Shown one piece after another: positions 1 to 64,000 of a DNA stretch of 64,000 nt; within the stretch, counting starts at the first letter, position 1, and each line of letters begins with the position of its first letter. The DNA comes from Pedobacter sp. MC2016-24. Its GTDB lineage: Bacteria > Bacteroidota > Bacteroidia > Sphingobacteriales > Sphingobacteriaceae. The DNA lies in the NCBI RefSeq assembly GCF_015223055.1, contig NZ_JADFBX010000006.1:124001-188000 (forward strand), given 5' to 3'. The notes under the pieces were generated by a model. That model saw only the letters and a list, made by a program, of their open reading frames with translations. It searched no databases and had not been told where the DNA came from. The position numbers and the translations under genes are program-made.

Positions 1-1
1 G

Positions 2-412
2 GATGCTTCCTACTTCAAGGGTGTATGGTTAAAAACAGGTGGTGATCCGAACAATGACAACGATTATATTGTAAACGGTGCAGATCCAAGTGCAACCTTT
101 TACTACTTACCTGGTAACGTTCTTGGACAGCAGTACTGGTCATTTTCGCAAACGCTCATTCGCGATGCAACCAATCTAAAAATCAAAGAGCTGATGCTGG
201 ACTATGCCATTCCAGCCAAGCTTTTGAAACCTTTGAAATTACAATCTGCAACCATCAGTCTGGTAGGCCGGAATATTTTTCAATGGAATAAAAGTGGCGA
301 AAAAGGTGATCCGGAGGCAGCTTTTGACGGTATTGGTACCAATCAGGGCATCATAGGTAAGGCCTTACCTTCTGTAGCTTCTTATGGATTTAAACTGGCT
401 GTAAACTTTTAA
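2..412 (+). CDS. SusC/RagA-type TonB-dependent transporter, C-terminal end only
   Basis: The reading frame is open from the left edge to the stop at 410-412, giving about 136 residues of the C-terminal part of an outer-membrane beta-barrel. The segment contains a transmembrane-strand pattern typical of SusC ends (LMLDYAIP near the middle, SLVGRNIFQW, and a final LAVNF ending in phenylalanine, the usual last residue recognised by the BAM machinery). A SusD-type lipoprotein follows 44 bases downstream, which is the normal SusC-SusD order. The pair would import a nutrient oligomer across the outer membrane, energised by TonB. The start, plug and signal peptide lie outside the window, so the substrate class cannot be read. 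Family assignment is firm because of the ending and the partner gene. Confidence 0.88.
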   Translation, partial: DASYFKGVWLKTGGDPNNDNDYIVNGADPSATFYYLPGNVLGQQYWSFSQTLIRDATNLKIKELMLDYAIPAKLLKPLKLQSATISLVGRNIFQWNKSGEKGDPEAAFDGIGTNQGIIGKALPSVASYGFKLAVNF

Positions 413-456
413 TTTAATTACTCATGACGGCTTCACAAGCTAAAATACACATTCCA

Positions 457-2076
457 ATGAAGAAATTTTTAATGCTGATCGCTGTTGCTTTTGCCTTTTC
501 TTCCTGTCAGAAATCAAGCTTCAGAGAAGATGAACTATTGGCTAAAAGAAATGCACTCGAATCTGCGGCACCCAATCTGCTACTTTCATCAGTGATCCAA
601 AAATCAACTTTCCTCTATCAAAATAAAGGGGGGATGGGCGCCAAAAACCTGGCCTGTACCATGCAGTACATGGAGGGTAACCGCAATAGTGACGACAATA
701 ACTATTTGAATTTCAGGTTACCCAATGAAAGTCTTTACGATTATACCTCGGTCATCAAATTTGTAAATGCTGCAATAATTGATGTCAACAAGAAAGGCTT
801 AAAAAGTCATGAAGGGATTTTCAGAATATTTCAATCGCTATTGTGGTCCACCGTTAGTGATCTGTATGGCGACATCTACTACACCGAGGGTTTGCGTGGG
901 CAGGACGCCATTCTTTTTCCAAAGTTTGATGATCAGCAAAACATATATCCGGCATTGATCCAGAATTTAAAGGATGCAGTTAAATTAATTAATGAAGGTA
1001 CAGAGGTAGTAGACAATAGTTACGACGTCATGTACGCTGGTAATAAAGCCAGGTGGGTTAAGCTGGCCAATTCCCTGCAGTTAAGACTCATGATGCGTCA
1101 AAGCAACAAGATTTTGGACAAAACTGAATTGCAGGCCCTCGCTGCTTTGCCGCTGATTGCCGATGTGGTCGAAAACGCAGCCATTCCCTATATTGATGGT
1201 GATGGTTCTTTCGCCTCTCCAATGGGCAGAACAAATTCCGATCCGGCTACATCATTTCAGATTTTCAGGCCGAGTAAAACACTGGTTGACTCGCTAAAAG
1301 CTTTAAACGATGAACGCTTAAAAGTCTGGGTAGCACCTTTGGAAAGACCATGGGCTAATAAAATAGATTCCAACGACATCAAGAGAACCATTGTTCAAAA
1401 AGGATATACTTATGAATACAAATGGGATTACATCAATTTATCCAACACTAAAATTGCTGCCGTAGCACCTTTAATTGTAGATCAAATGACCCTTTACGCC
1501 GGTTACGCTGCTGGCGCATCTGTCAATGTACTGGTAGCGAACGGAAGCTATGATTTTCCAGACACCAGGTACAATTATAAGATTTCTAAGTTTTCTAAAT
1601 TGTTTAATGAAAATGCAAATCCACTGTTAAAAGCCACCATTATGCAAGCTGATGAAGTCCAGTTTTTACTGGCCGAAGCTGCGGTAAAAGGCTGGATTAC
1701 GGGAGATGCCAGAGCATATTATGAAAATGGTGTAAAACTAGCTATGAAAAGATGGGGAGAAACCACACCGGCCAATTATTTCGCCAACCCAGTTGCTGCA
1801 TTTCCCGCAGTGAAAAATGAACAGCTCGCTAAAATCGGTTTGCAGAAATGGTTGGGCTTATTCTTGATGGGACTGGAATCTTATGCCGACTACAGAAGAA
1901 CAAGGACACCTAATATAGAAGCCAACGGTGATCTTAATCCGCTTGTCAATCCATTTCCACTTCGATATAGATATCCGCAAACGGAGTTTAAAAATAATGC
2001 TGAAAATTATCAGATTGCCATCGGAAAACTCGATCGGGGCGATACGGAGTTTTCTAAAATGTGGTTAATTAAGTAA
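457..2076 (+). CDS. SusD/RagB family nutrient-binding lipoprotein
   Basis: This is a surface lipoprotein of about 539 residues that would cap the SusC barrel encoded just upstream and bind its substrate. I chose the ATG at 457 rather than 424, because it gives a clean lipoprotein signal (MKKFLMLIAVAFAFSSC, with the lipid-anchored Cys at about residue 17). The body has the helical TPR-like pattern of SusD proteins, and a segment resembling YADYRRTRTPN near the C-terminus is typical of the SusD-like_2 branch of peptide/sugar-binding homologues. It lies 44 bases after susC and 16 bases before the next gene, consistent with one operon. The substrate is unknown; the two hydrolases downstream are the only hint. 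Confidence 0.88.
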   Translation: MKKFLMLIAVAFAFSSCQKSSFREDELLAKRNALESAAPNLLLSSVIQKSTFLYQNKGGMGAKNLACTMQYMEGNRNSDDNNYLNFRLPNESLYDYTSVIKFVNAAIIDVNKKGLKSHEGIFRIFQSLLWSTVSDLYGDIYYTEGLRGQDAILFPKFDDQQNIYPALIQNLKDAVKLINEGTEVVDNSYDVMYAGNKARWVKLANSLQLRLMMRQSNKILDKTELQALAALPLIADVVENAAIPYIDGDGSFASPMGRTNSDPATSFQIFRPSKTLVDSLKALNDERLKVWVAPLERPWANKIDSNDIKRTIVQKGYTYEYKWDYINLSNTKIAAVAPLIVDQMTLYAGYAAGASVNVLVANGSYDFPDTRYNYKISKFSKLFNENANPLLKATIMQADEVQFLLAEAAVKGWITGDARAYYENGVKLAMKRWGETTPANYFANPVAAFPAVKNEQLAKIGLQKWLGLFLMGLESYADYRRTRTPNIEANGDLNPLVNPFPLRYRYPQTEFKNNAENYQIAIGKLDRGDTEFSKMWLIK

Positions 2077-2092
2077 ACTTTATTTTTTTTGA

Positions 2093-3460
2093 ATGAATAC
2101 GATGAGAATATTTGCTATACGATTTGCAGCTTTAATTTGTTTTTTACTTTTCAATACGCAACTGGTGCAATCGCAAACTGCGATTACACCAGCAACAGCG
2201 CTGGAACACTATCTAAATCATGTAGATTCCACTTACCGCTGGGAGCTAAAAGATACTTACCTGATTGATGACGTAACGGTTTACAGTGTATTGCTCACTT
2301 CACAGAAATGGAGGGAACATATCTGGACACATCAATTGAGTATTGTGGTGCCAAAAGAGACTAAATACGATGGTGCTTTATTGTTCATCACCGGAGGAAG
2401 CGTTAATAAAGAAGGACAACCAAATTGGAGCAGCCGTAATGACGAGTTGACAAAGAGCTTTTGTGTTATTGCAAAGCAGAATAAAGCAGTTGTTGCTGTG
2501 CTTAAACAAGTGCCAAATCAGCCCTTGTATAGTAATCTGACAGAAGATGCACTGATTTCTTATACTTTACACCAATATAAAAATGATGGCGATTATACCT
2601 GGCCCTTGTTGTTTCCCATGGTTAAATCAGCCAAACGGGCGATGGATGCCGTACAGGAATTTTCAAAAGAAAAATTGAATCATAACATCAGCCGTTTTGT
2701 GGTTTCCGGAGCATCCAAGCGCGGCTGGACAACATGGCTAACCGGAGCTAACGATCAAAGGGTAACAGCTATAGCTCCTATGGTGATTGACATGTTAAAC
2801 ATGCCGGTAAGTATTGATTACCAGGTTAAAGTCTGGAACGATTACAGCATCCAGATCCAGGACTACGTGAAACTTGGAATTGTTCAGGATATCAACAGTA
2901 AAAAAGGAAGCGATCTGGTTACCATGATAGATCCTTACGCGTACAGGAAAAAGCTAACCATACCAAAAATGATTTTCATGGGTACCAACGATGAGTATTG
3001 GCCAATCGACAACATCAAAAATTATTATGACAGCATTCCGGGACAAAATATGATCCATTATATCCCCAATGCAGGGCACAGCATGGGCGACAAAAAAGAA
3101 GCCATGCTTAATTTAAGTGCCTTTTTCGGTCTGACCATGTCAAACACAGCCTATCCGGTTTGTAACTGGAAAATATCGGAAAGCAAAAAGGGCCTTGGGT
3201 TGGAAATTCAGGCCACAAAAGCCAACCTGGTTGACGTCGTTATCTGGTCTGCCGATTCTCCGGATAAAGATTTTAGAAATGACGAATGGGTTTCAAAATC
3301 GCTGGGCATTAAACACAAAGGAAGGGTAAAGCTGACTGAAGAGTTTCCAGCTTCAGGTTATCGTGCCTTTTATGTAAACTTAAAATACCAGTACGACAAT
3401 GGCGCAGCGTATACCGAAAGCACCCGGGTATTTATGACCGATGATAAAAAAGTATTGTAA
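2093..3460 (+). CDS. PhoPQ-activated pathogenicity-related (PqaA-type) secreted alpha/beta hydrolase
   Basis: The 455-residue product has an N-terminal signal peptide (hydrophobic stretch residues about 5-27) and matches the PhoPQ-regulated/PqaA family pattern: an N-terminal segment with TYRWEL and WREHIWTHQLSIVVP, a nucleophile elbow GASKRGWT with Ser208, and a late segment KMIFMGTNDEYWP...NAGHSMG that supplies the likely acidic residue and His of a catalytic triad. Family members are alpha/beta-hydrolase fold proteins whose substrates are poorly known. ATG at 2093 is used; an ATG at 2102 is an equally possible start. Gaps of 16 and 15 bases to its neighbours indicate cotranscription with susD and the esterase-GDPD gene. 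Periplasmic location is inferred from the signal. Confidence 0.8.
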   Translation: MNTMRIFAIRFAALICFLLFNTQLVQSQTAITPATALEHYLNHVDSTYRWELKDTYLIDDVTVYSVLLTSQKWREHIWTHQLSIVVPKETKYDGALLFITGGSVNKEGQPNWSSRNDELTKSFCVIAKQNKAVVAVLKQVPNQPLYSNLTEDALISYTLHQYKNDGDYTWPLLFPMVKSAKRAMDAVQEFSKEKLNHNISRFVVSGASKRGWTTWLTGANDQRVTAIAPMVIDMLNMPVSIDYQVKVWNDYSIQIQDYVKLGIVQDINSKKGSDLVTMIDPYAYRKKLTIPKMIFMGTNDEYWPIDNIKNYYDSIPGQNMIHYIPNAGHSMGDKKEAMLNLSAFFGLTMSNTAYPVCNWKISESKKGLGLEIQATKANLVDVVIWSADSPDKDFRNDEWVSKSLGIKHKGRVKLTEEFPASGYRAFYVNLKYQYDNGAAYTESTRVFMTDDKKVL

Positions 3461-3475
3461 CACAATTGAACACAA

Positions 3476-5077
3476 ATGAAACGATATCAAAAATTAAGTA
3501 TGTTTTGTCTGCTCATGATACTGGCGATCAGCATAAAGGCACAAAATTACCGGAAACTGCAAAACATTGCTTATAGCCGGGATAGTGAAGAAAATAAGTT
3601 TGATGCTTATTTACCGGACAAGTACGAAAATGCGCAGGTTATTGTGTACCTGCATGGTAGCGGCTGGACCGGCGGTGATAAAAATGAACTGCCAGGTCCG
3701 CTTATTGAACAATTGGTGGCACAGCAATACATTGTGGTGTCGGCAAATTACCGCCTGATTAAGGATGGTAAAAACAGGTTTCCTACGCAAATGGAAGATG
3801 TGAAAAATTTGCTCGGTTTTTTATCAGCAAATGCCAAAAAATACAATTATGACGGTAAGCAATTTACCTTGATGGGGGGAAGTGCAGGCGGGCATCTGGC
3901 CATGCTTTTCGCTTATGGATACGATCCGGAAAAAAAGGTGAAAACGGTAATCGATTTTTGGGGACCTACAGATCTGACGGATCAAAAACTCCGCGCAGCA
4001 AATCCCGAAGCCAACGATAAAATTGTTAACCTGTTGGGCATCTCAGACCCAGCAGCAAAAATTGGTTTTGACGCAAGTCCTTATTACCGGCTGACCAAAA
4101 ATACCGGGGTACCTACATTGATCTTTCATGGTGGTAAAGATCCATTGGTTGATGTGAGTCAGGCTGATAAATTGTACAAAAAATTAAAAGAGCTGGATGT
4201 TCCAGCCCAGTATGAATACTATCCCAATGAAAAACATGGTATGAAGGGTGCAGCAGCCATGGATGTCTTGGTTAAAACCCTGGCCTGGTTAAAAAAATAC
4301 GATCAGCCAATAGCCCGCCTTCCAAAAAGCAAGAATGGATTTATTGTTGTTGCGCACCGGGGCAGCCATCTGGTTAAACCGGAAAATACCATTGCATCAA
4401 TTGAAGATGCCATTAGTCTGGGCGCTGATTACGCTGAAATAGATTTAAGAACTACCAAAGATGGTCATTTGATCTTGAGTCACAATGAAACTGTAGACAG
4501 CAGAACCAATGGTAAAGGACGTGTTCAGGACCTGACCTGGGCAGAACTTGCAAAACTCCAGGTCAAAAGTAGGGACGGTAAAATTCATCGCATCCCGGAT
4601 TTTGCCGAGGCCTTAAACGCGAGCAAAGGTAAAATCAACATTTACCTTGATTTTAAAGATGCAGACCCAGCCCGGGCTTATGAACAGATCAAAGCTGCAG
4701 GAATGGAAAACAATGTGCTGGTTTACCTGAATAAGGCAAATCATTATGCCGATTGGCGAAAAATTGCACCAATGATGCCATTGATGAGTGGATTGCCGGA
4801 GTATGTGAAAACGAGGGAGGATTTGCTGGAATTTGGAAAAAAAATGAGTTTGCAGGCTGTAGATAATGCAACTGATCCTACTTTAATGACCGCTTTGCGG
4901 GAAGCCGGTATAGCAGTTTTTTTAGATGCACAAAGTGCTGATGAAAATCCGGTTAAATGGCTTAAAATTATCAATACAGGCGTTCAGGGAATGCAAACGG
5001 ATCATCCGGAAGCTTTGATTCAATACCTGAATGCACAAAAACTTCGCGATGGCGTAAGTACATGGCCAGTCAAATAA
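3476..5077 (+). CDS. Secreted esterase fused to a glycerophosphodiester phosphodiesterase
   Basis: The 533-residue protein begins with a signal peptide (about residues 1-22) and contains two catalytic domains. Residues about 25-275 form an alpha/beta-hydrolase of the BD-FAE/carboxylesterase type: oxyanion-hole motif HGSGW, nucleophile elbow GGSAGGH with Ser136, likely Asp222 in GGKDPLVD and His254 in EKHGM. Residues about 285-525 form a GDPD domain: HRG with His294-Arg295, PENT, the acidic metal-binding AEIDLR, and LSHNE with the second His; the closing MQTDHPE is typical of the family. Such a fusion could deacylate and then cleave the phosphodiester of a phospholipid, a lipoteichoic acid-like polymer or a substituted glycan. 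It is the last gene of the SusCD operon and is followed at once by a strong hairpin. The two-domain reading is clear; the substrate is inference. Confidence 0.85.
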   Translation: MKRYQKLSMFCLLMILAISIKAQNYRKLQNIAYSRDSEENKFDAYLPDKYENAQVIVYLHGSGWTGGDKNELPGPLIEQLVAQQYIVVSANYRLIKDGKNRFPTQMEDVKNLLGFLSANAKKYNYDGKQFTLMGGSAGGHLAMLFAYGYDPEKKVKTVIDFWGPTDLTDQKLRAANPEANDKIVNLLGISDPAAKIGFDASPYYRLTKNTGVPTLIFHGGKDPLVDVSQADKLYKKLKELDVPAQYEYYPNEKHGMKGAAAMDVLVKTLAWLKKYDQPIARLPKSKNGFIVVAHRGSHLVKPENTIASIEDAISLGADYAEIDLRTTKDGHLILSHNETVDSRTNGKGRVQDLTWAELAKLQVKSRDGKIHRIPDFAEALNASKGKINIYLDFKDADPARAYEQIKAAGMENNVLVYLNKANHYADWRKIAPMMPLMSGLPEYVKTREDLLEFGKKMSLQAVDNATDPTLMTALREAGIAVFLDAQSADENPVKWLKIINTGVQGMQTDHPEALIQYLNAQKLRDGVSTWPVK

Positions 5078-5082
5078 AGTAT

Positions 5083-5126
5083 AGCAAAGCGCCTGATCCC
5101 ATTTGCCAGGATACAGGCGCTTTGCT
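5083..5126. terminator. Strong hairpin between convergent genes
   Basis: A perfect 13-base inverted repeat (AGCAAAGCGCCTG at 5083-5095 and its complement at 5114-5126) with a further 4-bp inner stem lies between the end of the esterase-GDPD gene and the end of the DUF6266 gene on the other strand. The reverse strand continues into a T-rich stretch. Its position between converging genes fits a bidirectional terminator. Confidence 0.7.
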
Positions 5127-5145
5127 CAGCTATCAGTCTGGTTTT

Positions 5146-5787
5146 TTAGATGGTCTTGGGCATGGTTAAAGTGCCCAGATATTGACTGTTACTTCTTCTT
5201 TTGCGATTTTCAGCAACAAATGCCAGGTATACATGCAGCGTTTTCCCTAAACAACGGGGATCCATTTTCAATACATCCGTTAGCTTTCCGCTCTTTACAC
5301 CGGCAGTCTCAAAATACGCATTTTCATTATCAACATCATAAGCCATCAACATGCAGCGGTCATCGTAAGCATGACTGGCTACTTTTTCCCAGCTAAAGCG
5401 AATGGAGGTAGGGGATTCAACTGCTGCGGCATGCGCTGCTGTTTGTTCCATATCGCCAAAGCTAACCAGGGCCAGGCTTGGGTCTATCTCAAATACTTCG
5501 CCAACTAACTTGATGCTGTGTTTCGAGTTGTAAGATTTTGCTGCTGTAAAACCTTGATATGTAGTTGTATAGTCCTGAAAACCTACTCTTAAGAAAGCAG
5601 TAAGGGGTTGTAGCCAGGCTTGCGAGCAAGCGAATTTCTGGCGATTTAACAATTCAGCTGGTGTTGCTGCTTTTGTCCGCTGTCTGGGTAAACTACGGGA
5701 ATATCCGATTCCATTAATTTCAAAGCCAACTACTGTACCTAACTTACCAATGTAGTTGCCCAGTATTCCATTTTTTTGACGTGCCAT
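5146..5787 (-). CDS. DUF6266 family protein
   Basis: The 213-residue protein starts MARQKNGILGNYIGKLGTVVG, the signature opening of the DUF6266 family, which is common and often multicopy in Pedobacter and Sphingobacterium and has no established function. The remainder is beta-rich, with SFSWEKV-like and VYLAFVAEN-like strands, resembling a fibronectin-like module. No signal peptide is visible. The gene stands alone, facing the SusCD operon across a terminator. About 120 bases upstream of it lie three 11-bp tandem repeats (5909-5941). Family recognition is by the N-terminal signature; function is unknown. Confidence 0.78.
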   Translation of the reverse strand: MARQKNGILGNYIGKLGTVVGFEINGIGYSRSLPRQRTKAATPAELLNRQKFACSQAWLQPLTAFLRVGFQDYTTTYQGFTAAKSYNSKHSIKLVGEVFEIDPSLALVSFGDMEQTAAHAAAVESPTSIRFSWEKVASHAYDDRCMLMAYDVDNENAYFETAGVKSGKLTDVLKMDPRCLGKTLHVYLAFVAENRKRRSNSQYLGTLTMPKTI

Positions 5788-5908
5788 ACTATTTTTTATA
5801 TAATTATACTAGCCTTAATATATAAAAAATTTAACAATAAATGAAATTATACGGGTAGATAATGGGGAAGTAATAGGGCGTATCCAGGGATTTATCCTTG
5901 TTCTACCC

Positions 5909-5941
5909 CTGTTATGTCCCTGTTATGTCCCTGTTGCTTCC
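5909..5941. repeat. Three 11-bp tandem repeats upstream of the DUF6266 gene
   Basis: CTGTTATGTCC occurs twice in tandem (5909-5919 and 5920-5930), followed by a diverged third copy, CTGTTGCTTCC (5931-5941). A weaker related unit precedes them at about 5897-5908. The 11-bp period places each copy on the same face of the helix. They lie between the divergent or tandem minus-strand genes for the sigma factor and the DUF6266 protein, so they may be regulator-binding repeats for the DUF6266 gene. Confidence 0.6.
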
Positions 5942-6001
5942 ATGTTAATCTAAAAGAAAATTTTTACCTGGTTCGGTTCTGAACAGGTGTTAGCAGGAGT
6001 A

Positions 6002-6586
6002 TTAATAAAGGGTAAGTAGAACTGCTAAAATACTGCTCACTTGTGTAATGTGATTTTTTATAAATCTTAAGGCGAGCAGCATATGTTTTTTTACGGTTTC
6101 AGTGGCAATATTCATTTCAATTGCGATTTCCCGGTGTTTCATCCGATTCATATAGCCCAGCATATAGACTTTTTTTTGCTGGCCTGGGAGCAATTCAATT
6201 GCTGCATCGATCATTCCGCCGTAGTCTATTGGGTCAGTTTCAATTTCCTGATGGTCGTCACGGGCTTGAAACGTATCAAGCCAGGTTTTTTCCCGCTTCC
6301 TTTCTCTGGCGATTCGCTTCAGACAATTGAAGGCATGGTTTCTGGCGACTACCAGCAGATAGGATTTAAAAGATTCGACCTGGCCAAGCGCGGCCCTGTT
6401 GGTCCATATTTTCATAAATACATCCTGCACAATCTCCTGAACCAGTTCTTCAGATTCAGTAATGCTCAGAATGTATCCCGCTATAGTGTTGCTATAAGTT
6501 TTTAAAAGTTGTGCAAAAGCTTTTTCATCACCTTGTGCTACTTTTAAAAGTAGCTCGTTGATATTGTGTGCTGATTGAATGCTCAT
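6002..6586 (-). CDS. RNA polymerase ECF sigma factor, no FecR partner
   Basis: The product (about 195 residues from the ATG at 6586; an upstream ATG at 6601 adds five residues) is a sigma-70 family ECF factor. Region 2 is seen as AFAQLLKTYSN...EELVQEIVQDVFMKIWTNRAAL...FKSYLLVVARNHAFNCLKR, and region 4 as DAAIELLPGQQKKVYMLGYMNRMKHREIAIEMNIATETVKKHM, a helix-turn-helix that would read the -35 element. This is the subfamily usually paired with FecR anti-sigma factors and SusC transducers, but the next gene on this strand encodes a DUF6266 protein and no FecR or receptor is adjacent, so it is an orphan in this window. The C-terminus ends in a hydrophobic ILAVLLTLY tail, as in the second ECF factor at 58953. 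Confidence 0.9.
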   Translation of the reverse strand: MSIQSAHNINELLLKVAQGDEKAFAQLLKTYSNTIAGYILSITESEELVQEIVQDVFMKIWTNRAALGQVESFKSYLLVVARNHAFNCLKRIARERKREKTWLDTFQARDDHQEIETDPIDYGGMIDAAIELLPGQQKKVYMLGYMNRMKHREIAIEMNIATETVKKHMLLALRFIKNHITQVSSILAVLLTLY

Positions 6587-6801
6587 ATTTTTTTCAAACA
6601 CTTAGCGTGAATCTGATAGCAAAAATAAAACAATTATGTGGCTTTAATGTGCTTCAAAGCCTTGTTTTGCATTAAGTTTGTGTCAACAAATGATGTGTTT
6701 TATGTAACCAGATTTGAGATTTTTTTGCGGGCTGCCTGGAGATTTGTAATTTTAATCAAAAAGAAAGCGGTACGGATGGAAAGTAGTATGTTTAACACAC
6801 C

Positions 6802-7191
6802 ATGAAGAATAATATGAATTTAAGGAGTTCACTTATCCTGATTGTCTTACTTGCATTTAATTTGCTTGTCGCAGGCTGTAATAAGGACCGGGGAGTTTTA
6901 TACAAAAGGACAAAAGAAGGTAAAACAATCGAGCTTGGTTTGGTGATCCCCGAAATTGGCAGCAAACGGAATGATACGTTAAACATGGCATTGTATCCCA
7001 ATGCACGTTGGTTTTTCATGGATTTAGGCCTATTACAAAATAAGCATAACCTGAATTTAATAAAGAAAGCAATTCAGGAAGATTTACCGGTTCGGGCTAA
7101 AGTATTTGAAGACAATTCATCCGAAATTGCTGAGATTTATCCGGCAAGCCAGACCGAGATTGATCAGTATCGTAAATCAAAAGTCAAATAG
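6802..7191 (+). CDS. Small lipoprotein of unknown function
   Basis: The 129-residue product has a lipoprotein signal peptide ending LLVAGC (Cys at about residue 25), so it is probably an envelope lipoprotein. The mature part is short, charged and contains no motif that I recognise; it has a central YPNARWFFMDLGLL segment. It is divergent from the orphan ECF gene with a 200-base spacer and is followed 35 bases later by the unknown secreted protein gene and then the FGE-like gene, so it may belong to a three-gene unit. It could equally be read by itself, because a -7-like box precedes the next gene. Confidence 0.65.
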   Translation: MKNNMNLRSSLILIVLLAFNLLVAGCNKDRGVLYKRTKEGKTIELGLVIPEIGSKRNDTLNMALYPNARWFFMDLGLLQNKHNLNLIKKAIQEDLPVRAKVFEDNSSEIAEIYPASQTEIDQYRKSKVK

Positions 7192-7211
7192 AACTAGTCG
7201 CTAAAAATCGT

Positions 7212-7219
7212 TAGCTTTG
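7212..7219 (+). promoter_or_regulatory. Putative Bacteroidota -7 box TAGCTTTG
   Basis: TAGCTTTG matches the TAnnTTTG -7 consensus and ends 7 bases before the ATG at 7227 and 19 bases before the in-frame ATG at 7239. No convincing TTTG -33 element is present. Confidence 0.4.
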
Positions 7220-7226
7220 GTCACCT

Positions 7227-8009
7227 ATGTTAAAGATTATGATCATTAAAGCAACACGTTACCGCCAACTCTTCTTTTTAGCACTTGCCATATGCTCCTC
7301 AAACCTGCTTTTTGCACAAGTGGATAACCAGGAATGGAAACAGGCCAGTGCCTCCAGTGAGGCTTACAGTAAAAGCCGAAGAAAAAATACCGTACCACCT
7401 TATGGTCTGGTAAAAGTAAAGGCTATGATTGCCGGTACAAAGTCATCAGGGGGCGACAATGACGTTTATTTCACCGTAATGAGTCCAAAAAATTATCAAA
7501 GTCTGTCGCTCCGGGAGAAATTTACTTACCACATGATCCATGCAGAAGTGGAGAGCCAGAATTGTGATGTTTCTGCGCCGATATTGGACGAAGATCTTAA
7601 GGTATTTGGTACTTTACCTGATGCATTTGATGAGAAAAGCTGGAGTGAGCGGCAGCTTAACTTTTTAATCAGTAACCGCGATTCTGTGCTTGCGCTGATT
7701 TCAGAGTCGGTAAACAGAAGTAAAAGGGTTGGACTGAATTATAAAATAGCGATTGAACACGTCAATGGATGGGAAATCATTCCGCTGCTGATCAGGACTT
7801 ATAAAATCGACCGCAAGGATCATGATATACTCACTGTCCTGATACAACTCATGAAGAAGAACGATTATCAGCCTTTTATGACTTCTGCTTCTTATGTGAA
7901 ACTTTATGGTGCCAAAAGCACAGACCGGAGCTTCATTGATTTTAACCAGGCCAATGAAGATTTGATCCTCAGCAGGGCAGAAGCTTTTTACAATGGCCGT
8001 AAAAAATAA
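7227..8009 (+). CDS. Secreted protein of unknown function
   Basis: The 260-residue protein has a signal peptide ending around LLFAQ (residues about 14-31); the ATG at 7239 would give a more typical signal than the one at 7227. The mature part has no motif that I can assign. It contains an FTYHMIHAE segment, one Cys (SQNCDV) and a helical C-terminal half with two internal hydrophobic helices. The stop overlaps the start region of the FGE-like gene by 17 bases, which implies translational coupling and a shared role. I considered a GldN-like motility protein because of the FGE/GldK-like partner, but conserved GldN features are not visible. Confidence 0.65.
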   Translation: MLKIMIIKATRYRQLFFLALAICSSNLLFAQVDNQEWKQASASSEAYSKSRRKNTVPPYGLVKVKAMIAGTKSSGGDNDVYFTVMSPKNYQSLSLREKFTYHMIHAEVESQNCDVSAPILDEDLKVFGTLPDAFDEKSWSERQLNFLISNRDSVLALISESVNRSKRVGLNYKIAIEHVNGWEIIPLLIRTYKIDRKDHDILTVLIQLMKKNDYQPFMTSASYVKLYGAKSTDRSFIDFNQANEDLILSRAEAFYNGRKK

Positions 8010-8841
8010 GTTGTTGTGCGTGTTGCTGTTGTATACATCGGGCCTTGCAGCCCGGCAGGCAAATCCCCGGTCCGACACTGGTTTTGTTCACATTCCTGCC
8101 GGGGTGTACTGGCTTGGTGGCCGGGAGCACCAGCTTAATCCATTGAGGAAAGTTGAAATAGCTGGTTTTGACCTGGCTGCCACCGAACTGACCAACCGTT
8201 TATTTGAAAGGTTTGTGCTGGCTACAAAATATACAACAGATGCCGAACGTTTCAAAAACGCAATGGTTTTTGAACCCGGACTTGCTGAGTTTCGCTGGTT
8301 GAGCGACAGTACCGCTTATTGGCGGTTCCCAAACGGGAAAAGCAGGGGTGGAATTGAAGCGAAAATGGATCATCCTGTAACCTGCATCAGTTATAAAGAT
8401 GCAGAAGCCTATTGCAAATGGGCAAAGGTAAGATTACCCACATTCGATGAATGGGAAATTGCTTCTCGTGCCGGTGCCAAAACGACTTATTTCTGGGGTG
8501 AAGATATGGAGCAGATTGGCCAGTATGCCAACATCTGGTATGGAGGGGATCATCTCAAGGCAGATTTGTCTGATGGCTATGTGTATACATCTCCGGTAGG
8601 GAGTTTTAAACCCAATGGTTTTGGGTTGTATGATGTTTACGGCAATGTATTTGAATTTTGTACTGGAGTTTTGAAAACAGATCCTAAAAATAGAAAGATT
8701 GCCCATGCCAGAGGTGGTTCCTGGTGGTGTAGTAACCATGCCTGCGGATTTTTTAATTCACTGGATATTGGCAGGGTAAATCCGCAGGCTTCTTTTAGCA
8801 ACCAGGGATTTAGAGTGGTAAAAATCCCTGTACAACATTAG
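7993..8841 (+). CDS. Formylglycine-generating enzyme (SUMF1/FGE-sulfatase fold), secreted, with both catalytic cysteines
   Basis: The 282-residue product has a signal peptide (about residues 1-21) and an FGE-sulfatase domain from about residue 30 to the end: FVHIPAGVYWLGG, ATELTNRLFERF, HPVTCISYKDAEAYCKWA, RLPTFDEWEIASRAG, PVGSFKPNGFGLYDVYGNVFEFC, and ARGGSWWCSNHACG...NQGFRVV. The pair Cys246/Cys251 has the same C-x4-C spacing and GGS context as the copper-binding catalytic pair of true aerobic formylglycine-generating enzymes, which convert a sulfatase cysteine to formylglycine. Many Bacteroidota proteins of this fold, such as GldK and GldJ, lack these cysteines, so retention argues for catalysis. 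No sulfatase gene is in the window. The start overlaps the upstream unknown gene by 17 bases, and the end converges on the MBL/rhodanese gene with 5 bases between. Confidence 0.82.
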   Translation: MAVKNKLLCVLLLYTSGLAARQANPRSDTGFVHIPAGVYWLGGREHQLNPLRKVEIAGFDLAATELTNRLFERFVLATKYTTDAERFKNAMVFEPGLAEFRWLSDSTAYWRFPNGKSRGGIEAKMDHPVTCISYKDAEAYCKWAKVRLPTFDEWEIASRAGAKTTYFWGEDMEQIGQYANIWYGGDHLKADLSDGYVYTSPVGSFKPNGFGLYDVYGNVFEFCTGVLKTDPKNRKIAHARGGSWWCSNHACGFFNSLDIGRVNPQASFSNQGFRVVKIPVQH

Positions 8842-8846
8842 CCAGG

Positions 8847-10307
8847 TCATTTTTTTTCTGTTGCGCCAGATGCTTCGTATTTAGTCACTGAAGGCCCCAA
8901 GTCAAAAACTTCCTGATTAGGCAATAGATTTTTGATGATGCTGCTGCCAGCTGCTGAACGATAACCTGAGGCACAATGTACCAAAATCGGTTTATTTGTG
9001 GGTAGCTCTGAAATGCGGTTGCTTAAATCCTGTAGGGGAATATTGATGGCGCGTTTAAAAATCGGATTTTCTTTTGCCTCTTTTTCTGTCCTGACATCAA
9101 TAATGGTATACTGGCTATTGCCGGGCTTGAATGTACTTAAGTCAAAAACATTAAATTGGGTACCTGTTAAGGCATTGTAAATAAAGACAGCCTTGATGTT
9201 TAACTCATAGCCTATTTTGGCTGCCTTTTTAATCAGTTGTGTTAAGTTCTGTTCATTTTCTGCAACCAGGTAAAATGTCAGATCAGGAGCAACTACACTA
9301 CCCAGCCAGGTTTCAAACCTTTCTGAAATTTGGATATTGATTGCACCATTAAGATAGGATTTTTTAAATACTGCCGCTGATCGGCCATCGACAATTAGTG
9401 AGCCGGCCTCGGGCTGAAAGTTGTTATTTAGCCTTTTAACTTTCTCAATGCTCAGGCCAACAGACGGAGCCCCTTTGATGTTCAGCTGTACGTCGTAAGG
9501 GAAATACTTGGGAATAAAGGGGAGATCGCCCAATAAAATTTTGATGAACTCGGCTTTGTTTTTTGTTTGAAAGGCATAATTATTTGATTTTTCGGTGCCT
9601 ATGGTTGAGCTGGCGGCATCACGGATTTGTTTACCACACAATGAGCCTGCACCATGGGCGGGATACACGATCACATCATCTGCTAATTTCCCAAATTGGT
9701 CATGTATCGTATGGTACATCATGTCGGCCAGTTTATATCTCTGGGCTTGTGTATTTTTCGAATATTCCCTTAAGTCCGGACGTCCTACATCCCCAATAAG
9801 CAGGGCATCGCCAGAAAATACAGCCATGTCTTTTCCTTCTTCCTGCAACAGGACAGCAATATGATCTGGAGCATGACCCGGTGTATATAAAGATTTCAAA
9901 GTGATTTTGTCTGATAACTTAATGGTTTTTCCTTCATCAAATGGAGAGAAAAGATAAGCTGGCTTAGTCAAGCTGCCGGTATATATACTCGCATTTGTAG
10001 TCCGGTGGATTTCCAGGTGAGCACTGACGAAATCTGCATGTGGATGTGTTTCAATCACACCAACAATTTCTGCCAGTTTCGATTTGGCAAAATCATAATA
10101 AATCTGCGGATCCCGTTGGGGATCAACCAGGATAATCTTACCCCCGGCCAGAATTGCGTAAGAAAAGTGTGCCAGACCAGGATCTTTGAATTGCTGGACA
10201 TGCCAGTTCTTTGACTGACCGGCAAATCCGCTGAATACATGAGCTGGCGTAAATAAAGCCAGGGTACTAAAGGAAGCCATATGGCTTATGAATCTTCTTC
10301 GTTTCAT
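8847..10307 (-). CDS. Tat-exported metallo-beta-lactamase/rhodanese protein, persulfide dioxygenase/CstB-like
   Basis: The 486-residue protein starts MKRRRFISHMASFSTLALF, a twin-arginine-type signal. Residues about 35-275 are an MBL-fold domain with metal-binding motifs THPHADFVSAH, TPGHAPDH, FSGDALLIGD and YPAHGAGSLCG, the pattern of MBL-rhodanese proteins and persulfide dioxygenases. Two rhodanese domains follow: the first (about 290-385) has no active-site Cys, and the second (about 390-480) has VHCASGYRS with Cys445 as the persulfide-carrying residue. Relatives such as CstB oxidise or transfer persulfide sulfur, here apparently outside the cytoplasm. It is the sixth and last gene of the SusCD-DoxX operon, 7 bases after the CxCP protein gene. 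Folds and motifs are clear; dioxygenase activity is inference. Confidence 0.85.
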   Translation of the reverse strand: MKRRRFISHMASFSTLALFTPAHVFSGFAGQSKNWHVQQFKDPGLAHFSYAILAGGKIILVDPQRDPQIYYDFAKSKLAEIVGVIETHPHADFVSAHLEIHRTTNASIYTGSLTKPAYLFSPFDEGKTIKLSDKITLKSLYTPGHAPDHIAVLLQEEGKDMAVFSGDALLIGDVGRPDLREYSKNTQAQRYKLADMMYHTIHDQFGKLADDVIVYPAHGAGSLCGKQIRDAASSTIGTEKSNNYAFQTKNKAEFIKILLGDLPFIPKYFPYDVQLNIKGAPSVGLSIEKVKRLNNNFQPEAGSLIVDGRSAAVFKKSYLNGAINIQISERFETWLGSVVAPDLTFYLVAENEQNLTQLIKKAAKIGYELNIKAVFIYNALTGTQFNVFDLSTFKPGNSQYTIIDVRTEKEAKENPIFKRAINIPLQDLSNRISELPTNKPILVHCASGYRSAAGSSIIKNLLPNQEVFDLGPSVTKYEASGATEKK

Positions 10308-10314
10308 GATGCAA

Positions 10315-11082
10315 TTATTGAATTACAAAATTAATCTTGTCTACACCCGTGTTTCCAGTTTTTCTGTCAATAGCGTAAATTGTAAGCTCATAATTGCCTG
10401 CCGATTTTATTTTGATTTTGCCCTCAAAAATATTGGTGTGGCCAGTTAAGCCAAGTGGGGCCGTTTGCAATAGTACACCTTCTTTTTTAACAATTGCCTG
10501 AATGTCTATGTCATCAGAATTCCATACTCCGGCTTTAGAAATGGGGCAACCACACATCAATGTAAGGCTGGCTCTGAATTTGAGCTCTGCATTTTTCAGG
10601 GTGTCTGACTTGATCACTTCATGTGTGTTTGGATACAATACATCAAGAATTAACCCTGGTATTTCGACCACGATCCCGTCGCCGGTGATGTCTTTACCGG
10701 GAATCAGCCAGGTTTGCGTACTGGCTTTAACTGCTGCATTTTTTCGGTTTACAGGTGCCAGAACTTCAATGTCTACAAAGGTAGGTTCGGCAATTGACAG
10801 GTTGGCCTCAAATTTTGCAGTCGTACTATCGGTTATGGATTGCCATCGGGACACTGGCTTTTTCATGATCAGATCTGTATTACCCGAGGCGCCGGATGTC
10901 AAACCTTTAGCCAGTATTTCACCGGTCAGGTGGTTTTTTACAATAATGTAGGCACCACCGATTCCGGTTCCAATAAATTTGGCGTCTTTGGCTTTTGCCC
11001 TGATGATTAGCCTGGTAGATTGTGCCTGGGCACCGGTCATACCAATGATCAGGAACAGATATGTTATTGTTTTCTTCAGCAT
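10315..11082 (-). CDS. Secreted protein with a Cys-Gly-Cys-Pro motif, unknown family
   Basis: The 255-residue protein has a signal peptide ending TGAQAQ (about residue 20). The mature part is almost wholly beta-rich, suggesting two or three Ig-like modules: an N-terminal module with transthyretin-like wording (GGAYIIVKNHLTGEILAKGLTS), a middle module, and a C-terminal one (GNYELTIYAIDRKTGNTGV). Between them sits LMCGCPIS with Cys177 and Cys179, the only cysteines, a CxC motif that could be redox-active, bind a metal such as copper, or carry sulfur. It sits between the second DoxX-like gene and the MBL/rhodanese gene in a tight operon, so a sulfur- or metal-handling role is a reasonable inference. 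I do not recognise the family. Confidence 0.7.
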   Translation of the reverse strand: MLKKTITYLFLIIGMTGAQAQSTRLIIRAKAKDAKFIGTGIGGAYIIVKNHLTGEILAKGLTSGASGNTDLIMKKPVSRWQSITDSTTAKFEANLSIAEPTFVDIEVLAPVNRKNAAVKASTQTWLIPGKDITGDGIVVEIPGLILDVLYPNTHEVIKSDTLKNAELKFRASLTLMCGCPISKAGVWNSDDIDIQAIVKKEGVLLQTAPLGLTGHTNIFEGKIKIKSAGNYELTIYAIDRKTGNTGVDKINFVIQ

Positions 11083-11113
11083 ATTGATTTTTTTAATGAT
11101 TCTGAGCTATTTT

Positions 11114-12589
11114 TTATCTGGATGTTTGTTGGTTTAACGCTGCCCGGTTGTATTTAATCGGATAATTTTTCTCTACTTTGTCGAGCACTACATAAATCGA
11201 ATCTTTGTTTTCATTAAGACCGGAGATGATGATTCTTGATTTGGTCGGTCTGCTATAGGTCCATACCAGCGAGTCTGCGGCTTGCTTTTTTAAATTTTCT
11301 TTTTTGAGTTTAGCCTTATCTGTTTTCTTGCCGCTATTGTCGTCGCCGTCTTGCAAAGCTGGTCTGTTTTTGTCTTTTAAAACCAATATCCCTTTAACGG
11401 TATCTGCTTGGTAATAAAGGAATTTACGTCCGCCCGCAATTCCCGCCAGTTCATAACTCCTGTCGATGTCTTTGGGATTTGGTGTGCCATTGGCCAATGA
11501 AATGGAAAAGGGTTTGTAGACTTTGTAAACCAGTGTACTCCATTTCTCAAGCACTACATTTTGCCAGCGTACAGAATCTATCGGAGAATAGGGGATTTCT
11601 TTATTGTTGAGTTTAAAAGTGCTGACGTTGTAATAGCCGGTTGCATTTGACAAGCCGGGATTTATAGGTTCTTTAAGTCGGCCATCGTGGTAGTGTACCT
11701 GGTATCTTAAAATACCAAACAGAATGGTAAAGGTGAATACCAGGATATATTTCGCCGAGTAAAAGGATCGCTTTTGCCATTTTGTTTTTAATGCAGGGTA
11801 ATAATAGCTGACTATTACATTTTCTCTTTTAATGAGTAGTTTCCATAAATTAGGAACATACTGAATCAGAAGGAATAGAGATAATAACACGAAATAAGCA
11901 CTGTAAACATGCACGCCGCCGTCATAAGCAAGGTTGGCATGGGCAATGTTATACAACACGCCTGCAACAAGTACCGCTCCTAAAGCCGTTGTTCCCCTGA
12001 AGAAGAGCAATATACCGGCAGCAATTTCTACGATACCCAATACAATTTCATACCATATGGACACCCCAACAATTTGCCAGTAAATTTTATAGGTATTGTA
12101 ATCACCAAAATTGGTATCCAGATTGGAGATGGAGGGATCGGGCATCTGCATCGGGTATAATTTTAGAAAACCAAAAGCAATAATGCCGAGGGCAATGCGA
12201 TAACGTACCAGCACACGAAGCCAGTAATATAGTTCATTGTACGACTTACGTTTACTTTTTAAGCTGATGAATGTCCATACGATGGCACCACCAAAAGCGA
12301 TACCCAACGCAATTCCCCAGGTAACGAAAGAGTAAAATCCCCATCTGCCACTTTCACCTGCTATGCTGTAAAAGTTTGTCCGATAGCCGGTAAGCGTATT
12401 CAGGAATGTAAATAAGCTATTGGATGACCATAGTTTCTGGTACCAGGATAATTGGTAAGGAACGATTAAAATGATGAAAAACAGAAAAGCAATGCGAAAC
12501 AGGAACTTTTCTAAGCTACTCCATTCGCCGCCGTTGTTTTGCGCAATGGAATCTGATGGGTTTGCTATGGGAAAGGTTGATAAAGTCAT
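11114..12589 (-). CDS. DoxX-like multi-spanning membrane protein with C-terminal extracytoplasmic domain (paralogue 2)
   Basis: I use the ATG at 12589 (MTLSTFPIANP); the longer frame to 12742 would run into the upstream gene. The 491-residue protein has about seven membrane segments in its first 290 residues, beginning FLFRIAFLFFIILIV, with the core RVLVRYRIALGIIAFGFLKLYP and EIVLGIVEIAAGILLFF typical of the DoxX/MauE-like four-helix unit. After the last helix comes a soluble domain of about 180 residues with TFKLNNKEIPYSPIDSVRWQNVVLEKWSTL, absent from ordinary DoxX proteins. DoxX relatives of the Acidianus thiosulfate:quinone oxidoreductase subunit DoxD move electrons from sulfur compounds to quinone. 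It is a clear paralogue of the gene directly upstream (same helix pattern and same tail). HTTM-like families are an alternative. Confidence 0.65.
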   Translation of the reverse strand: MTLSTFPIANPSDSIAQNNGGEWSSLEKFLFRIAFLFFIILIVPYQLSWYQKLWSSNSLFTFLNTLTGYRTNFYSIAGESGRWGFYSFVTWGIALGIAFGGAIVWTFISLKSKRKSYNELYYWLRVLVRYRIALGIIAFGFLKLYPMQMPDPSISNLDTNFGDYNTYKIYWQIVGVSIWYEIVLGIVEIAAGILLFFRGTTALGAVLVAGVLYNIAHANLAYDGGVHVYSAYFVLLSLFLLIQYVPNLWKLLIKRENVIVSYYYPALKTKWQKRSFYSAKYILVFTFTILFGILRYQVHYHDGRLKEPINPGLSNATGYYNVSTFKLNNKEIPYSPIDSVRWQNVVLEKWSTLVYKVYKPFSISLANGTPNPKDIDRSYELAGIAGGRKFLYYQADTVKGILVLKDKNRPALQDGDDNSGKKTDKAKLKKENLKKQAADSLVWTYSRPTKSRIIISGLNENKDSIYVVLDKVEKNYPIKYNRAALNQQTSR

Positions 12590-12638
12590 AATTCTTGTGG
12601 TGAAATGATGTTGATATTCAAGACGATAAATTTTAGAT

Positions 12639-13985
12639 TTAATAAACCTGCACGGGTTTTCTGCGTCCTTTATGCAAGAGGTAAGTCTTGTCCAGTTTAT
12701 CCAGTTCAATGTATAGACTATCTCCCTGCGCATTGCTGCCATTTAAAATAACAGTTGCCGGATCGGGCCGGGAGATTTTGAAGCGTTGTACATCCAGGGC
12801 CGCATTTTTATTGGATAGCGTGATGGTGCTGTCAATAAGGATATAACTGTAAAAGCTGCGGCCTCCATTGCCTTTAGACTCATAGGATCGCTGCTTATCT
12901 TCCTGGTAGGTTAAATCTGGCGAACTCAGGTCTATCGGAGCCGGATTATTGGTCTTCACACTCAATACGTTCCATTTTTCAAAAACAACGTCCTGCCATC
13001 TGCTGGTGTCTGTAAGCGAATAAGGAAGGACAGTTCCGTTGATTTTGAACGTTTTTACGTTGTATACGCCGTAGGCTTTGCTGAGGCCCGGTGTATCTGG
13101 ATATGGCCAGTTGCTTTTTTTGAAACTACTGAAGGTTAGCAGACTAAAGGAGATCACGAACAATCCGAAGAGTGCTTTCAAAGTATACCTGATTTTTTTA
13201 GCGTGTTTAAAATGGAGCTCGGGCCTGAAGTGATCTGCCAGGGCTACTTTTTCCTTAACCAGTAATTCATAAAGTCTTGGAGCGTCGTAAGCAAGAATGA
13301 AGCTGGCGGCCAGAAGCAGATACAGACTGTAAACATGCTCACCCAATTGATAGGCGAAATTGACAATTACAATGTTGATTAGAAATGCGAAGGCAATACC
13401 TGCACCAATAACCGCTGTTCGTCTGCATAGTAACAATAGTCCTGCAATAATTTCTATTCCTCCCAGAGTTTGTTCATAATAGGCGCGTGCTACACCAGTC
13501 GATAAATAATATATTTTCCAGGGTAGGAAGTCACCGTAGGCCGTGTGTAAGTCACTTAAGGTGGCATCAGGTACCTGTACCGGAAACAGCTTGATCACTC
13601 CATAACCAATCAGGCCTAATGCCAGTCTGTAGCGTACAATTACCCGTAACCAATAATACAATTGCTCGTATTGCTGTGGTTTGTGCCGGTCCAGGTTTGT
13701 CCATATTAAAGCGCCTATGATGGCAATGACCAATGCCAATCCCCATCCGGCATAGGCAGCAATGCCCCAATAAGCAATGTTAATAAGTCTGGGTACGTCA
13801 TTGGTAATTTGAAATAAATCCTGAAAGTGCAGGTTAAAAATATTTAAGGAGAACAACTTATCATAGTATTCCCAATGTAGTGGAATGGTGAGGAGCAGCA
13901 TCAGGATGAAAACGATTCGGAACAGGAACAGTTGCTGTTTGTTCCAGTCATATACTGTGGTCAGTGGTGTTGGTTCAGTCATCAC
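12639..13985 (-). CDS. DoxX-like multi-spanning membrane protein with C-terminal extracytoplasmic domain (paralogue 1)
   Basis: The 448-residue product shares order and wording with its downstream neighbour: FLFRIVFILMLLLTIPLHWEYYDKLFS, YYWLRVIVRYRLALGLIGYGVIKLFPVQVPD, GGIEIIAGLLLLCRR, LGEHVYSLYLLLA, then a soluble tail with TFKINGTVLPYSLTDTSRWQDVVFEKWNVLSVK. The two therefore arose by tandem duplication and may act as a heterodimer in the inner membrane. The DoxX assignment rests on the helix pattern and the R-x-LG...KL signature. It starts 31 bases after the SusD gene and ends 49 bases before its paralogue, so all are cotranscribed. Likely role, by inference: electron transfer from a sulfur or thiol substrate to quinone. 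Confidence 0.65.
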   Translation of the reverse strand: MMTEPTPLTTVYDWNKQQLFLFRIVFILMLLLTIPLHWEYYDKLFSLNIFNLHFQDLFQITNDVPRLINIAYWGIAAYAGWGLALVIAIIGALIWTNLDRHKPQQYEQLYYWLRVIVRYRLALGLIGYGVIKLFPVQVPDATLSDLHTAYGDFLPWKIYYLSTGVARAYYEQTLGGIEIIAGLLLLCRRTAVIGAGIAFAFLINIVIVNFAYQLGEHVYSLYLLLAASFILAYDAPRLYELLVKEKVALADHFRPELHFKHAKKIRYTLKALFGLFVISFSLLTFSSFKKSNWPYPDTPGLSKAYGVYNVKTFKINGTVLPYSLTDTSRWQDVVFEKWNVLSVKTNNPAPIDLSSPDLTYQEDKQRSYESKGNGGRSFYSYILIDSTITLSNKNAALDVQRFKISRPDPATVILNGSNAQGDSLYIELDKLDKTYLLHKGRRKPVQVY

Positions 13986-14016
13986 AATCTTTTTAAGATG
14001 AATAGCTTGTCCGGGA

Positions 14017-15378
14017 CTAGTTGTATCCCGGATTTTGTTTTAAGTTGGTATCTATCAATAGCTGCGCATAGGGAATAGGTAACAATAATTTATTATTGTC
14101 TGTGATGCCCAGTACAGTTCCTGCTCTTCCTGTTCTCACAAGGTCATACCAACGGTGATTTTCTAGCGCAAATTCAACTCGGTTTTCATTTTCTATGGCC
14201 AGTAAAAGCTGATCTTTTGTTTTTGCGTCAGTAATACCAAGTCCGGCTCTGAACCTTACGGCATTTAAATCATCTGCAGATCCTGTTAGGTTTTCCTTTT
14301 CTGCACGAGCTTCTGCACGGATGAGGTAGAGTTCAGCCAGGCGGATCAGAAAGGCTGGATCTGTACCTGCTGTTCTATAATAAAGATTACCATAATACCT
14401 GGTTACGCCAGCACTGGTTACTGTTTGTATGAGTGTACTTCTGTTTCCACCTATAGCAGGGCTGGTCAGTAAAGTTACAATGGTGCTGGTAGGCGTGATC
14501 CAGCCTACACCACCATTGGTGCTCGGTTGCCAGTTGTATCCCTGGCTATTGGTCACATTGGTATTGTAGTAAAGTTCAAATACCGATTCACGGCTTGCTG
14601 TTACATTGTTGGCAAAAAATGCATTGTATGGTGCAATCAATGCGTAATTGCTGTCTCCAATTAGTTTACTTGCGTAAAACTCTGCATTTTGCCAGTCTTT
14701 TTGATATAACGATAAGCGGGCGTGCAAGGCAAAAGCTGTCTTTTGTGTCGCCCGGATTCTGTTGGTGGTAGCAGGTAGCAAACCCTCGGCCAATGTCAGG
14801 TCACTCAATACCTGTGCATAGGTCTCGGTCAAAGTACTTCTGCTTTTTTTAGTCTGGTCTGTCGGACTACCGGTGGGTGTTAAAATGAGCTGTACGCCAC
14901 CCCAGGTTCTGGCCAGATCAAAATAGGCCAATGCCCTTAAAAAATAGGCTTCGCCAATCAGCTGATCTTTCAGTGCCTGATTAAAGGTAGCACTGACTGG
15001 CAGTCCCGGCACTTTGGCCAATACGTTGTTAGACCTGTTTATGACATTGTAAATGGCCCCCCAAGCTGTATTTAGCGCTGCCAGATCGGATACTACGGCG
15101 TGATTTGTTAGCTGCTGGTTGACTGTCTGCGATCCTACATATTGGATGTTATCGCCAGAAAAGAAACCCAGGGTCTGAAACGTATTGCCATAGTAGTCAT
15201 TTGATTCCAGTGTATTATAAATACCTCTTACAGCGGTTTGTGCAGAGTTTCCATCTACAATTGTTTGTTCATCAGAAACGGCATCCCTTGGTTTAACCTC
15301 AAGAAATTTTTTGCAGGAAAAAAGCGTGCTTCCCAGTAGAATAGATAAGCCAAATATGGTGATTTTTGAAGTTTTCAT
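14017..15378 (-). CDS. SusD/RagB family outer-membrane lipoprotein
   Basis: The 453-residue lipoprotein has a signal peptide ending in a lipobox (GSTLFSC, Cys at about residue 22) followed by KKFLEVKPRDAVSDEQ, the classic SusD opening. The helical body includes RGIYNTLESNDYYGN, YFLRALAYFDLARTWGGVQLIL and a C-terminal RLAELYLIRAEARAE...LENHRWYDLVRTGRA, all typical of SusD/RagB substrate-binding partners of SusC. It lies 28 bases after the SusC gene. This pair differs in sequence from the one at 2-2076. Its substrate is unknown, but the operon partners point to a sulfur-containing compound. Confidence 0.93.
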   Translation of the reverse strand: MKTSKITIFGLSILLGSTLFSCKKFLEVKPRDAVSDEQTIVDGNSAQTAVRGIYNTLESNDYYGNTFQTLGFFSGDNIQYVGSQTVNQQLTNHAVVSDLAALNTAWGAIYNVINRSNNVLAKVPGLPVSATFNQALKDQLIGEAYFLRALAYFDLARTWGGVQLILTPTGSPTDQTKKSRSTLTETYAQVLSDLTLAEGLLPATTNRIRATQKTAFALHARLSLYQKDWQNAEFYASKLIGDSNYALIAPYNAFFANNVTASRESVFELYYNTNVTNSQGYNWQPSTNGGVGWITPTSTIVTLLTSPAIGGNRSTLIQTVTSAGVTRYYGNLYYRTAGTDPAFLIRLAELYLIRAEARAEKENLTGSADDLNAVRFRAGLGITDAKTKDQLLLAIENENRVEFALENHRWYDLVRTGRAGTVLGITDNNKLLLPIPYAQLLIDTNLKQNPGYN

Positions 15379-15405
15379 CTGTTTATGAATTTTTTTAAGA
15401 AAAAA

Positions 15406-18400
15406 TTATAGCGTAACATTTAGTCCGAACTGGAACCCGCGGGGCTGGGGCGGTGTGCCAAATGAGCCCAGGCCCTGTGCGTTTGGATTGGAGGTGACGC
15501 TGGACTCCGGATCGCCCGTGTATTTAGTCCATAATTTGAGGTTAGAGCCTGCAAAATATACCCTTACATTGGTTAAATTCACCTTTGACACCAGCGATTG
15601 TGGCAGGCTATAGCCAAAGGTCAATAGCTTTAATCTTAAAAAAGAGGCATCTTCAAGGTACCTTGAACTTTGGTCTATGGTATAATTTGTACCCACCGAG
15701 GTAAGTCTGGGAATGTCTGTAATGTCACCTTTCTTTTGCCATCTTTCCAGGGTTTTGGTATCTACAGAACCGCTGCTTGGATTCCTTTCTCTGAAATAGC
15801 GGTTTAAATTCAAGGCCTTGTTACCATATTGGAACGTAAACAGAAAGCCTAAGTCAAATCGTTTGTAGCTCAGTGTGTTATTTAGTCCGCCAAATACGGT
15901 AGGATAAGCATTACCCAGAATTTGCCGGTTGCTGGCACTCACAGTGCCATTGGAGGCCTGTCCTTCAAAAACCGGGGCACCGGTATCCGGGTTTACCGAC
16001 AACTGGTTGTAAAGCCAGAAGGAGTTCATGGAATAACCTTCTTTCATGATTACCCAATCCCTGGTATACTGGGTAATTTGGGTCGGAAGCTTTTCGATCC
16101 GGTTTTTATTACCTGAAAAATTAAGACTGGTTTTCCAGGTAAAATCTTTGGTGATGATGTTAACGGTATTGATACCTACTTCAAATCCTTTATTACTCAT
16201 CTCACCTTCATTTGCCCAATAAGTTGAAAATCCGGTTGATGAGGCAATAGGCATTTGCAACAATAGCCCACTGGTATATTTACTGTAATAATCAGCTGTT
16301 ATTGAAATGCGGTCTTTTAGAAAGGCAACATCGATTCCGAAATCACTCTGAGTAGTTTTTTCCCACTTTAAGTTCGCGTTGCCAAGTTGAATAGGGCCAA
16401 TTCCTGGCAAGGCACTGCCCGGAACATCGGCGTAACTGCTGCCGCCTGTCCACAAGCCCTGGGAAGCAAAGTTGTTGATCCCGGCTTGATTTCCTGTACT
16501 GCCATATGATCCGCGAAGTTTCAACTCACTCAACCAGCTCACATCTTTAAGAAAAGATTCCTGGGATATTTTCCATCCTGCAGAGAATGCAGGAAAATAG
16601 CCCCAATGATTGTTTGTTCCAAATTTTGAAGAGCCATCAGCTCTCACACTGGCACTCAGATAGTATTTACTTTGGTAATTGTAGTCGGCCCTGCCAAAAA
16701 ATGAAGATAGGGTATATTTCGTCCAGGTTTGTCCGGATGTGCGTATGGAGGCCGAAGAAATGTTTTGGAAATTGTCATTGGCAAAACCTGAGCCTTCAGC
16801 AGAAGTCAACTTGTAAATATTGCTTTGCAGGGAATTACCAATCAGGAAGTTAAAATGGTGATCGTTAATGTTCTTTAGGTAAGTTAAAGTCTGCTCATTG
16901 GTCCAGGTGCTATTCTGCGTGATGGCCGAAGTCGCATTACCACCTACAGCTTTACCAATACTGGTTTGTGTATTCCAGTAAGCAGATTCATCAAAATGGT
17001 CGTAATCTAAACTGAAACTGGTTTTGAACTTTAGTCCGTCTATAATTTTAGCTTCTGCATAAATATTACCCAGATATCTTAAACTCACTGCGTTCACGTT
17101 GTAATTGTCAATAAGGATATAGACGTTATCAGCACCGCTAGAGGTACCATCATCAGCATATTTCGGGCTGTAAGTTGCAGTGCTCACAGCTGAATTCCAA
17201 AGACTCACCTGGGGTCCGTCTCCGGTTCTGGCCTGGTTTCTGAAGCTTCTGGATACGTTATTGTTCAATCCAAAAGTGACATAATTGCTTAGATTTTGGT
17301 CGAAATTGAATTTCAGATTTGCTCTTGAAAACGAAGGTACTTTAATGAGTGATTCTTGTGAAGTATAGCCTGCACCTACATAATATTTGGACTTTTCAGA
17401 TCCGCCCTGGATGGAAAGGTTATAATCCTGTACTGGCCCTTTTTGCAGAATGTCATTGATCCGGTCATAGTTTTGCTGTTCCTCTGGCAGCCCTTTACCA
17501 CCTTCTGATGCAGGTCTGAACGGCCTGTTTGCGAAAGTTTGGTTAAGCGCCGGGTTATCAATACCTGAATTAATCCAGTATTCGTTGGCTAAAGTAGCCA
17601 GGTCTGGTCCCGATGCTAATTTTGGTAGGGTAGAACGATCGGCCTGAACCCAGCCATTGGACAGATCGAACGAAATTTTCGGCTTGGTATTGTTGCTGCC
17701 ACGTTTGGTGGTAATCAATACCACACCATTGGCTCCTCTGGAACCATATATCGCCGTTGCTGAAGCGTCTTTTAATATTTCAATACTTTCTATATCAGCG
17801 GGATTGATGTCTGAAAGTGGCGAGGTTGTGCGCCCACCCAGGTTAGTGGTTTGCAAACTTGTATTGTTCAGAAATATACCGTCAACTACATACAAGGGGT
17901 CGCTGCTCGAGTTGATTGAAGTTGTTCCGCGTACCCGTACAAAGATGCTTTCACCAGGCACGCCAGAGTTTGTACTGATCTGTACGCCGGCAGCTTTACC
18001 CTGCAGCTGTGCATCAAAACTGGCCACAGGAATCTTGTTGACTTCAGCGGCATTGATCTTGGAGATGGATCCGGTTATATCACCCTTTTTCTGTGTTCCG
18101 TAACCTACGATCAGGACATCGCCCAATTGCGCTTCTGCAGATTTCAATTCAATGGTTATCGGGCTGCCAGACACCTGGGTTTCAAATTTTTCGTATCCGA
18201 TATAGCTCACTACAATGGTGTAAGGGAATTTTTGGCCGGTAATGAAGTTGAACTCACCATTGGTATTGGTGGCTACCACATGTGTGGTTCCGGTGATCTT
18301 AACCACAGCACCAGATATGGCCTGTTTGGTTTCGGCATCTATAACTTTACCAAATAGTTTGGAATTGATTAAGGGAACATTTGGGCGCTGAGAGAATGAG

Positions 18401-18498
18401 GTAAATGGCAATGAAATCAGCAGCAAAATGACAGCCGATTTTATGAAGTTGTATTTTTTTATTAGGCATACGTACTTCTGATGGAGAAAAATTCCCAT
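15406..18498 (-). CDS. SusC/RagA-type TonB-dependent outer-membrane transporter
   Basis: This is a full-length SusC of 1030 residues. A signal peptide covers about residues 17-37; a carboxypeptidase-D regulatory-like domain follows (about 45-125: GKVIDAETKQAISGAVVKITGT), then the TonB box/plug segment with GYGTQKKGDITGSIS, VRVRGTTSINSSSDPLYVVDGI and ATAIYGSRGANGVVLITTKRG, and a 22-strand barrel ending RGFQFGLNVTL. It lacks the N-terminal STN domain, so it does not look like an ECF/FecR signal transducer. It heads a six-gene operon with SusD, two DoxX-like proteins, the CxCP protein and the MBL/rhodanese protein. A leader of roughly 165 bases with a strong GC hairpin precedes it. A SusC importing material for sulfur-handling enzymes is unusual. 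Confidence 0.94.
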   Translation of the reverse strand: MGIFLHQKYVCLIKKYNFIKSAVILLLISLPFTSFSQRPNVPLINSKLFGKVIDAETKQAISGAVVKITGTTHVVATNTNGEFNFITGQKFPYTIVVSYIGYEKFETQVSGSPITIELKSAEAQLGDVLIVGYGTQKKGDITGSISKINAAEVNKIPVASFDAQLQGKAAGVQISTNSGVPGESIFVRVRGTTSINSSSDPLYVVDGIFLNNTSLQTTNLGGRTTSPLSDINPADIESIEILKDASATAIYGSRGANGVVLITTKRGSNNTKPKISFDLSNGWVQADRSTLPKLASGPDLATLANEYWINSGIDNPALNQTFANRPFRPASEGGKGLPEEQQNYDRINDILQKGPVQDYNLSIQGGSEKSKYYVGAGYTSQESLIKVPSFSRANLKFNFDQNLSNYVTFGLNNNVSRSFRNQARTGDGPQVSLWNSAVSTATYSPKYADDGTSSGADNVYILIDNYNVNAVSLRYLGNIYAEAKIIDGLKFKTSFSLDYDHFDESAYWNTQTSIGKAVGGNATSAITQNSTWTNEQTLTYLKNINDHHFNFLIGNSLQSNIYKLTSAEGSGFANDNFQNISSASIRTSGQTWTKYTLSSFFGRADYNYQSKYYLSASVRADGSSKFGTNNHWGYFPAFSAGWKISQESFLKDVSWLSELKLRGSYGSTGNQAGINNFASQGLWTGGSSYADVPGSALPGIGPIQLGNANLKWEKTTQSDFGIDVAFLKDRISITADYYSKYTSGLLLQMPIASSTGFSTYWANEGEMSNKGFEVGINTVNIITKDFTWKTSLNFSGNKNRIEKLPTQITQYTRDWVIMKEGYSMNSFWLYNQLSVNPDTGAPVFEGQASNGTVSASNRQILGNAYPTVFGGLNNTLSYKRFDLGFLFTFQYGNKALNLNRYFRERNPSSGSVDTKTLERWQKKGDITDIPRLTSVGTNYTIDQSSRYLEDASFLRLKLLTFGYSLPQSLVSKVNLTNVRVYFAGSNLKLWTKYTGDPESSVTSNPNAQGLGSFGTPPQPRGFQFGLNVTL

Positions 18499-18592
18499 AT
18501 TTAGTTGGTTTTATAGTCATGAATATTGTTTGTAAAACTGCAGATGAGGATCAGTTCGTGATTGGCGTTACAGGCTGATCTGTCATCTTTAT

Positions 18593-18617
18593 CACCGGCA
18601 AGGCTTCCTTGCCGGTG
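18593..18617 (-). promoter_or_regulatory. GC-rich perfect hairpin in the susC leader
   Basis: An 11-base perfect inverted repeat with a three-base loop lies 95 bases upstream of the susC start. There is no T-run behind it on the minus strand, so it is not a simple terminator; an mRNA-stabilising leader structure, attenuator element or operator are possible. Confidence 0.6.
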
Positions 18618-18887
18618 TCATTTTAAGTTTCATATGGAATGCTTAATCATTGTCTTAAATTAAAGGTTTAAGCAAAATTAGTTTTCGCTTGAATCAGGAT
18701 AAAATCGAATGTTTTTCAGTAAATAGTGGAGTTTGTTGATGACTTACTGTATCAGTAACAACAACATGGGCAGATCTTATCAGGCCAGAAAGGAGTGGTG
18801 GAGAGGGTTAATACTTTTCGTTGTGCTTTTAAAAAAGTGTCCATGTTTAAATAAAATCTTGCACAAATATAATAGAAAAATAATAAT

Positions 18888-18902
18888 CTACTAATTTAGT
18901 AG
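18888..18902. promoter_or_regulatory. 15-bp palindrome CTACTAATTTAGTAG, possible operator
   Basis: The two 7-base arms are perfect complements around one central T. It lies between the divergent susC and mscS genes, about 150 bases from mscS and 390 from susC. An operator for an unlinked regulator is inferred from symmetry only. Confidence 0.4.
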
Positions 18903-19053
18903 TAATTATTTTGTGATTTAGTTTTAGACAAGGGTTCAAGAGGTTTTATTCCCGGTGCTGTGCTCATGTAACAGGATGTAAAATCGGATCAATTTTTGTT
19001 TTAGTTTACGATACGGTAACTTTATCCCCAGTTTAAAAATTTCATTGTAGACC

Positions 19054-21399
19054 ATGCAGATACTTCGTCCCAAAATTGTTTTTTTATCCCTATTGTTTAA
19101 CTTGCTGATGGTCGCCACGTTTGTAAAAGCGCAAAGTCCGTCTAACGGTTCCGCAGATACATCGGCAAAGACAATTCCGGATACTTTGTTGTTTAAAATA
19201 CAGAAAGCACAGGCCGCCATTACAGAGGTGAATGCAGCCAATAAAAAAGGATATAATGTAGCGGGCCTAAGGGCTAATCTGAAAAGTATAGCGGACAATA
19301 TCAAACCACTACAAGAAGACTTTAAAGCTTCAAAAGACCATATTGATACCAAGAGTCTGCAGAGTTACAGTCTGATGCTAAAGGATGCCCATGACCAGGT
19401 TGGGGTACTGAGAAATACCCTGATTAAATCCAATACAGATCTGCAACGGATGTCGCAGGAAGTGATTGACCTGAGTTCAGATTCTCTGCTTACGGTAACG
19501 GCAAAGGACGATGCAGAGAAAAAATTATATCAGGGGCAGCTGACCGAAATTAAATTGAAGTTACAGGATGCGGGAAAGCTTACAGGTGACAACCTGGATC
19601 GGGTAAGCCGACTACTTGCGGATGTTTCTGCTTTAGATTTGGTCATTAATGATTTACAAAGCCAGACCAATGATTTACTGATGCGTTCCGGACAAATGGC
19701 GTTTAGTAAGGAAGCTCCTTATTTATGGTCCGCGCCCTTGAGCGATGCCGGCAACCAGGGTATTGCCAAACTCATCAGTTCCGCTTTTCGTGGTCAGCAG
19801 CAGATTCTGGCTTACTTTATCAGTTCAACCTGGGATAAACGTATCCTAACCATCCTGTTTGCGGCCGCATTTTTTTTATGGGTACATGTTAATTTTAAGA
19901 AGTCGCTGAGAACACGTTATAAACGTAAACTTGGTGAACTTAAGTTCGAATATCTGCAGCTTTTTCCACTATTGGCCACAGTAATTGTACTGTTTAACAT
20001 TACACCGCTTTTTGAGCCGGACGCACCATCTTTATACATTGAAATTGTTCAGTTTATGCTGCTAATGGCCATCAGCATACATTTGAAAAACACCTTGCCT
20101 GCCACTCAGCTGCGTTATTGGTGGTTAATCATTGGTTTATATACCGCGATGATTGTGATTAATGTCGTGGTTAAATCGGCTTTACCCTTGCGGTTTTGTT
20201 TGCTGGGTTTAAACGTGGTTTTCGTTTACATGGGGGTGTTGATGTACAAAAACGTGGCAATTCCGCAGTTTTCCCGCAGATATGTTAAGGGGGTATTGAT
20301 GTTCTTTGTCATTTCGAATGGAATAGCTTTATTGCTGAATATCTTTGGCCGCGTCAGTCTGGCTAAGGTGTTTGGTACCACTGGGGTGATGGGACTGACA
20401 CAAATGATCGGACTGGCTGTTTTTACGCAGATTATACTGGATGCCGTGGAACTGCAAATCAAGATCAGCTCCTGTGATCAGGGGATTTTCTCGAGGGTAA
20501 GTCCGACCAGAACCCGGGCTGCCGCAAAAAAAGCGCTATCTGTACTGGCCGTTATCATTTGGGTGATGGTATTTCTGATTAACCTCAGTTTAACTGCAGG
20601 GACCTTTTCTTTTCTGAATGCCATTTTAGACAAAACCAGGAGTTTTGGGAGCATTCATTTTACCCTGGGCAATCTGTTGTTCTTTTGTATTATTGTTTAT
20701 GTGGCAAATCAATTGCAAAAACACGTACCCATCTTGTTTGGTGAAGGAAGTGTGAGTTATGACGGACAAGTGGAACATAAGAGTTCTAAAGTGGCCCTGA
20801 TCAGACTGATCATCATTGTAATTGGTGTATTGTTGGCTGTGACAGCATCGGGTTTACCTATGGACAAGCTAACCGTGGTATTGGGTGCGTTGGGTGTAGG
20901 TATCGGGCTTGGGATGCAGAACATCGTCAATAATTTCGTTTCTGGCATCATCCTTATTTTCGAAAAACCATTCCGCATTGGTGATTTTGTAGAACTTGCA
21001 GATAAGAAAGGAAAAGTTAAAGATATTGGGATCCGGTCCAGTAAATTGCTGAGCCCCCAGGGTTCTGAGGTCATCATTCCGAATGGGGACCTCCTTTCCG
21101 GCAGGTTGGTAAACTGGACTTTGAGTCACGACTATGTGAAAACCGAATTGACTTTTAAGGTGGGGACAGATACAAATCTGGACATATTGTATAAATTGAT
21201 AGGGGATGAACTGAAGAAAAGTAAACAGATCATGTCCAATTTACCTACCGAGATTTTGCTAAATAGTATCGCTGCCGGGGCTATTGAATTGAAAGTGATG
21301 GCCTGGGTCAATAATATTTATATAGAAGCCAGTTTCAAAAGTGATTTTATGTTCCGGCTGATCAAAAAATTAAATGAATTGGAAATAAAGGTATTGTAG
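19054..21399 (+). CDS. MscS-family mechanosensitive channel, large type
   Basis: The 781-residue protein has a signal peptide (residues about 1-27), an extracytoplasmic coiled-coil region (about 30-230) with repeated KLYQGQLTEIKLKLQDAGKL-like heptads, about ten membrane helices (about 265-600), and the C-terminal MscS core. The pore helix is seen at about residues 605-630 (VVLGALGVGIGLGMQN), followed by the beta domain (EKPFRIGDFVEL, GIRSSKLLSPQGSEVIIPNGDLLS), diagnostic of the family. It resembles the large MscK/YbdG-like architectures and would release solutes under osmotic downshock. It is divergent from the susC operon and 59 bases before the beta-barrel gene, with a palindrome in between, so the two may be separate units. 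Confidence 0.9.
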   Translation: MQILRPKIVFLSLLFNLLMVATFVKAQSPSNGSADTSAKTIPDTLLFKIQKAQAAITEVNAANKKGYNVAGLRANLKSIADNIKPLQEDFKASKDHIDTKSLQSYSLMLKDAHDQVGVLRNTLIKSNTDLQRMSQEVIDLSSDSLLTVTAKDDAEKKLYQGQLTEIKLKLQDAGKLTGDNLDRVSRLLADVSALDLVINDLQSQTNDLLMRSGQMAFSKEAPYLWSAPLSDAGNQGIAKLISSAFRGQQQILAYFISSTWDKRILTILFAAAFFLWVHVNFKKSLRTRYKRKLGELKFEYLQLFPLLATVIVLFNITPLFEPDAPSLYIEIVQFMLLMAISIHLKNTLPATQLRYWWLIIGLYTAMIVINVVVKSALPLRFCLLGLNVVFVYMGVLMYKNVAIPQFSRRYVKGVLMFFVISNGIALLLNIFGRVSLAKVFGTTGVMGLTQMIGLAVFTQIILDAVELQIKISSCDQGIFSRVSPTRTRAAAKKALSVLAVIIWVMVFLINLSLTAGTFSFLNAILDKTRSFGSIHFTLGNLLFFCIIVYVANQLQKHVPILFGEGSVSYDGQVEHKSSKVALIRLIIIVIGVLLAVTASGLPMDKLTVVLGALGVGIGLGMQNIVNNFVSGIILIFEKPFRIGDFVELADKKGKVKDIGIRSSKLLSPQGSEVIIPNGDLLSGRLVNWTLSHDYVKTELTFKVGTDTNLDILYKLIGDELKKSKQIMSNLPTEILLNSIAAGAIELKVMAWVNNIYIEASFKSDFMFRLIKKLNELEIKVL

Positions 21400-21427
21400 T
21401 TTCTTTCATCTGGTTTTATGGGCACGT

Positions 21428-21447
21428 TTATTGCGAAGTCGCAATAA
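21428..21447. promoter_or_regulatory. 20-bp palindrome TTATTGCGA-AG-TCGCAATAA
   Basis: Two perfect 9-base arms flank AG, and the site ends 11 bases before the ATG of the beta-barrel gene at 21459. Length and symmetry resemble Fur-superfamily (Fur, Zur or Mur) operators. The position would let a bound repressor block transcription or translation start. Identity of the regulator is inference. Confidence 0.5.
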
Positions 21448-21458
21448 GATACTTCGAT

Positions 21459-22694
21459 ATGCAACATAAAATTTGTTTAAAAGCACTGAGCTTCGCTTTC
21501 TTGCTATTTCCTTTAGGCGTTCTTGCGCAAAACGCGGGAGACATATTACCTCAAAACAATGTGGTTTTAGATACAGCCAGGCAAACGGATTTGATTGATA
21601 TTGGTAAATCGATCTTTCACATCCGACCTGGTAAAATCAGGGACCAGAAAGGAAAAAAAGTATTCTTTTCAATCCTTCCGATCGGTGGAACTGTACCCGG
21701 CGGGGCTGGCCGCGCCCTGATCACCAGTACTTCTGCAGCAATGTATTTAGGGCCAAAAAAGACCACCAATATCTCAACGGCCACATTTACCCCTTACTGG
21801 AATTTTGGCAGCCGTTTCGGTCTTCCGATACGGAGTAGCATCTGGTTGCCTGACAATACCTGGCTTATTCAGGGCGATACCAGGTTTTTAGTATACCCAC
21901 AATATACCTGGGGATTGGGAACTTCAAGGCATGAACAAGAAAAAACTTTATTGGATTATAAATACATCCGGTTTTATCAAAATGCATTGAAACGCGTTAA
22001 ACCTTATTTGTATGCCGGTTTTGGGTATAATCTGGACTATCATTTCAACATTAAACCTGAGGATGATAACGTAAACCTGGAACAATATACTGGCTACAAA
22101 TATGGCACGGGTAGCAATTCATTCTCTTCTGGTATCAGTTTAAATGTGGTGTATGACACGCGTAACAATGAGATCAATCCAATGCCCGGCATGTATGGTA
22201 ACCTGGTGTACCGTCTTAATCCGACCATTCTAGGAAGCAATAACAATTGGAGTTCCCTTTATTTGGATGTGAGGAAATACATAGCCATGAATCCTGAAAA
22301 ACCCAATCAGCAAAATACACTGGCATTCTGGTCTTATTTCTGGACAGCCTTAAGCTCAAAAACTCCATATCTGGATTTACCAAGCGTAGGCTGGGATCCT
22401 TATAACCGTTCCGGGAGGGGCATTGATCAAAACCGGTACAGAGGCAGAAGTTTATTTTATCTGGAAAGTGAATATCGCAGGGACATTACGCGCAACGGTT
22501 TGCTGGGGTTCGTGGTCTTTACAAACGTGAATACGGTGAGCGGATCCGGATCTTTATTCAGTTCCTGGAGACCGGCAGCTGGTACCGGTCTGAGGATCAA
22601 GTTTAATAAGGGTTCTGGCACCAACATAGGTATCGATTATGCAGCCAGTAAAGGGTATAATAGTGTGATGTTCAATCTTGGTGAGGCATTTTAA
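21459..22694 (+). CDS. BamA/TamA-like outer-membrane beta-barrel without POTRA domains
   Basis: The 411-residue protein has a signal peptide ending VLAQ (about residue 24) and continues as an uninterrupted beta-barrel with alternating aromatic strands, for example TFTPYWNFGSRFGLPI, LFYLESEYRRDITRNGLLGFVVFTNV and a C-terminal strand ending in Phe (FNLGEAF). The segment SLNVVYDTRNNEINPMPGMYGNL is the conserved strand of surface-antigen/Omp85 (D15) barrels, and the IRKGFNKGSGTNIGIDYA-like stretch near the end fits the RIKFN...DYA pattern of that family. No POTRA repeats are present, so it is a barrel-only member whose export or transport role is unknown. A 20-bp palindrome sits directly upstream, suggesting dedicated repression. 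Confidence 0.75.
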   Translation: MQHKICLKALSFAFLLFPLGVLAQNAGDILPQNNVVLDTARQTDLIDIGKSIFHIRPGKIRDQKGKKVFFSILPIGGTVPGGAGRALITSTSAAMYLGPKKTTNISTATFTPYWNFGSRFGLPIRSSIWLPDNTWLIQGDTRFLVYPQYTWGLGTSRHEQEKTLLDYKYIRFYQNALKRVKPYLYAGFGYNLDYHFNIKPEDDNVNLEQYTGYKYGTGSNSFSSGISLNVVYDTRNNEINPMPGMYGNLVYRLNPTILGSNNNWSSLYLDVRKYIAMNPEKPNQQNTLAFWSYFWTALSSKTPYLDLPSVGWDPYNRSGRGIDQNRYRGRSLFYLESEYRRDITRNGLLGFVVFTNVNTVSGSGSLFSSWRPAAGTGLRIKFNKGSGTNIGIDYAASKGYNSVMFNLGEAF

Positions 22695-22702
22695 CAGCTA
22701 GA

Positions 22703-24589
22703 TTACCAGGCGATGCCATAATCTTCACCATGGTTACTTGAACCACCCCAAAAACTTCCATGTTCCCAGTCGAAATAAATGGCATTGATTGGCCCGCTAG
22801 TACGTTCAGCAAAACTTAAGGAATAACCCATTTTCTTTAAGGCTTCTTTAGATGCTTCTGTAGTGCTGCGGTTTAACAAGAGCTGTCCAGGTTTGGGCAT
22901 CCTGTCCTCCGTTTTTGTACCTCCCAGCGAAAGCCATAACTGATTGGTATTGAAATTGGGTGCTTCAGAAGCTTGTTGCACATTCATCCCAAATTCTGTC
23001 ACATTTAAAAAAAACTGTAATAGGTTTTGGTCTTGTGTATCGCCTCCCTGTACTGCCGAAGCTAAAAACGGCTTGCCATCTTTCATTGCCAATGATGGGG
23101 ATAAGGTCACTCTTGGTCTTTTACCGGGCGCAACTACATTAAAAGGATTCAACGCTGAATCCAATACAAAACTTTGCATGCGCTGGCTCATACCAATACC
23201 GGTGTTCCCCGCAATACAGGCCGGAAGCCAGCCGCCGCTAGGTGTAACCGATACGACCCAGCCTTCTTTATCTGCAGCTTCTATGGCGGTTGTTCCAAGC
23301 CATAGCCTTTCCTGGTAAAGATCATCAGGGGAACGGTTGAGGCCCAGGTCATGTTTAGGAGCAAAATTTCGTTTGGTGGTATCCAATTCATAACCCCTGG
23401 TTTTGAGCAAATTTAAGTATGGATTCGTTCTTCCTTCAAATGGATAGGGGTTGCCGGGACCAATTGCTGGATTGTTTTGTTCTGTTGTGATTAATTTAGC
23501 ACGCTGCTTCGCATATTCCTTGCTCAATAAACCTTTGATTGGAGATTGTGGATCAAAAGCGGGATCGCCATAATAAAAGTCACGGTCTGCAAAGGAGAGG
23601 TTCATGGCCTGGTAAAGGGTGTGAATATATTTGGGTGTGTTATAACCCATACTTTTCAGGTCGAAGTTTTCCAGGATATTCAGGGCCTGGAGCAGTGCGG
23701 GCCCTTGCGTCCATTGCTGAAGTTTGTATACATCAATTCCTTTATAGTTCACGGTAAGTGGTTCTTCCGCTACTGGTTTCCATTTTGCCAGATCTTCCAT
23801 GGTAATCAGACCACCCTGTTCCTTGCTGCCACGCACAAATTCTTCGGCAATATCACCCTTGTAAAACCGATCATATGCAGCCATTAAAGCCTGTTTTCTA
23901 TTTTGCCCTTGTTTAATCGCTTTCTTTTCGGCTTCCACCATTTTTTGAAGCGTCAACAACAGATCTTTCTGAACAAAGATTTCTCCGGCTTCAGGTGCTT
24001 CCCTTTGTGCTCCCGGATGTGTAAGCAGTACATTTTTACTATAAGGCCATTGTTTGAGCTGTGCTTTGCTACGTTCTATGGTGTTTGCTGCCTGTGCTTC
24101 AATGGGATAACCCGCTGCCATTTCCATGGCTGGTGCAAGTATCTCTTCCAGGCTCATGGTTCCGTAGTTGAGCAGCATATAGATGAGTCCGCCAGGTGTA
24201 CCAGGTGTTGTAGCTGCAAGCGGGCCATATTCTGGTGGGAAATTGTAACCTTTACTTTTAAAAAATGCAACGGTAGCACCTGTGGGCGCAACACCCATCG
24301 CATTAATTGCAATGACTTTCTTCGTTTTTGGATTGTAAATGAGGGCCTGCGTTTCGCCGCCCCAACTTAAAGTATCCCACATGGTGCAGGTTGCAGCTAA
24401 CATACCACAAGCTGCATCAACAGCATTTCCGCCTTTTTGGAAGATCATAGCGCCTGCTGTGGCAGCTAAAGGTTTTCCTGTGATGGCTACCCAATTGCGG
24501 CCATGTAATACTGGCTTTTGAGTTTGCTGAGCTTGCACATTGCCGTTAACAATGACAACGATAAGCCATATCGTTAGTATACTTTTCAT
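22703..24589 (-). CDS. ggt: Gamma-glutamyltransferase (gamma-glutamyltranspeptidase)
   Basis: The 628-residue proenzyme has a signal peptide (about residues 1-20) and the N-terminal nucleophile hydrolase layout: a large-subunit start with KPLAATAGAMIFQKGGNAVDAACGMLAATCTMWD, and an autocleavage site before Thr433 (LGTT), which would become the catalytic nucleophile of the small subunit. It would transfer or hydrolyse the gamma-glutamyl group of glutathione or other gamma-glutamyl compounds in the periplasm. The usual GSPGG loop is replaced here by AVQGGDTQDQ, as in some acylase-like members, so substrate preference may differ. Its start overlaps the stop of the GNAT gene by 4 bases, which places it at the end of the metal-transport operon. 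Confidence 0.88.
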   Translation of the reverse strand: MKSILTIWLIVVIVNGNVQAQQTQKPVLHGRNWVAITGKPLAATAGAMIFQKGGNAVDAACGMLAATCTMWDTLSWGGETQALIYNPKTKKVIAINAMGVAPTGATVAFFKSKGYNFPPEYGPLAATTPGTPGGLIYMLLNYGTMSLEEILAPAMEMAAGYPIEAQAANTIERSKAQLKQWPYSKNVLLTHPGAQREAPEAGEIFVQKDLLLTLQKMVEAEKKAIKQGQNRKQALMAAYDRFYKGDIAEEFVRGSKEQGGLITMEDLAKWKPVAEEPLTVNYKGIDVYKLQQWTQGPALLQALNILENFDLKSMGYNTPKYIHTLYQAMNLSFADRDFYYGDPAFDPQSPIKGLLSKEYAKQRAKLITTEQNNPAIGPGNPYPFEGRTNPYLNLLKTRGYELDTTKRNFAPKHDLGLNRSPDDLYQERLWLGTTAIEAADKEGWVVSVTPSGGWLPACIAGNTGIGMSQRMQSFVLDSALNPFNVVAPGKRPRVTLSPSLAMKDGKPFLASAVQGGDTQDQNLLQFFLNVTEFGMNVQQASEAPNFNTNQLWLSLGGTKTEDRMPKPGQLLLNRSTTEASKEALKKMGYSLSFAERTSGPINAIYFDWEHGSFWGGSSNHGEDYGIAW

Positions 24590-25116
24590 AGGGAATTATT
24601 TATTTCAAATACAAAATTCAGCTTGGGCTGTTCTCCATAGTAGGCCACCTGTTCTTCAGCTATTTTCGTTGCGCCCAATCGGCCAACGGCGATTTGTGAG
24701 CGAATATTTTCGGCCCCAACATGAAACTGTACCTTATCTACGTACTGGAAAATGTAGTCCATCATTAATTTTTTTACCGATGTATTGATTCCTGTGCCCC
24801 AAAATTGGGTGGCATAAAAAGTATAGCCAATCAAGATGGTTTTTTCCGCTTCAATATAATTATAAAAGCGGGTGCTGCCAGCGATTTTTCCGGTTGCCTT
24901 ATCTATGATTTTAAAGGCACCCTGACTGGCTATGGCACCTTCAAAGAAGGATTGAAAAACTTCTTTTTTCCACCTGTCCTTATTGGGATGCTGCAACCAT
25001 ATTTTTTCATCAGAAGCCGTTTGATAGAGCGCTTCAAAATCACCTTCCTGCAATGGCAGCAAGGAGACTTTATCGTTTTCCAGTGGGGTTTGTATAGAGA
25101 AATTCATATCAATCAT
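24586..25116 (-). CDS. GNAT-family N-acetyltransferase, RimJ/RimL-like
   Basis: The 176-residue protein has the GNAT fold of the RimJ/RimL/Acetyltransf_3 group: VSLLPLQEGDFEALYQTASDEKIW at the start, GAFKIIDKATGKIAGSTRFYNY as the central beta-hairpin, ILIGYTFYATQFWGTGINTSVKKLMMDY as the acetyl-CoA-binding motif (here GTG rather than RGxG), and VHFHVGAENIRSQIAVGRLGATK-type helix near the end. Substrates may be protein N-termini or small amines. It begins about 25 bases after the CzcC-like gene and overlaps ggt by 4 bases, so it is cotranscribed. An in-frame ATG at 25107 is an alternative start. Confidence 0.87.
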   Translation of the reverse strand: MIDMNFSIQTPLENDKVSLLPLQEGDFEALYQTASDEKIWLQHPNKDRWKKEVFQSFFEGAIASQGAFKIIDKATGKIAGSTRFYNYIEAEKTILIGYTFYATQFWGTGINTSVKKLMMDYIFQYVDKVQFHVGAENIRSQIAVGRLGATKIAEEQVAYYGEQPKLNFVFEINNSL

Positions 25117-25141
25117 TAGGTTTACACAAATGTAATGTAAA

Positions 25142-26401
25142 TTATTTCAGGTCCCAGAATCCGGCAACTCTTTCCAGTTCAATTAACGTTATGGCCAGAC
25201 TGGCTTGTGCTTCATAAAAGCTTTGCTGGATCTCATTGTACGTCCGACGGGCATTCAGAACCTCCAGGAGGGCAATTTCCCCGCGTGTGTAACTGTATAT
25301 TTTGGCCTCCAGAATTTGATTGGCTTCCTTTAATGGGCCATGCTGGTATTGCTGTACTCTCTTTTGTGCAGCAATGTAATTGAGATAAGCCTGTGTTACT
25401 TCCGATTGTATTTGCTGTAGGATGGCCTCATATTCAAGGTTGGCTTTGGAGATCCCAAATTGTGCCGATTTCAATTCGCCACGATAACGGTTTGAGAATT
25501 TTAAGGGTAAGCTAATGCCTACGTTAAAAGCTCGGTGATCAGGTGTAGGTGCTTCTTCATTGGTCGATGCACCATTAAACTGCAGACCAGTGTTGATTCC
25601 CAGATCGCTTACCCGATTGGCTTTAGCCAGGCTAAGTTCATTTTTCGCGACAGTTTTACCAATTAAAGCGAAAAGGGCATCGGCTCTGTGCTGCTGCGCT
25701 TCAGTTACCAGGGTATATAAATTTAAGGAGCGGTCTAAGTTTTTGAAATTCCCTTCCGGGATCAGTGATGAATCTGTTTTTTTTTGCCCGGCAAATACAC
25801 TTAACCTTACTAGTGCAGCTTTTAAATCTGCTTCATACTGGTACATGCCATTTTCAAGGATGCTGGCTTCCAGTTTGGATTGCCTCGCATCAGTTTCGGT
25901 AATGACCCCCAGTTTGTAACGCATCGCATCTGCATTGGCAAGTTGCTCCATGAACTGATGAGAGCTTTGCTGCAATTGTAGCAAATTGCCTTTATGAATG
26001 GCTTCATAATATGCGATGGCTGCATCTGCCCTTAAATTTCGAAAATAGTCCTGTAGTGTCATTTGATGTTGTTCAAGCTCACTTTTAGCCAGTGCTATTC
26101 TTGCAGATCTTTTTCCGCCGAGTTCTATGGTTGTGGCAAGACCTACCGAAACTCCCTGACCCAGCTTTAACTTTGATTGCTGATTGTCAAATGCTCCGGC
26201 CGAAAATTCCGGATCCGGAAAAATCCGCGCAGTCTCCATTCCAGCTTCGGCTATGTTTACATTGTATTTTTCAGCGGCATAGCCCAGGTTTTCCTGACCA
26301 ACAAGATGAAGGTATTGGGAAATAGATAAGTGCTGTGCCCTGGATTGAAAGGTCATGCCGATGATAAGGGTCATGAATAGGATCGTACTGTTGAGTTTCA
26401 T
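25142..26401 (-). CDS. czcC: Outer-membrane efflux protein, TolC/CzcC-like
   Basis: I use the ATG at 26401 (MKLNSTILFMTLIIGMTFQSRAQ), which gives a signal peptide and starts 10 bases after czcA; the ATG at 26443 would overlap czcA. The 419-residue product is a TolC-family trimeric channel: long helical repeats such as SKLEASILENGMYQYEADLKAALVRLSVFAG in the first half and SAQFGISKANLEYEAILQQIQSEVTQAYLNYIAAQKRVQQYQ in the second, with EIALLEVLNARRTYNEIQQSFYEAQASL close to the end, which is typical of CzcC. It would provide the outer-membrane exit duct for the RND pump encoded upstream. Confidence 0.88.
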   Translation of the reverse strand: MKLNSTILFMTLIIGMTFQSRAQHLSISQYLHLVGQENLGYAAEKYNVNIAEAGMETARIFPDPEFSAGAFDNQQSKLKLGQGVSVGLATTIELGGKRSARIALAKSELEQHQMTLQDYFRNLRADAAIAYYEAIHKGNLLQLQQSSHQFMEQLANADAMRYKLGVITETDARQSKLEASILENGMYQYEADLKAALVRLSVFAGQKKTDSSLIPEGNFKNLDRSLNLYTLVTEAQQHRADALFALIGKTVAKNELSLAKANRVSDLGINTGLQFNGASTNEEAPTPDHRAFNVGISLPLKFSNRYRGELKSAQFGISKANLEYEAILQQIQSEVTQAYLNYIAAQKRVQQYQHGPLKEANQILEAKIYSYTRGEIALLEVLNARRTYNEIQQSFYEAQASLAITLIELERVAGFWDLK

Positions 26402-26411
26402 GGGATTCTTT

Positions 26412-29400
26412 TTAGTGGTCTGAGTGGTTGGGGCTGAAATCATTTTTACCCCATTTTTTTTCCATTAAATAATATAATGCAGGCAAGATGAATAAGGTGA
26501 TTGCTGTGGCCACAAACAGACCATAGACAATTACTGTTGCCAGGGGGCGCTGTACGTCTGAGCCAATGCCAGTCGCAAGCGATGCCGGTAAGAGCCCTAG
26601 TGCTGCGACAGTTGCTGTCATCAATACCGGGCGAAAGCGATGTCTGGTACCCTCTATGATTGCCTTGAGTAGCGCATATCCTGATTTTCGGAGATTGTTG
26701 ATGTGTGAAATGAGAATCACCCCATTTTGAATGGCTACGCCAAATAAGGCGATGAACCCTACTGCTGAGGATACATTTAGTGTCATTCCCCGGATATTGA
26801 GGGCCAGCATTCCGCCGAATAGGGCCAGGGGTACGGTACTTAAAATTAACGAGGCTTGCCTGAATTCTCCAAATGCACCGTACAGCAGTAAAAACATGAT
26901 GGCCAAGGCCAATGGTATAACAACGGCCAGTTTCGCATATGCCCTGTTTTGATTTTCAAATTGTCCGCCCCATTCCATGTGGTATTTTTCTGTATCAAAT
27001 CTGACCTGGCTTTTGATTTTGGACTGGGCCTCACTTAGAAAGGTACCAAGTGCAACACCTCGTAAATTTAATCTCACAGTGAGCTGTCTGCGGTTCATTT
27101 CCCTGGAGATCGAACTTTCACCCAGGTCGGTCTTCACTTCGGCTATTTGTGACAGTGGAATCTGTGCGCCGCTTGAAGATGTCAATAAGAGGTTCGCAAT
27201 TTTTTCAGGAGTGTCCCTGCTTTCAGTCCGGTAGCGGCAAATTACATCGTAAACCTTATCTCCCGTAAAGATCTGCGAAATGGACTTTCCGCCGATAGCC
27301 ACTTCAACCAAATCTGTGACATCATTCATATTTAAGCCATATCTGGCTACAGCTCCCCGGTTAACCCGGATTTGTAATTGTGGCAATGGAGGTTCCTGAT
27401 CTATAGCCAGGTCTACCGCGCCCTTTACCGTTTTCAAGGTACGTACGACATCTTCTGCAATCCTTCTGGTTTCTTTAAAATCATCGCCGAAAATTTTTAC
27501 GACCAACTCACTATGTGCTCCGGCTATTTTATCCATTACACCATCTATCATTGGTTGTGTAAAAGCTACAGTGTAACCGGGCATTTGCTCATATTGCTGA
27601 GAAAGTTCAGCAATCAGGTCCGCCTTTGTTTTGCCTGAAGTCCATTCCCGATAAGGCTTTAAACCGATCGAGACCTCAAAATGGGATGGCGTAAAATAAT
27701 CGGTGCCGTCGTCATTTCTGCCGGCTTGTACATTCACATAGGTAATTTCCGGATGCTTTATACTGGCCAACCGTAGTTCATTGCTCATTGCCCTGGACTT
27801 TTCCAGCGTTATGCCCGGGGGAAGCGATACCTGCAGCCAGATTGATCCTTCATCCAATGGAGGGAGAAAATCTTTGCCTACAGTGACCGACAACGCAATT
27901 GCAGATGCAAAGACCAATCCCAATGGCAGAAAGATGCGTTTCGGTTTTTTTAATAGGTTTTGAATGCGTTCTCCATACCAGGAAGTTAGGTTCTCCAACC
28001 ATTTGTTGTGGTAAATCTTACTTGGTTTTCTATAAATGGTGTACGCCAGTCCTGGAATCAGCAACAGGGCTACTGCGAGGGCACCAATAAGCGCATAGCC
28101 CACCGTAAAAGCCATTGGTGTAAACAGCTTTTTCTCTACGCGTTCGAAAGAAAATAGAGGGAGGTAGGCTGTAATAATGATGATTGTTGAAAATAAAATA
28201 GGCTTGGCTACGCTTAATGCGCTTTTGCCAATGGCCTGTTCCTCCATGACTTCATCAGGCGCTGCTTCACGCCTTTTCAATATCGTTTCCAGCATCACGA
28301 TGGCACCATCTACAATAATTCCAAAATCAATGGCGCCCAGCGAAAGCAGGTTGGCCGGGATATTCGTAAAATGCATCAGGATAAATGCGATCAGCAAAGA
28401 GATTGGAATGGTAATGGCAACCAGTAAGGCCCCACGCCAACTACCCAGGAAAACAATCAGAACAACAATAACCAGTGCCATCCCTTCCAAAAGGGTGTGC
28501 GATACGGTCTGTAAAGTGTTGTCTATGAGGTTTGTCCGGTCAAGATAAGGCCTTATAGTAACGCCTTCGGGTAATCCTCCCTGGTTAAGTGATGCTACAG
28601 CCTGGTGGATACCTTCCAAAACCTTGGAGGGGTTTTGTCCTTTAAGCATCACGACAATACCCGCAATCCCATCATCGTAATTTACTTCCCGGTCGGTATA
28701 CCCAATGCTGCCTTTTCGTTCTAGCGTGCCATACTTCAATTCGCCTAAATCTTTAAGCAGAACGGGCACTCCACGGGCGGATTTGACCACAATATCACCA
28801 AGTTTTTCCAGATCTTTTACGAGTCCTATTCCGCGTACTACATAAGCCTGATCGCCGCGATTGAGTATACTTCCTCCTGCATTGGCATTGTTGTTTTGTA
28901 TAGCCGTTTGCACCTCAGCAATGGATACCTGAAATTGGGCCAATTTTTTTGGGTCTATTTCAACCTGATATTGCGTAGTAATACCACCAAAATTGCTGAC
29001 ATCTGCTACGCCCTGAACTTGTTTTATTCTTGGGATAATGGTCCAATTTTGTAAGTCGGTGAGCGCTCTAAGGTCGTGGTTGCTGCTTTCAATAATATAC
29101 CGGTATATTTCTCCGGTTGGAGAAGTCAGCGGGTCGAGCCCGGGAACCGCTCCGAAAGGGAGGTTGATAGCCGTTAGTCGTTCCTGGATCCTTTGCCTCG
29201 CCCAATAGTCATCAACGCCATCGTCAAAAACCATGGTGATGAGTGAGAGTCCGAACAGACTACGACTACGCATGACATGCATGCCAGGTAAACCGTTTAA
29301 GGTCCGTTCGATTGGGATGGAGATTTGTTGTTCCACTTCTTCAGCTGCGAGACCGGGCACTTGCGTAACCACCTGAGAGGTGACGTCAGCGATATCAGGA

Positions 29401-29513
29401 TAAGCTTCAATAGCAAGTTGCTTCCAGGAGTAATAACCAAATACAGCGATCAGGATAAATAATGCAGCGAAAATCCACCGCTTTCTGATTGTGGTAAAAA
29501 TGATTTGTTTCAT
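26412..29513 (-). CDS. czcA: Heavy-metal efflux RND permease, CzcA-like
   Basis: The 1033-residue inner-membrane protein has twelve-helix RND architecture with two large periplasmic loops. The N-terminus has AYPDIADVTSQVVTQVPGLAAEEVEQQISIPIERTLNGLPG, diagnostic of the CzcA/CusA branch. The fourth helix carries DFGIIVDGAIVMLE with Asp396, Asp402 and Glu409, the signature of divalent-cation (Co/Zn/Cd) HME-RND pumps; Cu/Ag pumps have a different, Asp-poor version. It should drive proton-coupled export of a divalent metal ion from periplasm or cytoplasm through the CzcC-like channel. It lies 21 bases after the adaptor gene and 10 before czcC. Confidence 0.92.
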   Translation of the reverse strand: MKQIIFTTIRKRWIFAALFILIAVFGYYSWKQLAIEAYPDIADVTSQVVTQVPGLAAEEVEQQISIPIERTLNGLPGMHVMRSRSLFGLSLITMVFDDGVDDYWARQRIQERLTAINLPFGAVPGLDPLTSPTGEIYRYIIESSNHDLRALTDLQNWTIIPRIKQVQGVADVSNFGGITTQYQVEIDPKKLAQFQVSIAEVQTAIQNNNANAGGSILNRGDQAYVVRGIGLVKDLEKLGDIVVKSARGVPVLLKDLGELKYGTLERKGSIGYTDREVNYDDGIAGIVVMLKGQNPSKVLEGIHQAVASLNQGGLPEGVTIRPYLDRTNLIDNTLQTVSHTLLEGMALVIVVLIVFLGSWRGALLVAITIPISLLIAFILMHFTNIPANLLSLGAIDFGIIVDGAIVMLETILKRREAAPDEVMEEQAIGKSALSVAKPILFSTIIIITAYLPLFSFERVEKKLFTPMAFTVGYALIGALAVALLLIPGLAYTIYRKPSKIYHNKWLENLTSWYGERIQNLLKKPKRIFLPLGLVFASAIALSVTVGKDFLPPLDEGSIWLQVSLPPGITLEKSRAMSNELRLASIKHPEITYVNVQAGRNDDGTDYFTPSHFEVSIGLKPYREWTSGKTKADLIAELSQQYEQMPGYTVAFTQPMIDGVMDKIAGAHSELVVKIFGDDFKETRRIAEDVVRTLKTVKGAVDLAIDQEPPLPQLQIRVNRGAVARYGLNMNDVTDLVEVAIGGKSISQIFTGDKVYDVICRYRTESRDTPEKIANLLLTSSSGAQIPLSQIAEVKTDLGESSISREMNRRQLTVRLNLRGVALGTFLSEAQSKIKSQVRFDTEKYHMEWGGQFENQNRAYAKLAVVIPLALAIMFLLLYGAFGEFRQASLILSTVPLALFGGMLALNIRGMTLNVSSAVGFIALFGVAIQNGVILISHINNLRKSGYALLKAIIEGTRHRFRPVLMTATVAALGLLPASLATGIGSDVQRPLATVIVYGLFVATAITLFILPALYYLMEKKWGKNDFSPNHSDH

Positions 29514-29534
29514 AAATGTTTGATTTGCGTATAA

Positions 29535-30668
29535 TTACCTGGCTTCCAATAGGTAGAAGCCGCCTTCGGATATAATCTTTTCTCCTGCTTTCAGGCCAGA
29601 CCTCACGATAACACTACTGCCTGATGTAGCACCAGTCTCAATCTTTCGCTTTTCATACTTGCCGTCGCTGCGCACTACAAATACAAAATTTGCTTCGTTC
29701 ATCTGCAAAAGGGATTTTAAAGGAATCATGACCACATTACCCGGGGCATCCATAAAATTCACTGTTGCATACATGCCGGGTTTTAGTTTGTTATCTGGAT
29801 TTGAACATTCGATATAAACCTGTAAACTTCGGGTTTCTTCGTTTACCAGTTCATCGATGTGATAGATCTTACCTTTAATTTTTTCATCAGGCCATGCCTG
29901 CACCTCAATTTCACAGGCATCTTTTTCATGAAGATGGTGGATGTCTTTTTCTTTAACCTGTCCTACAATCCATACTTTAGATAGATTTGCAATGGTAGCG
30001 ATGCTGGAAGCATCATCTTTGATGAACTGACCGGTAACCACTTTATTCTCGATCACAGTACCGCTGATTGGTGAGCGAACAACCAGTGGCTGACCCAGCA
30101 CCAGGTGATCTGGATCCACTTTGAATATTTTAATTCCAATCACTGCATTTTCGTATTCTTTGCGTTCTATATCGTAACTGGTCTGTGCTTCTTCCAGGTC
30201 TTTTTCTGTGCCTATGCCGTGGCTCATCAGATCCTGCTGTCTCTTTAAAATTCGCTTTGCCTGTTGCATCTGAAGTTTTTGCTGAAAGAATATTTTTTGT
30301 GCAGAAATGAAATCCGGAGCATTGATTTCAAATAGTGCCGTCTCTGGATTGGTATTCATGCCCAGTTTCAGATGGCTTTTTGTGACGCGGCCAGGAAAGG
30401 GTGGAGCAACTTCAGCATACTGTGTTGGTATTGCTTTTATCATTCCTGATGTGGAGATCTGCGAGCTGTAAGCGCTTACAGTGACGATGCTTTCCTTTAA
30501 TTTTGTTTTTAACGGAGATTGAGATGGTACGGTGATGATATCGCCTTGCACACTAAGGCTAGCTGCTTCTTCCTCATTTGCCTTTTGTTTGCAGGAGCAC
30601 AGGTTAAATCCAATCACCATTAAGGTGGTGCAGGCCAGGTAATACCTGGCATTATTTACTATTGTCAT
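29535..30668 (-). CDS. czcB: Periplasmic adaptor (membrane fusion) subunit, CzcB/CusB-like
   Basis: The 377-residue protein starts with a signal ending in LCSC, probably a lipobox (Cys at about residue 26). The adaptor layout follows: a barrel-sandwich with TQYAEVAPPFPGRVTKSHLKLGMN, a helical hairpin (EINAPDFISAQKIFFQQKLQMQQAKRILKRQQDLMS), the second half of the sandwich (VVRSPISGTVIENKVVTGQFI), a beta-barrel and a C-terminal membrane-proximal domain. It joins the RND pump to the outer-membrane channel. The N-terminal metal-binding His or Met clusters of some CzcB/CusB proteins are not visible. Gaps of 33 and 21 bases to mgtA and czcA indicate cotranscription. Confidence 0.9.
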   Translation of the reverse strand: MTIVNNARYYLACTTLMVIGFNLCSCKQKANEEEAASLSVQGDIITVPSQSPLKTKLKESIVTVSAYSSQISTSGMIKAIPTQYAEVAPPFPGRVTKSHLKLGMNTNPETALFEINAPDFISAQKIFFQQKLQMQQAKRILKRQQDLMSHGIGTEKDLEEAQTSYDIERKEYENAVIGIKIFKVDPDHLVLGQPLVVRSPISGTVIENKVVTGQFIKDDASSIATIANLSKVWIVGQVKEKDIHHLHEKDACEIEVQAWPDEKIKGKIYHIDELVNEETRSLQVYIECSNPDNKLKPGMYATVNFMDAPGNVVMIPLKSLLQMNEANFVFVVRSDGKYEKRKIETGATSGSSVIVRSGLKAGEKIISEGGFYLLEAR

Positions 30669-30701
30669 ATGATGCTATTTGTTTTTTTGATGAGGCAACT
30701 G

Positions 30702-33368
30702 TTAAAGCCATTGATTGAATTTTTTAATGTATTGTGTTTTGATGTATTGGGTAAGCAGACAGTAGCTCGCCAGGATCCCGATTAACCAAGGGAAGTAGCT
30801 TAATGGCAGGGGTTCCATTTTTAAGGCTGCTGCAAAAGGTGAAAAAGGAATGCAGATGCCGATGAGCATAATTAATGAGGTTAAGGCTACGACGGGTGAG
30901 GTTGCCCAGCTTTGTATGAAAGGAATTTTACGGGTACGGATCATGTGTACAATGAGGGTTTGAGATAATAGCCCTTCAATGAACCAGCCGCTTTGGAAGA
31001 GGTGCTGGTGCTGCGGGCTATTGGCTTTAAATACAAAGAACATCAATGCAAACGTGGCATAATCAAAAATAGAGCTGATCGGACCGATATAAAGCATGAA
31101 TTTTCTGATGCCTGATGCATCCCATTTTTTGGGTTCCTGGAGGAAATCTTCGTCCATACGATCCCAAGGAATGGAAATCTGGGAAACATCGTATAACAGA
31201 TTTTGGATCAGGATCTGTACAGGAAGCATAGGTAGGAAAGGTAAAAATGCACTGGCCCCCAACATGCTGAACATGTTTCCAAAATTGCTGCTGGCTGTCA
31301 TTTTAATGTATTTAATGATGTTGCCAAAAGTTCTTCTGCCATAGATTACCCCTTTTCTAAGCACCAGGAGATCTTTTTCCAGTAAAATGATATCCGCACT
31401 TTCCTTGGCTATGTCCACAGCGGTATCTACGCTGATGCCAACATCTGCATCCCGTAAAGCTGGGGCGTCGTTAATGCCATCACCCATAAAACCAACGATA
31501 TGGCCATTTGTCTGTAATAATTTGACGATCCTTGATTTCTGTGCCGGACTAAGTTTTGCCAGAATGGACGTTTCAGCAACTTGCTCCTTCAGTTCATGGT
31601 CTGACATTTTTTCAATTTCATTGCCTAACAGGATTTTACTAAAGGGTATCCCCACATCCCGGCAGATTTTTTTGGTGACAATTTCGTTATCGCCGGTCAG
31701 CACTTTAATGCTGATACCTAACTTTTGTAAAGCCTCAATGGCCACTTTTGCTGATGATTTTGCGGGATCCAGGAAAGCAATAAATCCAGTAAGGATCATA
31801 TGGCTCTCATCTGTTACAGTATAATTTAAAGCACGGTCGTCAAATTCACGGATGGCGACCAGCAATACCCGAAGTCCTTCGGCATTTAGTTTACCCGATG
31901 TTTTCAGGATCAGATTGCGCATGGACTCATCTATGGGAATAACTTTGTCTGATTCGATGTGTAGCTGTTTATCTTCTCCGGGATCGAAAGCATGCGTACA
32001 CAGATTCAGCATTTCTTCTACGGCTCCTTTGCAAATCAATAAATGTTTACGATTGCGTTGTTTGAGAATAACCGACATCCTGCGCCTTTGAAAGTCGAAG
32101 GGGATTTCGTCAATCTTCAAAAAGCTTTCTTCTACCTTAAGGTAGTCGTGTAGTTCTACGTGTTCTAGTACAGCAACATCCAGTAAGTTTTTGAGTCCGG
32201 TTTGATGAAAACTATTGAGGTATGCCCATTTCAATACCTCTTCGTCATCTTCTCCAAAAATGTTCAGATGCCGCTCCAGAACGATTCTATCCATCGTTAG
32301 GGTACCTGTTTTGTCTGTACATAGGATATCCATCGCGCCAATGTTTTGTATGGCATTGAGTCTTTTGATGATCACTTTATGTTTACTCATGTTAACTGCT
32401 CCCTTGGCCAGGTTGGCGGTAACAATCATGGGTAACATTTCAGGTGTCAGACCGACAGCAACTGCGATGGCAAAAAGTAAGGCATCCCACCAGTTTCCTT
32501 TAGAAAAACCATTGATCAAAAAAATCAGCGGAACCATGATCAACATAAAGCTGATGAGCAGGTAGCTTACTTTATTGACACCTTTGTCGAAATTGGTTTC
32601 TGCTCTTTTTCCTACAATGCCCTTGCTTAATGAACCAAAATAGGTCTGATTGCCGGTGTTAACTACCATAGCGTTTGCGTAGCCGCTTACCACATTCGTG
32701 CCCATAAAGCAAATGTTGTTGAGCTCAAGTATGGATTGATCTTCGGCCTGGCGTATAGGGAGATTTTGTTTTTCCACTGGTAAGGATTCACCGGTAAGCA
32801 TAGACTGGCTGACAAATAAGTCTTTAGAGTTTACAATTCGGCAATCTGCAGGGATCATGTCTCCTGCCGACAGTACAATGAGGTCTCCGGGAACTAATTT
32901 TTTAATATCCAGTTCTTTTCTACCTGTTGTTTTTCTGATCACGGTTGCAGTCGTTCTGACCATGCTTTTCAATTTTTCTGCGGCCGCATTGCTGCGATAT
33001 TCCTGGAAAAAACGCAATAGGGAGCTAACCAATACCATGATGCCTACCATAACGACCGTCTTATAATCTTTTTCACCTGGTTCGGCAAGCCAAACATCAA
33101 GCACATATGATATGGTGGCAATGACCAGTAAAATACCTATGAATGGATTGATGAAGGCCTGAAACAATTGTCTAATCCAGGCTGGTGCTTGCTCGTGCTG
33201 AACTTCGTTCAAACCGAAACGGCTTAAACGTTCTTTAGACTGGGCAGCTGATAAGCCATTTTCGCCGCTGTCGAGCATGGCAAAATAGTAGTCCTGATCT
33301 GCCCGTGATACATTTTGAAGTTTTGTAGTGGCAGCTTCTTCTGTGTGTTTTTCTTTTATGCGTGTCAT
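30702..33368 (-). CDS. mgtA: Magnesium-translocating P-type ATPase
   Basis: The 888-residue protein is a P3B-type ATPase: an N-terminal cation-transporter segment (DSGENGLSAAQSKERLSRFGLNEVQ), phosphorylation motif CTDKTGTLT with Asp352, actuator motif MLTGESLPVEK, nucleotide-binding FDFQRRRMSV, and hinge GDGINDAPALRDADVGISVDTAVDIAKESADIILLEKDL, the exact wording of MgtA/MgtB. Ten helices are consistent with the hydrophobic profile. It would import Mg2+ when Mg2+ is low. It sits 31 bases after mgtC and 33 before the CzcB-like adaptor gene, an unusual coupling of magnesium uptake to metal efflux. Confidence 0.94.
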   Translation of the reverse strand: MTRIKEKHTEEAATTKLQNVSRADQDYYFAMLDSGENGLSAAQSKERLSRFGLNEVQHEQAPAWIRQLFQAFINPFIGILLVIATISYVLDVWLAEPGEKDYKTVVMVGIMVLVSSLLRFFQEYRSNAAAEKLKSMVRTTATVIRKTTGRKELDIKKLVPGDLIVLSAGDMIPADCRIVNSKDLFVSQSMLTGESLPVEKQNLPIRQAEDQSILELNNICFMGTNVVSGYANAMVVNTGNQTYFGSLSKGIVGKRAETNFDKGVNKVSYLLISFMLIMVPLIFLINGFSKGNWWDALLFAIAVAVGLTPEMLPMIVTANLAKGAVNMSKHKVIIKRLNAIQNIGAMDILCTDKTGTLTMDRIVLERHLNIFGEDDEEVLKWAYLNSFHQTGLKNLLDVAVLEHVELHDYLKVEESFLKIDEIPFDFQRRRMSVILKQRNRKHLLICKGAVEEMLNLCTHAFDPGEDKQLHIESDKVIPIDESMRNLILKTSGKLNAEGLRVLLVAIREFDDRALNYTVTDESHMILTGFIAFLDPAKSSAKVAIEALQKLGISIKVLTGDNEIVTKKICRDVGIPFSKILLGNEIEKMSDHELKEQVAETSILAKLSPAQKSRIVKLLQTNGHIVGFMGDGINDAPALRDADVGISVDTAVDIAKESADIILLEKDLLVLRKGVIYGRRTFGNIIKYIKMTASSNFGNMFSMLGASAFLPFLPMLPVQILIQNLLYDVSQISIPWDRMDEDFLQEPKKWDASGIRKFMLYIGPISSIFDYATFALMFFVFKANSPQHQHLFQSGWFIEGLLSQTLIVHMIRTRKIPFIQSWATSPVVALTSLIMLIGICIPFSPFAAALKMEPLPLSYFPWLIGILASYCLLTQYIKTQYIKKFNQWL

Positions 33369-33399
33369 AGCATTTTTCTATTATGGGTATTCTGTTGGT

Positions 33400-34101
33400 T
33401 TATAAATCATTTTCATCTCCGGCTTTATTCCAGCTTACTTCTGAAACATGCTGCTCTATGGTCAGGCGACCTGCGATCTTTTCCATGATGGCATCTTCAT
33501 TGGCATTTGCAAAGATTTCAGCAGTAATGATGGCCATGGTTGCATCACCGTCATCGGTACTCTTTAAAGAGCGTAAGATGAGTTTGTTGTCGTTTCCGGT
33601 AAACTGGAGCAGCAATACCCTAATGTGATTCTCTACATCTTGTCTGCATTTGATGATCAGAATATAAGGAAGGGGAGTGTGCGGGTTTTTTAATGGAAGT
33701 CTGCTCAATACAGCACCGACAGGGCGCATGGCAAGGTGGGTAAGGAGTACAAATGCACTCACAACGCCAGCTTCAGTAAGGAAGCCGAGGCCACAAGCTG
33801 CGCCAACGGCAGCAGAGCACCACAAAGTAGCGGCGGTGTTTAAGCCCCTTACATTCAATCCATCTTTCATGATCACCCCGGCGCCAAGAAAACCTATCCC
33901 ACTTACGACATAAGAAATGACCCGTCCGGAAGCATCACCGCCAACCTTTACACCAAGGGTGACGAACATACATGCGCCAAGGCAAACCAACATATTGGTC
34001 CGCAATCCGGCCATGCGTTGCCGCCATTGGCGTTCTGTACCTATGGCCGCGCCTAAAAGAAAAGCAATGGTAAGTCGGAGTGTAAATTCAAGTAATGTCA
34101 T
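33400..34101 (-). CDS. mgtC: MgtC/SapB family membrane protein
   Basis: The 233-residue protein has the MgtC signature in its first 130 residues: LRLTIAFLLGAAIGTERQWRQRMAGLRTNMLVCLGACMF, GVKVGGDASGRVISYVVSGIGFLGAGVIMKDG, VRGLNTAATLWCSAAVGAACGLGF, making about four to five membrane helices; residues about 140-233 form a soluble ACT-like tail. MgtC proteins act in low-Mg2+ adaptation and, in Salmonella, bind and inhibit ATP synthase. The ATG at 34101 is embedded in one arm of a perfect 22-bp hairpin. The gene is 207 bases downstream of the two-component kinase gene on the same strand and is followed by mgtA after 31 bases. Confidence 0.92.
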   Translation of the reverse strand: MTLLEFTLRLTIAFLLGAAIGTERQWRQRMAGLRTNMLVCLGACMFVTLGVKVGGDASGRVISYVVSGIGFLGAGVIMKDGLNVRGLNTAATLWCSAAVGAACGLGFLTEAGVVSAFVLLTHLAMRPVGAVLSRLPLKNPHTPLPYILIIKCRQDVENHIRVLLLQFTGNDNKLILRSLKSTDDGDATMAIITAEIFANANEDAIMEKIAGRLTIEQHVSEVSWNKAGDENDL

Positions 34102-34145
34102 AAAACTTTTTTTATGCCTGCTACAGGCATAAAAAAAGTTTTATG
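34099..34145 (-). promoter_or_regulatory. Perfect 22-bp hairpin enclosing the mgtC start codon
   Basis: Left arm 34099-34120 and right arm 34124-34145 are perfect complements around a three-base loop (CTA). The inner stem is ATGCCTG/CAGGCAT and the outer part contains A/T tracts of seven. The mgtC ATG (34099-34101 in complement) is the last triplet of the stem, so in mRNA the start codon and the A-rich region before it would be double-stranded. On the minus strand there is no U-run after the stem. Confidence 0.85.
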
Positions 34146-34224
34146 CAGCGCAGCTGGCGATTAGATAAATAGTTGTTGCTGTTAAATGGGGGCCTGAGTC
34201 CATATACTGTTTTTTATTGTGCTG

Positions 34225-34232
34225 CAAATGTA
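34225..34232 (-). promoter_or_regulatory. Putative -7 box TACATTTG for the mgtC-mgtA-czc operon
   Basis: On the minus strand TACATTTG matches TAnnTTTG. It lies between the phased TTCTAAT repeats and mgtC and would give a leader of roughly 115 bases ending in the start-codon hairpin. The -33 element is not a good match, as expected of an activator-dependent promoter. Confidence 0.5.
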
Positions 34233-34244
34233 AAGCAAGCCTTT

Positions 34245-34294
34245 TAGAAAGGCCATTAGAGGAGAAACAGAAATTCATTAGAAATTTATTAGAA
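34245..34294 (-). promoter_or_regulatory. 11-bp phased TTCTAAT repeats, likely response-regulator site
   Basis: Reading the minus strand from 34294, the sequence falls into 11-base units TTCTAATAAAT, TTCTAATGAAT, TTCTGTTTCTC and CTCTAATGGCC, so three carry TCTAAT. Tandem half-sites 11 bp apart are how OmpR/PhoB-family regulators bind. The site lies right upstream of the -7 box and after the gene for such a regulator and its kinase. Confidence 0.55.
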
Positions 34295-34308
34295 GGAGCG
34301 GGATGAAT

Positions 34309-35676
34309 TTATCTGTGCGGAATACAGATTGTAAATGTGCTGCCTTCATTGACAATAGAATTGATTTGAATCGAACCGCGGTGCATGGTGATGATCTTTT
34401 GTGTCAAGGACAATCCGATCCCGTTTCCGTTGATAAAATCTTTATTCTTGCCTCTGTAAAATGCGGTAAAGACTTTTAGAAGGTCTTCCTGGGCTATACC
34501 TATGCCCTGATCTTTAAAATTCAGGATCATTTGATGCCTGTCAAAATTGATGCTCACCACACATTGATGATCTTCAGAGAACTTACAGGCATTTTCCATT
34601 AGATTGATAAAAGCAACTTTAAGCAGGTATTCATTGCCTTTTATGGAAACATCTTCATCATTGTCAATTTCACGTTCGAAAAGAACATTTACCCGGTATT
34701 CTTCGTTTATTTTCAATACGGCTTCCCTGGCATCCATCAACAATTCGTCAGCCCTTACAGATTTCATACCCACAGCACTTTGGTCATAGCTGGCTTTAGC
34801 AAGATCGAGTAAACCGTTTGACAATCTCACCAAACGCTGGGCATCGTTTAGAGAAAGTCTGATCACTTCGCGATATTCCGAAGGGCTTCGTTCTTTAATT
34901 AAAGCCAATTGCAATTCTCCGACAATGGTGGCTAAAGGCGTACGAAGTTCATGAGAGATGTTGCTGACAAAATTCTTTTGCCCGTCAAACGACTGTTCCA
35001 GTCTGTCCAGCATGTCATTAAAAGTATTGGCCAGTTCTCCGATTTCATCTTTTTGATTTTTAACCTGAACGCGTTTGTACAAATTTGTAGCTGTAATTTC
35101 AGCTACTTTGTCTACAATTTCTGTTACCGGATTCAGTGCCTTTCCAACAAAATAATAGCCGCAAAAGATGGTCAGGCTAATGATGATGATCAGCGCGATG
35201 ATTAAAGTGTACTTTAGTTCGGCTAAACGGTTGAGTCCATATTTGTCCCTGGCTGCGGCTGTGATGACATAGATTTTTCCATGATGCTGATATAATAAAC
35301 CGACCACCTGCAGTGTTTGCTGATCGAAAGCGATTTCACGTTGGCGGATGATTTGGTTAATCATTTCGCGGGTTTCTTTGACTTTGTCAATCTGAACTGC
35401 ATCATGATAGCGCAGGTTAAATGAGGTGTCATAAATGGCTACTTCTTCTTCAAACAGGGAGTTTGCGGAGTTTTTATAAATGAGTTGCAGCACCGGGGCG
35501 GGAACTTTTCCATCAAACAACAGGTTCGCCTTGGTAATGGCTTCTCTTTTTAAATGTTCATAGTATTGGTTTTTCCTGGTTTTTGCAGAATATATATAAA
35601 TGAATACTGCAAAAGCCATTAACAGACTACCAAATAATGTTAAAAATAAGAGGAGAAGTTTAACCCGTATTTTCAT
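34309..35676 (-). CDS. Sensor histidine kinase with HAMP domain
   Basis: The 455-residue kinase has two membrane helices (about residues 5-27 and 152-175) flanking a periplasmic sensor of about 120 residues, a HAMP linker (LNPVTEIVDKVAEITATNLYKRVQ), a DHp domain with FVSNISHELRTPLA, in which His242 is the phosphorylation site, and a HATPase domain with NLMENACKFS, DQGIGI and GNGIGLSLT. The layout matches CusS/CzcS-like metal sensors. Its start overlaps the response-regulator stop by 4 bases. The downstream mgtC-mgtA-czc genes are the probable targets; the inducing ion (low Mg2+ or excess transition metal) cannot be read from sequence. Confidence 0.92.
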   Translation of the reverse strand: MKIRVKLLLLFLTLFGSLLMAFAVFIYIYSAKTRKNQYYEHLKREAITKANLLFDGKVPAPVLQLIYKNSANSLFEEEVAIYDTSFNLRYHDAVQIDKVKETREMINQIIRQREIAFDQQTLQVVGLLYQHHGKIYVITAAARDKYGLNRLAELKYTLIIALIIIISLTIFCGYYFVGKALNPVTEIVDKVAEITATNLYKRVQVKNQKDEIGELANTFNDMLDRLEQSFDGQKNFVSNISHELRTPLATIVGELQLALIKERSPSEYREVIRLSLNDAQRLVRLSNGLLDLAKASYDQSAVGMKSVRADELLMDAREAVLKINEEYRVNVLFEREIDNDEDVSIKGNEYLLKVAFINLMENACKFSEDHQCVVSINFDRHQMILNFKDQGIGIAQEDLLKVFTAFYRGKNKDFINGNGIGLSLTQKIITMHRGSIQINSIVNEGSTFTICIPHR

Positions 35677-36356
35677 CCTTCTTTAAATATAAAACCCATA
35701 CCTGGTTTGGTGTGGATGAGTTTGACCGGATAATTGCGATCTATTTTTTTTCTCAGGTAATTGATGTAAACATCAATGAAATTCGTACCAGAATCAAAAG
35801 TATCCCAAACTTTTTCAGCAATTTCAGTTCTAGATAAAACCCTTTCCGGATTAGCCATCATATATTCCAGCAAACGGAACTCTTTTGGCGTCAGATCAAT
35901 TGGTTCCTCATTGCGTTTAACCAATTTCGTTTCCAGATTCATCTCCAGATTAGCAAAACGCAAAATAAAGCCCTGGTTAAACGTGTTGGTCAGGTTTCGG
36001 TTTCTACTGATCAATGCACGGATCCGTACGTGCAGTTCCCTGAAATCAAAAGGCTTAACCAGGTAGTCATCAGCGCCGGCATCAAATCCATCCACTTTGT
36101 CGTCTGTCGTACCCAATGCAGTTAACATAATGATCGGGATGTTTGGTAAAGTTAAACGAATCTGCCTGCACAGATCGATGCCATTGATTTTAGGTAGAAT
36201 CAGATCCATTAGAATCAAATCAAAAACTTTACCTAAGGCCAGCCTTTTACCCATCTCTCCATCGTAAGCTAATGTAACCTGAAAACCAAGTTCCTGAAGT
36301 CCTTTCTGGATCAATTCTGCTACTCTTTGTTCATCTTCTATGACCAGTATTTGCAT
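35673..36356 (-). CDS. OmpR/PhoB-family response regulator
   Basis: The 227-residue protein has a receiver domain (residues 1-115; acidic pair at 8-9, phosphoacceptor Asp51 in LILMDLILP, Lys101-like in YLVKPFDF) and a winged-helix DNA-binding domain (about 130-225: LTPKEFRLLEYMMANPERVLSRTEIAEKVWDTF...VDVYINYLRKKID, GMGFIF). It resembles CusR/CzcR. The stop overlaps the kinase start by 4 bases, so it is the first gene of a regulator-kinase pair transcribed toward the mgtC operon. Direct repeats of 11 bp at 34245-34294 are candidate binding sites. Confidence 0.93.
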   Translation of the reverse strand: MQILVIEDEQRVAELIQKGLQELGFQVTLAYDGEMGKRLALGKVFDLILMDLILPKINGIDLCRQIRLTLPNIPIIMLTALGTTDDKVDGFDAGADDYLVKPFDFRELHVRIRALISRNRNLTNTFNQGFILRFANLEMNLETKLVKRNEEPIDLTPKEFRLLEYMMANPERVLSRTEIAEKVWDTFDSGTNFIDVYINYLRKKIDRNYPVKLIHTKPGMGFIFKEG

Positions 36357-36491
36357 AAGGCTGTATTTAGAATTACAAAGTTGACAATTATTTCCATTAT
36401 AGTTAGCCGATTGTATTTTTATGGGATAAACTGTTTGATGAAAAATATTTGTTCATTTTTATTCAGTGTTTCTTTAACAAAAGTAAAATGA

Positions 36492-36499
36492 TATATTTG
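36492..36499 (+). promoter_or_regulatory. Putative -7 box TATATTTG, 5 bases before an ATG
   Basis: TATATTTG matches TAnnTTTG and ends at 36499, five bases before the ATG at 36505. If used, the transcript would start at or very near the start codon and be leaderless or nearly so. Confidence 0.35.
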
Positions 36500-36504
36500 G
36501 ATGA

Positions 36505-36948
36505 ATGCATCTCCATTGTCTACAAGAAGAAGAGAAAATTATTGCGTTGATCAGAAAAAAAGATCCGCATGGTATGAAAATGCTTTATAATGGCATTTCC
36601 GGACCTGTTTATGGCATCATGCTGAGGTTTGCGAATGGCAATGAAAAGCTTGCCAATAGGCTATTATCGGCTACCTTTAAAAAAATTGAGCAGGAAATTT
36701 ATACATTTAGACCTGAAAAAGGATCTTTTTTTTGCTGGATACTGAATACTTCCAGGTGTTTGGCACAAGATCATATCTTTGAATATCCAAATACTGCTGA
36801 TGGTAAGAATAATAAATGTATTTTTGATTTAATGATTAACAAAGGTGTCTCCATAGATGACGCAGCTGCTCTGCTCCAGGTAAGCAGAATGGAATGCGCG
36901 GCAATGCTTAGGAAAAAACTTCAGAATTTAAGCTCCCCCCGACTGTGA
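36505..36948 (+). CDS. Atypical small sigma-factor-like protein
   Basis: The 147-residue product resembles a degenerate ECF sigma factor. Its N-terminal half has a region 2-like pattern (IIALIRKKDPHGMKMLYNGISGPVYGIMLRF...LLSATFKKIEQEIYTFRPEKGSFFCWILNTSRCLAQDH) and the C-terminal 35 residues form a possible helix-turn-helix (GVSIDDAAALLQVSRMECAAMLRKKL) replacing a normal region 4. The linker is short and the promoter-reading sequence is much diverged. It overlaps the anti-sigma/cupin gene by 4 bases (GTGA), which supports a functional sigma/anti-sigma pair. It is divergent from the response regulator gene. Confidence 0.65.
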   Translation: MHLHCLQEEEKIIALIRKKDPHGMKMLYNGISGPVYGIMLRFANGNEKLANRLLSATFKKIEQEIYTFRPEKGSFFCWILNTSRCLAQDHIFEYPNTADGKNNKCIFDLMINKGVSIDDAAALLQVSRMECAAMLRKKLQNLSSPRL

Positions 36949-37538
36949 AATTGGAATCTTATATAGAAAGTGGAATATTGGAATTGTATGCGTTGGATCT
37001 GCTGGAAGAGGAGGAACGCCTGACTGTGCAGGAAATGTTTATTTTGCATCCTGAACTTAGGCAGGAGTTACAAAACATAGAAAATACGCTAGAAACTTAT
37101 GCCAAAAGTAAGGCCGTTGAACCCAGTTCGGGCTTAAGGTCAAAAATCGAACAAGCCATATCCGGTATACCTGCTCAGGCTAAAAATGAATCTAAAGAAT
37201 TGCTTGTCAGTGAAGATTCAGATTTAGAACAATGGTTAAAGCTGGTGGAACAAAGGTTTCCTGAAGCATTAGTTGCGGATAATTTTTGTGAAGTATGGCT
37301 GGAAGCTGAGGGATTAAAACAAGTATTGGTCGTGTCTTCTTTTGACATTGAAGATGAAACGCATGACGATGTCTATGAAAGTTTCTTTATCCTCAAGGGC
37401 CGGTGTAAGTGTACAGTGGGGCCGGAATCGTTTTATCGCGAGGCAGGAGCTTATATTGGCATCCCGCTAAATGAACACCACCAAGTGGAGGTGATTGATG
37501 CACCGGTGATGGCTATTGTTCAGTATGTTTCTGTTTAA
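36945..37538 (+). CDS. Anti-sigma factor fused to a cupin domain (ChrR-like)
   Basis: The gene begins with GTG at 36945, overlapping the sigma-like stop. The 197-residue protein has an anti-sigma N-terminal helical domain (residues about 1-75: YIESGILELYALDLLEEEERLTVQEMFILHPELRQELQ, the pattern seen in RskA-type and ChrR-type factors), a linker, and a C-terminal cupin barrel (about 110-197: HDDVYESFFILKGRCKCTVG...EAGAYIGIPLNEHHQVEVI). No membrane helix is present, so it is cytosolic. In ChrR the cupin regulates release of the sigma factor after singlet-oxygen damage. Only one candidate metal ligand His in each cupin motif is obvious. Confidence 0.75.
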   Translation: MKLESYIESGILELYALDLLEEEERLTVQEMFILHPELRQELQNIENTLETYAKSKAVEPSSGLRSKIEQAISGIPAQAKNESKELLVSEDSDLEQWLKLVEQRFPEALVADNFCEVWLEAEGLKQVLVVSSFDIEDETHDDVYESFFILKGRCKCTVGPESFYREAGAYIGIPLNEHHQVEVIDAPVMAIVQYVSV

Positions 37539-37541
37539 ATA

Positions 37542-37790
37542 TTAATTTAGTGTAAACACAAAATCTGCCTCATCTGAATTGCCAACGTAAAATTTAAGTT
37601 TAGCAACAGGGGATTTGATAATCGGTGCAGTGGCTGAGATCAAATCTGAGAACTGCAACTGCAGCAAATCCATATCTGTATCTTCGGGTACCCTGATCAG
37701 CAAATCGCCACCACTGGAACGTATTTTCCAATCTTTGAATTCGGGGTTCTGCTGCAGCATCCTTTTCCATTCTTGTTGATATTTACTCAT
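37542..37790 (-). CDS. Small hypothetical protein
   Basis: The 82-residue product has no signal peptide or membrane helix and no motif that I recognise. It begins MSKYQQEWKRMLQQNPEFKDWKI and contains an EDTDMDLLQLQFSDL helix. It follows the RhtA-like exporter gene after 24 bases on the same strand, so it is probably not an independent unit. It converges on the anti-sigma/cupin gene with 3 bases between. Confidence 0.6.
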   Translation of the reverse strand: MSKYQQEWKRMLQQNPEFKDWKIRSSGGDLLIRVPEDTDMDLLQLQFSDLISATAPIIKSPVAKLKFYVGNSDEADFVFTLN

Positions 37791-37814
37791 TGCATGTCTA
37801 ATTTAATTGAAATA

Positions 37815-38687
37815 CTACAGGTCCCGTACAACCTCAACGTTTTTCTGCTTTGTTAACGTGGCTCCGGCACTTGCAATTACAACCAGTACTACGGCGAGCC
37901 ATTGTGGTACAGAGAGGTATTCCTGTAAAAAGATCAACCCCGACAACGCTGCTGCCGCAGGTTCCAGGCTCATCAATACGCTAAAAGTTTTTGCCGGAAG
38001 TTTGCGTAGCGCATTAATTTCTAAAGTAAAAGGAATGGCACTAGATAGTAAGGCTAGGGCAAAACCAGCCAGCAACATGGCTGGTTTAAGATTGATAAAA
38101 AGTCCGTCAGCAATGGCAAATGGCAATACGAGGGCCGATGCGAAAATCATACCTAAACTTACTGCTTGACCGCCATCCATAATTTTTGAAATCCGACCAC
38201 CCATTACAATGTATCCTGCCCAAAAACCACCCGCGGCCAAGGCGAGCAATACACCGATAAGGTCCAGGCCATTATCACTCCATGGGGCAATTAAGACAAT
38301 TCCAACTGCGGCCAGTAAGATCCATATGAAATCTAAAAAACGTTTAGAGCCAGCCAGGGCAAGTACCAATGGACCAATAAATTCAAGCGTTACCCCTAAA
38401 CCCAATGGAATTCTTGCCAATGCCATATAAAAAATAAGGTTCATAGCACCCAAGGTTAATCCATATAAAGCCACATATTTCCATTGTTTCAAACTCAGGT
38501 TTTTTATTTTTGGCCGATTAAATAAAATGAGGATAAATGCAGATAATACGATTCTTAGCGAAGCTGTAGCAGCCGCACCAAGAACAGGGAAAATACCTTT
38601 TGCAATGGCTGCACCACCTTGTACACTAATGATGGACAAAAGGACAGCAGGTACCGGGGGGATATTTAATTCTTTTTTGTTTTTCAT
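37815..38687 (-). CDS. rhtA: EamA-family transporter, RhtA-like amino-acid exporter
   Basis: The 290-residue protein has ten predicted membrane helices in two EamA halves. Its wording follows E. coli RhtA closely: VQGGAAIAKGIFPVLGAAATASLRIVLSAFILI, ALARIPLGLGVTLEFIGPLVLAL, GFWAGYIVMGGR, LLSSAIPFTLEINALRKLPAKTFSVLMSLEPAAAALSG. RhtA exports threonine and homoserine. The promoter region is shared with the divergent LLM monooxygenase gene and includes the 17-bp element at 38741-38757. Confidence 0.8.
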   Translation of the reverse strand: MKNKKELNIPPVPAVLLSIISVQGGAAIAKGIFPVLGAAATASLRIVLSAFILILFNRPKIKNLSLKQWKYVALYGLTLGAMNLIFYMALARIPLGLGVTLEFIGPLVLALAGSKRFLDFIWILLAAVGIVLIAPWSDNGLDLIGVLLALAAGGFWAGYIVMGGRISKIMDGGQAVSLGMIFASALVLPFAIADGLFINLKPAMLLAGFALALLSSAIPFTLEINALRKLPAKTFSVLMSLEPAAAALSGLIFLQEYLSVPQWLAVVLVVIASAGATLTKQKNVEVVRDL

Positions 38688-38740
38688 TTCCTGAGATTTG
38701 CAAAGTTAGTTAATTACAGCGCTCGTTTTTTATTAATCTT

Positions 38741-38757
38741 CTTATCCTACATCAATG
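38741..38757 (+). promoter_or_regulatory. 17-bp element CTTATCCTACATCAATG, copy 1
   Basis: An identical 17-base sequence occurs at 54340-54356 upstream of the pirin gene. Here it starts 37 bases before a -7 box (TAAATTTG at 38778-38785) of the LLM monooxygenase gene and covers the place of a -33 element. It lies in the divergent spacer with the RhtA-like gene. A shared regulator site is inferred. Confidence 0.6.
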
Positions 38758-38777
38758 CAGATGCATACTTATACGCG

Positions 38778-38785
38778 TAAATTTG
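38778..38785 (+). promoter_or_regulatory. Putative -7 box TAAATTTG for the LLM monooxygenase gene
   Basis: TAAATTTG matches TAnnTTTG and lies 22 bases before the ATG at 38808, with an AAGGAG-like ribosome-binding stretch in between. The 17-bp element upstream replaces an ordinary -33 box. Confidence 0.5.
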
Positions 38786-38807
38786 ATTTATAAAAAAAAG
38801 GAGAAAT

Positions 38808-39839
38808 ATGGAATTAGGAATAGGCATGTTTGGCGATCTGTCATTTGATCCGCAAACTGGAAAACCACGTCATGCAGGTTTAAAACTGCAGGAAATTCTG
38901 GAACAGATCAAATTGGCTGATGAAGTTGGACTGGATGTTTTTGGTTTGGGAGAACATCACCGCCCGGATTACGCGGTGTCTGCTCCCGAAATTGTACTGG
39001 CGGCGGCAGCAAGCATCACTAAAAATATAAAACTGATGAGTACCGTAACTGTGTTGAGCTCTGCTGAGCCAGTAAAGGTTTATCAGGACTTTTCAACCAT
39101 CGATTTGATTTCCAATGGTCGCGCAGAAATAGGTGTGGGACGTGGAAGTTTTATTGAATCATTTCCCTTATTTGGTTACAATTTAAAGGATTATAATGAG
39201 CTCTTTGAAGAAAAACTTGATTTATTACTCAACATCAATAACAATGAAGTGGTCAACTGGTCTGGAAAGTTGCGTGCGCCAGTGGTTAATCAAATGATAT
39301 TACCCCGGGCAAGCAATGCAGGCCACTTGCCGATCTGGATTGCGGTAGGAGGAACACCTGAATCGGTATTACGTGCTGCTAAGTTGGGCCTTCCGCTGAT
39401 TGTAGCCATTATAGGTGGAATGCCTAAACAGTTTCAACCCTTGATCGAATTCTACAAATCGGAATATGTTAAAGCGGGACATGATGTAGCAAAAATGCAA
39501 ATTGGTATTCATTCGCATAGTTTTTTAAGTGATGCTGAAGCTACTATCGACCAGTATTATGATAACTATGCAGCTCAAATGAATCGGATTGGCGCAAGCA
39601 GGGGCTGGCAACCTTATACAAAAGCGCAATATGATGGTGGACGTTCTAAAGATGGTGCGCTGTTTATCGGTTCTGCTGAACAAGTGACGGATAAAATCCT
39701 TTACATGCATGAATTGTTTGGTATTACCAGATTTATCGGCCATATGGATGTTGGTGATCCCAATCATAACGATATGATGAAAGCTATTGAACTGTTTGGG
39801 ACAAAGGTAGCGCCAGAAGTTCGTAAGGCCCTTCGGTAG
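38808..39839 (+). CDS. LLM-class flavin-dependent oxidoreductase
   Basis: The 343-residue protein has the luciferase-like monooxygenase pattern: MELGIGMFGDLSFDP, ADEVGLDVFGLGEHHRPDYAVSAPEIVLAAAASITKNIKLMSTVTVLSSAEPVKVYQDFSTIDLISNGRAEIGVGRGSFIESFPLFGY and a C-terminal TD-K-like helix region. Members are FMNH2-dependent monooxygenases or related reductases with unknown substrates in most genomes. A GGAG ribosome-binding site precedes the ATG. A strong terminator follows. Confidence 0.87.
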   Translation: MELGIGMFGDLSFDPQTGKPRHAGLKLQEILEQIKLADEVGLDVFGLGEHHRPDYAVSAPEIVLAAAASITKNIKLMSTVTVLSSAEPVKVYQDFSTIDLISNGRAEIGVGRGSFIESFPLFGYNLKDYNELFEEKLDLLLNINNNEVVNWSGKLRAPVVNQMILPRASNAGHLPIWIAVGGTPESVLRAAKLGLPLIVAIIGGMPKQFQPLIEFYKSEYVKAGHDVAKMQIGIHSHSFLSDAEATIDQYYDNYAAQMNRIGASRGWQPYTKAQYDGGRSKDGALFIGSAEQVTDKILYMHELFGITRFIGHMDVGDPNHNDMMKAIELFGTKVAPEVRKALR

Positions 39840-39850
39840 GACTTAGCCAG

Positions 39851-39894
39851 CAAACAAAAAGCCGATCCGTTAAACAGGATCGGCTTTTTGTTTG
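39851..39894. terminator. Bidirectional terminator, perfect 18-bp stem
   Basis: Arms at 39851-39868 and 39877-39894 are perfect complements with an 8-base loop (GTTAAACA). The GC core GCCGATCC is bounded by an A-tract and a T-tract, so it fits termination in both directions between the converging LLM and AlkC-like genes. Confidence 0.88.
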
Positions 39895-39906
39895 TAGTGG
39901 TCTAAA

Positions 39907-41013
39907 TCAATGTGAACAAAGTTCAAATGAAGTTTTAGCCTTTTCTTCTCCGTTTACAATAATTGACAAGTCGTGTGAGCCAGTGTAGAATGTCCTGGTA
40001 GTAATCAGTATGAACTTTTGCTTTCTGTGTACTTTTATGGTCGTTTTCTCCGGATACCCCTTCTCGCTGATTTTGAATACTTTTTTTGACAACTGCCCAT
40101 TTTGTTTGCGGTAATATATGGCATATTCCAACCGTATTTTTTGTTCGCGGTCCTGTTTGTTGCTCAGGTTAAAATTGAATTCCAGGTTCTCGCCAATTTT
40201 TACATAAGGATTAACAACTTCCAGATTATTCACCTCAATGGCGTCACTTTCCAGCTGGTAATATTTTAATATTTCAGGATCGCCTTGTTTCAATAAGGTT
40301 CTGGAACCATGTTTAATGATGGCATCTGTTTCTTTGCCAATTCCAGTCCACTGTTTTGCCAGATCCAGAACAATTTGAGGATGGTCCTTTGCAATATCAT
40401 TGAGATTGTTGGCTACACTGCGACGTACCCATTCTGAAGGGTCGTTCTTTAGCTTTTCAAGAATTGGTATGACAAGAAATGCATCTTTTTTTAGTGCGGG
40501 TACCGCCATAGCCCAGGGCAGACGTGGTCTGCTGCCTTCGCTTGCTAAACGGCGCACTTTATAGTTTGGATGCATAGCCCATAATGCCATCTGTCGCAGC
40601 ATCGGCTCTGTGTACTTGAGTAGAAATGGTCTGACCGCAAATTCACAGCTTACAAATTGCGTGATGAATTCTAAAGCATCGATGGAGGTTTCGTAATTTT
40701 CAAGGCCGTAGCTTTCGATGTAATCTGGCAGAAACATATAGGCAAGTCCGTCTTCTGCATTACCCCGTTCTCGAAATAATCCTATAGCTTGCTTTAACAG
40801 TTGCACGGTTTCAACGTAATCTTCAGGAAGAAATTGATGAAGTACAGTAGCTGTATGCCGCATGCGTTCCTTGAGTTCCTTTTGCTCAAAATCCGGACTA
40901 AAAATGTCATTGGAAAATTTGCGTTCATTGAAATTCGGAAGTATTGACGAAAATACACTGGATATTTCGCTATAGAACTGCGCTGAATAAATGTTTTTTA
41001 ATAGGCTGGCCAT
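39907..41013 (-). CDS. DNA alkylation repair protein, AlkC-like, with C-terminal Ig-like domain
   Basis: The 368-residue protein has the HEAT-like repeat architecture of AlkC/AlkD DNA glycosylases in its first 250 residues, with LYKVRRLASEGSRPRLPWA-like wording (KVRRLASEGSRPRLPWAMAVPALKKD), a signature of the AlkC branch, and WVRRSVANNLNDIAKDHPQ, a typical HEAT unit. The last 110 residues are beta-rich and resemble the Ig-like domain found at the C-terminus of AlkC. These enzymes excise alkylated bases such as 3-methyladenine. It follows a hairpin after the VOC gene, so it may be read from its own promoter. Confidence 0.83.
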   Translation of the reverse strand: MASLLKNIYSAQFYSEISSVFSSILPNFNERKFSNDIFSPDFEQKELKERMRHTATVLHQFLPEDYVETVQLLKQAIGLFRERGNAEDGLAYMFLPDYIESYGLENYETSIDALEFITQFVSCEFAVRPFLLKYTEPMLRQMALWAMHPNYKVRRLASEGSRPRLPWAMAVPALKKDAFLVIPILEKLKNDPSEWVRRSVANNLNDIAKDHPQIVLDLAKQWTGIGKETDAIIKHGSRTLLKQGDPEILKYYQLESDAIEVNNLEVVNPYVKIGENLEFNFNLSNKQDREQKIRLEYAIYYRKQNGQLSKKVFKISEKGYPEKTTIKVHRKQKFILITTRTFYTGSHDLSIIVNGEEKAKTSFELCSH

Positions 41014-41036
41014 AAAATTTATCGGGGTTATGACGC

Positions 41037-41086
41037 AAATTTAGTTTCTCCACTGACAACAGTATGTCAGCAGAGAAACTAAATTT
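41037..41086 (-). terminator. Two-part hairpin after the VOC gene
   Basis: Outer arms 41037-41050 (AAATTTAGTTTCTC) and 41073-41086 are perfect complements, and an inner 6-bp stem CTGACA/TGTCAG sits at 41053-41058 and 41065-41070. One arm overlaps the VOC stop codon. Lack of a strong U-tract makes termination likely but not certain. Confidence 0.6.
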
Positions 41087-41477
41087 ATTCCATAGAAAAT
41101 AAACCAAATGGATTTCCTTCAGTGTCTACACAGATCGCGCAAAATCCGAATTCCCCAATTGAAAATTTACTTTGATTGATACGGCCACCTGCAGCAATTA
41201 CACGATTTTCCTGAATGCTGCAGTCCTTACAAGGGAAATATACCATGGTGTTTACACAAGCGCCGTCCCCCTCTTTTGTCCCACCCATTTCAATTAAAGC
41301 GCCAGATACGCCCTGGTTTTCCGGGGAAGAAAAGAATGACATTTTCATATCTGCAGGTGCGTCTCCCGGGCCGCAGGTATCTCTAAATTCAGTCCCCAAA
41401 ACTTCATGGTAGAATTTTTTTGCCCGATCCATGTCCTTTACATAGATTTCAAACCAGCAAATTACATTTTCATTCAT
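41085..41477 (-). CDS. VOC-superfamily (glyoxalase/bleomycin-resistance) protein
   Basis: The 130-residue protein has the VOC fold: VICWFEIYVKDMDRAKKFYHEVLGTEF at the N-terminus, then VSGALIEMGG and YFPCKDCSIQENRVIAAGGRINQSKFSIGEFGFCAICVDTEGNPFGLFS at the end. Cytosolic, probably a metal-dependent lyase, isomerase or binding protein; the function cannot be narrowed. A hairpin follows its stop codon. Confidence 0.85.
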   Translation of the reverse strand: MNENVICWFEIYVKDMDRAKKFYHEVLGTEFRDTCGPGDAPADMKMSFFSSPENQGVSGALIEMGGTKEGDGACVNTMVYFPCKDCSIQENRVIAAGGRINQSKFSIGEFGFCAICVDTEGNPFGLFSME

Positions 41478-41597
41478 AGTGGTAATGTTTAAATTGTTTT
41501 GTCCTGATCAAATTTACGATGAAAAACTTTTGAGCTTACCAGCAAATGCGACAGATAAACGGGGGAATTGCGGCATGTATTTTATTTAGAAGGCAGA

Positions 41598-42371
41598 TTA
41601 ATCTTCAATCTCAATCCAAACCGGTCCGTGGTCACTGCTTTTCTCCCAGCCGCGGACATGCCGGTCTACCCCGGCAGTAAGAAGCCGCTTGTCTAATTCC
41701 GGACTGAGCAAAAAGTGATCAATACGTAAACCAGCATCTCTTGCATAGGCATTTCTAAAATAATCCCAGAAAGTGTATATTTTCTCGCCAGGGTGTAATT
41801 TACGTAAGGCATCTGTCCATCCCTGTCCAACGAGGTTATGAAATGCCTGCCGGGTTTCTGGTCTGAACAAAGCATCATTTACCCAGCGTTCTGGTTTGTA
41901 AACGTCTAGTTCTGTTGGCATCACATTGTAATCTCCAACCAGTACAACCGGTATTTTGCGTGCCAGAAGACTTTTGGCATGTGTAGTTAAACGCTCAAAC
42001 CAGGCCAGTTTATAATCAAATTTAGGGCCTGGCGATGGGTTTCCATTGGGTAAGTACAGGCAGCCGACAACAATGCCGTTGATAAATGCTTCTATATAGC
42101 GACTGTGTAAGTCCTCCTCATCTCCCGGCAAGCCTCTCCTGGTTTCTTTGATTTCAAGGTTTTTGGCCAGAATTGCTACGCCATTCCAGCTTTTCTGGCC
42201 ATGCCATATGGCCTTATATCCTGCATCTTTAATGGCTTGTTCTGGAAATTTTTCTTGGGGTGCTTTCAATTCCTGCAGGCAAACGACATCGGGGCTGGTT
42301 TCTTCCAGCCACCTTAAAAGTACGGGCAGTCGTCCGTTAACTCCATTTACATTGTAAGTTGCAATCTTCAT
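41598..42371 (-). CDS. xth: Exodeoxyribonuclease III
   Basis: I use the ATG at 42371 (MKIATYNVNGVNGRLP), the canonical ExoIII start; the longer frame to 42398 adds nine unlikely residues. The 257-residue enzyme has the AP-endonuclease motifs LQELKAP (metal-binding Glu), YLPNGN, VGDYNVMP (catalytic Asp and Asn) and SSDHGPVWIE (catalytic Asp-His). It cleaves at abasic sites and degrades 3' ends during base-excision repair, and so complements the AlkC-like glycosylase encoded nearby. Confidence 0.93.
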   Translation of the reverse strand: MKIATYNVNGVNGRLPVLLRWLEETSPDVVCLQELKAPQEKFPEQAIKDAGYKAIWHGQKSWNGVAILAKNLEIKETRRGLPGDEEDLHSRYIEAFINGIVVGCLYLPNGNPSPGPKFDYKLAWFERLTTHAKSLLARKIPVVLVGDYNVMPTELDVYKPERWVNDALFRPETRQAFHNLVGQGWTDALRKLHPGEKIYTFWDYFRNAYARDAGLRIDHFLLSPELDKRLLTAGVDRHVRGWEKSSDHGPVWIEIED

Positions 42372-42533
42372 AAGAATGAGGGTATTGTTGTTGATCATAA
42401 CAATTTATAAAAACACATGTTTGTATAGTTGTACGATTAAATGAAGATAGCTTAATGTATTGAAAGATCAATAAATTCAATTTCAATGCTTAAATTAGTA
42501 AGACTAGTTCCTGTGATCTTTAATTTTATACTT

Positions 42534-43043
42534 ATGTCAGCAACAACTTTATATCCTAATGATGCATTGAAGTCGGAAATTCTTAAAGCAGCAGGCAATT
42601 CTCAGCTGCTATTTGATTTGCAGCCTAAAGCTTATGATTTGCTCTTGCAAAAATTTAAGCAAGAGGCCCTTAGCAACGATCCATTAACGAAACTTGGGGA
42701 GATTTGTAAAACTTATCTGGATTTTGGACTTACCAACCCCGAGACCTATAAATTGATGTTTATTCCCATCTTGGATGACAGTAATGCCCAAGTGAAGTTG
42801 CATGGCGAAACAGATACCAGGGTGTATAAATATTTTATGGACTGTCTGGAAACTTGTATACGAAGGGAGCTGACTCATTTTAAGCGTGCAGAAATAGGCG
42901 CTTTACAAATCTGGTCAATGATGCATGGACTGGTTTCTCTGAATATCCAGTCCAGAATCAGTGTTATCGGTATAAAAAGGGAATCTTTATCAGATACTTT
43001 GAATAAGACTGTTCAGGATTTTTTGAAAACAATTAAACGATAG
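42534..43043 (+). CDS. TetR-family-like protein lacking the helix-turn-helix (WHG-type ligand domain only)
   Basis: I use the ATG at 42534; the frame is open from 42486. The 169-residue product matches the ligand-binding C-terminal part of TetR regulators of the WHG class: DPLTKLGEICKTYLDFGLTNPETYKLMFIP, VYKYFMDCLETCIRRELTHF, IWSMMHGLVSLNIQSRI. The start looks like helix 1 of a TetR DNA-binding domain (ALKSEILKAAG), but it runs directly into NSQLLFDLQPKAYDLLLQKF, as if the roughly 30 residues of helices 2-3 were missing. No helix-turn-helix coding sequence is found upstream. It is divergent from xth. Confidence 0.7.
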   Translation: MSATTLYPNDALKSEILKAAGNSQLLFDLQPKAYDLLLQKFKQEALSNDPLTKLGEICKTYLDFGLTNPETYKLMFIPILDDSNAQVKLHGETDTRVYKYFMDCLETCIRRELTHFKRAEIGALQIWSMMHGLVSLNIQSRISVIGIKRESLSDTLNKTVQDFLKTIKR

Positions 43044-43176
43044 TGTGCGGATTGGCATAGCCTTTGCAATAGGAATGTTACATTAATCATCTATCATGGA
43101 ACTATCATGAGGCTGTACTCATCATAGTTGTTTGTATAGCTTATGATGGTTTCATGGAATAAAAAAAAACATATCT

Positions 43177-43551
43177 ATGAAAACTATTGTAAAAATGTTA
43201 AGTATGTTCCTGATCGTTGGAACGGTTATGACTTCATGTAAAAAGGATAAAGATCCTGCAACTACCGACTTCTTTGTAGGTACCTACAAAGGAGATGTTT
43301 CGTATGCCAAAAGCGGACAGACGATTACCAGTTCAGATGGTAAAGTTACGGTGAGTAAAGTTGGCAATACCTATGACTTTTACTTTGGAAATAATATTCC
43401 GGATATTAAAGGCGTAGAGTTTGAAAAACAGGGCGATAATACCTATGTGAGTATTGGTTCTGGTTTGACTGGGATCAAGATTGATGCAAGTTCTCTAACT
43501 ATGTTGGTGTCAAGGGACGGAGCCACCTGGACAGCAAATTGTAAAAGATAG
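43177..43551 (+). CDS. Small lipoprotein of unknown function
   Basis: The 124-residue protein has a lipobox (VGTVMTSC, Cys at about residue 21) followed by KKDKDP. The mature part is beta-rich (FFVGTYKGDVSYAKSGQTITSSDGKVTVSKVGN, YDFYFGNNIPDIKG) and resembles small envelope lipoproteins of the lipocalin-like or DUF kind that are common in this phylum. No function can be assigned. It is followed by a clear terminator. The upstream spacer has two CTATCATG repeats 11 bases apart (43091-43098 and 43102-43109). Confidence 0.75.
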   Translation: MKTIVKMLSMFLIVGTVMTSCKKDKDPATTDFFVGTYKGDVSYAKSGQTITSSDGKVTVSKVGNTYDFYFGNNIPDIKGVEFEKQGDNTYVSIGSGLTGIKIDASSLTMLVSRDGATWTANCKR

Positions 43552-43570
43552 TTCTTGCTTAAAAAAACTG

Positions 43571-43609
43571 AAAAAGGTTGGTGTCACAGTTGTGGTACCA
43601 ACCTTTTTT
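43571..43609 (+). terminator. Rho-independent-type terminator
   Basis: A 12-bp stem (AAAAAGGTTGGT at 43571-43582, complement at 43597-43608) has a 14-base loop and continues into a T-run, 20 bases after the small-lipoprotein stop codon. Confidence 0.82.
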
Positions 43610-43650
43610 ATTCATCGCAGGTGTAGCATGATATTTGCGTGTCTTGTTGC

Positions 43651-44364
43651 ATGAGTTTTTTAACTGCTGAATGGAGGAAATTGGCCATCGCAAATTATGC
43701 AATTGATAAAGAGATCCTGCAGCCTTTTGTTCCGGTTGGAACAGAACTGGATCTTTGGAATGATACGTGTTATGTAAGTTTAATTGGTTTTCTTTTTAAA
43801 AACACACGCTTGATGGGTATAGCGGTACCTTTTCATGCTAATTTTGAAGAAGTAAATCTTCGCTTTTATGTTCGTTACAAAGAAAATGGCCTTTGGAAAA
43901 GGGGAGTAGTTTTTATCAAGGAAATCGTCCCGAAGTTTGCATTGTCCTTTGTAGCCAATACGATTTACAATGAAAACTATGTGACTATGCCGATGTCTCA
44001 CCACTGGTCGGAGGAAGGCGACGAACGTATCGTTGCTTATCACTGGAAATTCAAAAAAGAGTGGTACAAGTTCACCATTGTAGCCGACCGGGAGTTGTCT
44101 GTTATAGCATCGGGTAGTGAAACTGAATTTATAACAGAACATTACTGGGGCTATGCACGTCACAACGACAAAGTTACGAATGAATATGAGGTCAAGCATC
44201 CTAAATGGGAGCAGTATCAAGTGAAAGATTATTCAATTGAAGTAGATTTCGGCCTGGTTTATGGTGAACACTTTACTTTTTTGAATGGACAGGCTCCCGT
44301 GTCAGTCATGCTGGCCGAAGGCTCTGAAATTTCTGTGGAAAAAAAGCGGATCATAACAAGTTAG
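43651..44364 (+). CDS. DUF2071 (YqjF-like) protein
   Basis: The 237-residue product from ATG 43651 (a GTG at 43639 is in frame but less likely) matches DUF2071: MSFLTAEWRKLAIANYAIDKEILQPFVPVGTELDLWNDTCYVSLIGFLF at the start, NFEEVNLRFYVRY, VFIKEIVPKFALSFVANTIYNENYVTMPM, and EHYWGYAR at the end. The family has an acetoacetate-decarboxylase-like fold; no activity is established. It is monocistronic here. Confidence 0.88.
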   Translation: MSFLTAEWRKLAIANYAIDKEILQPFVPVGTELDLWNDTCYVSLIGFLFKNTRLMGIAVPFHANFEEVNLRFYVRYKENGLWKRGVVFIKEIVPKFALSFVANTIYNENYVTMPMSHHWSEEGDERIVAYHWKFKKEWYKFTIVADRELSVIASGSETEFITEHYWGYARHNDKVTNEYEVKHPKWEQYQVKDYSIEVDFGLVYGEHFTFLNGQAPVSVMLAEGSEISVEKKRIITS

Positions 44365-44535
44365 ATTTTCAAATCCAGTGATTTTGATCATTGTTTGGTA
44401 GTTTTATTTTTATATGTTATTTGTTTTTGTAAACAATTTTAATTTATGAAAATATTAAATTGTTTATAATCAGGTTTTTGTTTGTATTTTTTTGTAAACT
44501 TTATTTTTATATTCCTGTTTAGATTTTCAAAAATG

Positions 44536-44543
44536 TAGCTTTG
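44536..44543 (+). promoter_or_regulatory. Putative -7 box TAGCTTTG for nrdJ
   Basis: TAGCTTTG matches TAnnTTTG and lies 20 bases before the ATG at 44564, giving a leader of about 14 bases. The preceding 190 bases are AT-rich and contain no recognisable cobalamin riboswitch. Confidence 0.45.
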
Positions 44544-44563
44544 CTTTACTTAATGAAAAAGCT

Positions 44564-47116
44564 ATGAAAGTTGAAAAACAATTGGAAAATACGGTAACTT
44601 ACACTAGTGAAGAGGCTTACGAGGAATCGCTTCGTTACTTTAAGGGCGATGATCTTGCGGCCCGTGTTTGGGTTAATAAATATGCACTAAAGGATTCATA
44701 CGGAAATATTTATGAAGCCAGTCCGGATGATATGCATAAACGTATAGCTGCTGAGCTTGCACGCATTGAAACCCGGTATCCCAATCCAATGACTGAAGTA
44801 GAGATTTTTGAACTGATCAGAAACTTTAAATACATCATTCCACAGGGAAGTCCAATGACCGGTATCGGTAATCCCTATCAGATTGCCTCTCTTTCCAATT
44901 GCTTTGTGATTGGGCATGATGGATCCGGAGATTCCTATGGTGGTATCATGAAAATCGATCAGGAGCAGGTGCAATTGATGAAGCGCAGGGGTGGTGTTGG
45001 CCATGATTTGTCGCACATCCGCCCGAAAGGTTCCCCGGTAAAAAATTCTGCGCTGACTTCAACGGGTATTGTTCCTTTTATGGAGCGTTATTCAAACTCT
45101 ACCCGGGAGGTAGCTCAGGATGGCCGTCGTGGTGCTTTAATGCTTTCTGTATCCATCAAGCATCCAGATGCTGAAGATTTTATCAATGCTAAGATGGAAC
45201 AAGGTAAGGTTACCGGTGCAAATGTATCTGTGCGTATTGATGATGCCTTTATGAAGGCTGTTGAAAGTGGTGATCGCTATGTGCAGCAATATCCTGTCGA
45301 CGCAGCAGATCCGGTTACGCGGAAAGAAATGGATCCTTCAGCCTTATGGAAAAAAATTATTCACAATGCCTGGCGTTCTGCCGAGCCCGGGATTTTGTTC
45401 TGGGATACCATCATTAGGGAATCAGTGCCGGATTGTTATGCAGATCTGGGTTTTAAAACGGTCTCTACCAATCCTTGTGGTGAAATTCCCCTGTGCCCTT
45501 ATGATTCTTGCCGTCTGTTGGCGATTAATCTTTTGTCTTACGTGGAAGAGCCTTTTAGTCAGTCTGCCTGGTTTAACTGGGATTTGTTTAAGAAACACAT
45601 CCATGCTGCACAACGATTGATGGATGACATCATTGATCTTGAACTGGAGAAAATTGATGGGATCATACTCAAAATTAACCAGGATCCGGAAGATGAAGAA
45701 CTGAAACGAACGGAATTGAATTTATGGTTGAATATCAAGGATAAGGCTGAGCAGGGCAGAAGAACCGGGATTGGTATTACTGCTGAAGGGGATATGCTTG
45801 CAGCTATGGGTATGAGATACGGCAGTGACGAGGGCTCTGAATTTGCTATTGAAGTACATAAAGTACTGGCAATAGCAGCCTACAGAGCTTCTGTTTACGC
45901 CGCTAAAGAACGTGGTGCATTTCCAATTTTTGATGTAGAGCGAGAAAAAAACAATCCATTTATCCTGAGATTGAAGGAGGCAGATCCGGAATTGTATTTT
46001 GAAATGCTGACTCATGGCAGGCGCAATATTGCTTTGCTGACCATTGCGCCAACAGGGACCACCAGTCTGATGTCACAAACCAGTTCAGGAATAGAGCCTG
46101 TATTTATGCCTGTCTATAAGAGGAGAAGGAAAGTGAATCCGAATGATAAAGATGCCCGTGTGGATTTTGTTGATGAGGTAGGAGATTCCTGGGAGGAGTA
46201 TGTTGTTTTTCATCATCGCTTTAAACATTGGATGGAAGTAAACGGGCATGACCTGACAAAAAATTACGATCAGAACGAACTTGATGAACTGGTTAAATTG
46301 TCGCCATATTATAAAGCAACTTCTAACGATGTAGATTACCTGAAAAAGGTAAAAATGCAGGGTGAGATTCAAAAATGGGTAGACCATTCAATTAGTGTAA
46401 CGATCAATATGCCAAATGACGTAACCGAAGAATTGGTCGGTGAACTATACCTGGCAGCCTGGAAAGCAGGGTGTAAAGGCGTTACCGTTTATCGCGATGG
46501 TTCACGCTCAGGTGTGTTGATTTCTAACGAACCGAAGGAACAGGAGGAAGTGCATTCGGAAGGTGTCATTTTTCCTACCGAACGTCCGGCAATTCTTGAG
46601 GCAGACGTAGTTCGTTTTCAAAACAATAAAGACAAATGGATCGCATTTATCGGCCTGATCGATGGAAAACCGTATGAAATTTTTACGGGCTTCTCCGATG
46701 ATGAAGATGGAATCCTGATCCCAAGATGGGCAAATGATGGATTTATCATTAAAAGCAGGGAAGCAGATGGGAGTTCCAGGTATGATTTTCAATACAAAAA
46801 TAAAAGAGGTCATAAGACGACGATTGAAGGTTTATCCTATAAGTTCAATCCTGAATATTGGAATTATGCAAAATTAATTTCCAGTACATTGAGGCATGGG
46901 ATGGCGATTGAAAAAGTGGTAGAGTTGATTAATAGTTTACAGTTGGACGAATCGATTAACACCTGGAAAAACGGGGTAGCCAGAGCCTTGAAAAGATATG
47001 TTCCGGATGGTACGGAGGCCAAACGTCAGAAATGTCAGAATTGCAATTCTACAAATCTGATGTATCAGGAAGGTTGTTTAACCTGCAAGGACTGCGGTTC
47101 TTCAAAATGCGGTTAA
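44564..47116 (+). CDS. nrdJ: Adenosylcobalamin-dependent (class II) ribonucleoside-diphosphate reductase
   Basis: The 850-residue enzyme makes deoxyribonucleotides with a cobalamin-generated thiyl radical. The catalytic core shows SLSNCFVIGHDG with Cys113, RRGGVGHDLSHIRPKG, the NPCGEIPLCPYDSC segment with Cys305, and TIAPTGTTSLMSQTSSGIEP, all typical of NrdJ. After about residue 690 there is an accessory domain (FQNNKDKWIAFIGLIDGKPYEIFTGF), and the C-terminus ends in a zinc-ribbon-like CQNCNSTNLMYQEGCLTCKDC, which carries the reducing cysteines. Full length, with no break. It is monocistronic. Confidence 0.94.
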   Translation: MKVEKQLENTVTYTSEEAYEESLRYFKGDDLAARVWVNKYALKDSYGNIYEASPDDMHKRIAAELARIETRYPNPMTEVEIFELIRNFKYIIPQGSPMTGIGNPYQIASLSNCFVIGHDGSGDSYGGIMKIDQEQVQLMKRRGGVGHDLSHIRPKGSPVKNSALTSTGIVPFMERYSNSTREVAQDGRRGALMLSVSIKHPDAEDFINAKMEQGKVTGANVSVRIDDAFMKAVESGDRYVQQYPVDAADPVTRKEMDPSALWKKIIHNAWRSAEPGILFWDTIIRESVPDCYADLGFKTVSTNPCGEIPLCPYDSCRLLAINLLSYVEEPFSQSAWFNWDLFKKHIHAAQRLMDDIIDLELEKIDGIILKINQDPEDEELKRTELNLWLNIKDKAEQGRRTGIGITAEGDMLAAMGMRYGSDEGSEFAIEVHKVLAIAAYRASVYAAKERGAFPIFDVEREKNNPFILRLKEADPELYFEMLTHGRRNIALLTIAPTGTTSLMSQTSSGIEPVFMPVYKRRRKVNPNDKDARVDFVDEVGDSWEEYVVFHHRFKHWMEVNGHDLTKNYDQNELDELVKLSPYYKATSNDVDYLKKVKMQGEIQKWVDHSISVTINMPNDVTEELVGELYLAAWKAGCKGVTVYRDGSRSGVLISNEPKEQEEVHSEGVIFPTERPAILEADVVRFQNNKDKWIAFIGLIDGKPYEIFTGFSDDEDGILIPRWANDGFIIKSREADGSSRYDFQYKNKRGHKTTIEGLSYKFNPEYWNYAKLISSTLRHGMAIEKVVELINSLQLDESINTWKNGVARALKRYVPDGTEAKRQKCQNCNSTNLMYQEGCLTCKDCGSSKCG

Positions 47117-47140
47117 GTCATTAAATCATAATATTGAAAC

Positions 47141-47176
47141 GCCATGGCATTTTATTGCTGTGGCTTTTTTATTTTT
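47141..47176 (+). terminator. Terminator after nrdJ
   Basis: A 9-bp stem (GCCATGGCA at 47141-47149, pairing with 47156-47164 through two G-U pairs) is followed by a T-rich run. Confidence 0.72.
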
Positions 47177-47191
47177 TCGTACTTTCAACCT

Positions 47192-47896
47192 ATGAAATAT
47201 ACAAAGACTTTTACCCTGTTGATGATTGCAGTATGCGGCCTTTCAGCTTGCTCGAGTTCCAGAAATGCTGATGGTACCCGTAAAAAAAAGGTAACGGTAT
47301 TAACACCTAAAACAACAACACCCGGAAGAGGCATTGTAAATGCTGCGGGAGATGGACTTACTCCAGGCATCAACTCGGCGAACAGCAATGGTGCCGGATC
47401 CAGAGAAAATGCAGAAAACATCGCAAATAGTGCTATTTTAAAAGCCACGGCTGGTTTAAGGCCTTCATTACAAAAGACCGATTCGCTAACGGCCAGCGGT
47501 TTGATTGATGGCCTGACTGAAAATGAATTGTTGATTGTGAATTGGAGCAGGGAAGCGACAACCAAATCAACTGTAGCCAAGATCAAGGAGTATGCAGTTG
47601 GTGTTGTTGGCGCTCATCAGTCTTTTCAAAAAGATATAGATGCATTGGCTGCCACTAAAAATACGGGAAAAATTGTTACCCCAAAGGCTTCGTCGACTGT
47701 TGAAACAAAAGGAGACTTTAATCTATGGTATGTACAATCGATGATTGACCGTAAACGCAGGCAGTTGAGTACCTTGGTTACAGCGAGTCGCGCCAAAGAT
47801 GAGGTCATCAGAAATTTTGCGGTTAAATATCTTCCGGTAATCAGAAAGCAATTGGATGACGCTCAGGAGTTAACCAAAGTTGTGTCGCCAAAATAG
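47192..47896 (+). CDS. DUF4142-like lipoprotein
   Basis: I use the ATG at 47192 (MKYTKTFTLLMIAVCGLSAC), which places a lipobox Cys at residue 20; an in-frame start at 47144 would lack a proper signal. The 234-residue product has a low-complexity Ser/Asn/Gly linker up to about residue 75, then a helical part with SGLIDGLTENELLIVNWSREATTKSTVAKIKEYAVGVVGAHQSFQKDIDALA that resembles the ferritin-like four-helix DUF4142 domain, associated with envelope stress. The assignment is by helix pattern and is moderate. Confidence 0.65.
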   Translation: MKYTKTFTLLMIAVCGLSACSSSRNADGTRKKKVTVLTPKTTTPGRGIVNAAGDGLTPGINSANSNGAGSRENAENIANSAILKATAGLRPSLQKTDSLTASGLIDGLTENELLIVNWSREATTKSTVAKIKEYAVGVVGAHQSFQKDIDALAATKNTGKIVTPKASSTVETKGDFNLWYVQSMIDRKRRQLSTLVTASRAKDEVIRNFAVKYLPVIRKQLDDAQELTKVVSPK

Positions 47897-47902
47897 AGGT
47901 TC

Positions 47903-48982
47903 ATGAATTTTAAAGAAGAATTTCCTGTATTACAAAAATATACATATCTGAATACGGCCAGCTCTGGCATTTTGTCGAGATCAATAATACATTGGAGAAG
48001 GTCTCATGATGCGGCTTTTGAGGATCTTGGTAGTGGGTTTCGTTTAACTCAGGCCAGTTTTATTCAGGAAGTTCGTAGCAATGTATCGCATTTTTTCAAC
48101 GCACAAAACCAGCAGGTCTTCCTGGTGCCAAATTGTTCGATTGCTTTTAATATTTTTTTAGATGGTTTGGATAGAAGTCACCGGTTTCTTTTACTGGAAT
48201 CAGATTATCCTTCTGTAAATTATCCTGTTGTAAGCCGAGGATTCGCTGCTCAGTATATCCGCATGGATGGCAATACCGAAGAACAGATCATCCATACTGT
48301 TAAAACTTTTGGAGCAACTGTCTTAGCCTTAAGTTTGGTGCAGTACTCCAATGGAGCAAAGATAGATCCTGCTTTTTTTAATCAATTAAAATCACTTTAT
48401 CCTGATCTGCTCATTGTTGTTGATGGTACACAATATTGCGGAACAGAAAGATTTGATTTCGAAAATGCTGGAATTGACGTTTTCTTTTCCAGTGGGTATA
48501 AATGGATGCTAAGTGGTTATGGTAACGGGTTTTTAATGTTGAAAGCCAGTGCAGCGGCGCAGCTTTATCAGGATCGAAAACAATTTCAATTGCCTGCGGA
48601 AAGCTTCTTAAGTGATAAGGGAATACTTGACTTATGCTTTGAACCCGGGCATTTAGATACCCTTAATTTTGGGACACTCAATCAGTCGATTTTATTTATG
48701 CAAAAAACGGGCATGGATGTGATTGAAAATAAAATCAAACTTCTTGCTGAGCATGCACGCCTTGCATTTGCTTCCAGATCTTTACTCGATCCACAAATTT
48801 CAGCTAGGGTAACTTACTCCCCGATATTTAATCTTTTGTTGAGTGATGCGCTATATCAGAAACTACTGGACTCAAATATCAGTTGTTTGAGCAGGGGAAG
48901 AGGTGTTCGGGTTGCCTTCCATTTTTACAATACAGCGGATGATCTTGATCACCTGTTAAAGATCATCGACGAAAATATCTAA
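47903..48982 (+). CDS. Class V aminotransferase / cysteine-desulfurase-like PLP enzyme
   Basis: The 359-residue protein has the fold-type I PLP pattern: LNTASSGILSRS at the N-terminus, VFLVPNCSIAFNIFLDGL, ALSLVQYSNGAKIDP, IVVDGTQYCGTERFDFENAGIDVFFSSGYKWMLSGYGNGFL with the Schiff-base Lys200, and GRGVRVAFHFYNTADDLDHLL at the C-terminus. Relatives include cysteine desulfurases, isopenicillin-N epimerases and kynureninase-like enzymes. No conserved cysteine loop of IscS/SufS type is seen, so desulfuration is not assured. It follows the lipoprotein gene after 6 bases. Confidence 0.83.
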   Translation: MNFKEEFPVLQKYTYLNTASSGILSRSIIHWRRSHDAAFEDLGSGFRLTQASFIQEVRSNVSHFFNAQNQQVFLVPNCSIAFNIFLDGLDRSHRFLLLESDYPSVNYPVVSRGFAAQYIRMDGNTEEQIIHTVKTFGATVLALSLVQYSNGAKIDPAFFNQLKSLYPDLLIVVDGTQYCGTERFDFENAGIDVFFSSGYKWMLSGYGNGFLMLKASAAAQLYQDRKQFQLPAESFLSDKGILDLCFEPGHLDTLNFGTLNQSILFMQKTGMDVIENKIKLLAEHARLAFASRSLLDPQISARVTYSPIFNLLLSDALYQKLLDSNISCLSRGRGVRVAFHFYNTADDLDHLLKIIDENI

Positions 48983-49022
48983 TCATATCCAGGCAGGAAA
49001 GAACTCCTGCCTGGATATGATT
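48981..49022. terminator. Bidirectional hairpin, perfect 18-bp stem
   Basis: Arms at 48981-48998 and 49005-49022 are perfect complements with a 6-base loop (AAGAAC). It lies between converging aminotransferase and TonB-receptor genes. There is no strong T-tract, but the position supports termination. Confidence 0.72.
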
Positions 49023-49023
49023 A

Positions 49024-51429
49024 TTAAAATTCCAGCCTGTAATTGATGGTTGGAATCATGCCACCCCATTTTTGCGGTTCAATGATGCGTTTACTAGCGT
49101 TGTAATGCATTCCTACTGTATTTTCGCGGTTTAGCAAATTCTGGATATCCAGAATGATCAGATGACTCACCTTTTTGCTATTGATGCGATAACTGGAAGA
49201 GAAGTCTATCCGTACATACGGATCTGCGGTCAAAGTATTCACCTTATTCTGGTCGATAATTTCTTCATCCAGTCTGAACGATTCATCCACCAGGATTGGA
49301 GAATATCTCCTGCCTCCTGCATAAATCGCTTTTGCATTAAGCCCGAAAAGATTGTTTTTTCTTTTTCCAGTTACCCATTCTTTTCCAACCAATAGGTTCC
49401 CTACGTATTTTGTATTGTAAGTGGTGTTGAACTCCTGGCCGCCAAGCGCCTTGAACTTAGAATCAAATATGGATGAGGTTACTGTGAAATAATAACCCTT
49501 ACTTAAGGACTTTTCAATAGAGAATTCAATGCCATAATTTTTTCCTGTTCCCTTATTGATCAGGTTGCGGTAAGTATAGGAACCAATTGCTGAGTTATCA
49601 GATACGTTTAACAAAGAAAAATTAATCTTCGGGTCTACAGATACAGGTACATCATACAGATGTTGGTAATATACCTCTGTTTTGAATTTAAAATTTCCCG
49701 TAAATAGCTTTTCGTAACTCAATACGGCTTGCGCTGATTTTGTAGGGCTGAGCTTATTTACCGGTAATTGTGTGGCAGTACCCTGGGCGGTATTTGCTTT
49801 TGCAAAATAGTAAGACAGGGGTTCCAGGCGGCTGTAAAGTCCGGCTGAAAATGCGAGTGTCTGGCCTTCGTTGAGTTGGGCTTTTAAACCTAGCCTGGGC
49901 TCCATGCTCCAGCTTTCACTTAAATTGAAGTAGTTGACGTGGACACCCGTATTTAGCGTAAATACATTGCCTAATTCTGCTTTATATTGTATGAAACCGT
50001 CAAAACTACTGGTGCTTCCCTGCTCATTAATAAGCGTTCTCAAAAGCCTGGTGTCTGTGTCATATTGTTGCCCATAAAGATTGTATTTTAAAAAGTTTGC
50101 GTTTAAACCGCTACGGATGGAGTTGTGCTGATTAAGCTTGTAATTCAGGATACCCGAATAACGAATGGTTGTATTGGTATATAAGTTTTCATGGTTCAGG
50201 CTCGACTGGTAGCTGTTGTTTAAAGTGTCTATGATACTGCTACTGCGACTCCCCGAAAAGGAAATGATGTTACTAAAATAAATCCGGCTATTGGCGATGT
50301 ACAAATGCTTTATTCCGATACTTCCGGCGTTATAACCATATCTCATATCCTGACCATCTGTTCTTTCTTCCCATTTGTTAAAATCCCGGTCGGCGTCTTT
50401 ATTTAATTTACTCAAACCGCCTATGCCAAATACTGAAAAAGTACCGGCTTTGTTAGTCGGAAAAACAAAATTGAAAGATAAATCCTGATACTTGGGCACG
50501 CCTTCATCTGAGACTTTGACGCCGACCTTATCCAAAAGGCCTAAGGATGAGTATCGGTAACTGAAGAGGTAAGATGCATTTCCGCCTTTTTTAAACGGAC
50601 CTTCCATGGTTACTCCGGCACCCAATACGCCTATATTAAATGCATATTCTCTTTTATCGGTATTCCCTTTTCTGAATTTCAAATCAAACACACCAGATAG
50701 CGCATTGCTGTATTCTGCGGCCAAACCTCCGGTGTAGAAATCGGAAGTGCTCAGTACAGTGGTGTTGATCATGCTGATTCCACCACCCGATGCACCCTCA
50801 CTTCCAAAATGATTGGGATTGATGATTTCTATGCCTTCAAGTCGCCATTGCAAACTTTTTGGAGAATTTCCCCTTACAATAATCTCATTATCGTCGCCTC
50901 CAGCCACTACCCCGGCGAAACTCTGAGCCATTCTTGCCGGATCAAAAAATGCGCCTGCATACCGATTGGTCTCTTCGGGAGAGAAAGACCTACCGCTGGT
51001 TAAGGCCATTTGATTGAGGGGTTGTTTACCTGAATTCGAGCTGACAACTACTTCGTTCAGGTTATTGCTTTGTGCCTCCATTTCCAGAGTTAGAACCAGC
51101 TCTTTACCACTGATGATCAGCAATTCGGAAAGCACAATGGTTTGGTAGCCCATTAAACTGATTGTTAGCGTTTGTCGGCCCAGCGACACGGCAGTTAAAC
51201 GGAATATGCCATTCTCATCTGTGCTTAAACGCTTTACAGTTGGATCTGAACTGAGTTTGACGGTTGCACCCACAACTGGTAATCTGGTGCTTTTGTCGAT
51301 TATGGTGCCTTTAATGGTTTGGGTCAGTACCATTTGTCTGTTTAGCGAATCGATTTTTTGCGCCTTGACTTGTCTGCTGGTCAGACCAAGCAGGCAGACC
51401 AGTAAGAAAGAAAATAATTTGATGTTCAT
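49024..51429 (-). CDS. TonB-dependent receptor with carboxypeptidase-regulatory-like domain
   Basis: The 801-residue protein has a signal peptide (about residues 1-23), a carboxypeptidase-D regulatory-like domain (about 37-115: IKGTIIDKSTRLPVVGATVKLSS...LGRQTLTISLMGYQT), a plug domain (about 130-240: SGRSFSPEETNRYAGAFFDPARMAQSFAGV...EIIVRGNSPKSLQWRLEGI) and a beta-barrel ending in NYRLEF. It is shorter than a SusC, has no SusD partner and belongs to the outer-membrane receptor class of unknown substrate. An operator-like inverted repeat TTTATCA-N10-TGATAAA (51526-51549) sits upstream. Confidence 0.88.
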   Translation of the reverse strand: MNIKLFSFLLVCLLGLTSRQVKAQKIDSLNRQMVLTQTIKGTIIDKSTRLPVVGATVKLSSDPTVKRLSTDENGIFRLTAVSLGRQTLTISLMGYQTIVLSELLIISGKELVLTLEMEAQSNNLNEVVVSSNSGKQPLNQMALTSGRSFSPEETNRYAGAFFDPARMAQSFAGVVAGGDDNEIIVRGNSPKSLQWRLEGIEIINPNHFGSEGASGGGISMINTTVLSTSDFYTGGLAAEYSNALSGVFDLKFRKGNTDKREYAFNIGVLGAGVTMEGPFKKGGNASYLFSYRYSSLGLLDKVGVKVSDEGVPKYQDLSFNFVFPTNKAGTFSVFGIGGLSKLNKDADRDFNKWEERTDGQDMRYGYNAGSIGIKHLYIANSRIYFSNIISFSGSRSSSIIDTLNNSYQSSLNHENLYTNTTIRYSGILNYKLNQHNSIRSGLNANFLKYNLYGQQYDTDTRLLRTLINEQGSTSSFDGFIQYKAELGNVFTLNTGVHVNYFNLSESWSMEPRLGLKAQLNEGQTLAFSAGLYSRLEPLSYYFAKANTAQGTATQLPVNKLSPTKSAQAVLSYEKLFTGNFKFKTEVYYQHLYDVPVSVDPKINFSLLNVSDNSAIGSYTYRNLINKGTGKNYGIEFSIEKSLSKGYYFTVTSSIFDSKFKALGGQEFNTTYNTKYVGNLLVGKEWVTGKRKNNLFGLNAKAIYAGGRRYSPILVDESFRLDEEIIDQNKVNTLTADPYVRIDFSSSYRINSKKVSHLIILDIQNLLNRENTVGMHYNASKRIIEPQKWGGMIPTINYRLEF

Positions 51430-51522
51430 TTTAGTTCGTTTTCTAAAGTGACAACAAGTTTTGCTTTTACCCCTATGTGTGTTATGGATTCAGATTTTCA
51501 ACAAGTCGGGTAGCTAAAGTTG

Positions 51523-51552
51523 ATATTTATCACTTTTTTAACTGATAAATAT
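51523..51552. promoter_or_regulatory. 10-bp inverted repeat upstream of the TonB receptor gene
   Basis: Perfect arms ATATTTATCA (51523-51532) and TGATAAATAT (51543-51552) flank a 10-base spacer. It lies about 95 bases from the receptor start and 80 from the small gene on the other strand, so it may control either. Confidence 0.4.
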
Positions 51553-51631
51553 GTACTAGGTGGCTTCTTTTTTAGCTTTAACTTTGAAGCGTTAATTAAG
51601 TTATATCCATCGTAAAATAGATTTATACCTC

Positions 51632-51898
51632 ATGGTTATCAAAGAATACGTATCCTTAAGTTTGGCTCAGTTAGAAAAGGCTATCGATTACGGAAAAGTA
51701 GATGAAATCATTAACGCATCGCTAAATGCGTTGCAATCTCCAAATACAACAATGGAATTTTTAGTCGAACTGGAAGATAATTTAGAACAGGTATCTCCAT
51801 TGTCTTGTACCAGTGTGCAATGGAGTTGTTACCGATATGCGATGATTCGCCTCCACGAATTGATCAAGCAACAAAAGACAGCTTTGCTTTGTCATTAG
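51632..51898 (+). CDS. Small hypothetical protein
   Basis: The 88-residue product has no signal or membrane helix and is largely helical (LAQLEKAIDYGKVDEIINASLNAL). It contains three cysteines late in the sequence (LSCTSVQWSCYRY, and one near the C-terminus). I do not recognise the family. It is divergent from the TonB receptor and 64 bases before the Crp-type regulator gene, so it could be its own unit. Confidence 0.6.
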   Translation: MVIKEYVSLSLAQLEKAIDYGKVDEIINASLNALQSPNTTMEFLVELEDNLEQVSPLSCTSVQWSCYRYAMIRLHELIKQQKTALLCH

Positions 51899-51950
51899 TC
51901 ATCTGATCCTGGTTTTGTGAGGTTCTTATCGTTGAAATGAGGTAGAGTTG

Positions 51951-51958
51951 TATCTTTG
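51951..51958 (+). promoter_or_regulatory. Putative -7 box TATCTTTG, 4 bases before the crp-type ATG
   Basis: TATCTTTG matches TAnnTTTG and ends at 51958; the ATG starts at 51963. A TTG at 51932 could belong to a -33 element. If real, the mRNA would be leaderless. Confidence 0.35.
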
Positions 51959-51962
51959 CTGC

Positions 51963-52670
51963 ATGAGTTTGAAAGGAATTTTTCCAATTGATCATCTTTA
52001 TTTTACCACACAATTTGCCTTAGATGTCCTTTCTGCCGATGATTATCATGCGTTGATTACCCAACAGGAGCAACAAAAATATAAGAAAGGCGAAATCATT
52101 TATAAAGAAGGGGTAAAGCCATCCGGATTGTTTTTTATTCACCAGGGTAAGGTTAAGAAATATAAAGTTGACCAATATGGACGCGAACACGTATTGTACA
52201 TTACCAGCAGAGACGAATTGGTGGGTTATCACGCAGTATTGGCTGAAGAGCGTTATTCAGATTCCATGGCTGCTTTACAATCCAGTATCATAAGTTTTAT
52301 CCCCATGGAGGATTTTATGGGAGTGCTGAATAGATCACCTTTATTTGCCCGGCATTTGCTAAAGCTCATGAGCCAGGAGATCACCGTGTTTGCAAACAAG
52401 CTTTCGATATTTGGACAACGCACGGCAGTAGAGCGCCTGGCAATTGCGCTGATTATTTTGAGGGAAAAATTCAAAATAGACACCGCAGAAAATGAGGAAA
52501 TTACCATTGATATTTCGAGAACAGATTTGGCAGGTATAGCTGGTATTGCTAAGGAAAATGTGATCCGGATATTGAAAGAGTTTAAATCAGAGGAAATCAT
52601 TGCAACAGAAGGCCGTAAGATTTTTGTATTGGATATCAAAAAGCTGGTACTACGGTCCAACTATAAATAG
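51963..52670 (+). CDS. Crp/Fnr-family transcriptional regulator
   Basis: I use the ATG at 51963; the frame is open upstream but the preceding residues are not family-like. The 235-residue protein has a cNMP-binding barrel (about residues 20-130: QQKYKKGEIIYKEGVKPSGLFFIHQGKVKKYKVDQYGREHVLYI, and DELVGYHAVLAEERY) and a helix-turn-helix (about 170-225: ISRTDLAGIAGIAKENVIRILKEFKSEEIIATEGRKIFVLDI). It contains no cysteine, so it is not an oxygen-sensing FNR with an iron-sulfur cluster. Target genes are unknown; the cytochrome gene that converges on it is a possible link. Confidence 0.88.
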   Translation: MSLKGIFPIDHLYFTTQFALDVLSADDYHALITQQEQQKYKKGEIIYKEGVKPSGLFFIHQGKVKKYKVDQYGREHVLYITSRDELVGYHAVLAEERYSDSMAALQSSIISFIPMEDFMGVLNRSPLFARHLLKLMSQEITVFANKLSIFGQRTAVERLAIALIILREKFKIDTAENEEITIDISRTDLAGIAGIAKENVIRILKEFKSEEIIATEGRKIFVLDIKKLVLRSNYK

Positions 52671-52677
52671 CAGGTTT

Positions 52678-53076
52678 TTAATTTGATTTTGGTTCGTGTT
52701 GACCATTGTGACAGGTGATACAGGATACAGCTAAAAGTGCTTTACCATCTTTTTGATTATGAAAGTACTTCTTGTTGATTTTTGCGGTCATCCGCATCAT
52801 CTCTCTAGCTGTTTCTTTTTCCGGTTTATCATCACTCGCAAAATCCAGCTTTCTTGGATTATCTTTACTTTGTGCATGACAATAATTACATTTAACGCCC
52901 AGTGCAATTTTAAATCCATCCATTACTTTATCCAGTTCGTCATGACTGATGTTTTTGGGTAATACTTTCAGATTTTTTGCTTTTTCTTCTTTGGGTTCCT
53001 GTTTTGGCATAAACGCACTTAAGCAAAAGGCTATACCTAATAAAGTAACTAAAGTGATTGTTTTTTTGTGCTTCAT
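52678..53076 (-). CDS. Diheme c-type cytochrome (reaction-centre cytochrome-like domain)
   Basis: The 132-residue protein has a signal peptide (about residues 1-25) and two CxxCH heme-binding motifs, CNYCH (residues 63-67) and CITCH (119-123). Between them is a helical linker with METs (REMMRMTAKINKKYFH), consistent with axial Met or His ligands. The pattern GFKIALGVKCNYCHAQ...KARKLDFASDDKPEKETAREM is that of the photosynthetic-reaction-centre cytochrome c domain, common in Bacteroidota as a periplasmic electron carrier. It converges on the Crp-type regulator gene. Confidence 0.85.
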   Translation of the reverse strand: MKHKKTITLVTLLGIAFCLSAFMPKQEPKEEKAKNLKVLPKNISHDELDKVMDGFKIALGVKCNYCHAQSKDNPRKLDFASDDKPEKETAREMMRMTAKINKKYFHNQKDGKALLAVSCITCHNGQHEPKSN

Positions 53077-53218
53077 AATAAGTGGTTTAGTTTAACTAAA
53101 TATAAATAAAAAAGAGGCCAGATGAATTTTATCATGTAAAAGTTACCGGGTAGAACTGTTCAAAATAGTACGATATTTAATACCTTTTAGTAATTTACCA
53201 TTATCTACACTATGGATT

Positions 53219-53866
53219 ATGAAAGAAGATTTAAAATTGTATGCAGGTATTGCGATAAAGTCTGGCTTAAAATGGTTGTTTGTTGCATGCTCGGGTTGGA
53301 TTTTAACTTTGGTTTTTCTAATCATCGTCTTGATTCAGCAGCATGGAGCCGGGCATGGAAAAATGGTTGTTTTCTTTAGCCAGCTGGCTTCTACAAATTG
53401 GGCTGCATTGGTTGTACTGCTGGCGAGCCCGCTGTTCTTTTTTCTATATTTTGTTTTGGCAAATAAAATTGCAATTCAGACACTGATTTATAACCTCTGG
53501 ACTAAAAAAGGTATGGATTTGATAAGGCCTGCATTGTCCACTGCGCTGAAAAGAATAACAAGCAATGTGAATTGGTCAAAAAAACTGTCTGATGAAGCCA
53601 TGTTGCGCGCCCGTTTACTGGAGGCCAGTAGACGTGATAAAACCATTTCCACTAATACCAAACGTGTAGTAACTTTCAGTTTAAAAAGAATTAAACTCGA
53701 TGATGTAGACCTTCAAAATGAAAAATTAAGTTTATACGATGTGTTGTTGGATAAACTGCTGCAATACTTTTCTACTTTTGCAGAACCTGATTTTTTGTTG
53801 TTCTGGGTTTTATTGATCCTGCAAATACTCCTTTTCTCCGCTGCCCAATATCTGCACCAGATTTAA
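53219..53866 (+). CDS. Membrane protein of unknown function
   Basis: The 215-residue protein has three membrane helices: residues about 17-38 (WLFVACSGWILTLVFLIIVLI), about 58-82 (WAALVVLLASPLFFFLYFVLA), and a C-terminal one at about 190-212 (FLLFWVLLILQILLFSAA). The intervening 100 residues are charged and helical (RPALSTALKRITSNVNWSKKLSDEAMLRARLLEASRR). I do not recognise a family. It converges with the DNA-binding protein gene by a 4-base overlap of the stops. Confidence 0.65.
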   Translation: MKEDLKLYAGIAIKSGLKWLFVACSGWILTLVFLIIVLIQQHGAGHGKMVVFFSQLASTNWAALVVLLASPLFFFLYFVLANKIAIQTLIYNLWTKKGMDLIRPALSTALKRITSNVNWSKKLSDEAMLRARLLEASRRDKTISTNTKRVVTFSLKRIKLDDVDLQNEKLSLYDVLLDKLLQYFSTFAEPDFLLFWVLLILQILLFSAAQYLHQI

Positions 53867-54222
53867 ATGTCTTTATCAAGAAGTTTGATGATCCTATCTT
53901 TGTCTTTGATCTGATCTTTCAGTGTAGAGATGAGTTCCCTGTATGCCTTTAAGCTATTTTTTAAATCAATATCTTCTGTTTTCTGTTCTGCAGCAAGCAG
54001 TGCTTTTTCTTGATCTTGTTCGGAAGCTGGTTCAGGTTCGAAAAACTTACTGATCGGAACATCCAGGATTGCAGACATGCTGATGATGTCAATGTATTTA
54101 ATGGAATGCCTGACCAAACTTAATTTTAATCCGTCAGGTGTTTTATCCATCTCAGTAGCCAACCACCTCAAAGAGCGGGATTTAGATTTCAAAATAGCAT
54201 CTACAGTTTGTTTCAGGTTCAT
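53863..54222 (-). CDS. XRE/Cro-like DNA-binding protein with a C-terminal coiled coil
   Basis: I use the ATG at 54222 (MNLKQTVDAILKSKSRSL), because the preceding 31 codons do not resemble a start of this type. The 119-residue product has a helix-turn-helix-like N-terminal half (SLRWLATEMDKTPDGLKLSLVRHSIKYIDIISMSAILDVPISKFFEP, in the order of a Cro/XRE domain) and a coiled coil at the end (KAYRELISTLKDQIKDKDRIIKLLDKDI). Proteins of this sort are common in Bacteroidota. It is divergent from the pirin gene and may share its control region. Confidence 0.68.
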   Translation of the reverse strand: MNLKQTVDAILKSKSRSLRWLATEMDKTPDGLKLSLVRHSIKYIDIISMSAILDVPISKFFEPEPASEQDQEKALLAAEQKTEDIDLKNSLKAYRELISTLKDQIKDKDRIIKLLDKDI

Positions 54223-54339
54223 ATAGAAAAAGGCTTTTTTCTGTTTTAATCTTATAAAAATAGGGAAATTATATAAGAAGATTGAGTTTTCATGTAAAAA
54301 ATTGGTAGATAACACAGAAAAATAGATAGGACGAATTAC

Positions 54340-54356
54340 TTATCCTACATCAATGT
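54340..54356 (+). promoter_or_regulatory. 17-bp element CTTATCCTACATCAATG, copy 2
   Basis: This copy is identical to the one at 38741-38757. It begins 36 bases before the -7 box TACTTTTG (54376-54383) of the pirin gene, one base less than in copy 1. CATACT also follows in both copies. Confidence 0.6.
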
Positions 54357-54375
54357 GTACCATACTGATTAAGCC

Positions 54376-54383
54376 TACTTTTG
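54376..54383 (+). promoter_or_regulatory. Putative -7 box TACTTTTG for the pirin gene
   Basis: TACTTTTG matches TAnnTTTG and lies 24 bases before the ATG at 54408, with AAAGGAAA as the likely ribosome-binding stretch. Confidence 0.5.
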
Positions 54384-54407
54384 TTAAACAATAAGAAAGG
54401 AAATATT

Positions 54408-55127
54408 ATGGCACAGTTTGTTTTGCATAAAGAAAATTCCCGTGGACATGCAAACCATGGTTGGTTAGACGCTCATCATACTTTTAGTTTTGCAGGATAT
54501 TACAATCCTGAGCGGGTGAATTTTGGTGCACTCAGGGTTTTGAATGACGACAGGATTGATGGAGGAATGGGATTTGGAACCCATCCACACGACAATATGG
54601 AAATCATCACCATTCCTTTGACAGGTGCGCTGGCACACAAAGATAGTTTAGGCACATCTTCTGTGATTCAACACGGCGATATACAGGTGATGAGTGCAGG
54701 GACGGGTGTGCAACATAGCGAGTTTAATGCAAGCGATAGCGAGCCCGTTAAATTGCTCCAGATCTGGTTGTTTCCAAATCAAAAAAATGTAACACCCAGA
54801 TACGATCAGCTTACATTGGATGTTGCAGAAAGGCACAATAATTTTCAACAGATTTTATCTCCGGATGCAAATGATCAGGGTGTTTGGATTCATCAGGATG
54901 CCTGGTTCTCTTTAGGTAAGTTTGATCAGGATTTTGAAACTTCCTATACTATAAAAAAAGAAGGAAATGGGGTGTACGTTTTCATCATAAATGGTAGTGT
55001 TGAAATTGATGGTCAAAGATTAGATCAGCGAGATGGAATGGGAGTATGGGATACCACTGCGATCCAGTTCAAGTCGCTTAGCCAAAATGCAGAAGTATTG
55101 TTGATGGATGTTCCGATGGTGTTTTAA
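54408..55127 (+). CDS. Pirin-family cupin protein (YhaK-like, quercetinase type)
   Basis: I use the ATG at 54408 (MAQFVLHKENSRGHANHGWLDAHHTFSFAGYYNP), the standard pirin start. The 239-residue protein is a bicupin with N-terminal metal ligands in GFGTHPHDNMEIITI (His-x-His and a Glu) and a GVQHSEFNAS His. The family includes the quercetin 2,3-dioxygenase YhaK and redox-responsive proteins. Its upstream region shares a 17-bp element with the LLM monooxygenase gene. The next gene begins 10 bases downstream. Confidence 0.9.
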   Translation: MAQFVLHKENSRGHANHGWLDAHHTFSFAGYYNPERVNFGALRVLNDDRIDGGMGFGTHPHDNMEIITIPLTGALAHKDSLGTSSVIQHGDIQVMSAGTGVQHSEFNASDSEPVKLLQIWLFPNQKNVTPRYDQLTLDVAERHNNFQQILSPDANDQGVWIHQDAWFSLGKFDQDFETSYTIKKEGNGVYVFIINGSVEIDGQRLDQRDGMGVWDTTAIQFKSLSQNAEVLLMDVPMVF

Positions 55128-55137
55128 TTTGATATCT

Positions 55138-55434
55138 ATGAATTTAACTGTTCTTTACATCGGTAGAAATCCGGACATTACAAAAACCATGTTTCGGTTA
55201 CTCAATGCGAGGTCTGAATGGAGTGGTATCGTCACTTCCAGCGATGCTGAAGCATTGGCGATATGTAAAAACCAAAGCATAGACCTGGTATTGCTGGGAA
55301 ACGGTATTGACGCCGCCGAAGAACAAATTTTAAGGGCCGGTTTGATTGAGATCAGACCGGCCCTTAAAATCATACAACATTATGGCGGGGGAAGTGGTTT
55401 ATTGTATTCAGAGATTTTGTCTGCAACTCAATAA
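55138..55434 (+). CDS. Degenerate response-regulator receiver domain
   Basis: The 98-residue product (ATG at 55138) has a receiver-like layout: NLTVLYIGRNPDITKTMFRLLNARS at the start, then SSDAEALAICKNQSIDLVLLGNGID, where the phosphoacceptor Asp should follow DLVLL but is Gly54. The acidic pair near the N-terminus is also lost (GRNPD). It ends early, lacking the last helix, so it is a pseudo-receiver that may only bind another protein. It follows the pirin gene after 10 bases. A 15-bp perfect inverted repeat lies inside it. Confidence 0.65.
   Translation: MNLTVLYIGRNPDITKTMFRLLNARSEWSGIVTSSDAEALAICKNQSIDLVLLGNGIDAAEEQILRAGLIEIRPALKIIQHYGGGSGLLYSEILSATQ
55327..55370. repeat. 15-bp perfect inverted repeat inside the pseudo-receiver gene
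   Basis: Arms 55327-55341 (ATTTTAAGGGCCGGT) and 55356-55370 are perfect complements. The 14-base spacer itself contains a further TGAT/ATCA pair. It lies in coding sequence, in the 3' third of the gene. Confidence 0.75.
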
Positions 55435-55444
55435 ACTTCTTTCC

Positions 55445-55921
55445 TTATTTCAGATTGGTTACTGTTAATGTAAAATCCAGGACCGAGTTTGGCGGAATAG
55501 GACCGGTTTGCTGATTTTTATAAGCAAGTAGAGAAGGTATCAGCAAACGTATTTTACCGCCTTTTTGTACAAACGGAACGCCAAATTGCCATCCTGGGAT
55601 TACCTGCCCTAAAGCGAAAGTAAAATCTTGTCCGGATTTGGAGGCGTCAAACTGGGTGCCGTTCAGTAGTTTTCCAACATATTGGGCTGATACTGTTGTA
55701 CTCAGCGTATAGTTGAACTGGCCCTGTCCGGGTTCCAGAATCTGATAAAAAAGTCCGGTTTTCTCGTCTTTCTTCGCAGGAATAGCGTTGTCTGTGATGA
55801 ACTTTCTAATCAGCGTAGTATCAGTCTTGAACTGTTGTTCTTCATTAAAGTCTTTGTTTTTACATGCTGCAAAGCATCCAGCCAGGCAAAGCAATACGAT
55901 GAGGTTTTTTACTATAGTCAT
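55445..55921 (-). CDS. FKBP-type peptidyl-prolyl isomerase lipoprotein
   Basis: I use the ATG at 55921 (MTIVKNLIVLLCLAGCFAAC), giving a lipobox Cys at residue 20; the longer frame to 55954 adds an unlikely N-terminus. The 158-residue protein has an FKBP domain (TVSAQYVGKLLNGTQFDASKSGQDFTFALGQVIPGWQFGVPFVQKGGKIRLLIPSLLAYKNQQTG...NSVLDFTLTVTNLK) including Asp and Tyr of the active site. It would fold periplasmic proteins. Terminal gap of 10 bases to the pseudo-receiver stop. Confidence 0.9.
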   Translation of the reverse strand: MTIVKNLIVLLCLAGCFAACKNKDFNEEQQFKTDTTLIRKFITDNAIPAKKDEKTGLFYQILEPGQGQFNYTLSTTVSAQYVGKLLNGTQFDASKSGQDFTFALGQVIPGWQFGVPFVQKGGKIRLLIPSLLAYKNQQTGPIPPNSVLDFTLTVTNLK

Positions 55922-56134
55922 TATTACAAAGGTATAATTTATATTCCAATCCAAAATTCAATAGCAATTCTAAATTTATCTCCATTTAGAAGACATCAAA
56001 TAGAAAATTGAGAAAATAAATGTCATAAAAGGTACGATTTAGCTAAAATATTCGTTTCTTCGATGTAATGCATTTACGGAATCATTTTAGGTTGATGATT
56101 TTCATGCATGAATTAATTACCAAACCAATCACAA

Positions 56135-56662
56135 ATGAAAATTTTAAAGAATCAGATGGCACTGAGCCTTCTTGCATTGTCGCTTGTTTCCATGCAAGCT
56201 TGTAAGACAAAGAAAATTGTAGCAAAGCCAAATCCGCCGGTTCAGGCCGAAAAGCCTGTAGAGGCTAAAGTAATTCCTCCTGCACCTGAAGAAAAGCCTG
56301 AGCCTGCTCCGGTACCTGAAAAACCAGATTTTAATTTCAGCAATGTTCAATTCGAGTTTAATTCTGATGTGTTGAAGACTTCTTCGTTTGAAACATTGGA
56401 TCGTGTAGCCCGGGAAATCAAGAAAGACCCCTCAGCTAAATTTGTTTTGGACGGCTATTCTTCTATAGAAGGAAGTGCTGAACACAATATGTCTTTATCT
56501 GTTGATCGCGCAAATTCTGTAAAGTCTTACCTGGTGAATGCTGGTGTAAATGCTGCAAATTTAACAATCAAAGGTTATGGTGCTGCAAATCCGATTGCTT
56601 CCAATAGCGATGAAGCCGGTCGTGCTAAAAATCGTCGTGTAGAGTTCAAAGCCGTAAAATAG
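56135..56662 (+). CDS. OmpA-family (Pal-like) lipoprotein
   Basis: The 175-residue protein has a lipobox (SLVSMQAC, Cys at residue 23), a Pro/Glu-rich linker (about residues 35-65), and an OmpA C-terminal peptidoglycan-binding domain (about 70-173: FSNVQFEFNSDVLKTSSFETLDRVAREIKKDPSAKFVLDGYSS, RANSVKSYLVNAG, IKGYGAANPIASN and AKNRRVEF). It would tie the outer membrane to peptidoglycan. It is followed by a 13-bp inverted repeat. Confidence 0.92.
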   Translation: MKILKNQMALSLLALSLVSMQACKTKKIVAKPNPPVQAEKPVEAKVIPPAPEEKPEPAPVPEKPDFNFSNVQFEFNSDVLKTSSFETLDRVAREIKKDPSAKFVLDGYSSIEGSAEHNMSLSVDRANSVKSYLVNAGVNAANLTIKGYGAANPIASNSDEAGRAKNRRVEFKAVK

Positions 56663-56677
56663 TCACTCCTGTTTTTT

Positions 56678-56744
56678 TGCTGTTAAGTTTGTTTAACGCT
56701 GCTTGTTTTAATCATAACAATGAGCTTAAGTAAACTTAACAGCA
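56678..56744 (+). terminator. 13-bp inverted repeat between OmpA and alkaline phosphatase genes
   Basis: TGCTGTTAAGTTT (56678-56690) and its perfect complement (56732-56744) enclose a 41-base loop with further GTTAA and CTTAA pairs, followed by TTTCTGTTT. Termination is likely, but the large loop leaves an attenuator or operator possible. Confidence 0.45.
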
Positions 56745-56764
56745 TTTCTGTTTATTAGCGGCTT

Positions 56765-58171
56765 ATGAAAAGAAGAGATTTTTTTAAAGGAGGGTCTGTT
56801 GCTTTTTTGGGCACAGCACTGTTATCTCCATTTGATAGTATAGCTGCAGTTACAGAGAATACCTTTTACAAAGACGGTAAAATTGCGAAGAACATCATTT
56901 TTTTGGTGAGTGACGGCATGAGCACCGGAACATTAAATATGGCCAATATGCTGCTTCAGCGAAAAGAAGGTCGTGAAAGTACCTGGTTGTCTTTGTATGC
57001 TGAAAATAAAGTAAAAAGAGCTTTCATGGACACTGCTTCTTCAAGTTCCCTGGTTACCGATTCAGCGGCTGCAAGTTCTTCCTGGGGTGGCGGTAAACGT
57101 GTGGCAAATGGCTCCCTGAATGTCAATGCCGACGGTTCTGAAAATATCCCGATCTGGAGAAAATTTAAAGCACTGGGTAAATCTGCAGGCTGCGTAACTA
57201 CCGTACCAATTACGCATGCTACGCCTGCAGGATTCTGTGTAACGAGTAAAAAAAGAGATGATCAGCCGGGGATCGCACTGAAATATCTGGACGCCGGTTA
57301 TGATGTTTTATTGGGTGGTGGTTTAGAATTTTTTAGTGCAGATAAAAGAGCCGATAAACTGGACGTTTTTCAGAAGTATAAAGAAAAAGGATATCAGGTG
57401 GTCCGTACTAAAGCGCAATTGTCAGATGTTTCAGGGAATCAACCTGTATTGGGTGTTTTTTATGAAGATGGGTTACCTTATACACTGGATCGGTCTAGCG
57501 ATACGAAGCTACAGCAGGAGATCCCAAGTTTGGCAGACATGACCCGAAAAGCTTTAAGCCAGCTGAGCAAAAATAAAAAAGGATTCGTGTTACAGGTAGA
57601 GGGAGGAAAAGTTGATTGGGCTGCCCATGCCAATGACATTGGTGGATTGCTATACGATCAGATTGCATTTGATGAAGCGGTAGCGACAGCCATAGCTTTT
57701 GCTGAGCAGGACAAGGAAACCCTGGTGGTCATCACAACTGATCATGGTAACGCCAATCCTGGACTGTTTTCTGGTAGCAACGCAACGGCGAATTTTGACA
57801 GGATTCAAAAATTCAGGCATACCAATGAATGGATCCTGAACGGAGTCGATAAAAATACAAGTCAATCGGCTTTTATCGAAAAAGTGGAAGCTGCGCATGG
57901 TTATGCCATTAAAACTACGGAGGCAGCTTCGATACTGAAGCATTACAGTCAACTGGATGAGCAAGGATTATACAATCCCAGAAATCTACCTTTTAAAGAG
58001 CTTGCGCAGGTGCAGTACAATTATACTTCAGTAGGGTGGGGCTCTATGGATCATTCTGCAGATTATGTAGAGTTGGCTATGTTTGGACCAGGAAGTGAGT
58101 TGCTTAAGCCATTTGTCAAAAATTTTGAGCTGCACAACCTGATGCTGAAAGCCGCCGGAGTACAAGTGTAA
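56765..58171 (+). CDS. Alkaline phosphatase, PhoA-like, Tat-type signal
   Basis: The 468-residue enzyme starts MKRRDFFKGGSVAFLGTALL, a twin-arginine-like signal. The metal-binding and catalytic motifs are LVSDGMSTGT (Asp), VTDSAAAS with nucleophile Ser100, VTTVPITHATPAGF (His), LLGGGLEFF, VEGGKVDWAAHANDIGGLLYDQIAFDEAV (Glu, Asp, His) and TTDHGN (Asp-His), all of the PF00245 family. It hydrolyses phosphate esters in the periplasm. PAP2 phosphatase follows 66 bases later. Confidence 0.92.
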   Translation: MKRRDFFKGGSVAFLGTALLSPFDSIAAVTENTFYKDGKIAKNIIFLVSDGMSTGTLNMANMLLQRKEGRESTWLSLYAENKVKRAFMDTASSSSLVTDSAAASSSWGGGKRVANGSLNVNADGSENIPIWRKFKALGKSAGCVTTVPITHATPAGFCVTSKKRDDQPGIALKYLDAGYDVLLGGGLEFFSADKRADKLDVFQKYKEKGYQVVRTKAQLSDVSGNQPVLGVFYEDGLPYTLDRSSDTKLQQEIPSLADMTRKALSQLSKNKKGFVLQVEGGKVDWAAHANDIGGLLYDQIAFDEAVATAIAFAEQDKETLVVITTDHGNANPGLFSGSNATANFDRIQKFRHTNEWILNGVDKNTSQSAFIEKVEAAHGYAIKTTEAASILKHYSQLDEQGLYNPRNLPFKELAQVQYNYTSVGWGSMDHSADYVELAMFGPGSELLKPFVKNFELHNLMLKAAGVQV

Positions 58172-58237
58172 ACCAATAACCAGCTGTGACATGCAAATGA
58201 ATCTGTTATAAAATAAAAATAGTATTTTCGTCAGGTT

Positions 58238-58852
58238 ATGCATACAGAATGTTTAAAATATATGTTAATCTGCCAGATTGGTCTGATCGCTTGGTTTCCC
58301 TTTAAACTTAAAGGCCAATCTGCATTGCAGCGTTTTGACGATAAAGTACTGATTGACTTATCAGAAAAACGAACACCTGAGAAAACGGATTTTTTCCTGT
58401 TTTTGTCCAATCATAACGATTGGGTAAATGTAGGTGTTCCCGCAGGTCTTTTGGCCGGGGGCATTATTGCCGATGATAAACGTATGCGGCAGAATGCTTT
58501 GTATGTAGCAAGCAGTTCTGCCGTTAATGTTCTGCTTACCATGCTGATCAAAAAAATAGTGAAAAGGCCAAGGCCTTTTTTAGCTAATGTTAAAATCAAG
58601 GCGGTTTATCAACCTTCTCACTATTCTTTTCCTTCGGGCCATACTTCTACTTCGTTTACAACGGCTACTGCTTTGTCGCAGGCTTATCCAAAATGGTATG
58701 TGATTGTACCATCGTATTTATGGGCTGGTTCTGTTGGTTATTCACGTTTGTACCTTGGCGTGCATTACCCGACTGATGTCGCTGCTGGTGCAGTGCTTGG
58801 TGCTGGGGCCGCTTTTTCGCTGCGTGGCATGGGTACCCCGAAACCAGAATAA
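58238..58852 (+). CDS. PAP2-superfamily membrane phosphatase
   Basis: The 204-residue protein has a signal or first helix (about residues 9-25) and two to three further membrane helices. PAP2 motifs are present: KKIVKRPRPF, SFPSGHTSTSF, and SRLYLGVHYPTDVAAGAVLGAG, which carry the catalytic His residues. It would dephosphorylate a lipid pyrophosphate or phosphatidate at the membrane. It follows the alkaline phosphatase gene. Confidence 0.9.
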   Translation: MHTECLKYMLICQIGLIAWFPFKLKGQSALQRFDDKVLIDLSEKRTPEKTDFFLFLSNHNDWVNVGVPAGLLAGGIIADDKRMRQNALYVASSSAVNVLLTMLIKKIVKRPRPFLANVKIKAVYQPSHYSFPSGHTSTSFTTATALSQAYPKWYVIVPSYLWAGSVGYSRLYLGVHYPTDVAAGAVLGAGAAFSLRGMGTPKPE

Positions 58853-58918
58853 TTGCTGTCAGCCGAATACTTCTTTATAAGTTAACACCGCCTTAATATA
58901 TCCGGAATTTCTAGCCGC

Positions 58919-58926
58919 TACTTTTG
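58919..58926 (+). promoter_or_regulatory. Putative -7 box TACTTTTG for the ECF sigma gene
   Basis: TACTTTTG matches TAnnTTTG and lies 26 bases before the ATG at 58953. The -33 element is weak. Confidence 0.42.
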
Positions 58927-58952
58927 TCGCGAAGAGTTTCTGTGATTAAAGC

Positions 58953-59549
58953 ATGCTGAATACAATTAAAGAATTATCGGATACATCATTGTTGGAGAAA
59001 TTTAGTTCAGGCAACCACTCCGCCTATAATGTACTTTTCAAGCGCTATTATGATGGCTTATTCCGATTCGCTTTAAAAAATGTAAAAGATACCTTCATCG
59101 CCGAAGAATTGACCATGGACGTGATGCTCAGCCTTTGGAAAAAAAAAGGTGCCATACAGGTTGAAGACAACCTGAAAGCTTATCTTTTCCGTTGCATAAA
59201 AAATGCGATTTACAATCATTACCGTAAGAAAATACTTCCAACCGTTTCCATTGAATTGGTTCCGGAAGATCAGCATCTGGCTAACCATTCTGCGGATGAG
59301 CCGCTAAACAGTCGTGAACTCGAAAAAGTGTACCGAAGTAAGCTGAATCAACTTAGTCCGCAACGTCGCCGGGTTTATGAGTTGAGCAGGGACGAACACA
59401 TGACCTACGCCGAAATCGCAAAAAGTATGGATCTCTCTGTGAATACAGTAGAAAACTACATGGTTGCTTCATTAAGTTTTTTTCGCAAGCAATTGAAAGA
59501 ACATGCTGACTTTACACTCCTTTTAACACTCATTTCTTTTTTCTTATAA
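58953..59549 (+). CDS. RNA polymerase ECF sigma factor with FecR and SusC partners
   Basis: The 198-residue factor has region 2 (about residues 22-90: NVLFKRYYDGLFRFALKNVKDTFIAEELTMDVMLSLWKKKGAIQVEDNLKAYLFRCIKNAIYNHYRK) and region 4 (about 128-180: LSPQRRRVYELSRDEHMTYAEIAKSMDLSVNTVENYMVASLSFFRKQL). A hydrophobic tail LLLTLISFFL ends it, like the orphan factor at 6002. The genes for FecR and an STN-containing TonB receptor follow, making a standard cell-surface signalling unit in which receptor occupancy frees the sigma factor. Confidence 0.93.
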   Translation: MLNTIKELSDTSLLEKFSSGNHSAYNVLFKRYYDGLFRFALKNVKDTFIAEELTMDVMLSLWKKKGAIQVEDNLKAYLFRCIKNAIYNHYRKKILPTVSIELVPEDQHLANHSADEPLNSRELEKVYRSKLNQLSPQRRRVYELSRDEHMTYAEIAKSMDLSVNTVENYMVASLSFFRKQLKEHADFTLLLTLISFFL

Positions 59550-59627
59550 ATCCATTATTTTTTTTATTTCCATAGGTGGTCACTCCACTTTTAGGTGTTC
59601 TGTATAGTGAAGGACAATTAAAATAAC

Positions 59628-60653
59628 TTGGAAAATAGAAATAAAGCCCTGATCCGAAAGTACATTCATCAGGATTGCACGCCAGCTGAACTGGAAGAAT
59701 TAAAACGCATATTGGTGCTTCCGGAAGCGGCTCAGTTTTTTGATGAGCTGATGTCTGAGCATTGGGACGGTTTACCTGCAGTTAACGATACCGATCAACC
59801 CAGACTTAATGAGAAGTTGAAGCAGTTTTACGGAAAGCTGGAAAGGGAAGAAGCTCAGATCGTACAATTACAAACCCAGACCGATTCCAATACCCGTAGA
59901 AAGAGAGTTAGAAAATATTTTTCTTATGCCGCTATACTGACTCTGATTGCCACCGGCTTGCTAACATACAAAACTTTACAATTAAAAAAAACGCCGGTAA
60001 CCGAGCAGTTTGTCATGCATGAAGTCGTTAATCCGAAGGGACAGCGTGCAAAGATCTTATTACCTGATAGCTCAGTTGTTTTTTTAGGCGCTGGTAGTAC
60101 GCTGAAGTTTCCGGAAAAATTTGCGGCACATACACGGGAAATTTCACTAACAGGGGCTGCCTTTTTTGAAGTGACCAAAAATCCAAAGAAGCCATTTATC
60201 ATTCATACTGGTGAGGTACAAACCCAGGTCTTGGGAACCTCATTTAAAATTGAGGCTTTTAATAGGCTTCCCTTAACAGTTGCTGTCGCAACTGGTAAAG
60301 TCCGCGTAGACCAGCTCTATAACGGTAAACTTAAATCTCTTGCGGTGCTCACACCAGGTCAACAGGTATCATATCAAGGGAGAAAAGCGGTTCAAACTAC
60401 AGTAGCTATTGATGAAATCCGCTCCTGGAAAGATGCCCGCCTTACTTTCCACCAGCGTAAGCTGATCGAGATCACGACAGAATTAGAACGCTGGTACAAC
60501 GTGGAATTCAATTATAAACAAGCTTCAAAGGCAGCTGAAGAGATCAGTGTGGCATTGCAGGCAGATATGCCTTTAAACAAGATCATGAAGGTATTAAGCT
60601 CGACCGGACATTTCCGGTATCAAATGGATGGCAGAAGAATAAATATCAAATAG
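59628..60653 (+). CDS. FecR-family anti-sigma factor
   Basis: The gene starts with TTG at 59628. The 341-residue protein has a cytosolic N-terminal segment (RKYIHQDCTPAELEELKRIL), one membrane helix (about residues 98-118: YFSYAAILTLIATGLLTYKTL), and a periplasmic FecR domain (about 125-260: VNPKGQRAKILLPDSSVVFLGAGSTLKFPEKFAAHTREISLTGAAFFEVTKNPKKPFIIHTGEVQTQVLGTSFKIEA) with a C-terminal DUF4974-like domain. It would hold the ECF sigma factor and relay the signal from the STN domain of the downstream receptor. The gap to the sigma gene is 78 bases. Confidence 0.92.
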   Translation: MENRNKALIRKYIHQDCTPAELEELKRILVLPEAAQFFDELMSEHWDGLPAVNDTDQPRLNEKLKQFYGKLEREEAQIVQLQTQTDSNTRRKRVRKYFSYAAILTLIATGLLTYKTLQLKKTPVTEQFVMHEVVNPKGQRAKILLPDSSVVFLGAGSTLKFPEKFAAHTREISLTGAAFFEVTKNPKKPFIIHTGEVQTQVLGTSFKIEAFNRLPLTVAVATGKVRVDQLYNGKLKSLAVLTPGQQVSYQGRKAVQTTVAIDEIRSWKDARLTFHQRKLIEITTELERWYNVEFNYKQASKAAEEISVALQADMPLNKIMKVLSSTGHFRYQMDGRRINIK

Positions 60654-60841
60654 GAATATAGAAAATGGAAAGGAAAAATATGTAGAACCTGTTTACAAAT
60701 AAACATTCCCTGTCGCGCGACAGGGAATGAATTTCAAGATAAACCGTGTGAATTTCGACGTCCGCCGGTTTAAACTAAGCCGTATCTGAGAACAGGTACG
60801 GGATTATAACAGATCATCGCCTTGCAGCGAATTAACCAGTA
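60654..60841 (+). promoter_or_regulatory. Structured 188-base leader upstream of the STN receptor gene
   Basis: Three pairing elements follow one another. First, a 26-bp perfect palindrome (60704-60729) that could fold as an 11-bp stem with a GCGC loop. Second, a 6-bp AAACCG/CGGTTT pair (60741-60746 and 60766-60771). Third, a 9-bp stem (60780-60788 and 60793-60801) with AGAA loop and one G-U pair. No -7 box is seen, so the receptor gene may be cotranscribed with fecR. Confidence 0.6.
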
Positions 60842-63800
60842 ATGTTCAAAAATATGCAAAAAGGATTAAAACTATATCCTTCAATTCGATTTATTATGAA
60901 ATGCTCTTTTATCCTCATTGCGGTTCAGCTTACCTTCATGGGTATGTTGCTGGCCAGCAATGTGAAGAGTCAGGATCTTGATCATAAAATAAGCCTGCGT
61001 TTAGAGAACGTGACGGTGGCGAAAGCTTTGTCGGTTATTGCTAAGGAGAGCAACATTAAGTTTTCTATCCGGGAGCAATCTGTGCAAGCTGTAAAAAAGA
61101 ATGTAAACCTGATCGCTACGCAGATTACGATCCGCGATGCGATTAATAAGTTACTTGCCAATACCAATTTACAATACAAGGCAGTAGAAGGGTATATTGT
61201 TATCGACAGTAAACCTGTACCCATTGTGGTAACGGGAACCGTTATTGATGAGAAGAACCGCGAAACACTGATTGGTGTGAGCATTAAAGTGAAAGGTAGT
61301 AGTGGCGGCACCTCAACGGATATGAATGGCAAGTTTAAAATGACCATCCCTGAAGGCGGAGCCGTATTACAGGTTTCCTATATGGGATATCAGATGCGTG
61401 AAATCAAGGTAGATGCCAATAGTAAAGACATCACCATCGCTTTGCGTGCTTCTGCAACGCAACTGGGAGAGGTTACTGTACAGGCAAGAAGGAAAACAAA
61501 CACAGAAGTCGCCGTTCTGGATGAAAGGAAGAAATCTGCTACCATCCAGGATGCAATTTCTTCGCAGCTGATTGAGCGTACAGGAAGTGTGACCACTACG
61601 CAGGCACTCCAAAGGGTATCTGGTGTAACGGTAACCGATGATAAATATGTGGCCATACGGGGACTGGGTGATAGAAGCGTTATCGGTCAGCTGAATGGCG
61701 TACGTTTGGCTTCTTCTGATCCTGATCGCAGTGCCATTCCACTGGATCTGGTACCTGCTTCCTTACTGGATAACATTACCATTTATAAAAGTATCACACC
61801 GGATAAGCCCGCAGATGCCGCAGCTGGTATTGTAGAACTAAAAACCAAGTCGGTACCCGATAGTCTGATTGTTAACGTAATTGTACAGAGCGGGTTTAAT
61901 TCCAATATCGGGATTGGTGGCTCACACAACAGTTTTTACAATAGTGATATGGGTTTTTTAGGGCTTAATATCAACAAAAAGAATCTGTCACAAGACTTTC
62001 TTAACCTTTCTAAACAATATAAAGGTGGCCTGACACAGATACAAAATATGATTACCAATAGTGGTTATAGTCCTTCCGTGAAACAAGAAGTGGGACGCAT
62101 TAACGGGATTATGCAGGGATTCGACCCGGTTATGACCACAAAGTATAAGCAGTCGCCAATAAATCAACTGTATTCTGCAACCTTCGGTAACAGTTATACC
62201 TTATTTAAGAAACATAAACTGGGTGTGATTGCCGGGGCGAATTATTACAGCAGGACAACTGATATTTCTGACGGTGATGTTCAGCAATACAGCATTTATC
62301 AGGGGGTAGTTACTGGAAATCCACAGGTTCAGAGTCCGAGAAATATTCCTAACTACATTACCCCTAACAGTCTTTTTATGGGTAAATATCAGACTTATAA
62401 GGAGAACACAGGTACAGAAACGCTGAATTATGGTACACTTTTAGGCCTCACCTATCGGTTTAACCCAAGACACGAAATCAGTATGCAGTATTTGGGTAGC
62501 TGGGGGGCTGAAACACAGGCAACACACCTGAACGGAAGGTACGAATATACAGGCTTGCCTGGAGATGTTAAAAGTACCATTTACTCTTTGAAGCAATCTT
62601 ACCGAAAGCTAAATACATTTAATCTACAAGGGGAACATAAATTTCTTGACGCAGCGTATTCGCCGAGATTGAGTTACAATATCGCATCGTCAAGAGCAGG
62701 ACAGAACGATCCAGACTACCGTTTTGTCACCCTCGCAGACTATTCGCCGAGGGGAGGGGCGTATTATAGCCGACCCGTTCTGGGACCAGCAAATGGTTCT
62801 GATGAGTATGTCTACACAGACCATCTTTATGCGCTTAGTTCCGGATATGTAAATGGTTTTGGTGCTTATGGGATCATACAGGCGGAGCCTAACGGGCGTC
62901 GTTATAGAAATCTGGATGAAAAAAATTATAACTATAAAGCAGATTTAATCATCCCATTCAAACTGTTTGGGAGCAGACAGGAGCTAAAAACAGGGCTGAA
63001 CTACCTGAACCGCGACCGCATTTTCACCGAAAATGTATTGTTTCTGCCGGGATCGAATTTCTCCTCGCAGAAAACGCTGCCTTTATACCAGATTAATGGT
63101 AATCTGGACAGATTGGTGAGTAACGATATTGTGGGTATTCATTTGCCTGTAGCAGGTGGTGCTGAAGGTGCGGGGCCTATAGGTGGTTTTCTGTACAACA
63201 GCCAGAAATCTCCAAACAACTATACCGGATTTTTCGAAACCAAGGCAGGATACGCCATGCTTGATTTAAAAATAACTAAAGATTTGAGGATCACTGGAGG
63301 AGTTCGTTTTGAATCAACCAATATCCAATCTGCTGTAGATACTGCAAATGTTTTTCTTGATCCGCAACTGACCGCTCCTGGTGTTGGGGGGACTAAGATC
63401 CCTTTGTCGCAGATCAGTCCAAACTCGGTTTACAAAGTAGGATATAAACCTTATTATTCACTTAACGCGACCTACAATTATCAGGAAAACATGAATTTTC
63501 GTGCTGGATACAATACAACGCTGGCACGACCGGAATTAAGAGAAATTACAAATGTATTTGAATTTGATGCCTTCCAGATGGGCCTGGTTGTTGGGAACCC
63601 AAATTTAATCAATCAGTCTACGCAAAATCTTGATTTTCGCTGGGAATGGTTTCCCAACAATGGAGAAGTCATCGCATTTTCATTGTTTGGTAAACGCATA
63701 AAAAACCAATTGTACAAAGTGTTTAACCTGCAAACAAGTGGGCTTGCGGCAACCTATCCGGAATATCCAACCATCAGGTTTGAAAATGATCCGAACATTG

Positions 63801-64000
63801 GTAAGGTTTGGGGAGTGGAAATCGAAATCGTGAAGGATCTTGGTCGCATATGGGATCCGCTTAAAAATTTCTTTGTCGGTTCAAACCTGCTTTTGGCAGA
63901 AAGCGACATCAAAAAATCCCCGGCAAGGCTGGAAGCAAACCGCTCACTGGACCGCCATTCGCCAGACAATAGCCCTTTGTTTGAACAGGCGCCATACTCC
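60842..64000 (+). CDS. STN-domain TonB-dependent receptor (SusC-like transducer), 3' end beyond window
   Basis: The frame is open from the ATG at 60842 to the last base (1053 codons, no stop), so the C-terminal end is missing; ATGs at 60854 and 60896 are alternatives. After a signal region there is an STN (secretin/TonB short N-terminal) domain (about residues 45-120: ISLRLENVTVAKALSVIAKESNIKFSI...), a carboxypeptidase-regulatory-like domain (about 122-205: VTGTVIDEKNRETLIGVSIKVKGSSGG), a plug (about 225-345: SSQLIERTGSVTTTQALQRVSGVTVTDDKYVAIRGLGDRSV) and barrel strands. The STN domain contacts FecR to switch on the sigma factor encoded upstream. The last residues visible (LFEQAPYS) are near the barrel end. 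Confidence 0.9.
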   Translation, partial: MFKNMQKGLKLYPSIRFIMKCSFILIAVQLTFMGMLLASNVKSQDLDHKISLRLENVTVAKALSVIAKESNIKFSIREQSVQAVKKNVNLIATQITIRDAINKLLANTNLQYKAVEGYIVIDSKPVPIVVTGTVIDEKNRETLIGVSIKVKGSSGGTSTDMNGKFKMTIPEGGAVLQVSYMGYQMREIKVDANSKDITIALRASATQLGEVTVQARRKTNTEVAVLDERKKSATIQDAISSQLIERTGSVTTTQALQRVSGVTVTDDKYVAIRGLGDRSVIGQLNGVRLASSDPDRSAIPLDLVPASLLDNITIYKSITPDKPADAAAGIVELKTKSVPDSLIVNVIVQSGFNSNIGIGGSHNSFYNSDMGFLGLNINKKNLSQDFLNLSKQYKGGLTQIQNMITNSGYSPSVKQEVGRINGIMQGFDPVMTTKYKQSPINQLYSATFGNSYTLFKKHKLGVIAGANYYSRTTDISDGDVQQYSIYQGVVTGNPQVQSPRNIPNYITPNSLFMGKYQTYKENTGTETLNYGTLLGLTYRFNPRHEISMQYLGSWGAETQATHLNGRYEYTGLPGDVKSTIYSLKQSYRKLNTFNLQGEHKFLDAAYSPRLSYNIASSRAGQNDPDYRFVTLADYSPRGGAYYSRPVLGPANGSDEYVYTDHLYALSSGYVNGFGAYGIIQAEPNGRRYRNLDEKNYNYKADLIIPFKLFGSRQELKTGLNYLNRDRIFTENVLFLPGSNFSSQKTLPLYQINGNLDRLVSNDIVGIHLPVAGGAEGAGPIGGFLYNSQKSPNNYTGFFETKAGYAMLDLKITKDLRITGGVRFESTNIQSAVDTANVFLDPQLTAPGVGGTKIPLSQISPNSVYKVGYKPYYSLNATYNYQENMNFRAGYNTTLARPELREITNVFEFDAFQMGLVVGNPNLINQSTQNLDFRWEWFPNNGEVIAFSLFGKRIKNQLYKVFNLQTSGLAATYPEYPTIRFENDPNIGKVWGVEIEIVKDLGRIWDPLKNFFVGSNLLLAESDIKKSPARLEANRSLDRHSPDNSPLFEQAPYS

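Follow-up and report, generated by a model that had tools for sequence, protein, structure and literature searches.

What does a SusC-SusD pair bring into the cell when the genes behind it encode two unclassified membrane proteins and a sulfur enzyme? The question is raised by a locus of Pedobacter sp. MC2016-24, which lies within the window analyzed here, a continuous stretch of 64,000 nucleotides of that organism's DNA. Six consecutive genes make up the locus (Table 1), in the order and at the coordinates proposed by an initial annotation of the window. The intergenic gaps from SusC to the MBL/rhodanese gene measure 27, 31, 49, 31, and 7 bases; the annotation had the last four right and gave 28 for the first.

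Table 1. Genes of the operon, in order of transcription; positions count from the first letter of the window.
Feature	Position	Strand	Basis
SusC/RagA-type TonB-dependent outer-membrane transporter, 1030 aa	15406..18498	minus	TIGR04056, 818 bits (cut-off 368)
SusD-type surface lipoprotein, 453 aa	14017..15378	minus	PF14322, E 1.6e-25; PF07980, E 1.5e-23
DOXA, membrane protein of seven helices ending in a lipocalin-like barrel, predicted periplasmic, 448 aa	12639..13985	minus	model
DOXB, paralogue of DOXA, 491 aa	11114..12589	minus	40% identity to DOXA
CGCP, secreted-type protein of two Ig-like domains, CGC motif invariant, 255 aa	10315..11082	minus	sequence and model
CstB-type MBL / pseudo-rhodanese / rhodanese protein with a putative export signal, 486 aa	8847..10307	minus	match to 3tp9 and 3r2u

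The first two genes are adjacent in one operon and match SusC and SusD models above the curated cut-offs, as expected of a SusCD/RagAB transport pair, and SusD carries a lipobox-like SCKKF near its N-terminus. As in the SusCD/RagAB PULs, the transporter and the lipoprotein head the operon. Unlike in PULs, the gene runs described here and below are without an identified glycoside hydrolase or polysaccharide lyase, and their cargo consists of redox and sulfur genes (with a peptidase at 10 of 65 loci); model searches of the six window genes found no glycan- or peptide-degrading enzyme. DOXA starts with GTG at 13985, with ATG at 13982 as a possible alternative, and a promoter and terminator scan gave no sites in excess of those in shuffled sequence. 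Nearby, a secreted protein with an FGE-sulfatase (SUMF1-like) domain is encoded on the opposite strand (7993-8841, plus), its end lying 5 bases from that of the operon, and a gamma-glutamyltransferase gene (22703-24589, minus) lies downstream of genes for a GNAT protein and an outer-membrane efflux protein.

To place the operon among its relatives, one-per-species genomes were scanned with DOXA, which gave 66 loci for ORF calling and clustering, and gene content was tallied over contiguous same-strand runs at 65 loci, including the window and a second locus of its own genome. All 65 carry DOX genes by construction, and SusC and SusD share the run at 54 and 55 of them, respectively. A CrtO-like FAD oxidoreductase follows in frequency (45/65), then a YeiH-family transporter (31/65), a SoxD-like cytochrome (20/65), a SoxC-like dehydrogenase (17/65), a secreted S51/cyanophycinase-type peptidase (10/65), and the CGC and CstB-type proteins (8/65 each). 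The core that the loci conserve is DOXA and DOXB side by side, and across relatives in Bacteroidota the median gaps between neighbors in SusC-SusD-DOXA-DOXB are 15, 24, and 22 bases. Three held-out genomes, taken from another collection and picked by DOX alone, show the layouts SusC-SusD-(peptidase)-DOX-DOX-FAD, SusC-SusD-DOX-DOX-FAD-YeiH, and SusC-SusD-DOX-DOX-SoxD-SoxC-FAD-YeiH. The second locus of the window's own genome (L018, contig C17: 73000-92000) combines a SusCD pair with three tandem DOX genes, followed by an FAD oxidoreductase gene and a YeiH-family gene.

Because the order recurs in dozens of genera, it is far beyond chance. The six-gene operon is real and occurs beyond this strain, with SusC-SusD-DOXA-DOXB as the unit conserved across Bacteroidota and the CGC and CstB-type genes joining it at the eight loci. 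SusCD pairs are numerous in the genomes of such bacteria, and an ordinary SusCD nutrient locus might simply have fortuitous neighbors; we find this highly improbable, given that the short gaps persist across genera and that the linked SusC proteins form a clade of their own, in which 54 of the 57 DOX-linked sequences group with only three others (support 0.995). In an even sample of 395 Bacteroidota genomes, a DOX relative of some kind was found in 79 and strong full-length pair matches in only five, so the paired DOX system is widespread but uncommon in the phylum.

The last gene of the window operon has a product that is recognized by rhodanese and metallo-beta-lactamase models and aligns in full length (residues 31-459) with 3tp9 (4e-50) and with 3r2u (2e-42), the latter being Staphylococcus aureus CstB. 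It has the order of MBL, pseudo-rhodanese, and rhodanese domains seen in CstB and in the ETHE1/PDO-rhodanese fusions, the motifs of these proteins, metal-binding ones included (HxHADF, SGDxLxxGDVGRPDL, HGAGSxCGK, and VHCxSGxRS, the last with the cysteine of the C-terminal rhodanese), and two cysteines in the catalytic regions. These two, C224 and C445, are its only cysteines; both align with cysteines of 3r2u, presumably C201 and C408 of CstB. Since the middle domain has no cysteine, it is best described from its sequence as a pseudo-rhodanese, like that of CstB. The protein had been annotated as a Tat-exported MBL with two rhodaneses, of which the MBL stands and the N-terminus (MKRRRFI) looks Tat-like by eye, but the first rhodanese is this cysteine-free pseudo-domain. 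The orthologue at locus L087 has a Sec-like signal in place of the Tat-like one. In its probable export signal and its place in a SusCD operon the window protein differs from CstB. The extracytoplasmic setting originally proposed is supported. Three more MBL-rhodanese proteins are encoded in the window's genome (L010, L011, and L012), the closest with 50% identity; its tblastn match holds one TAG stop.

The two membrane proteins had been called DoxX-like, which can stand for no more than a resemblance at the level of the fold: DOX proteins stay below the cut-off of every Pfam and NCBIfam model; a Pfam search of 54 family members gave no convincing match, only scattered weak ones, mostly to MauE, DoxX_2, and DoxX. 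The same search rules out membership in DoxD (PF04173) or DoxA (PF07680), with zero matches among the 54 members at E up to 1. An hhalign comparison was weak (P 0.0067 over 71 columns) and bears on DoxX rather than DoxD, as its DoxD comparison set consisted mostly of short DoxX-type proteins. An HTTM identity is doubtful, with no PF05090 match among the 54 members and a weak hhalign comparison (P 0.043). Nor does the alignment of the family contain an invariant cysteine; its invariant residues are E178, R188, N209, Y212, Q137, T148, and D152. The earlier view of the pair as DoxX/DoxD relatives that reduce quinone with thiosulfate thus lacks support in that form: since DOX is not DoxD, DoxA, or HTTM by any curated model, a thiosulfate:quinone activity could be proposed only by analogy and not from membership.

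In the AlphaFold model of DOXA (pLDDT 90.7), a beta domain comes after seven long helices. Helices 107-236 resemble NACHO/TMEM35A (Z 8.5 over 111 residues, 2.5 A) and residues 300-433 resemble lipocalin-like barrels (Z 7-8.6), and Foldseek added weak matches to the vitamin K carboxylase GGCX (E 0.04). Because unrelated models can give similar Z, we treat these fold matches as a lead and not as proof. The tail is thus predicted to be a lipocalin-like barrel and not DoxA. Positive charges favor loops 2, 4, and 6, which would put the barrel, along with conserved loop 134-169, on the periplasmic side. Compared with the DoxDA thiosulfate:quinone oxidoreductase, the DOX proteins share membrane helices, which may be DoxX-superfamily-like, and the presence of a second domain; they differ in having seven helices, two paralogues, a lipocalin-like barrel, and no sequence match to DoxD or DoxA. 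In Acidithiobacillus, DoxDA adjoins rhodanese genes (PMC6335251).

Single DOX genes occur as well, and at such loci sulfur genes are mostly absent; an ArsR-type persulfide regulator adjoining them was looked for and not found. At three loci of one genus in the window's own family (L244, L247, and L249), only a few genes separate a single DOX relative and a CstB-like gene of the cytoplasmic type. In Acidobacteriota, single DOX relatives again have the FAD oxidoreductase as a neighbor, with neither SusCD nor sulfur genes (L204, L214, and L215).

Between the DOX pair and the persulfide enzyme lies the gene for CGCP, whose only two cysteines fall within CGCP, just as first noted. The family motif is MxCGC[PTV]...GG[LMV]W[DN]. 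The model (pLDDT 76, pTM 0.54) has two Ig-like domains with the CGC in a poorly predicted loop, and no sequence match was found in the PDB. The C-terminal domain (142-255) is similar to Ig-like domains and to Mo-co-dimerisation domains (Z 9-12), in the latter case, by model comparison, that of sulfite dehydrogenases. Kinship with SoxY or SoxZ was considered and set aside, as the matches are generic Ig-like ones with SoxYZ not among them and the two-cysteine motif is internal, as against C-terminal in SoxY. That the protein carries sulfane sulfur or a metal is a guess in keeping with its position between DOXB and the persulfide enzyme. The family is found in 19 of the 395 Bacteroidota genomes, mostly alone, and this wider distribution means that it has uses beyond the operon; no conserved partner with a sulfur role was seen elsewhere in Bacteroidota. 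CGC-motif secreted proteins that stand alone, with no shared sulfur partner, make up loci L158-L175.

The relatives carry other sulfur modules in the same position. One is a SoxC/SoxD-like pair of the sulfite or sulfane dehydrogenase kind. Against the SoxC equivalog model (cut-off 420) the SoxC-like dehydrogenase reaches 458 bits, and its SoxD-like partner is a cytochrome c with a single CxxCH (one heme). A profile search found a SoxC-type enzyme in 22 of 48 genomes; judged by position only, 16 of the 22 lie inside the DOX locus (14 on an identified ORF), and for another two the distance to the locus end is at most 2 kb. What the relatives share with the Sox system (SoxCD) is a SoxC-type enzyme and a cytochrome c, here beside the DOX genes. 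Unlike in the Sox system, SoxY (PF13501) is not found together with SoxC/D, being absent from all 48 genomes searched with a model that gives matches in another class, and the window genome lacks SoxC. Such SoxC/SoxD-like pairs in Bacteroidota genomes without SoxY include L045, L049, L053, and others (clusters K2 and K3). With no SoxY alongside, the SoxC-type enzyme may act on free sulfite. The second module, the YeiH-family gene, is a PF03601 member and in this respect like YeiH, to which Salmonella chiefly owes its sulfite resistance (PMC12880088); the PF03601 proteins of the relatives form a divergent subgroup below the TIGR00698 cut-off, and the window operon has none.

The two sets of modules are distributed as if one replaced the other. 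Chitinophaga costaii A37T2 and Flavihumibacter petaseus are examples of relatives with the CGC/CstB form, and strains of Runella and Pedobacter of those with the SoxC/YeiH form. SoxC/D-like and/or YeiH modules are found at none of the eight CGC/CstB loci and at 41 of the 57 others (Fisher p 1.5e-4), a value that overstates the contrast because the eight loci form one DOX clade (support 0.979), which may reflect a single evolutionary replacement rather than eight. In Cupriavidus, a persulfide dioxygenase compensates for the loss of SoxCD (PMC9959259). As relatives carry SoxC/D-like, YeiH, or CstB-type modules, the sulfur theme rests on three independent families, and the sulfur connection first drawn from the window has been strengthened both by these added genes and by the alignment with CstB. 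At L044, a locus from Acidobacteriota that lacks SusCD, the genes DOX-DOX-FAD-redoxin lie next to one for a tri-rhodanese and one for a CDO-like cupin just below the Pfam cut-off.

We suggest that SusCD-fed periplasmic sulfur oxidation with interchangeable terminal modules is the best reading of these observations. From the operon and its conservation, the domain architecture, the key residues, and the alternative modules, all read from sequence, we infer the substrate, the electron transfer, the role of CGCP, and every reaction that follows. SusCD would bring a sulfur-bearing compound into the periplasm. The DOXA/DOXB pair, anchored in the inner membrane with its barrels in the periplasm, would act as an oxidoreductase or relay that probably passes electrons to quinone, and the cytoplasmic FAD oxidoreductase encoded alongside in most relatives would work with the pair. 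Sulfane sulfur would be released and handed over, perhaps by way of the CGC cysteines, to the putatively exported CstB-type enzyme for oxidation of persulfide to sulfite and thiosulfate. Most relatives would have a substitute for this final step: the SoxC/SoxD-like dehydrogenase pair, YeiH to let sulfite out, or the two together. That the operon takes up and oxidizes a sulfur compound, for which we favor a sulfane-sulfur carrier oxidized by DOX with periplasmic completion by the CstB-type enzyme, has in our estimate about an even chance of being right. Counting against it are the CGC family members that stand alone, the CrtO group of the FAD partner, and the single-DOX loci mostly without sulfur genes, as well as the lack of an invariant DOX cysteine and of any DoxD, DoxA, or DoxX model above cut-off, and the possibility that the SoxC-type enzyme, with no SoxY, works on free sulfite.

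The main rival is a substrate that releases sulfite, such as a sulfonate. Free sulfite is suggested both by YeiH and by a SoxC-type enzyme that has no SoxY, while the CDO-like cupin at the acidobacterial locus is a hint of sulfur amino acids, as is an aminotransferase in L072; SusCD could then import an organosulfonate or sulfur amino acid derivative that the FAD protein and DOX break down, the sulfite being oxidized by SoxC/D-like proteins, exported by YeiH, or turned into thiosulfate by the CstB-type rhodanese. We think this rather unlikely, as a persulfide dioxygenase requires sulfane sulfur, not sulfite, and none of the known desulfonating enzymes was seen in the loci. After it comes non-sulfur chemistry, which we consider improbable: DOX and the FAD protein would carry out redox reactions on a lipophilic or peptide compound from SusCD, with the sulfur genes protecting against by-product sulfite or reactive sulfur. 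The FAD partner fits this, belonging to the CrtO/phytoene-desaturase group, which is not known to have a sulfur role, as do the lipocalin-like DOX barrel, the secreted cyanophycinase-type peptidase, and the acidobacterial DOX-FAD pairs without sulfur genes; the tight recurrence of three unrelated sulfur modules at the loci argues against it.

Returning to sulfur oxidation, a bolder version, possible though doubtful at present, is that this is a Bacteroidota locus dedicated to sulfur use, where SusCD supplies a DoxX-like pair that faces the periplasm and forms a new family of sulfur:quinone oxidoreductases, with interchangeable terminal modules (exported CstB-type enzyme and CGC carrier, or SoxC/D without SoxYZ plus YeiH), separate from Sox, Dsr, sHdr, and DoxDA-TetH. 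Searches of the open-access PMC literature found no description that links SusCD with DoxX-like or sulfur-oxidation genes and nothing comparable, in line with the initial impression that the grouping is unusual. The parts are of known kinds; their combination, the barrel-bearing DOX pair, and SoxC/D without SoxY at a SusCD locus appear to be new. The locus thereby suggests an undescribed route by which Bacteroidota import and oxidize a sulfur compound. SusCD systems are known for the import of glycans and peptides, and a conserved sulfur-oxidation branch, if true, would widen the range of their cargo. Common Bacteroidota of soil, plants, and freshwater, seldom counted among the sulfur oxidizers, would then gain a testable route of sulfur turnover, and SoxC-type enzymes without SoxYZ, together with an unclassified DoxX-like membrane family, would gain a concrete setting.
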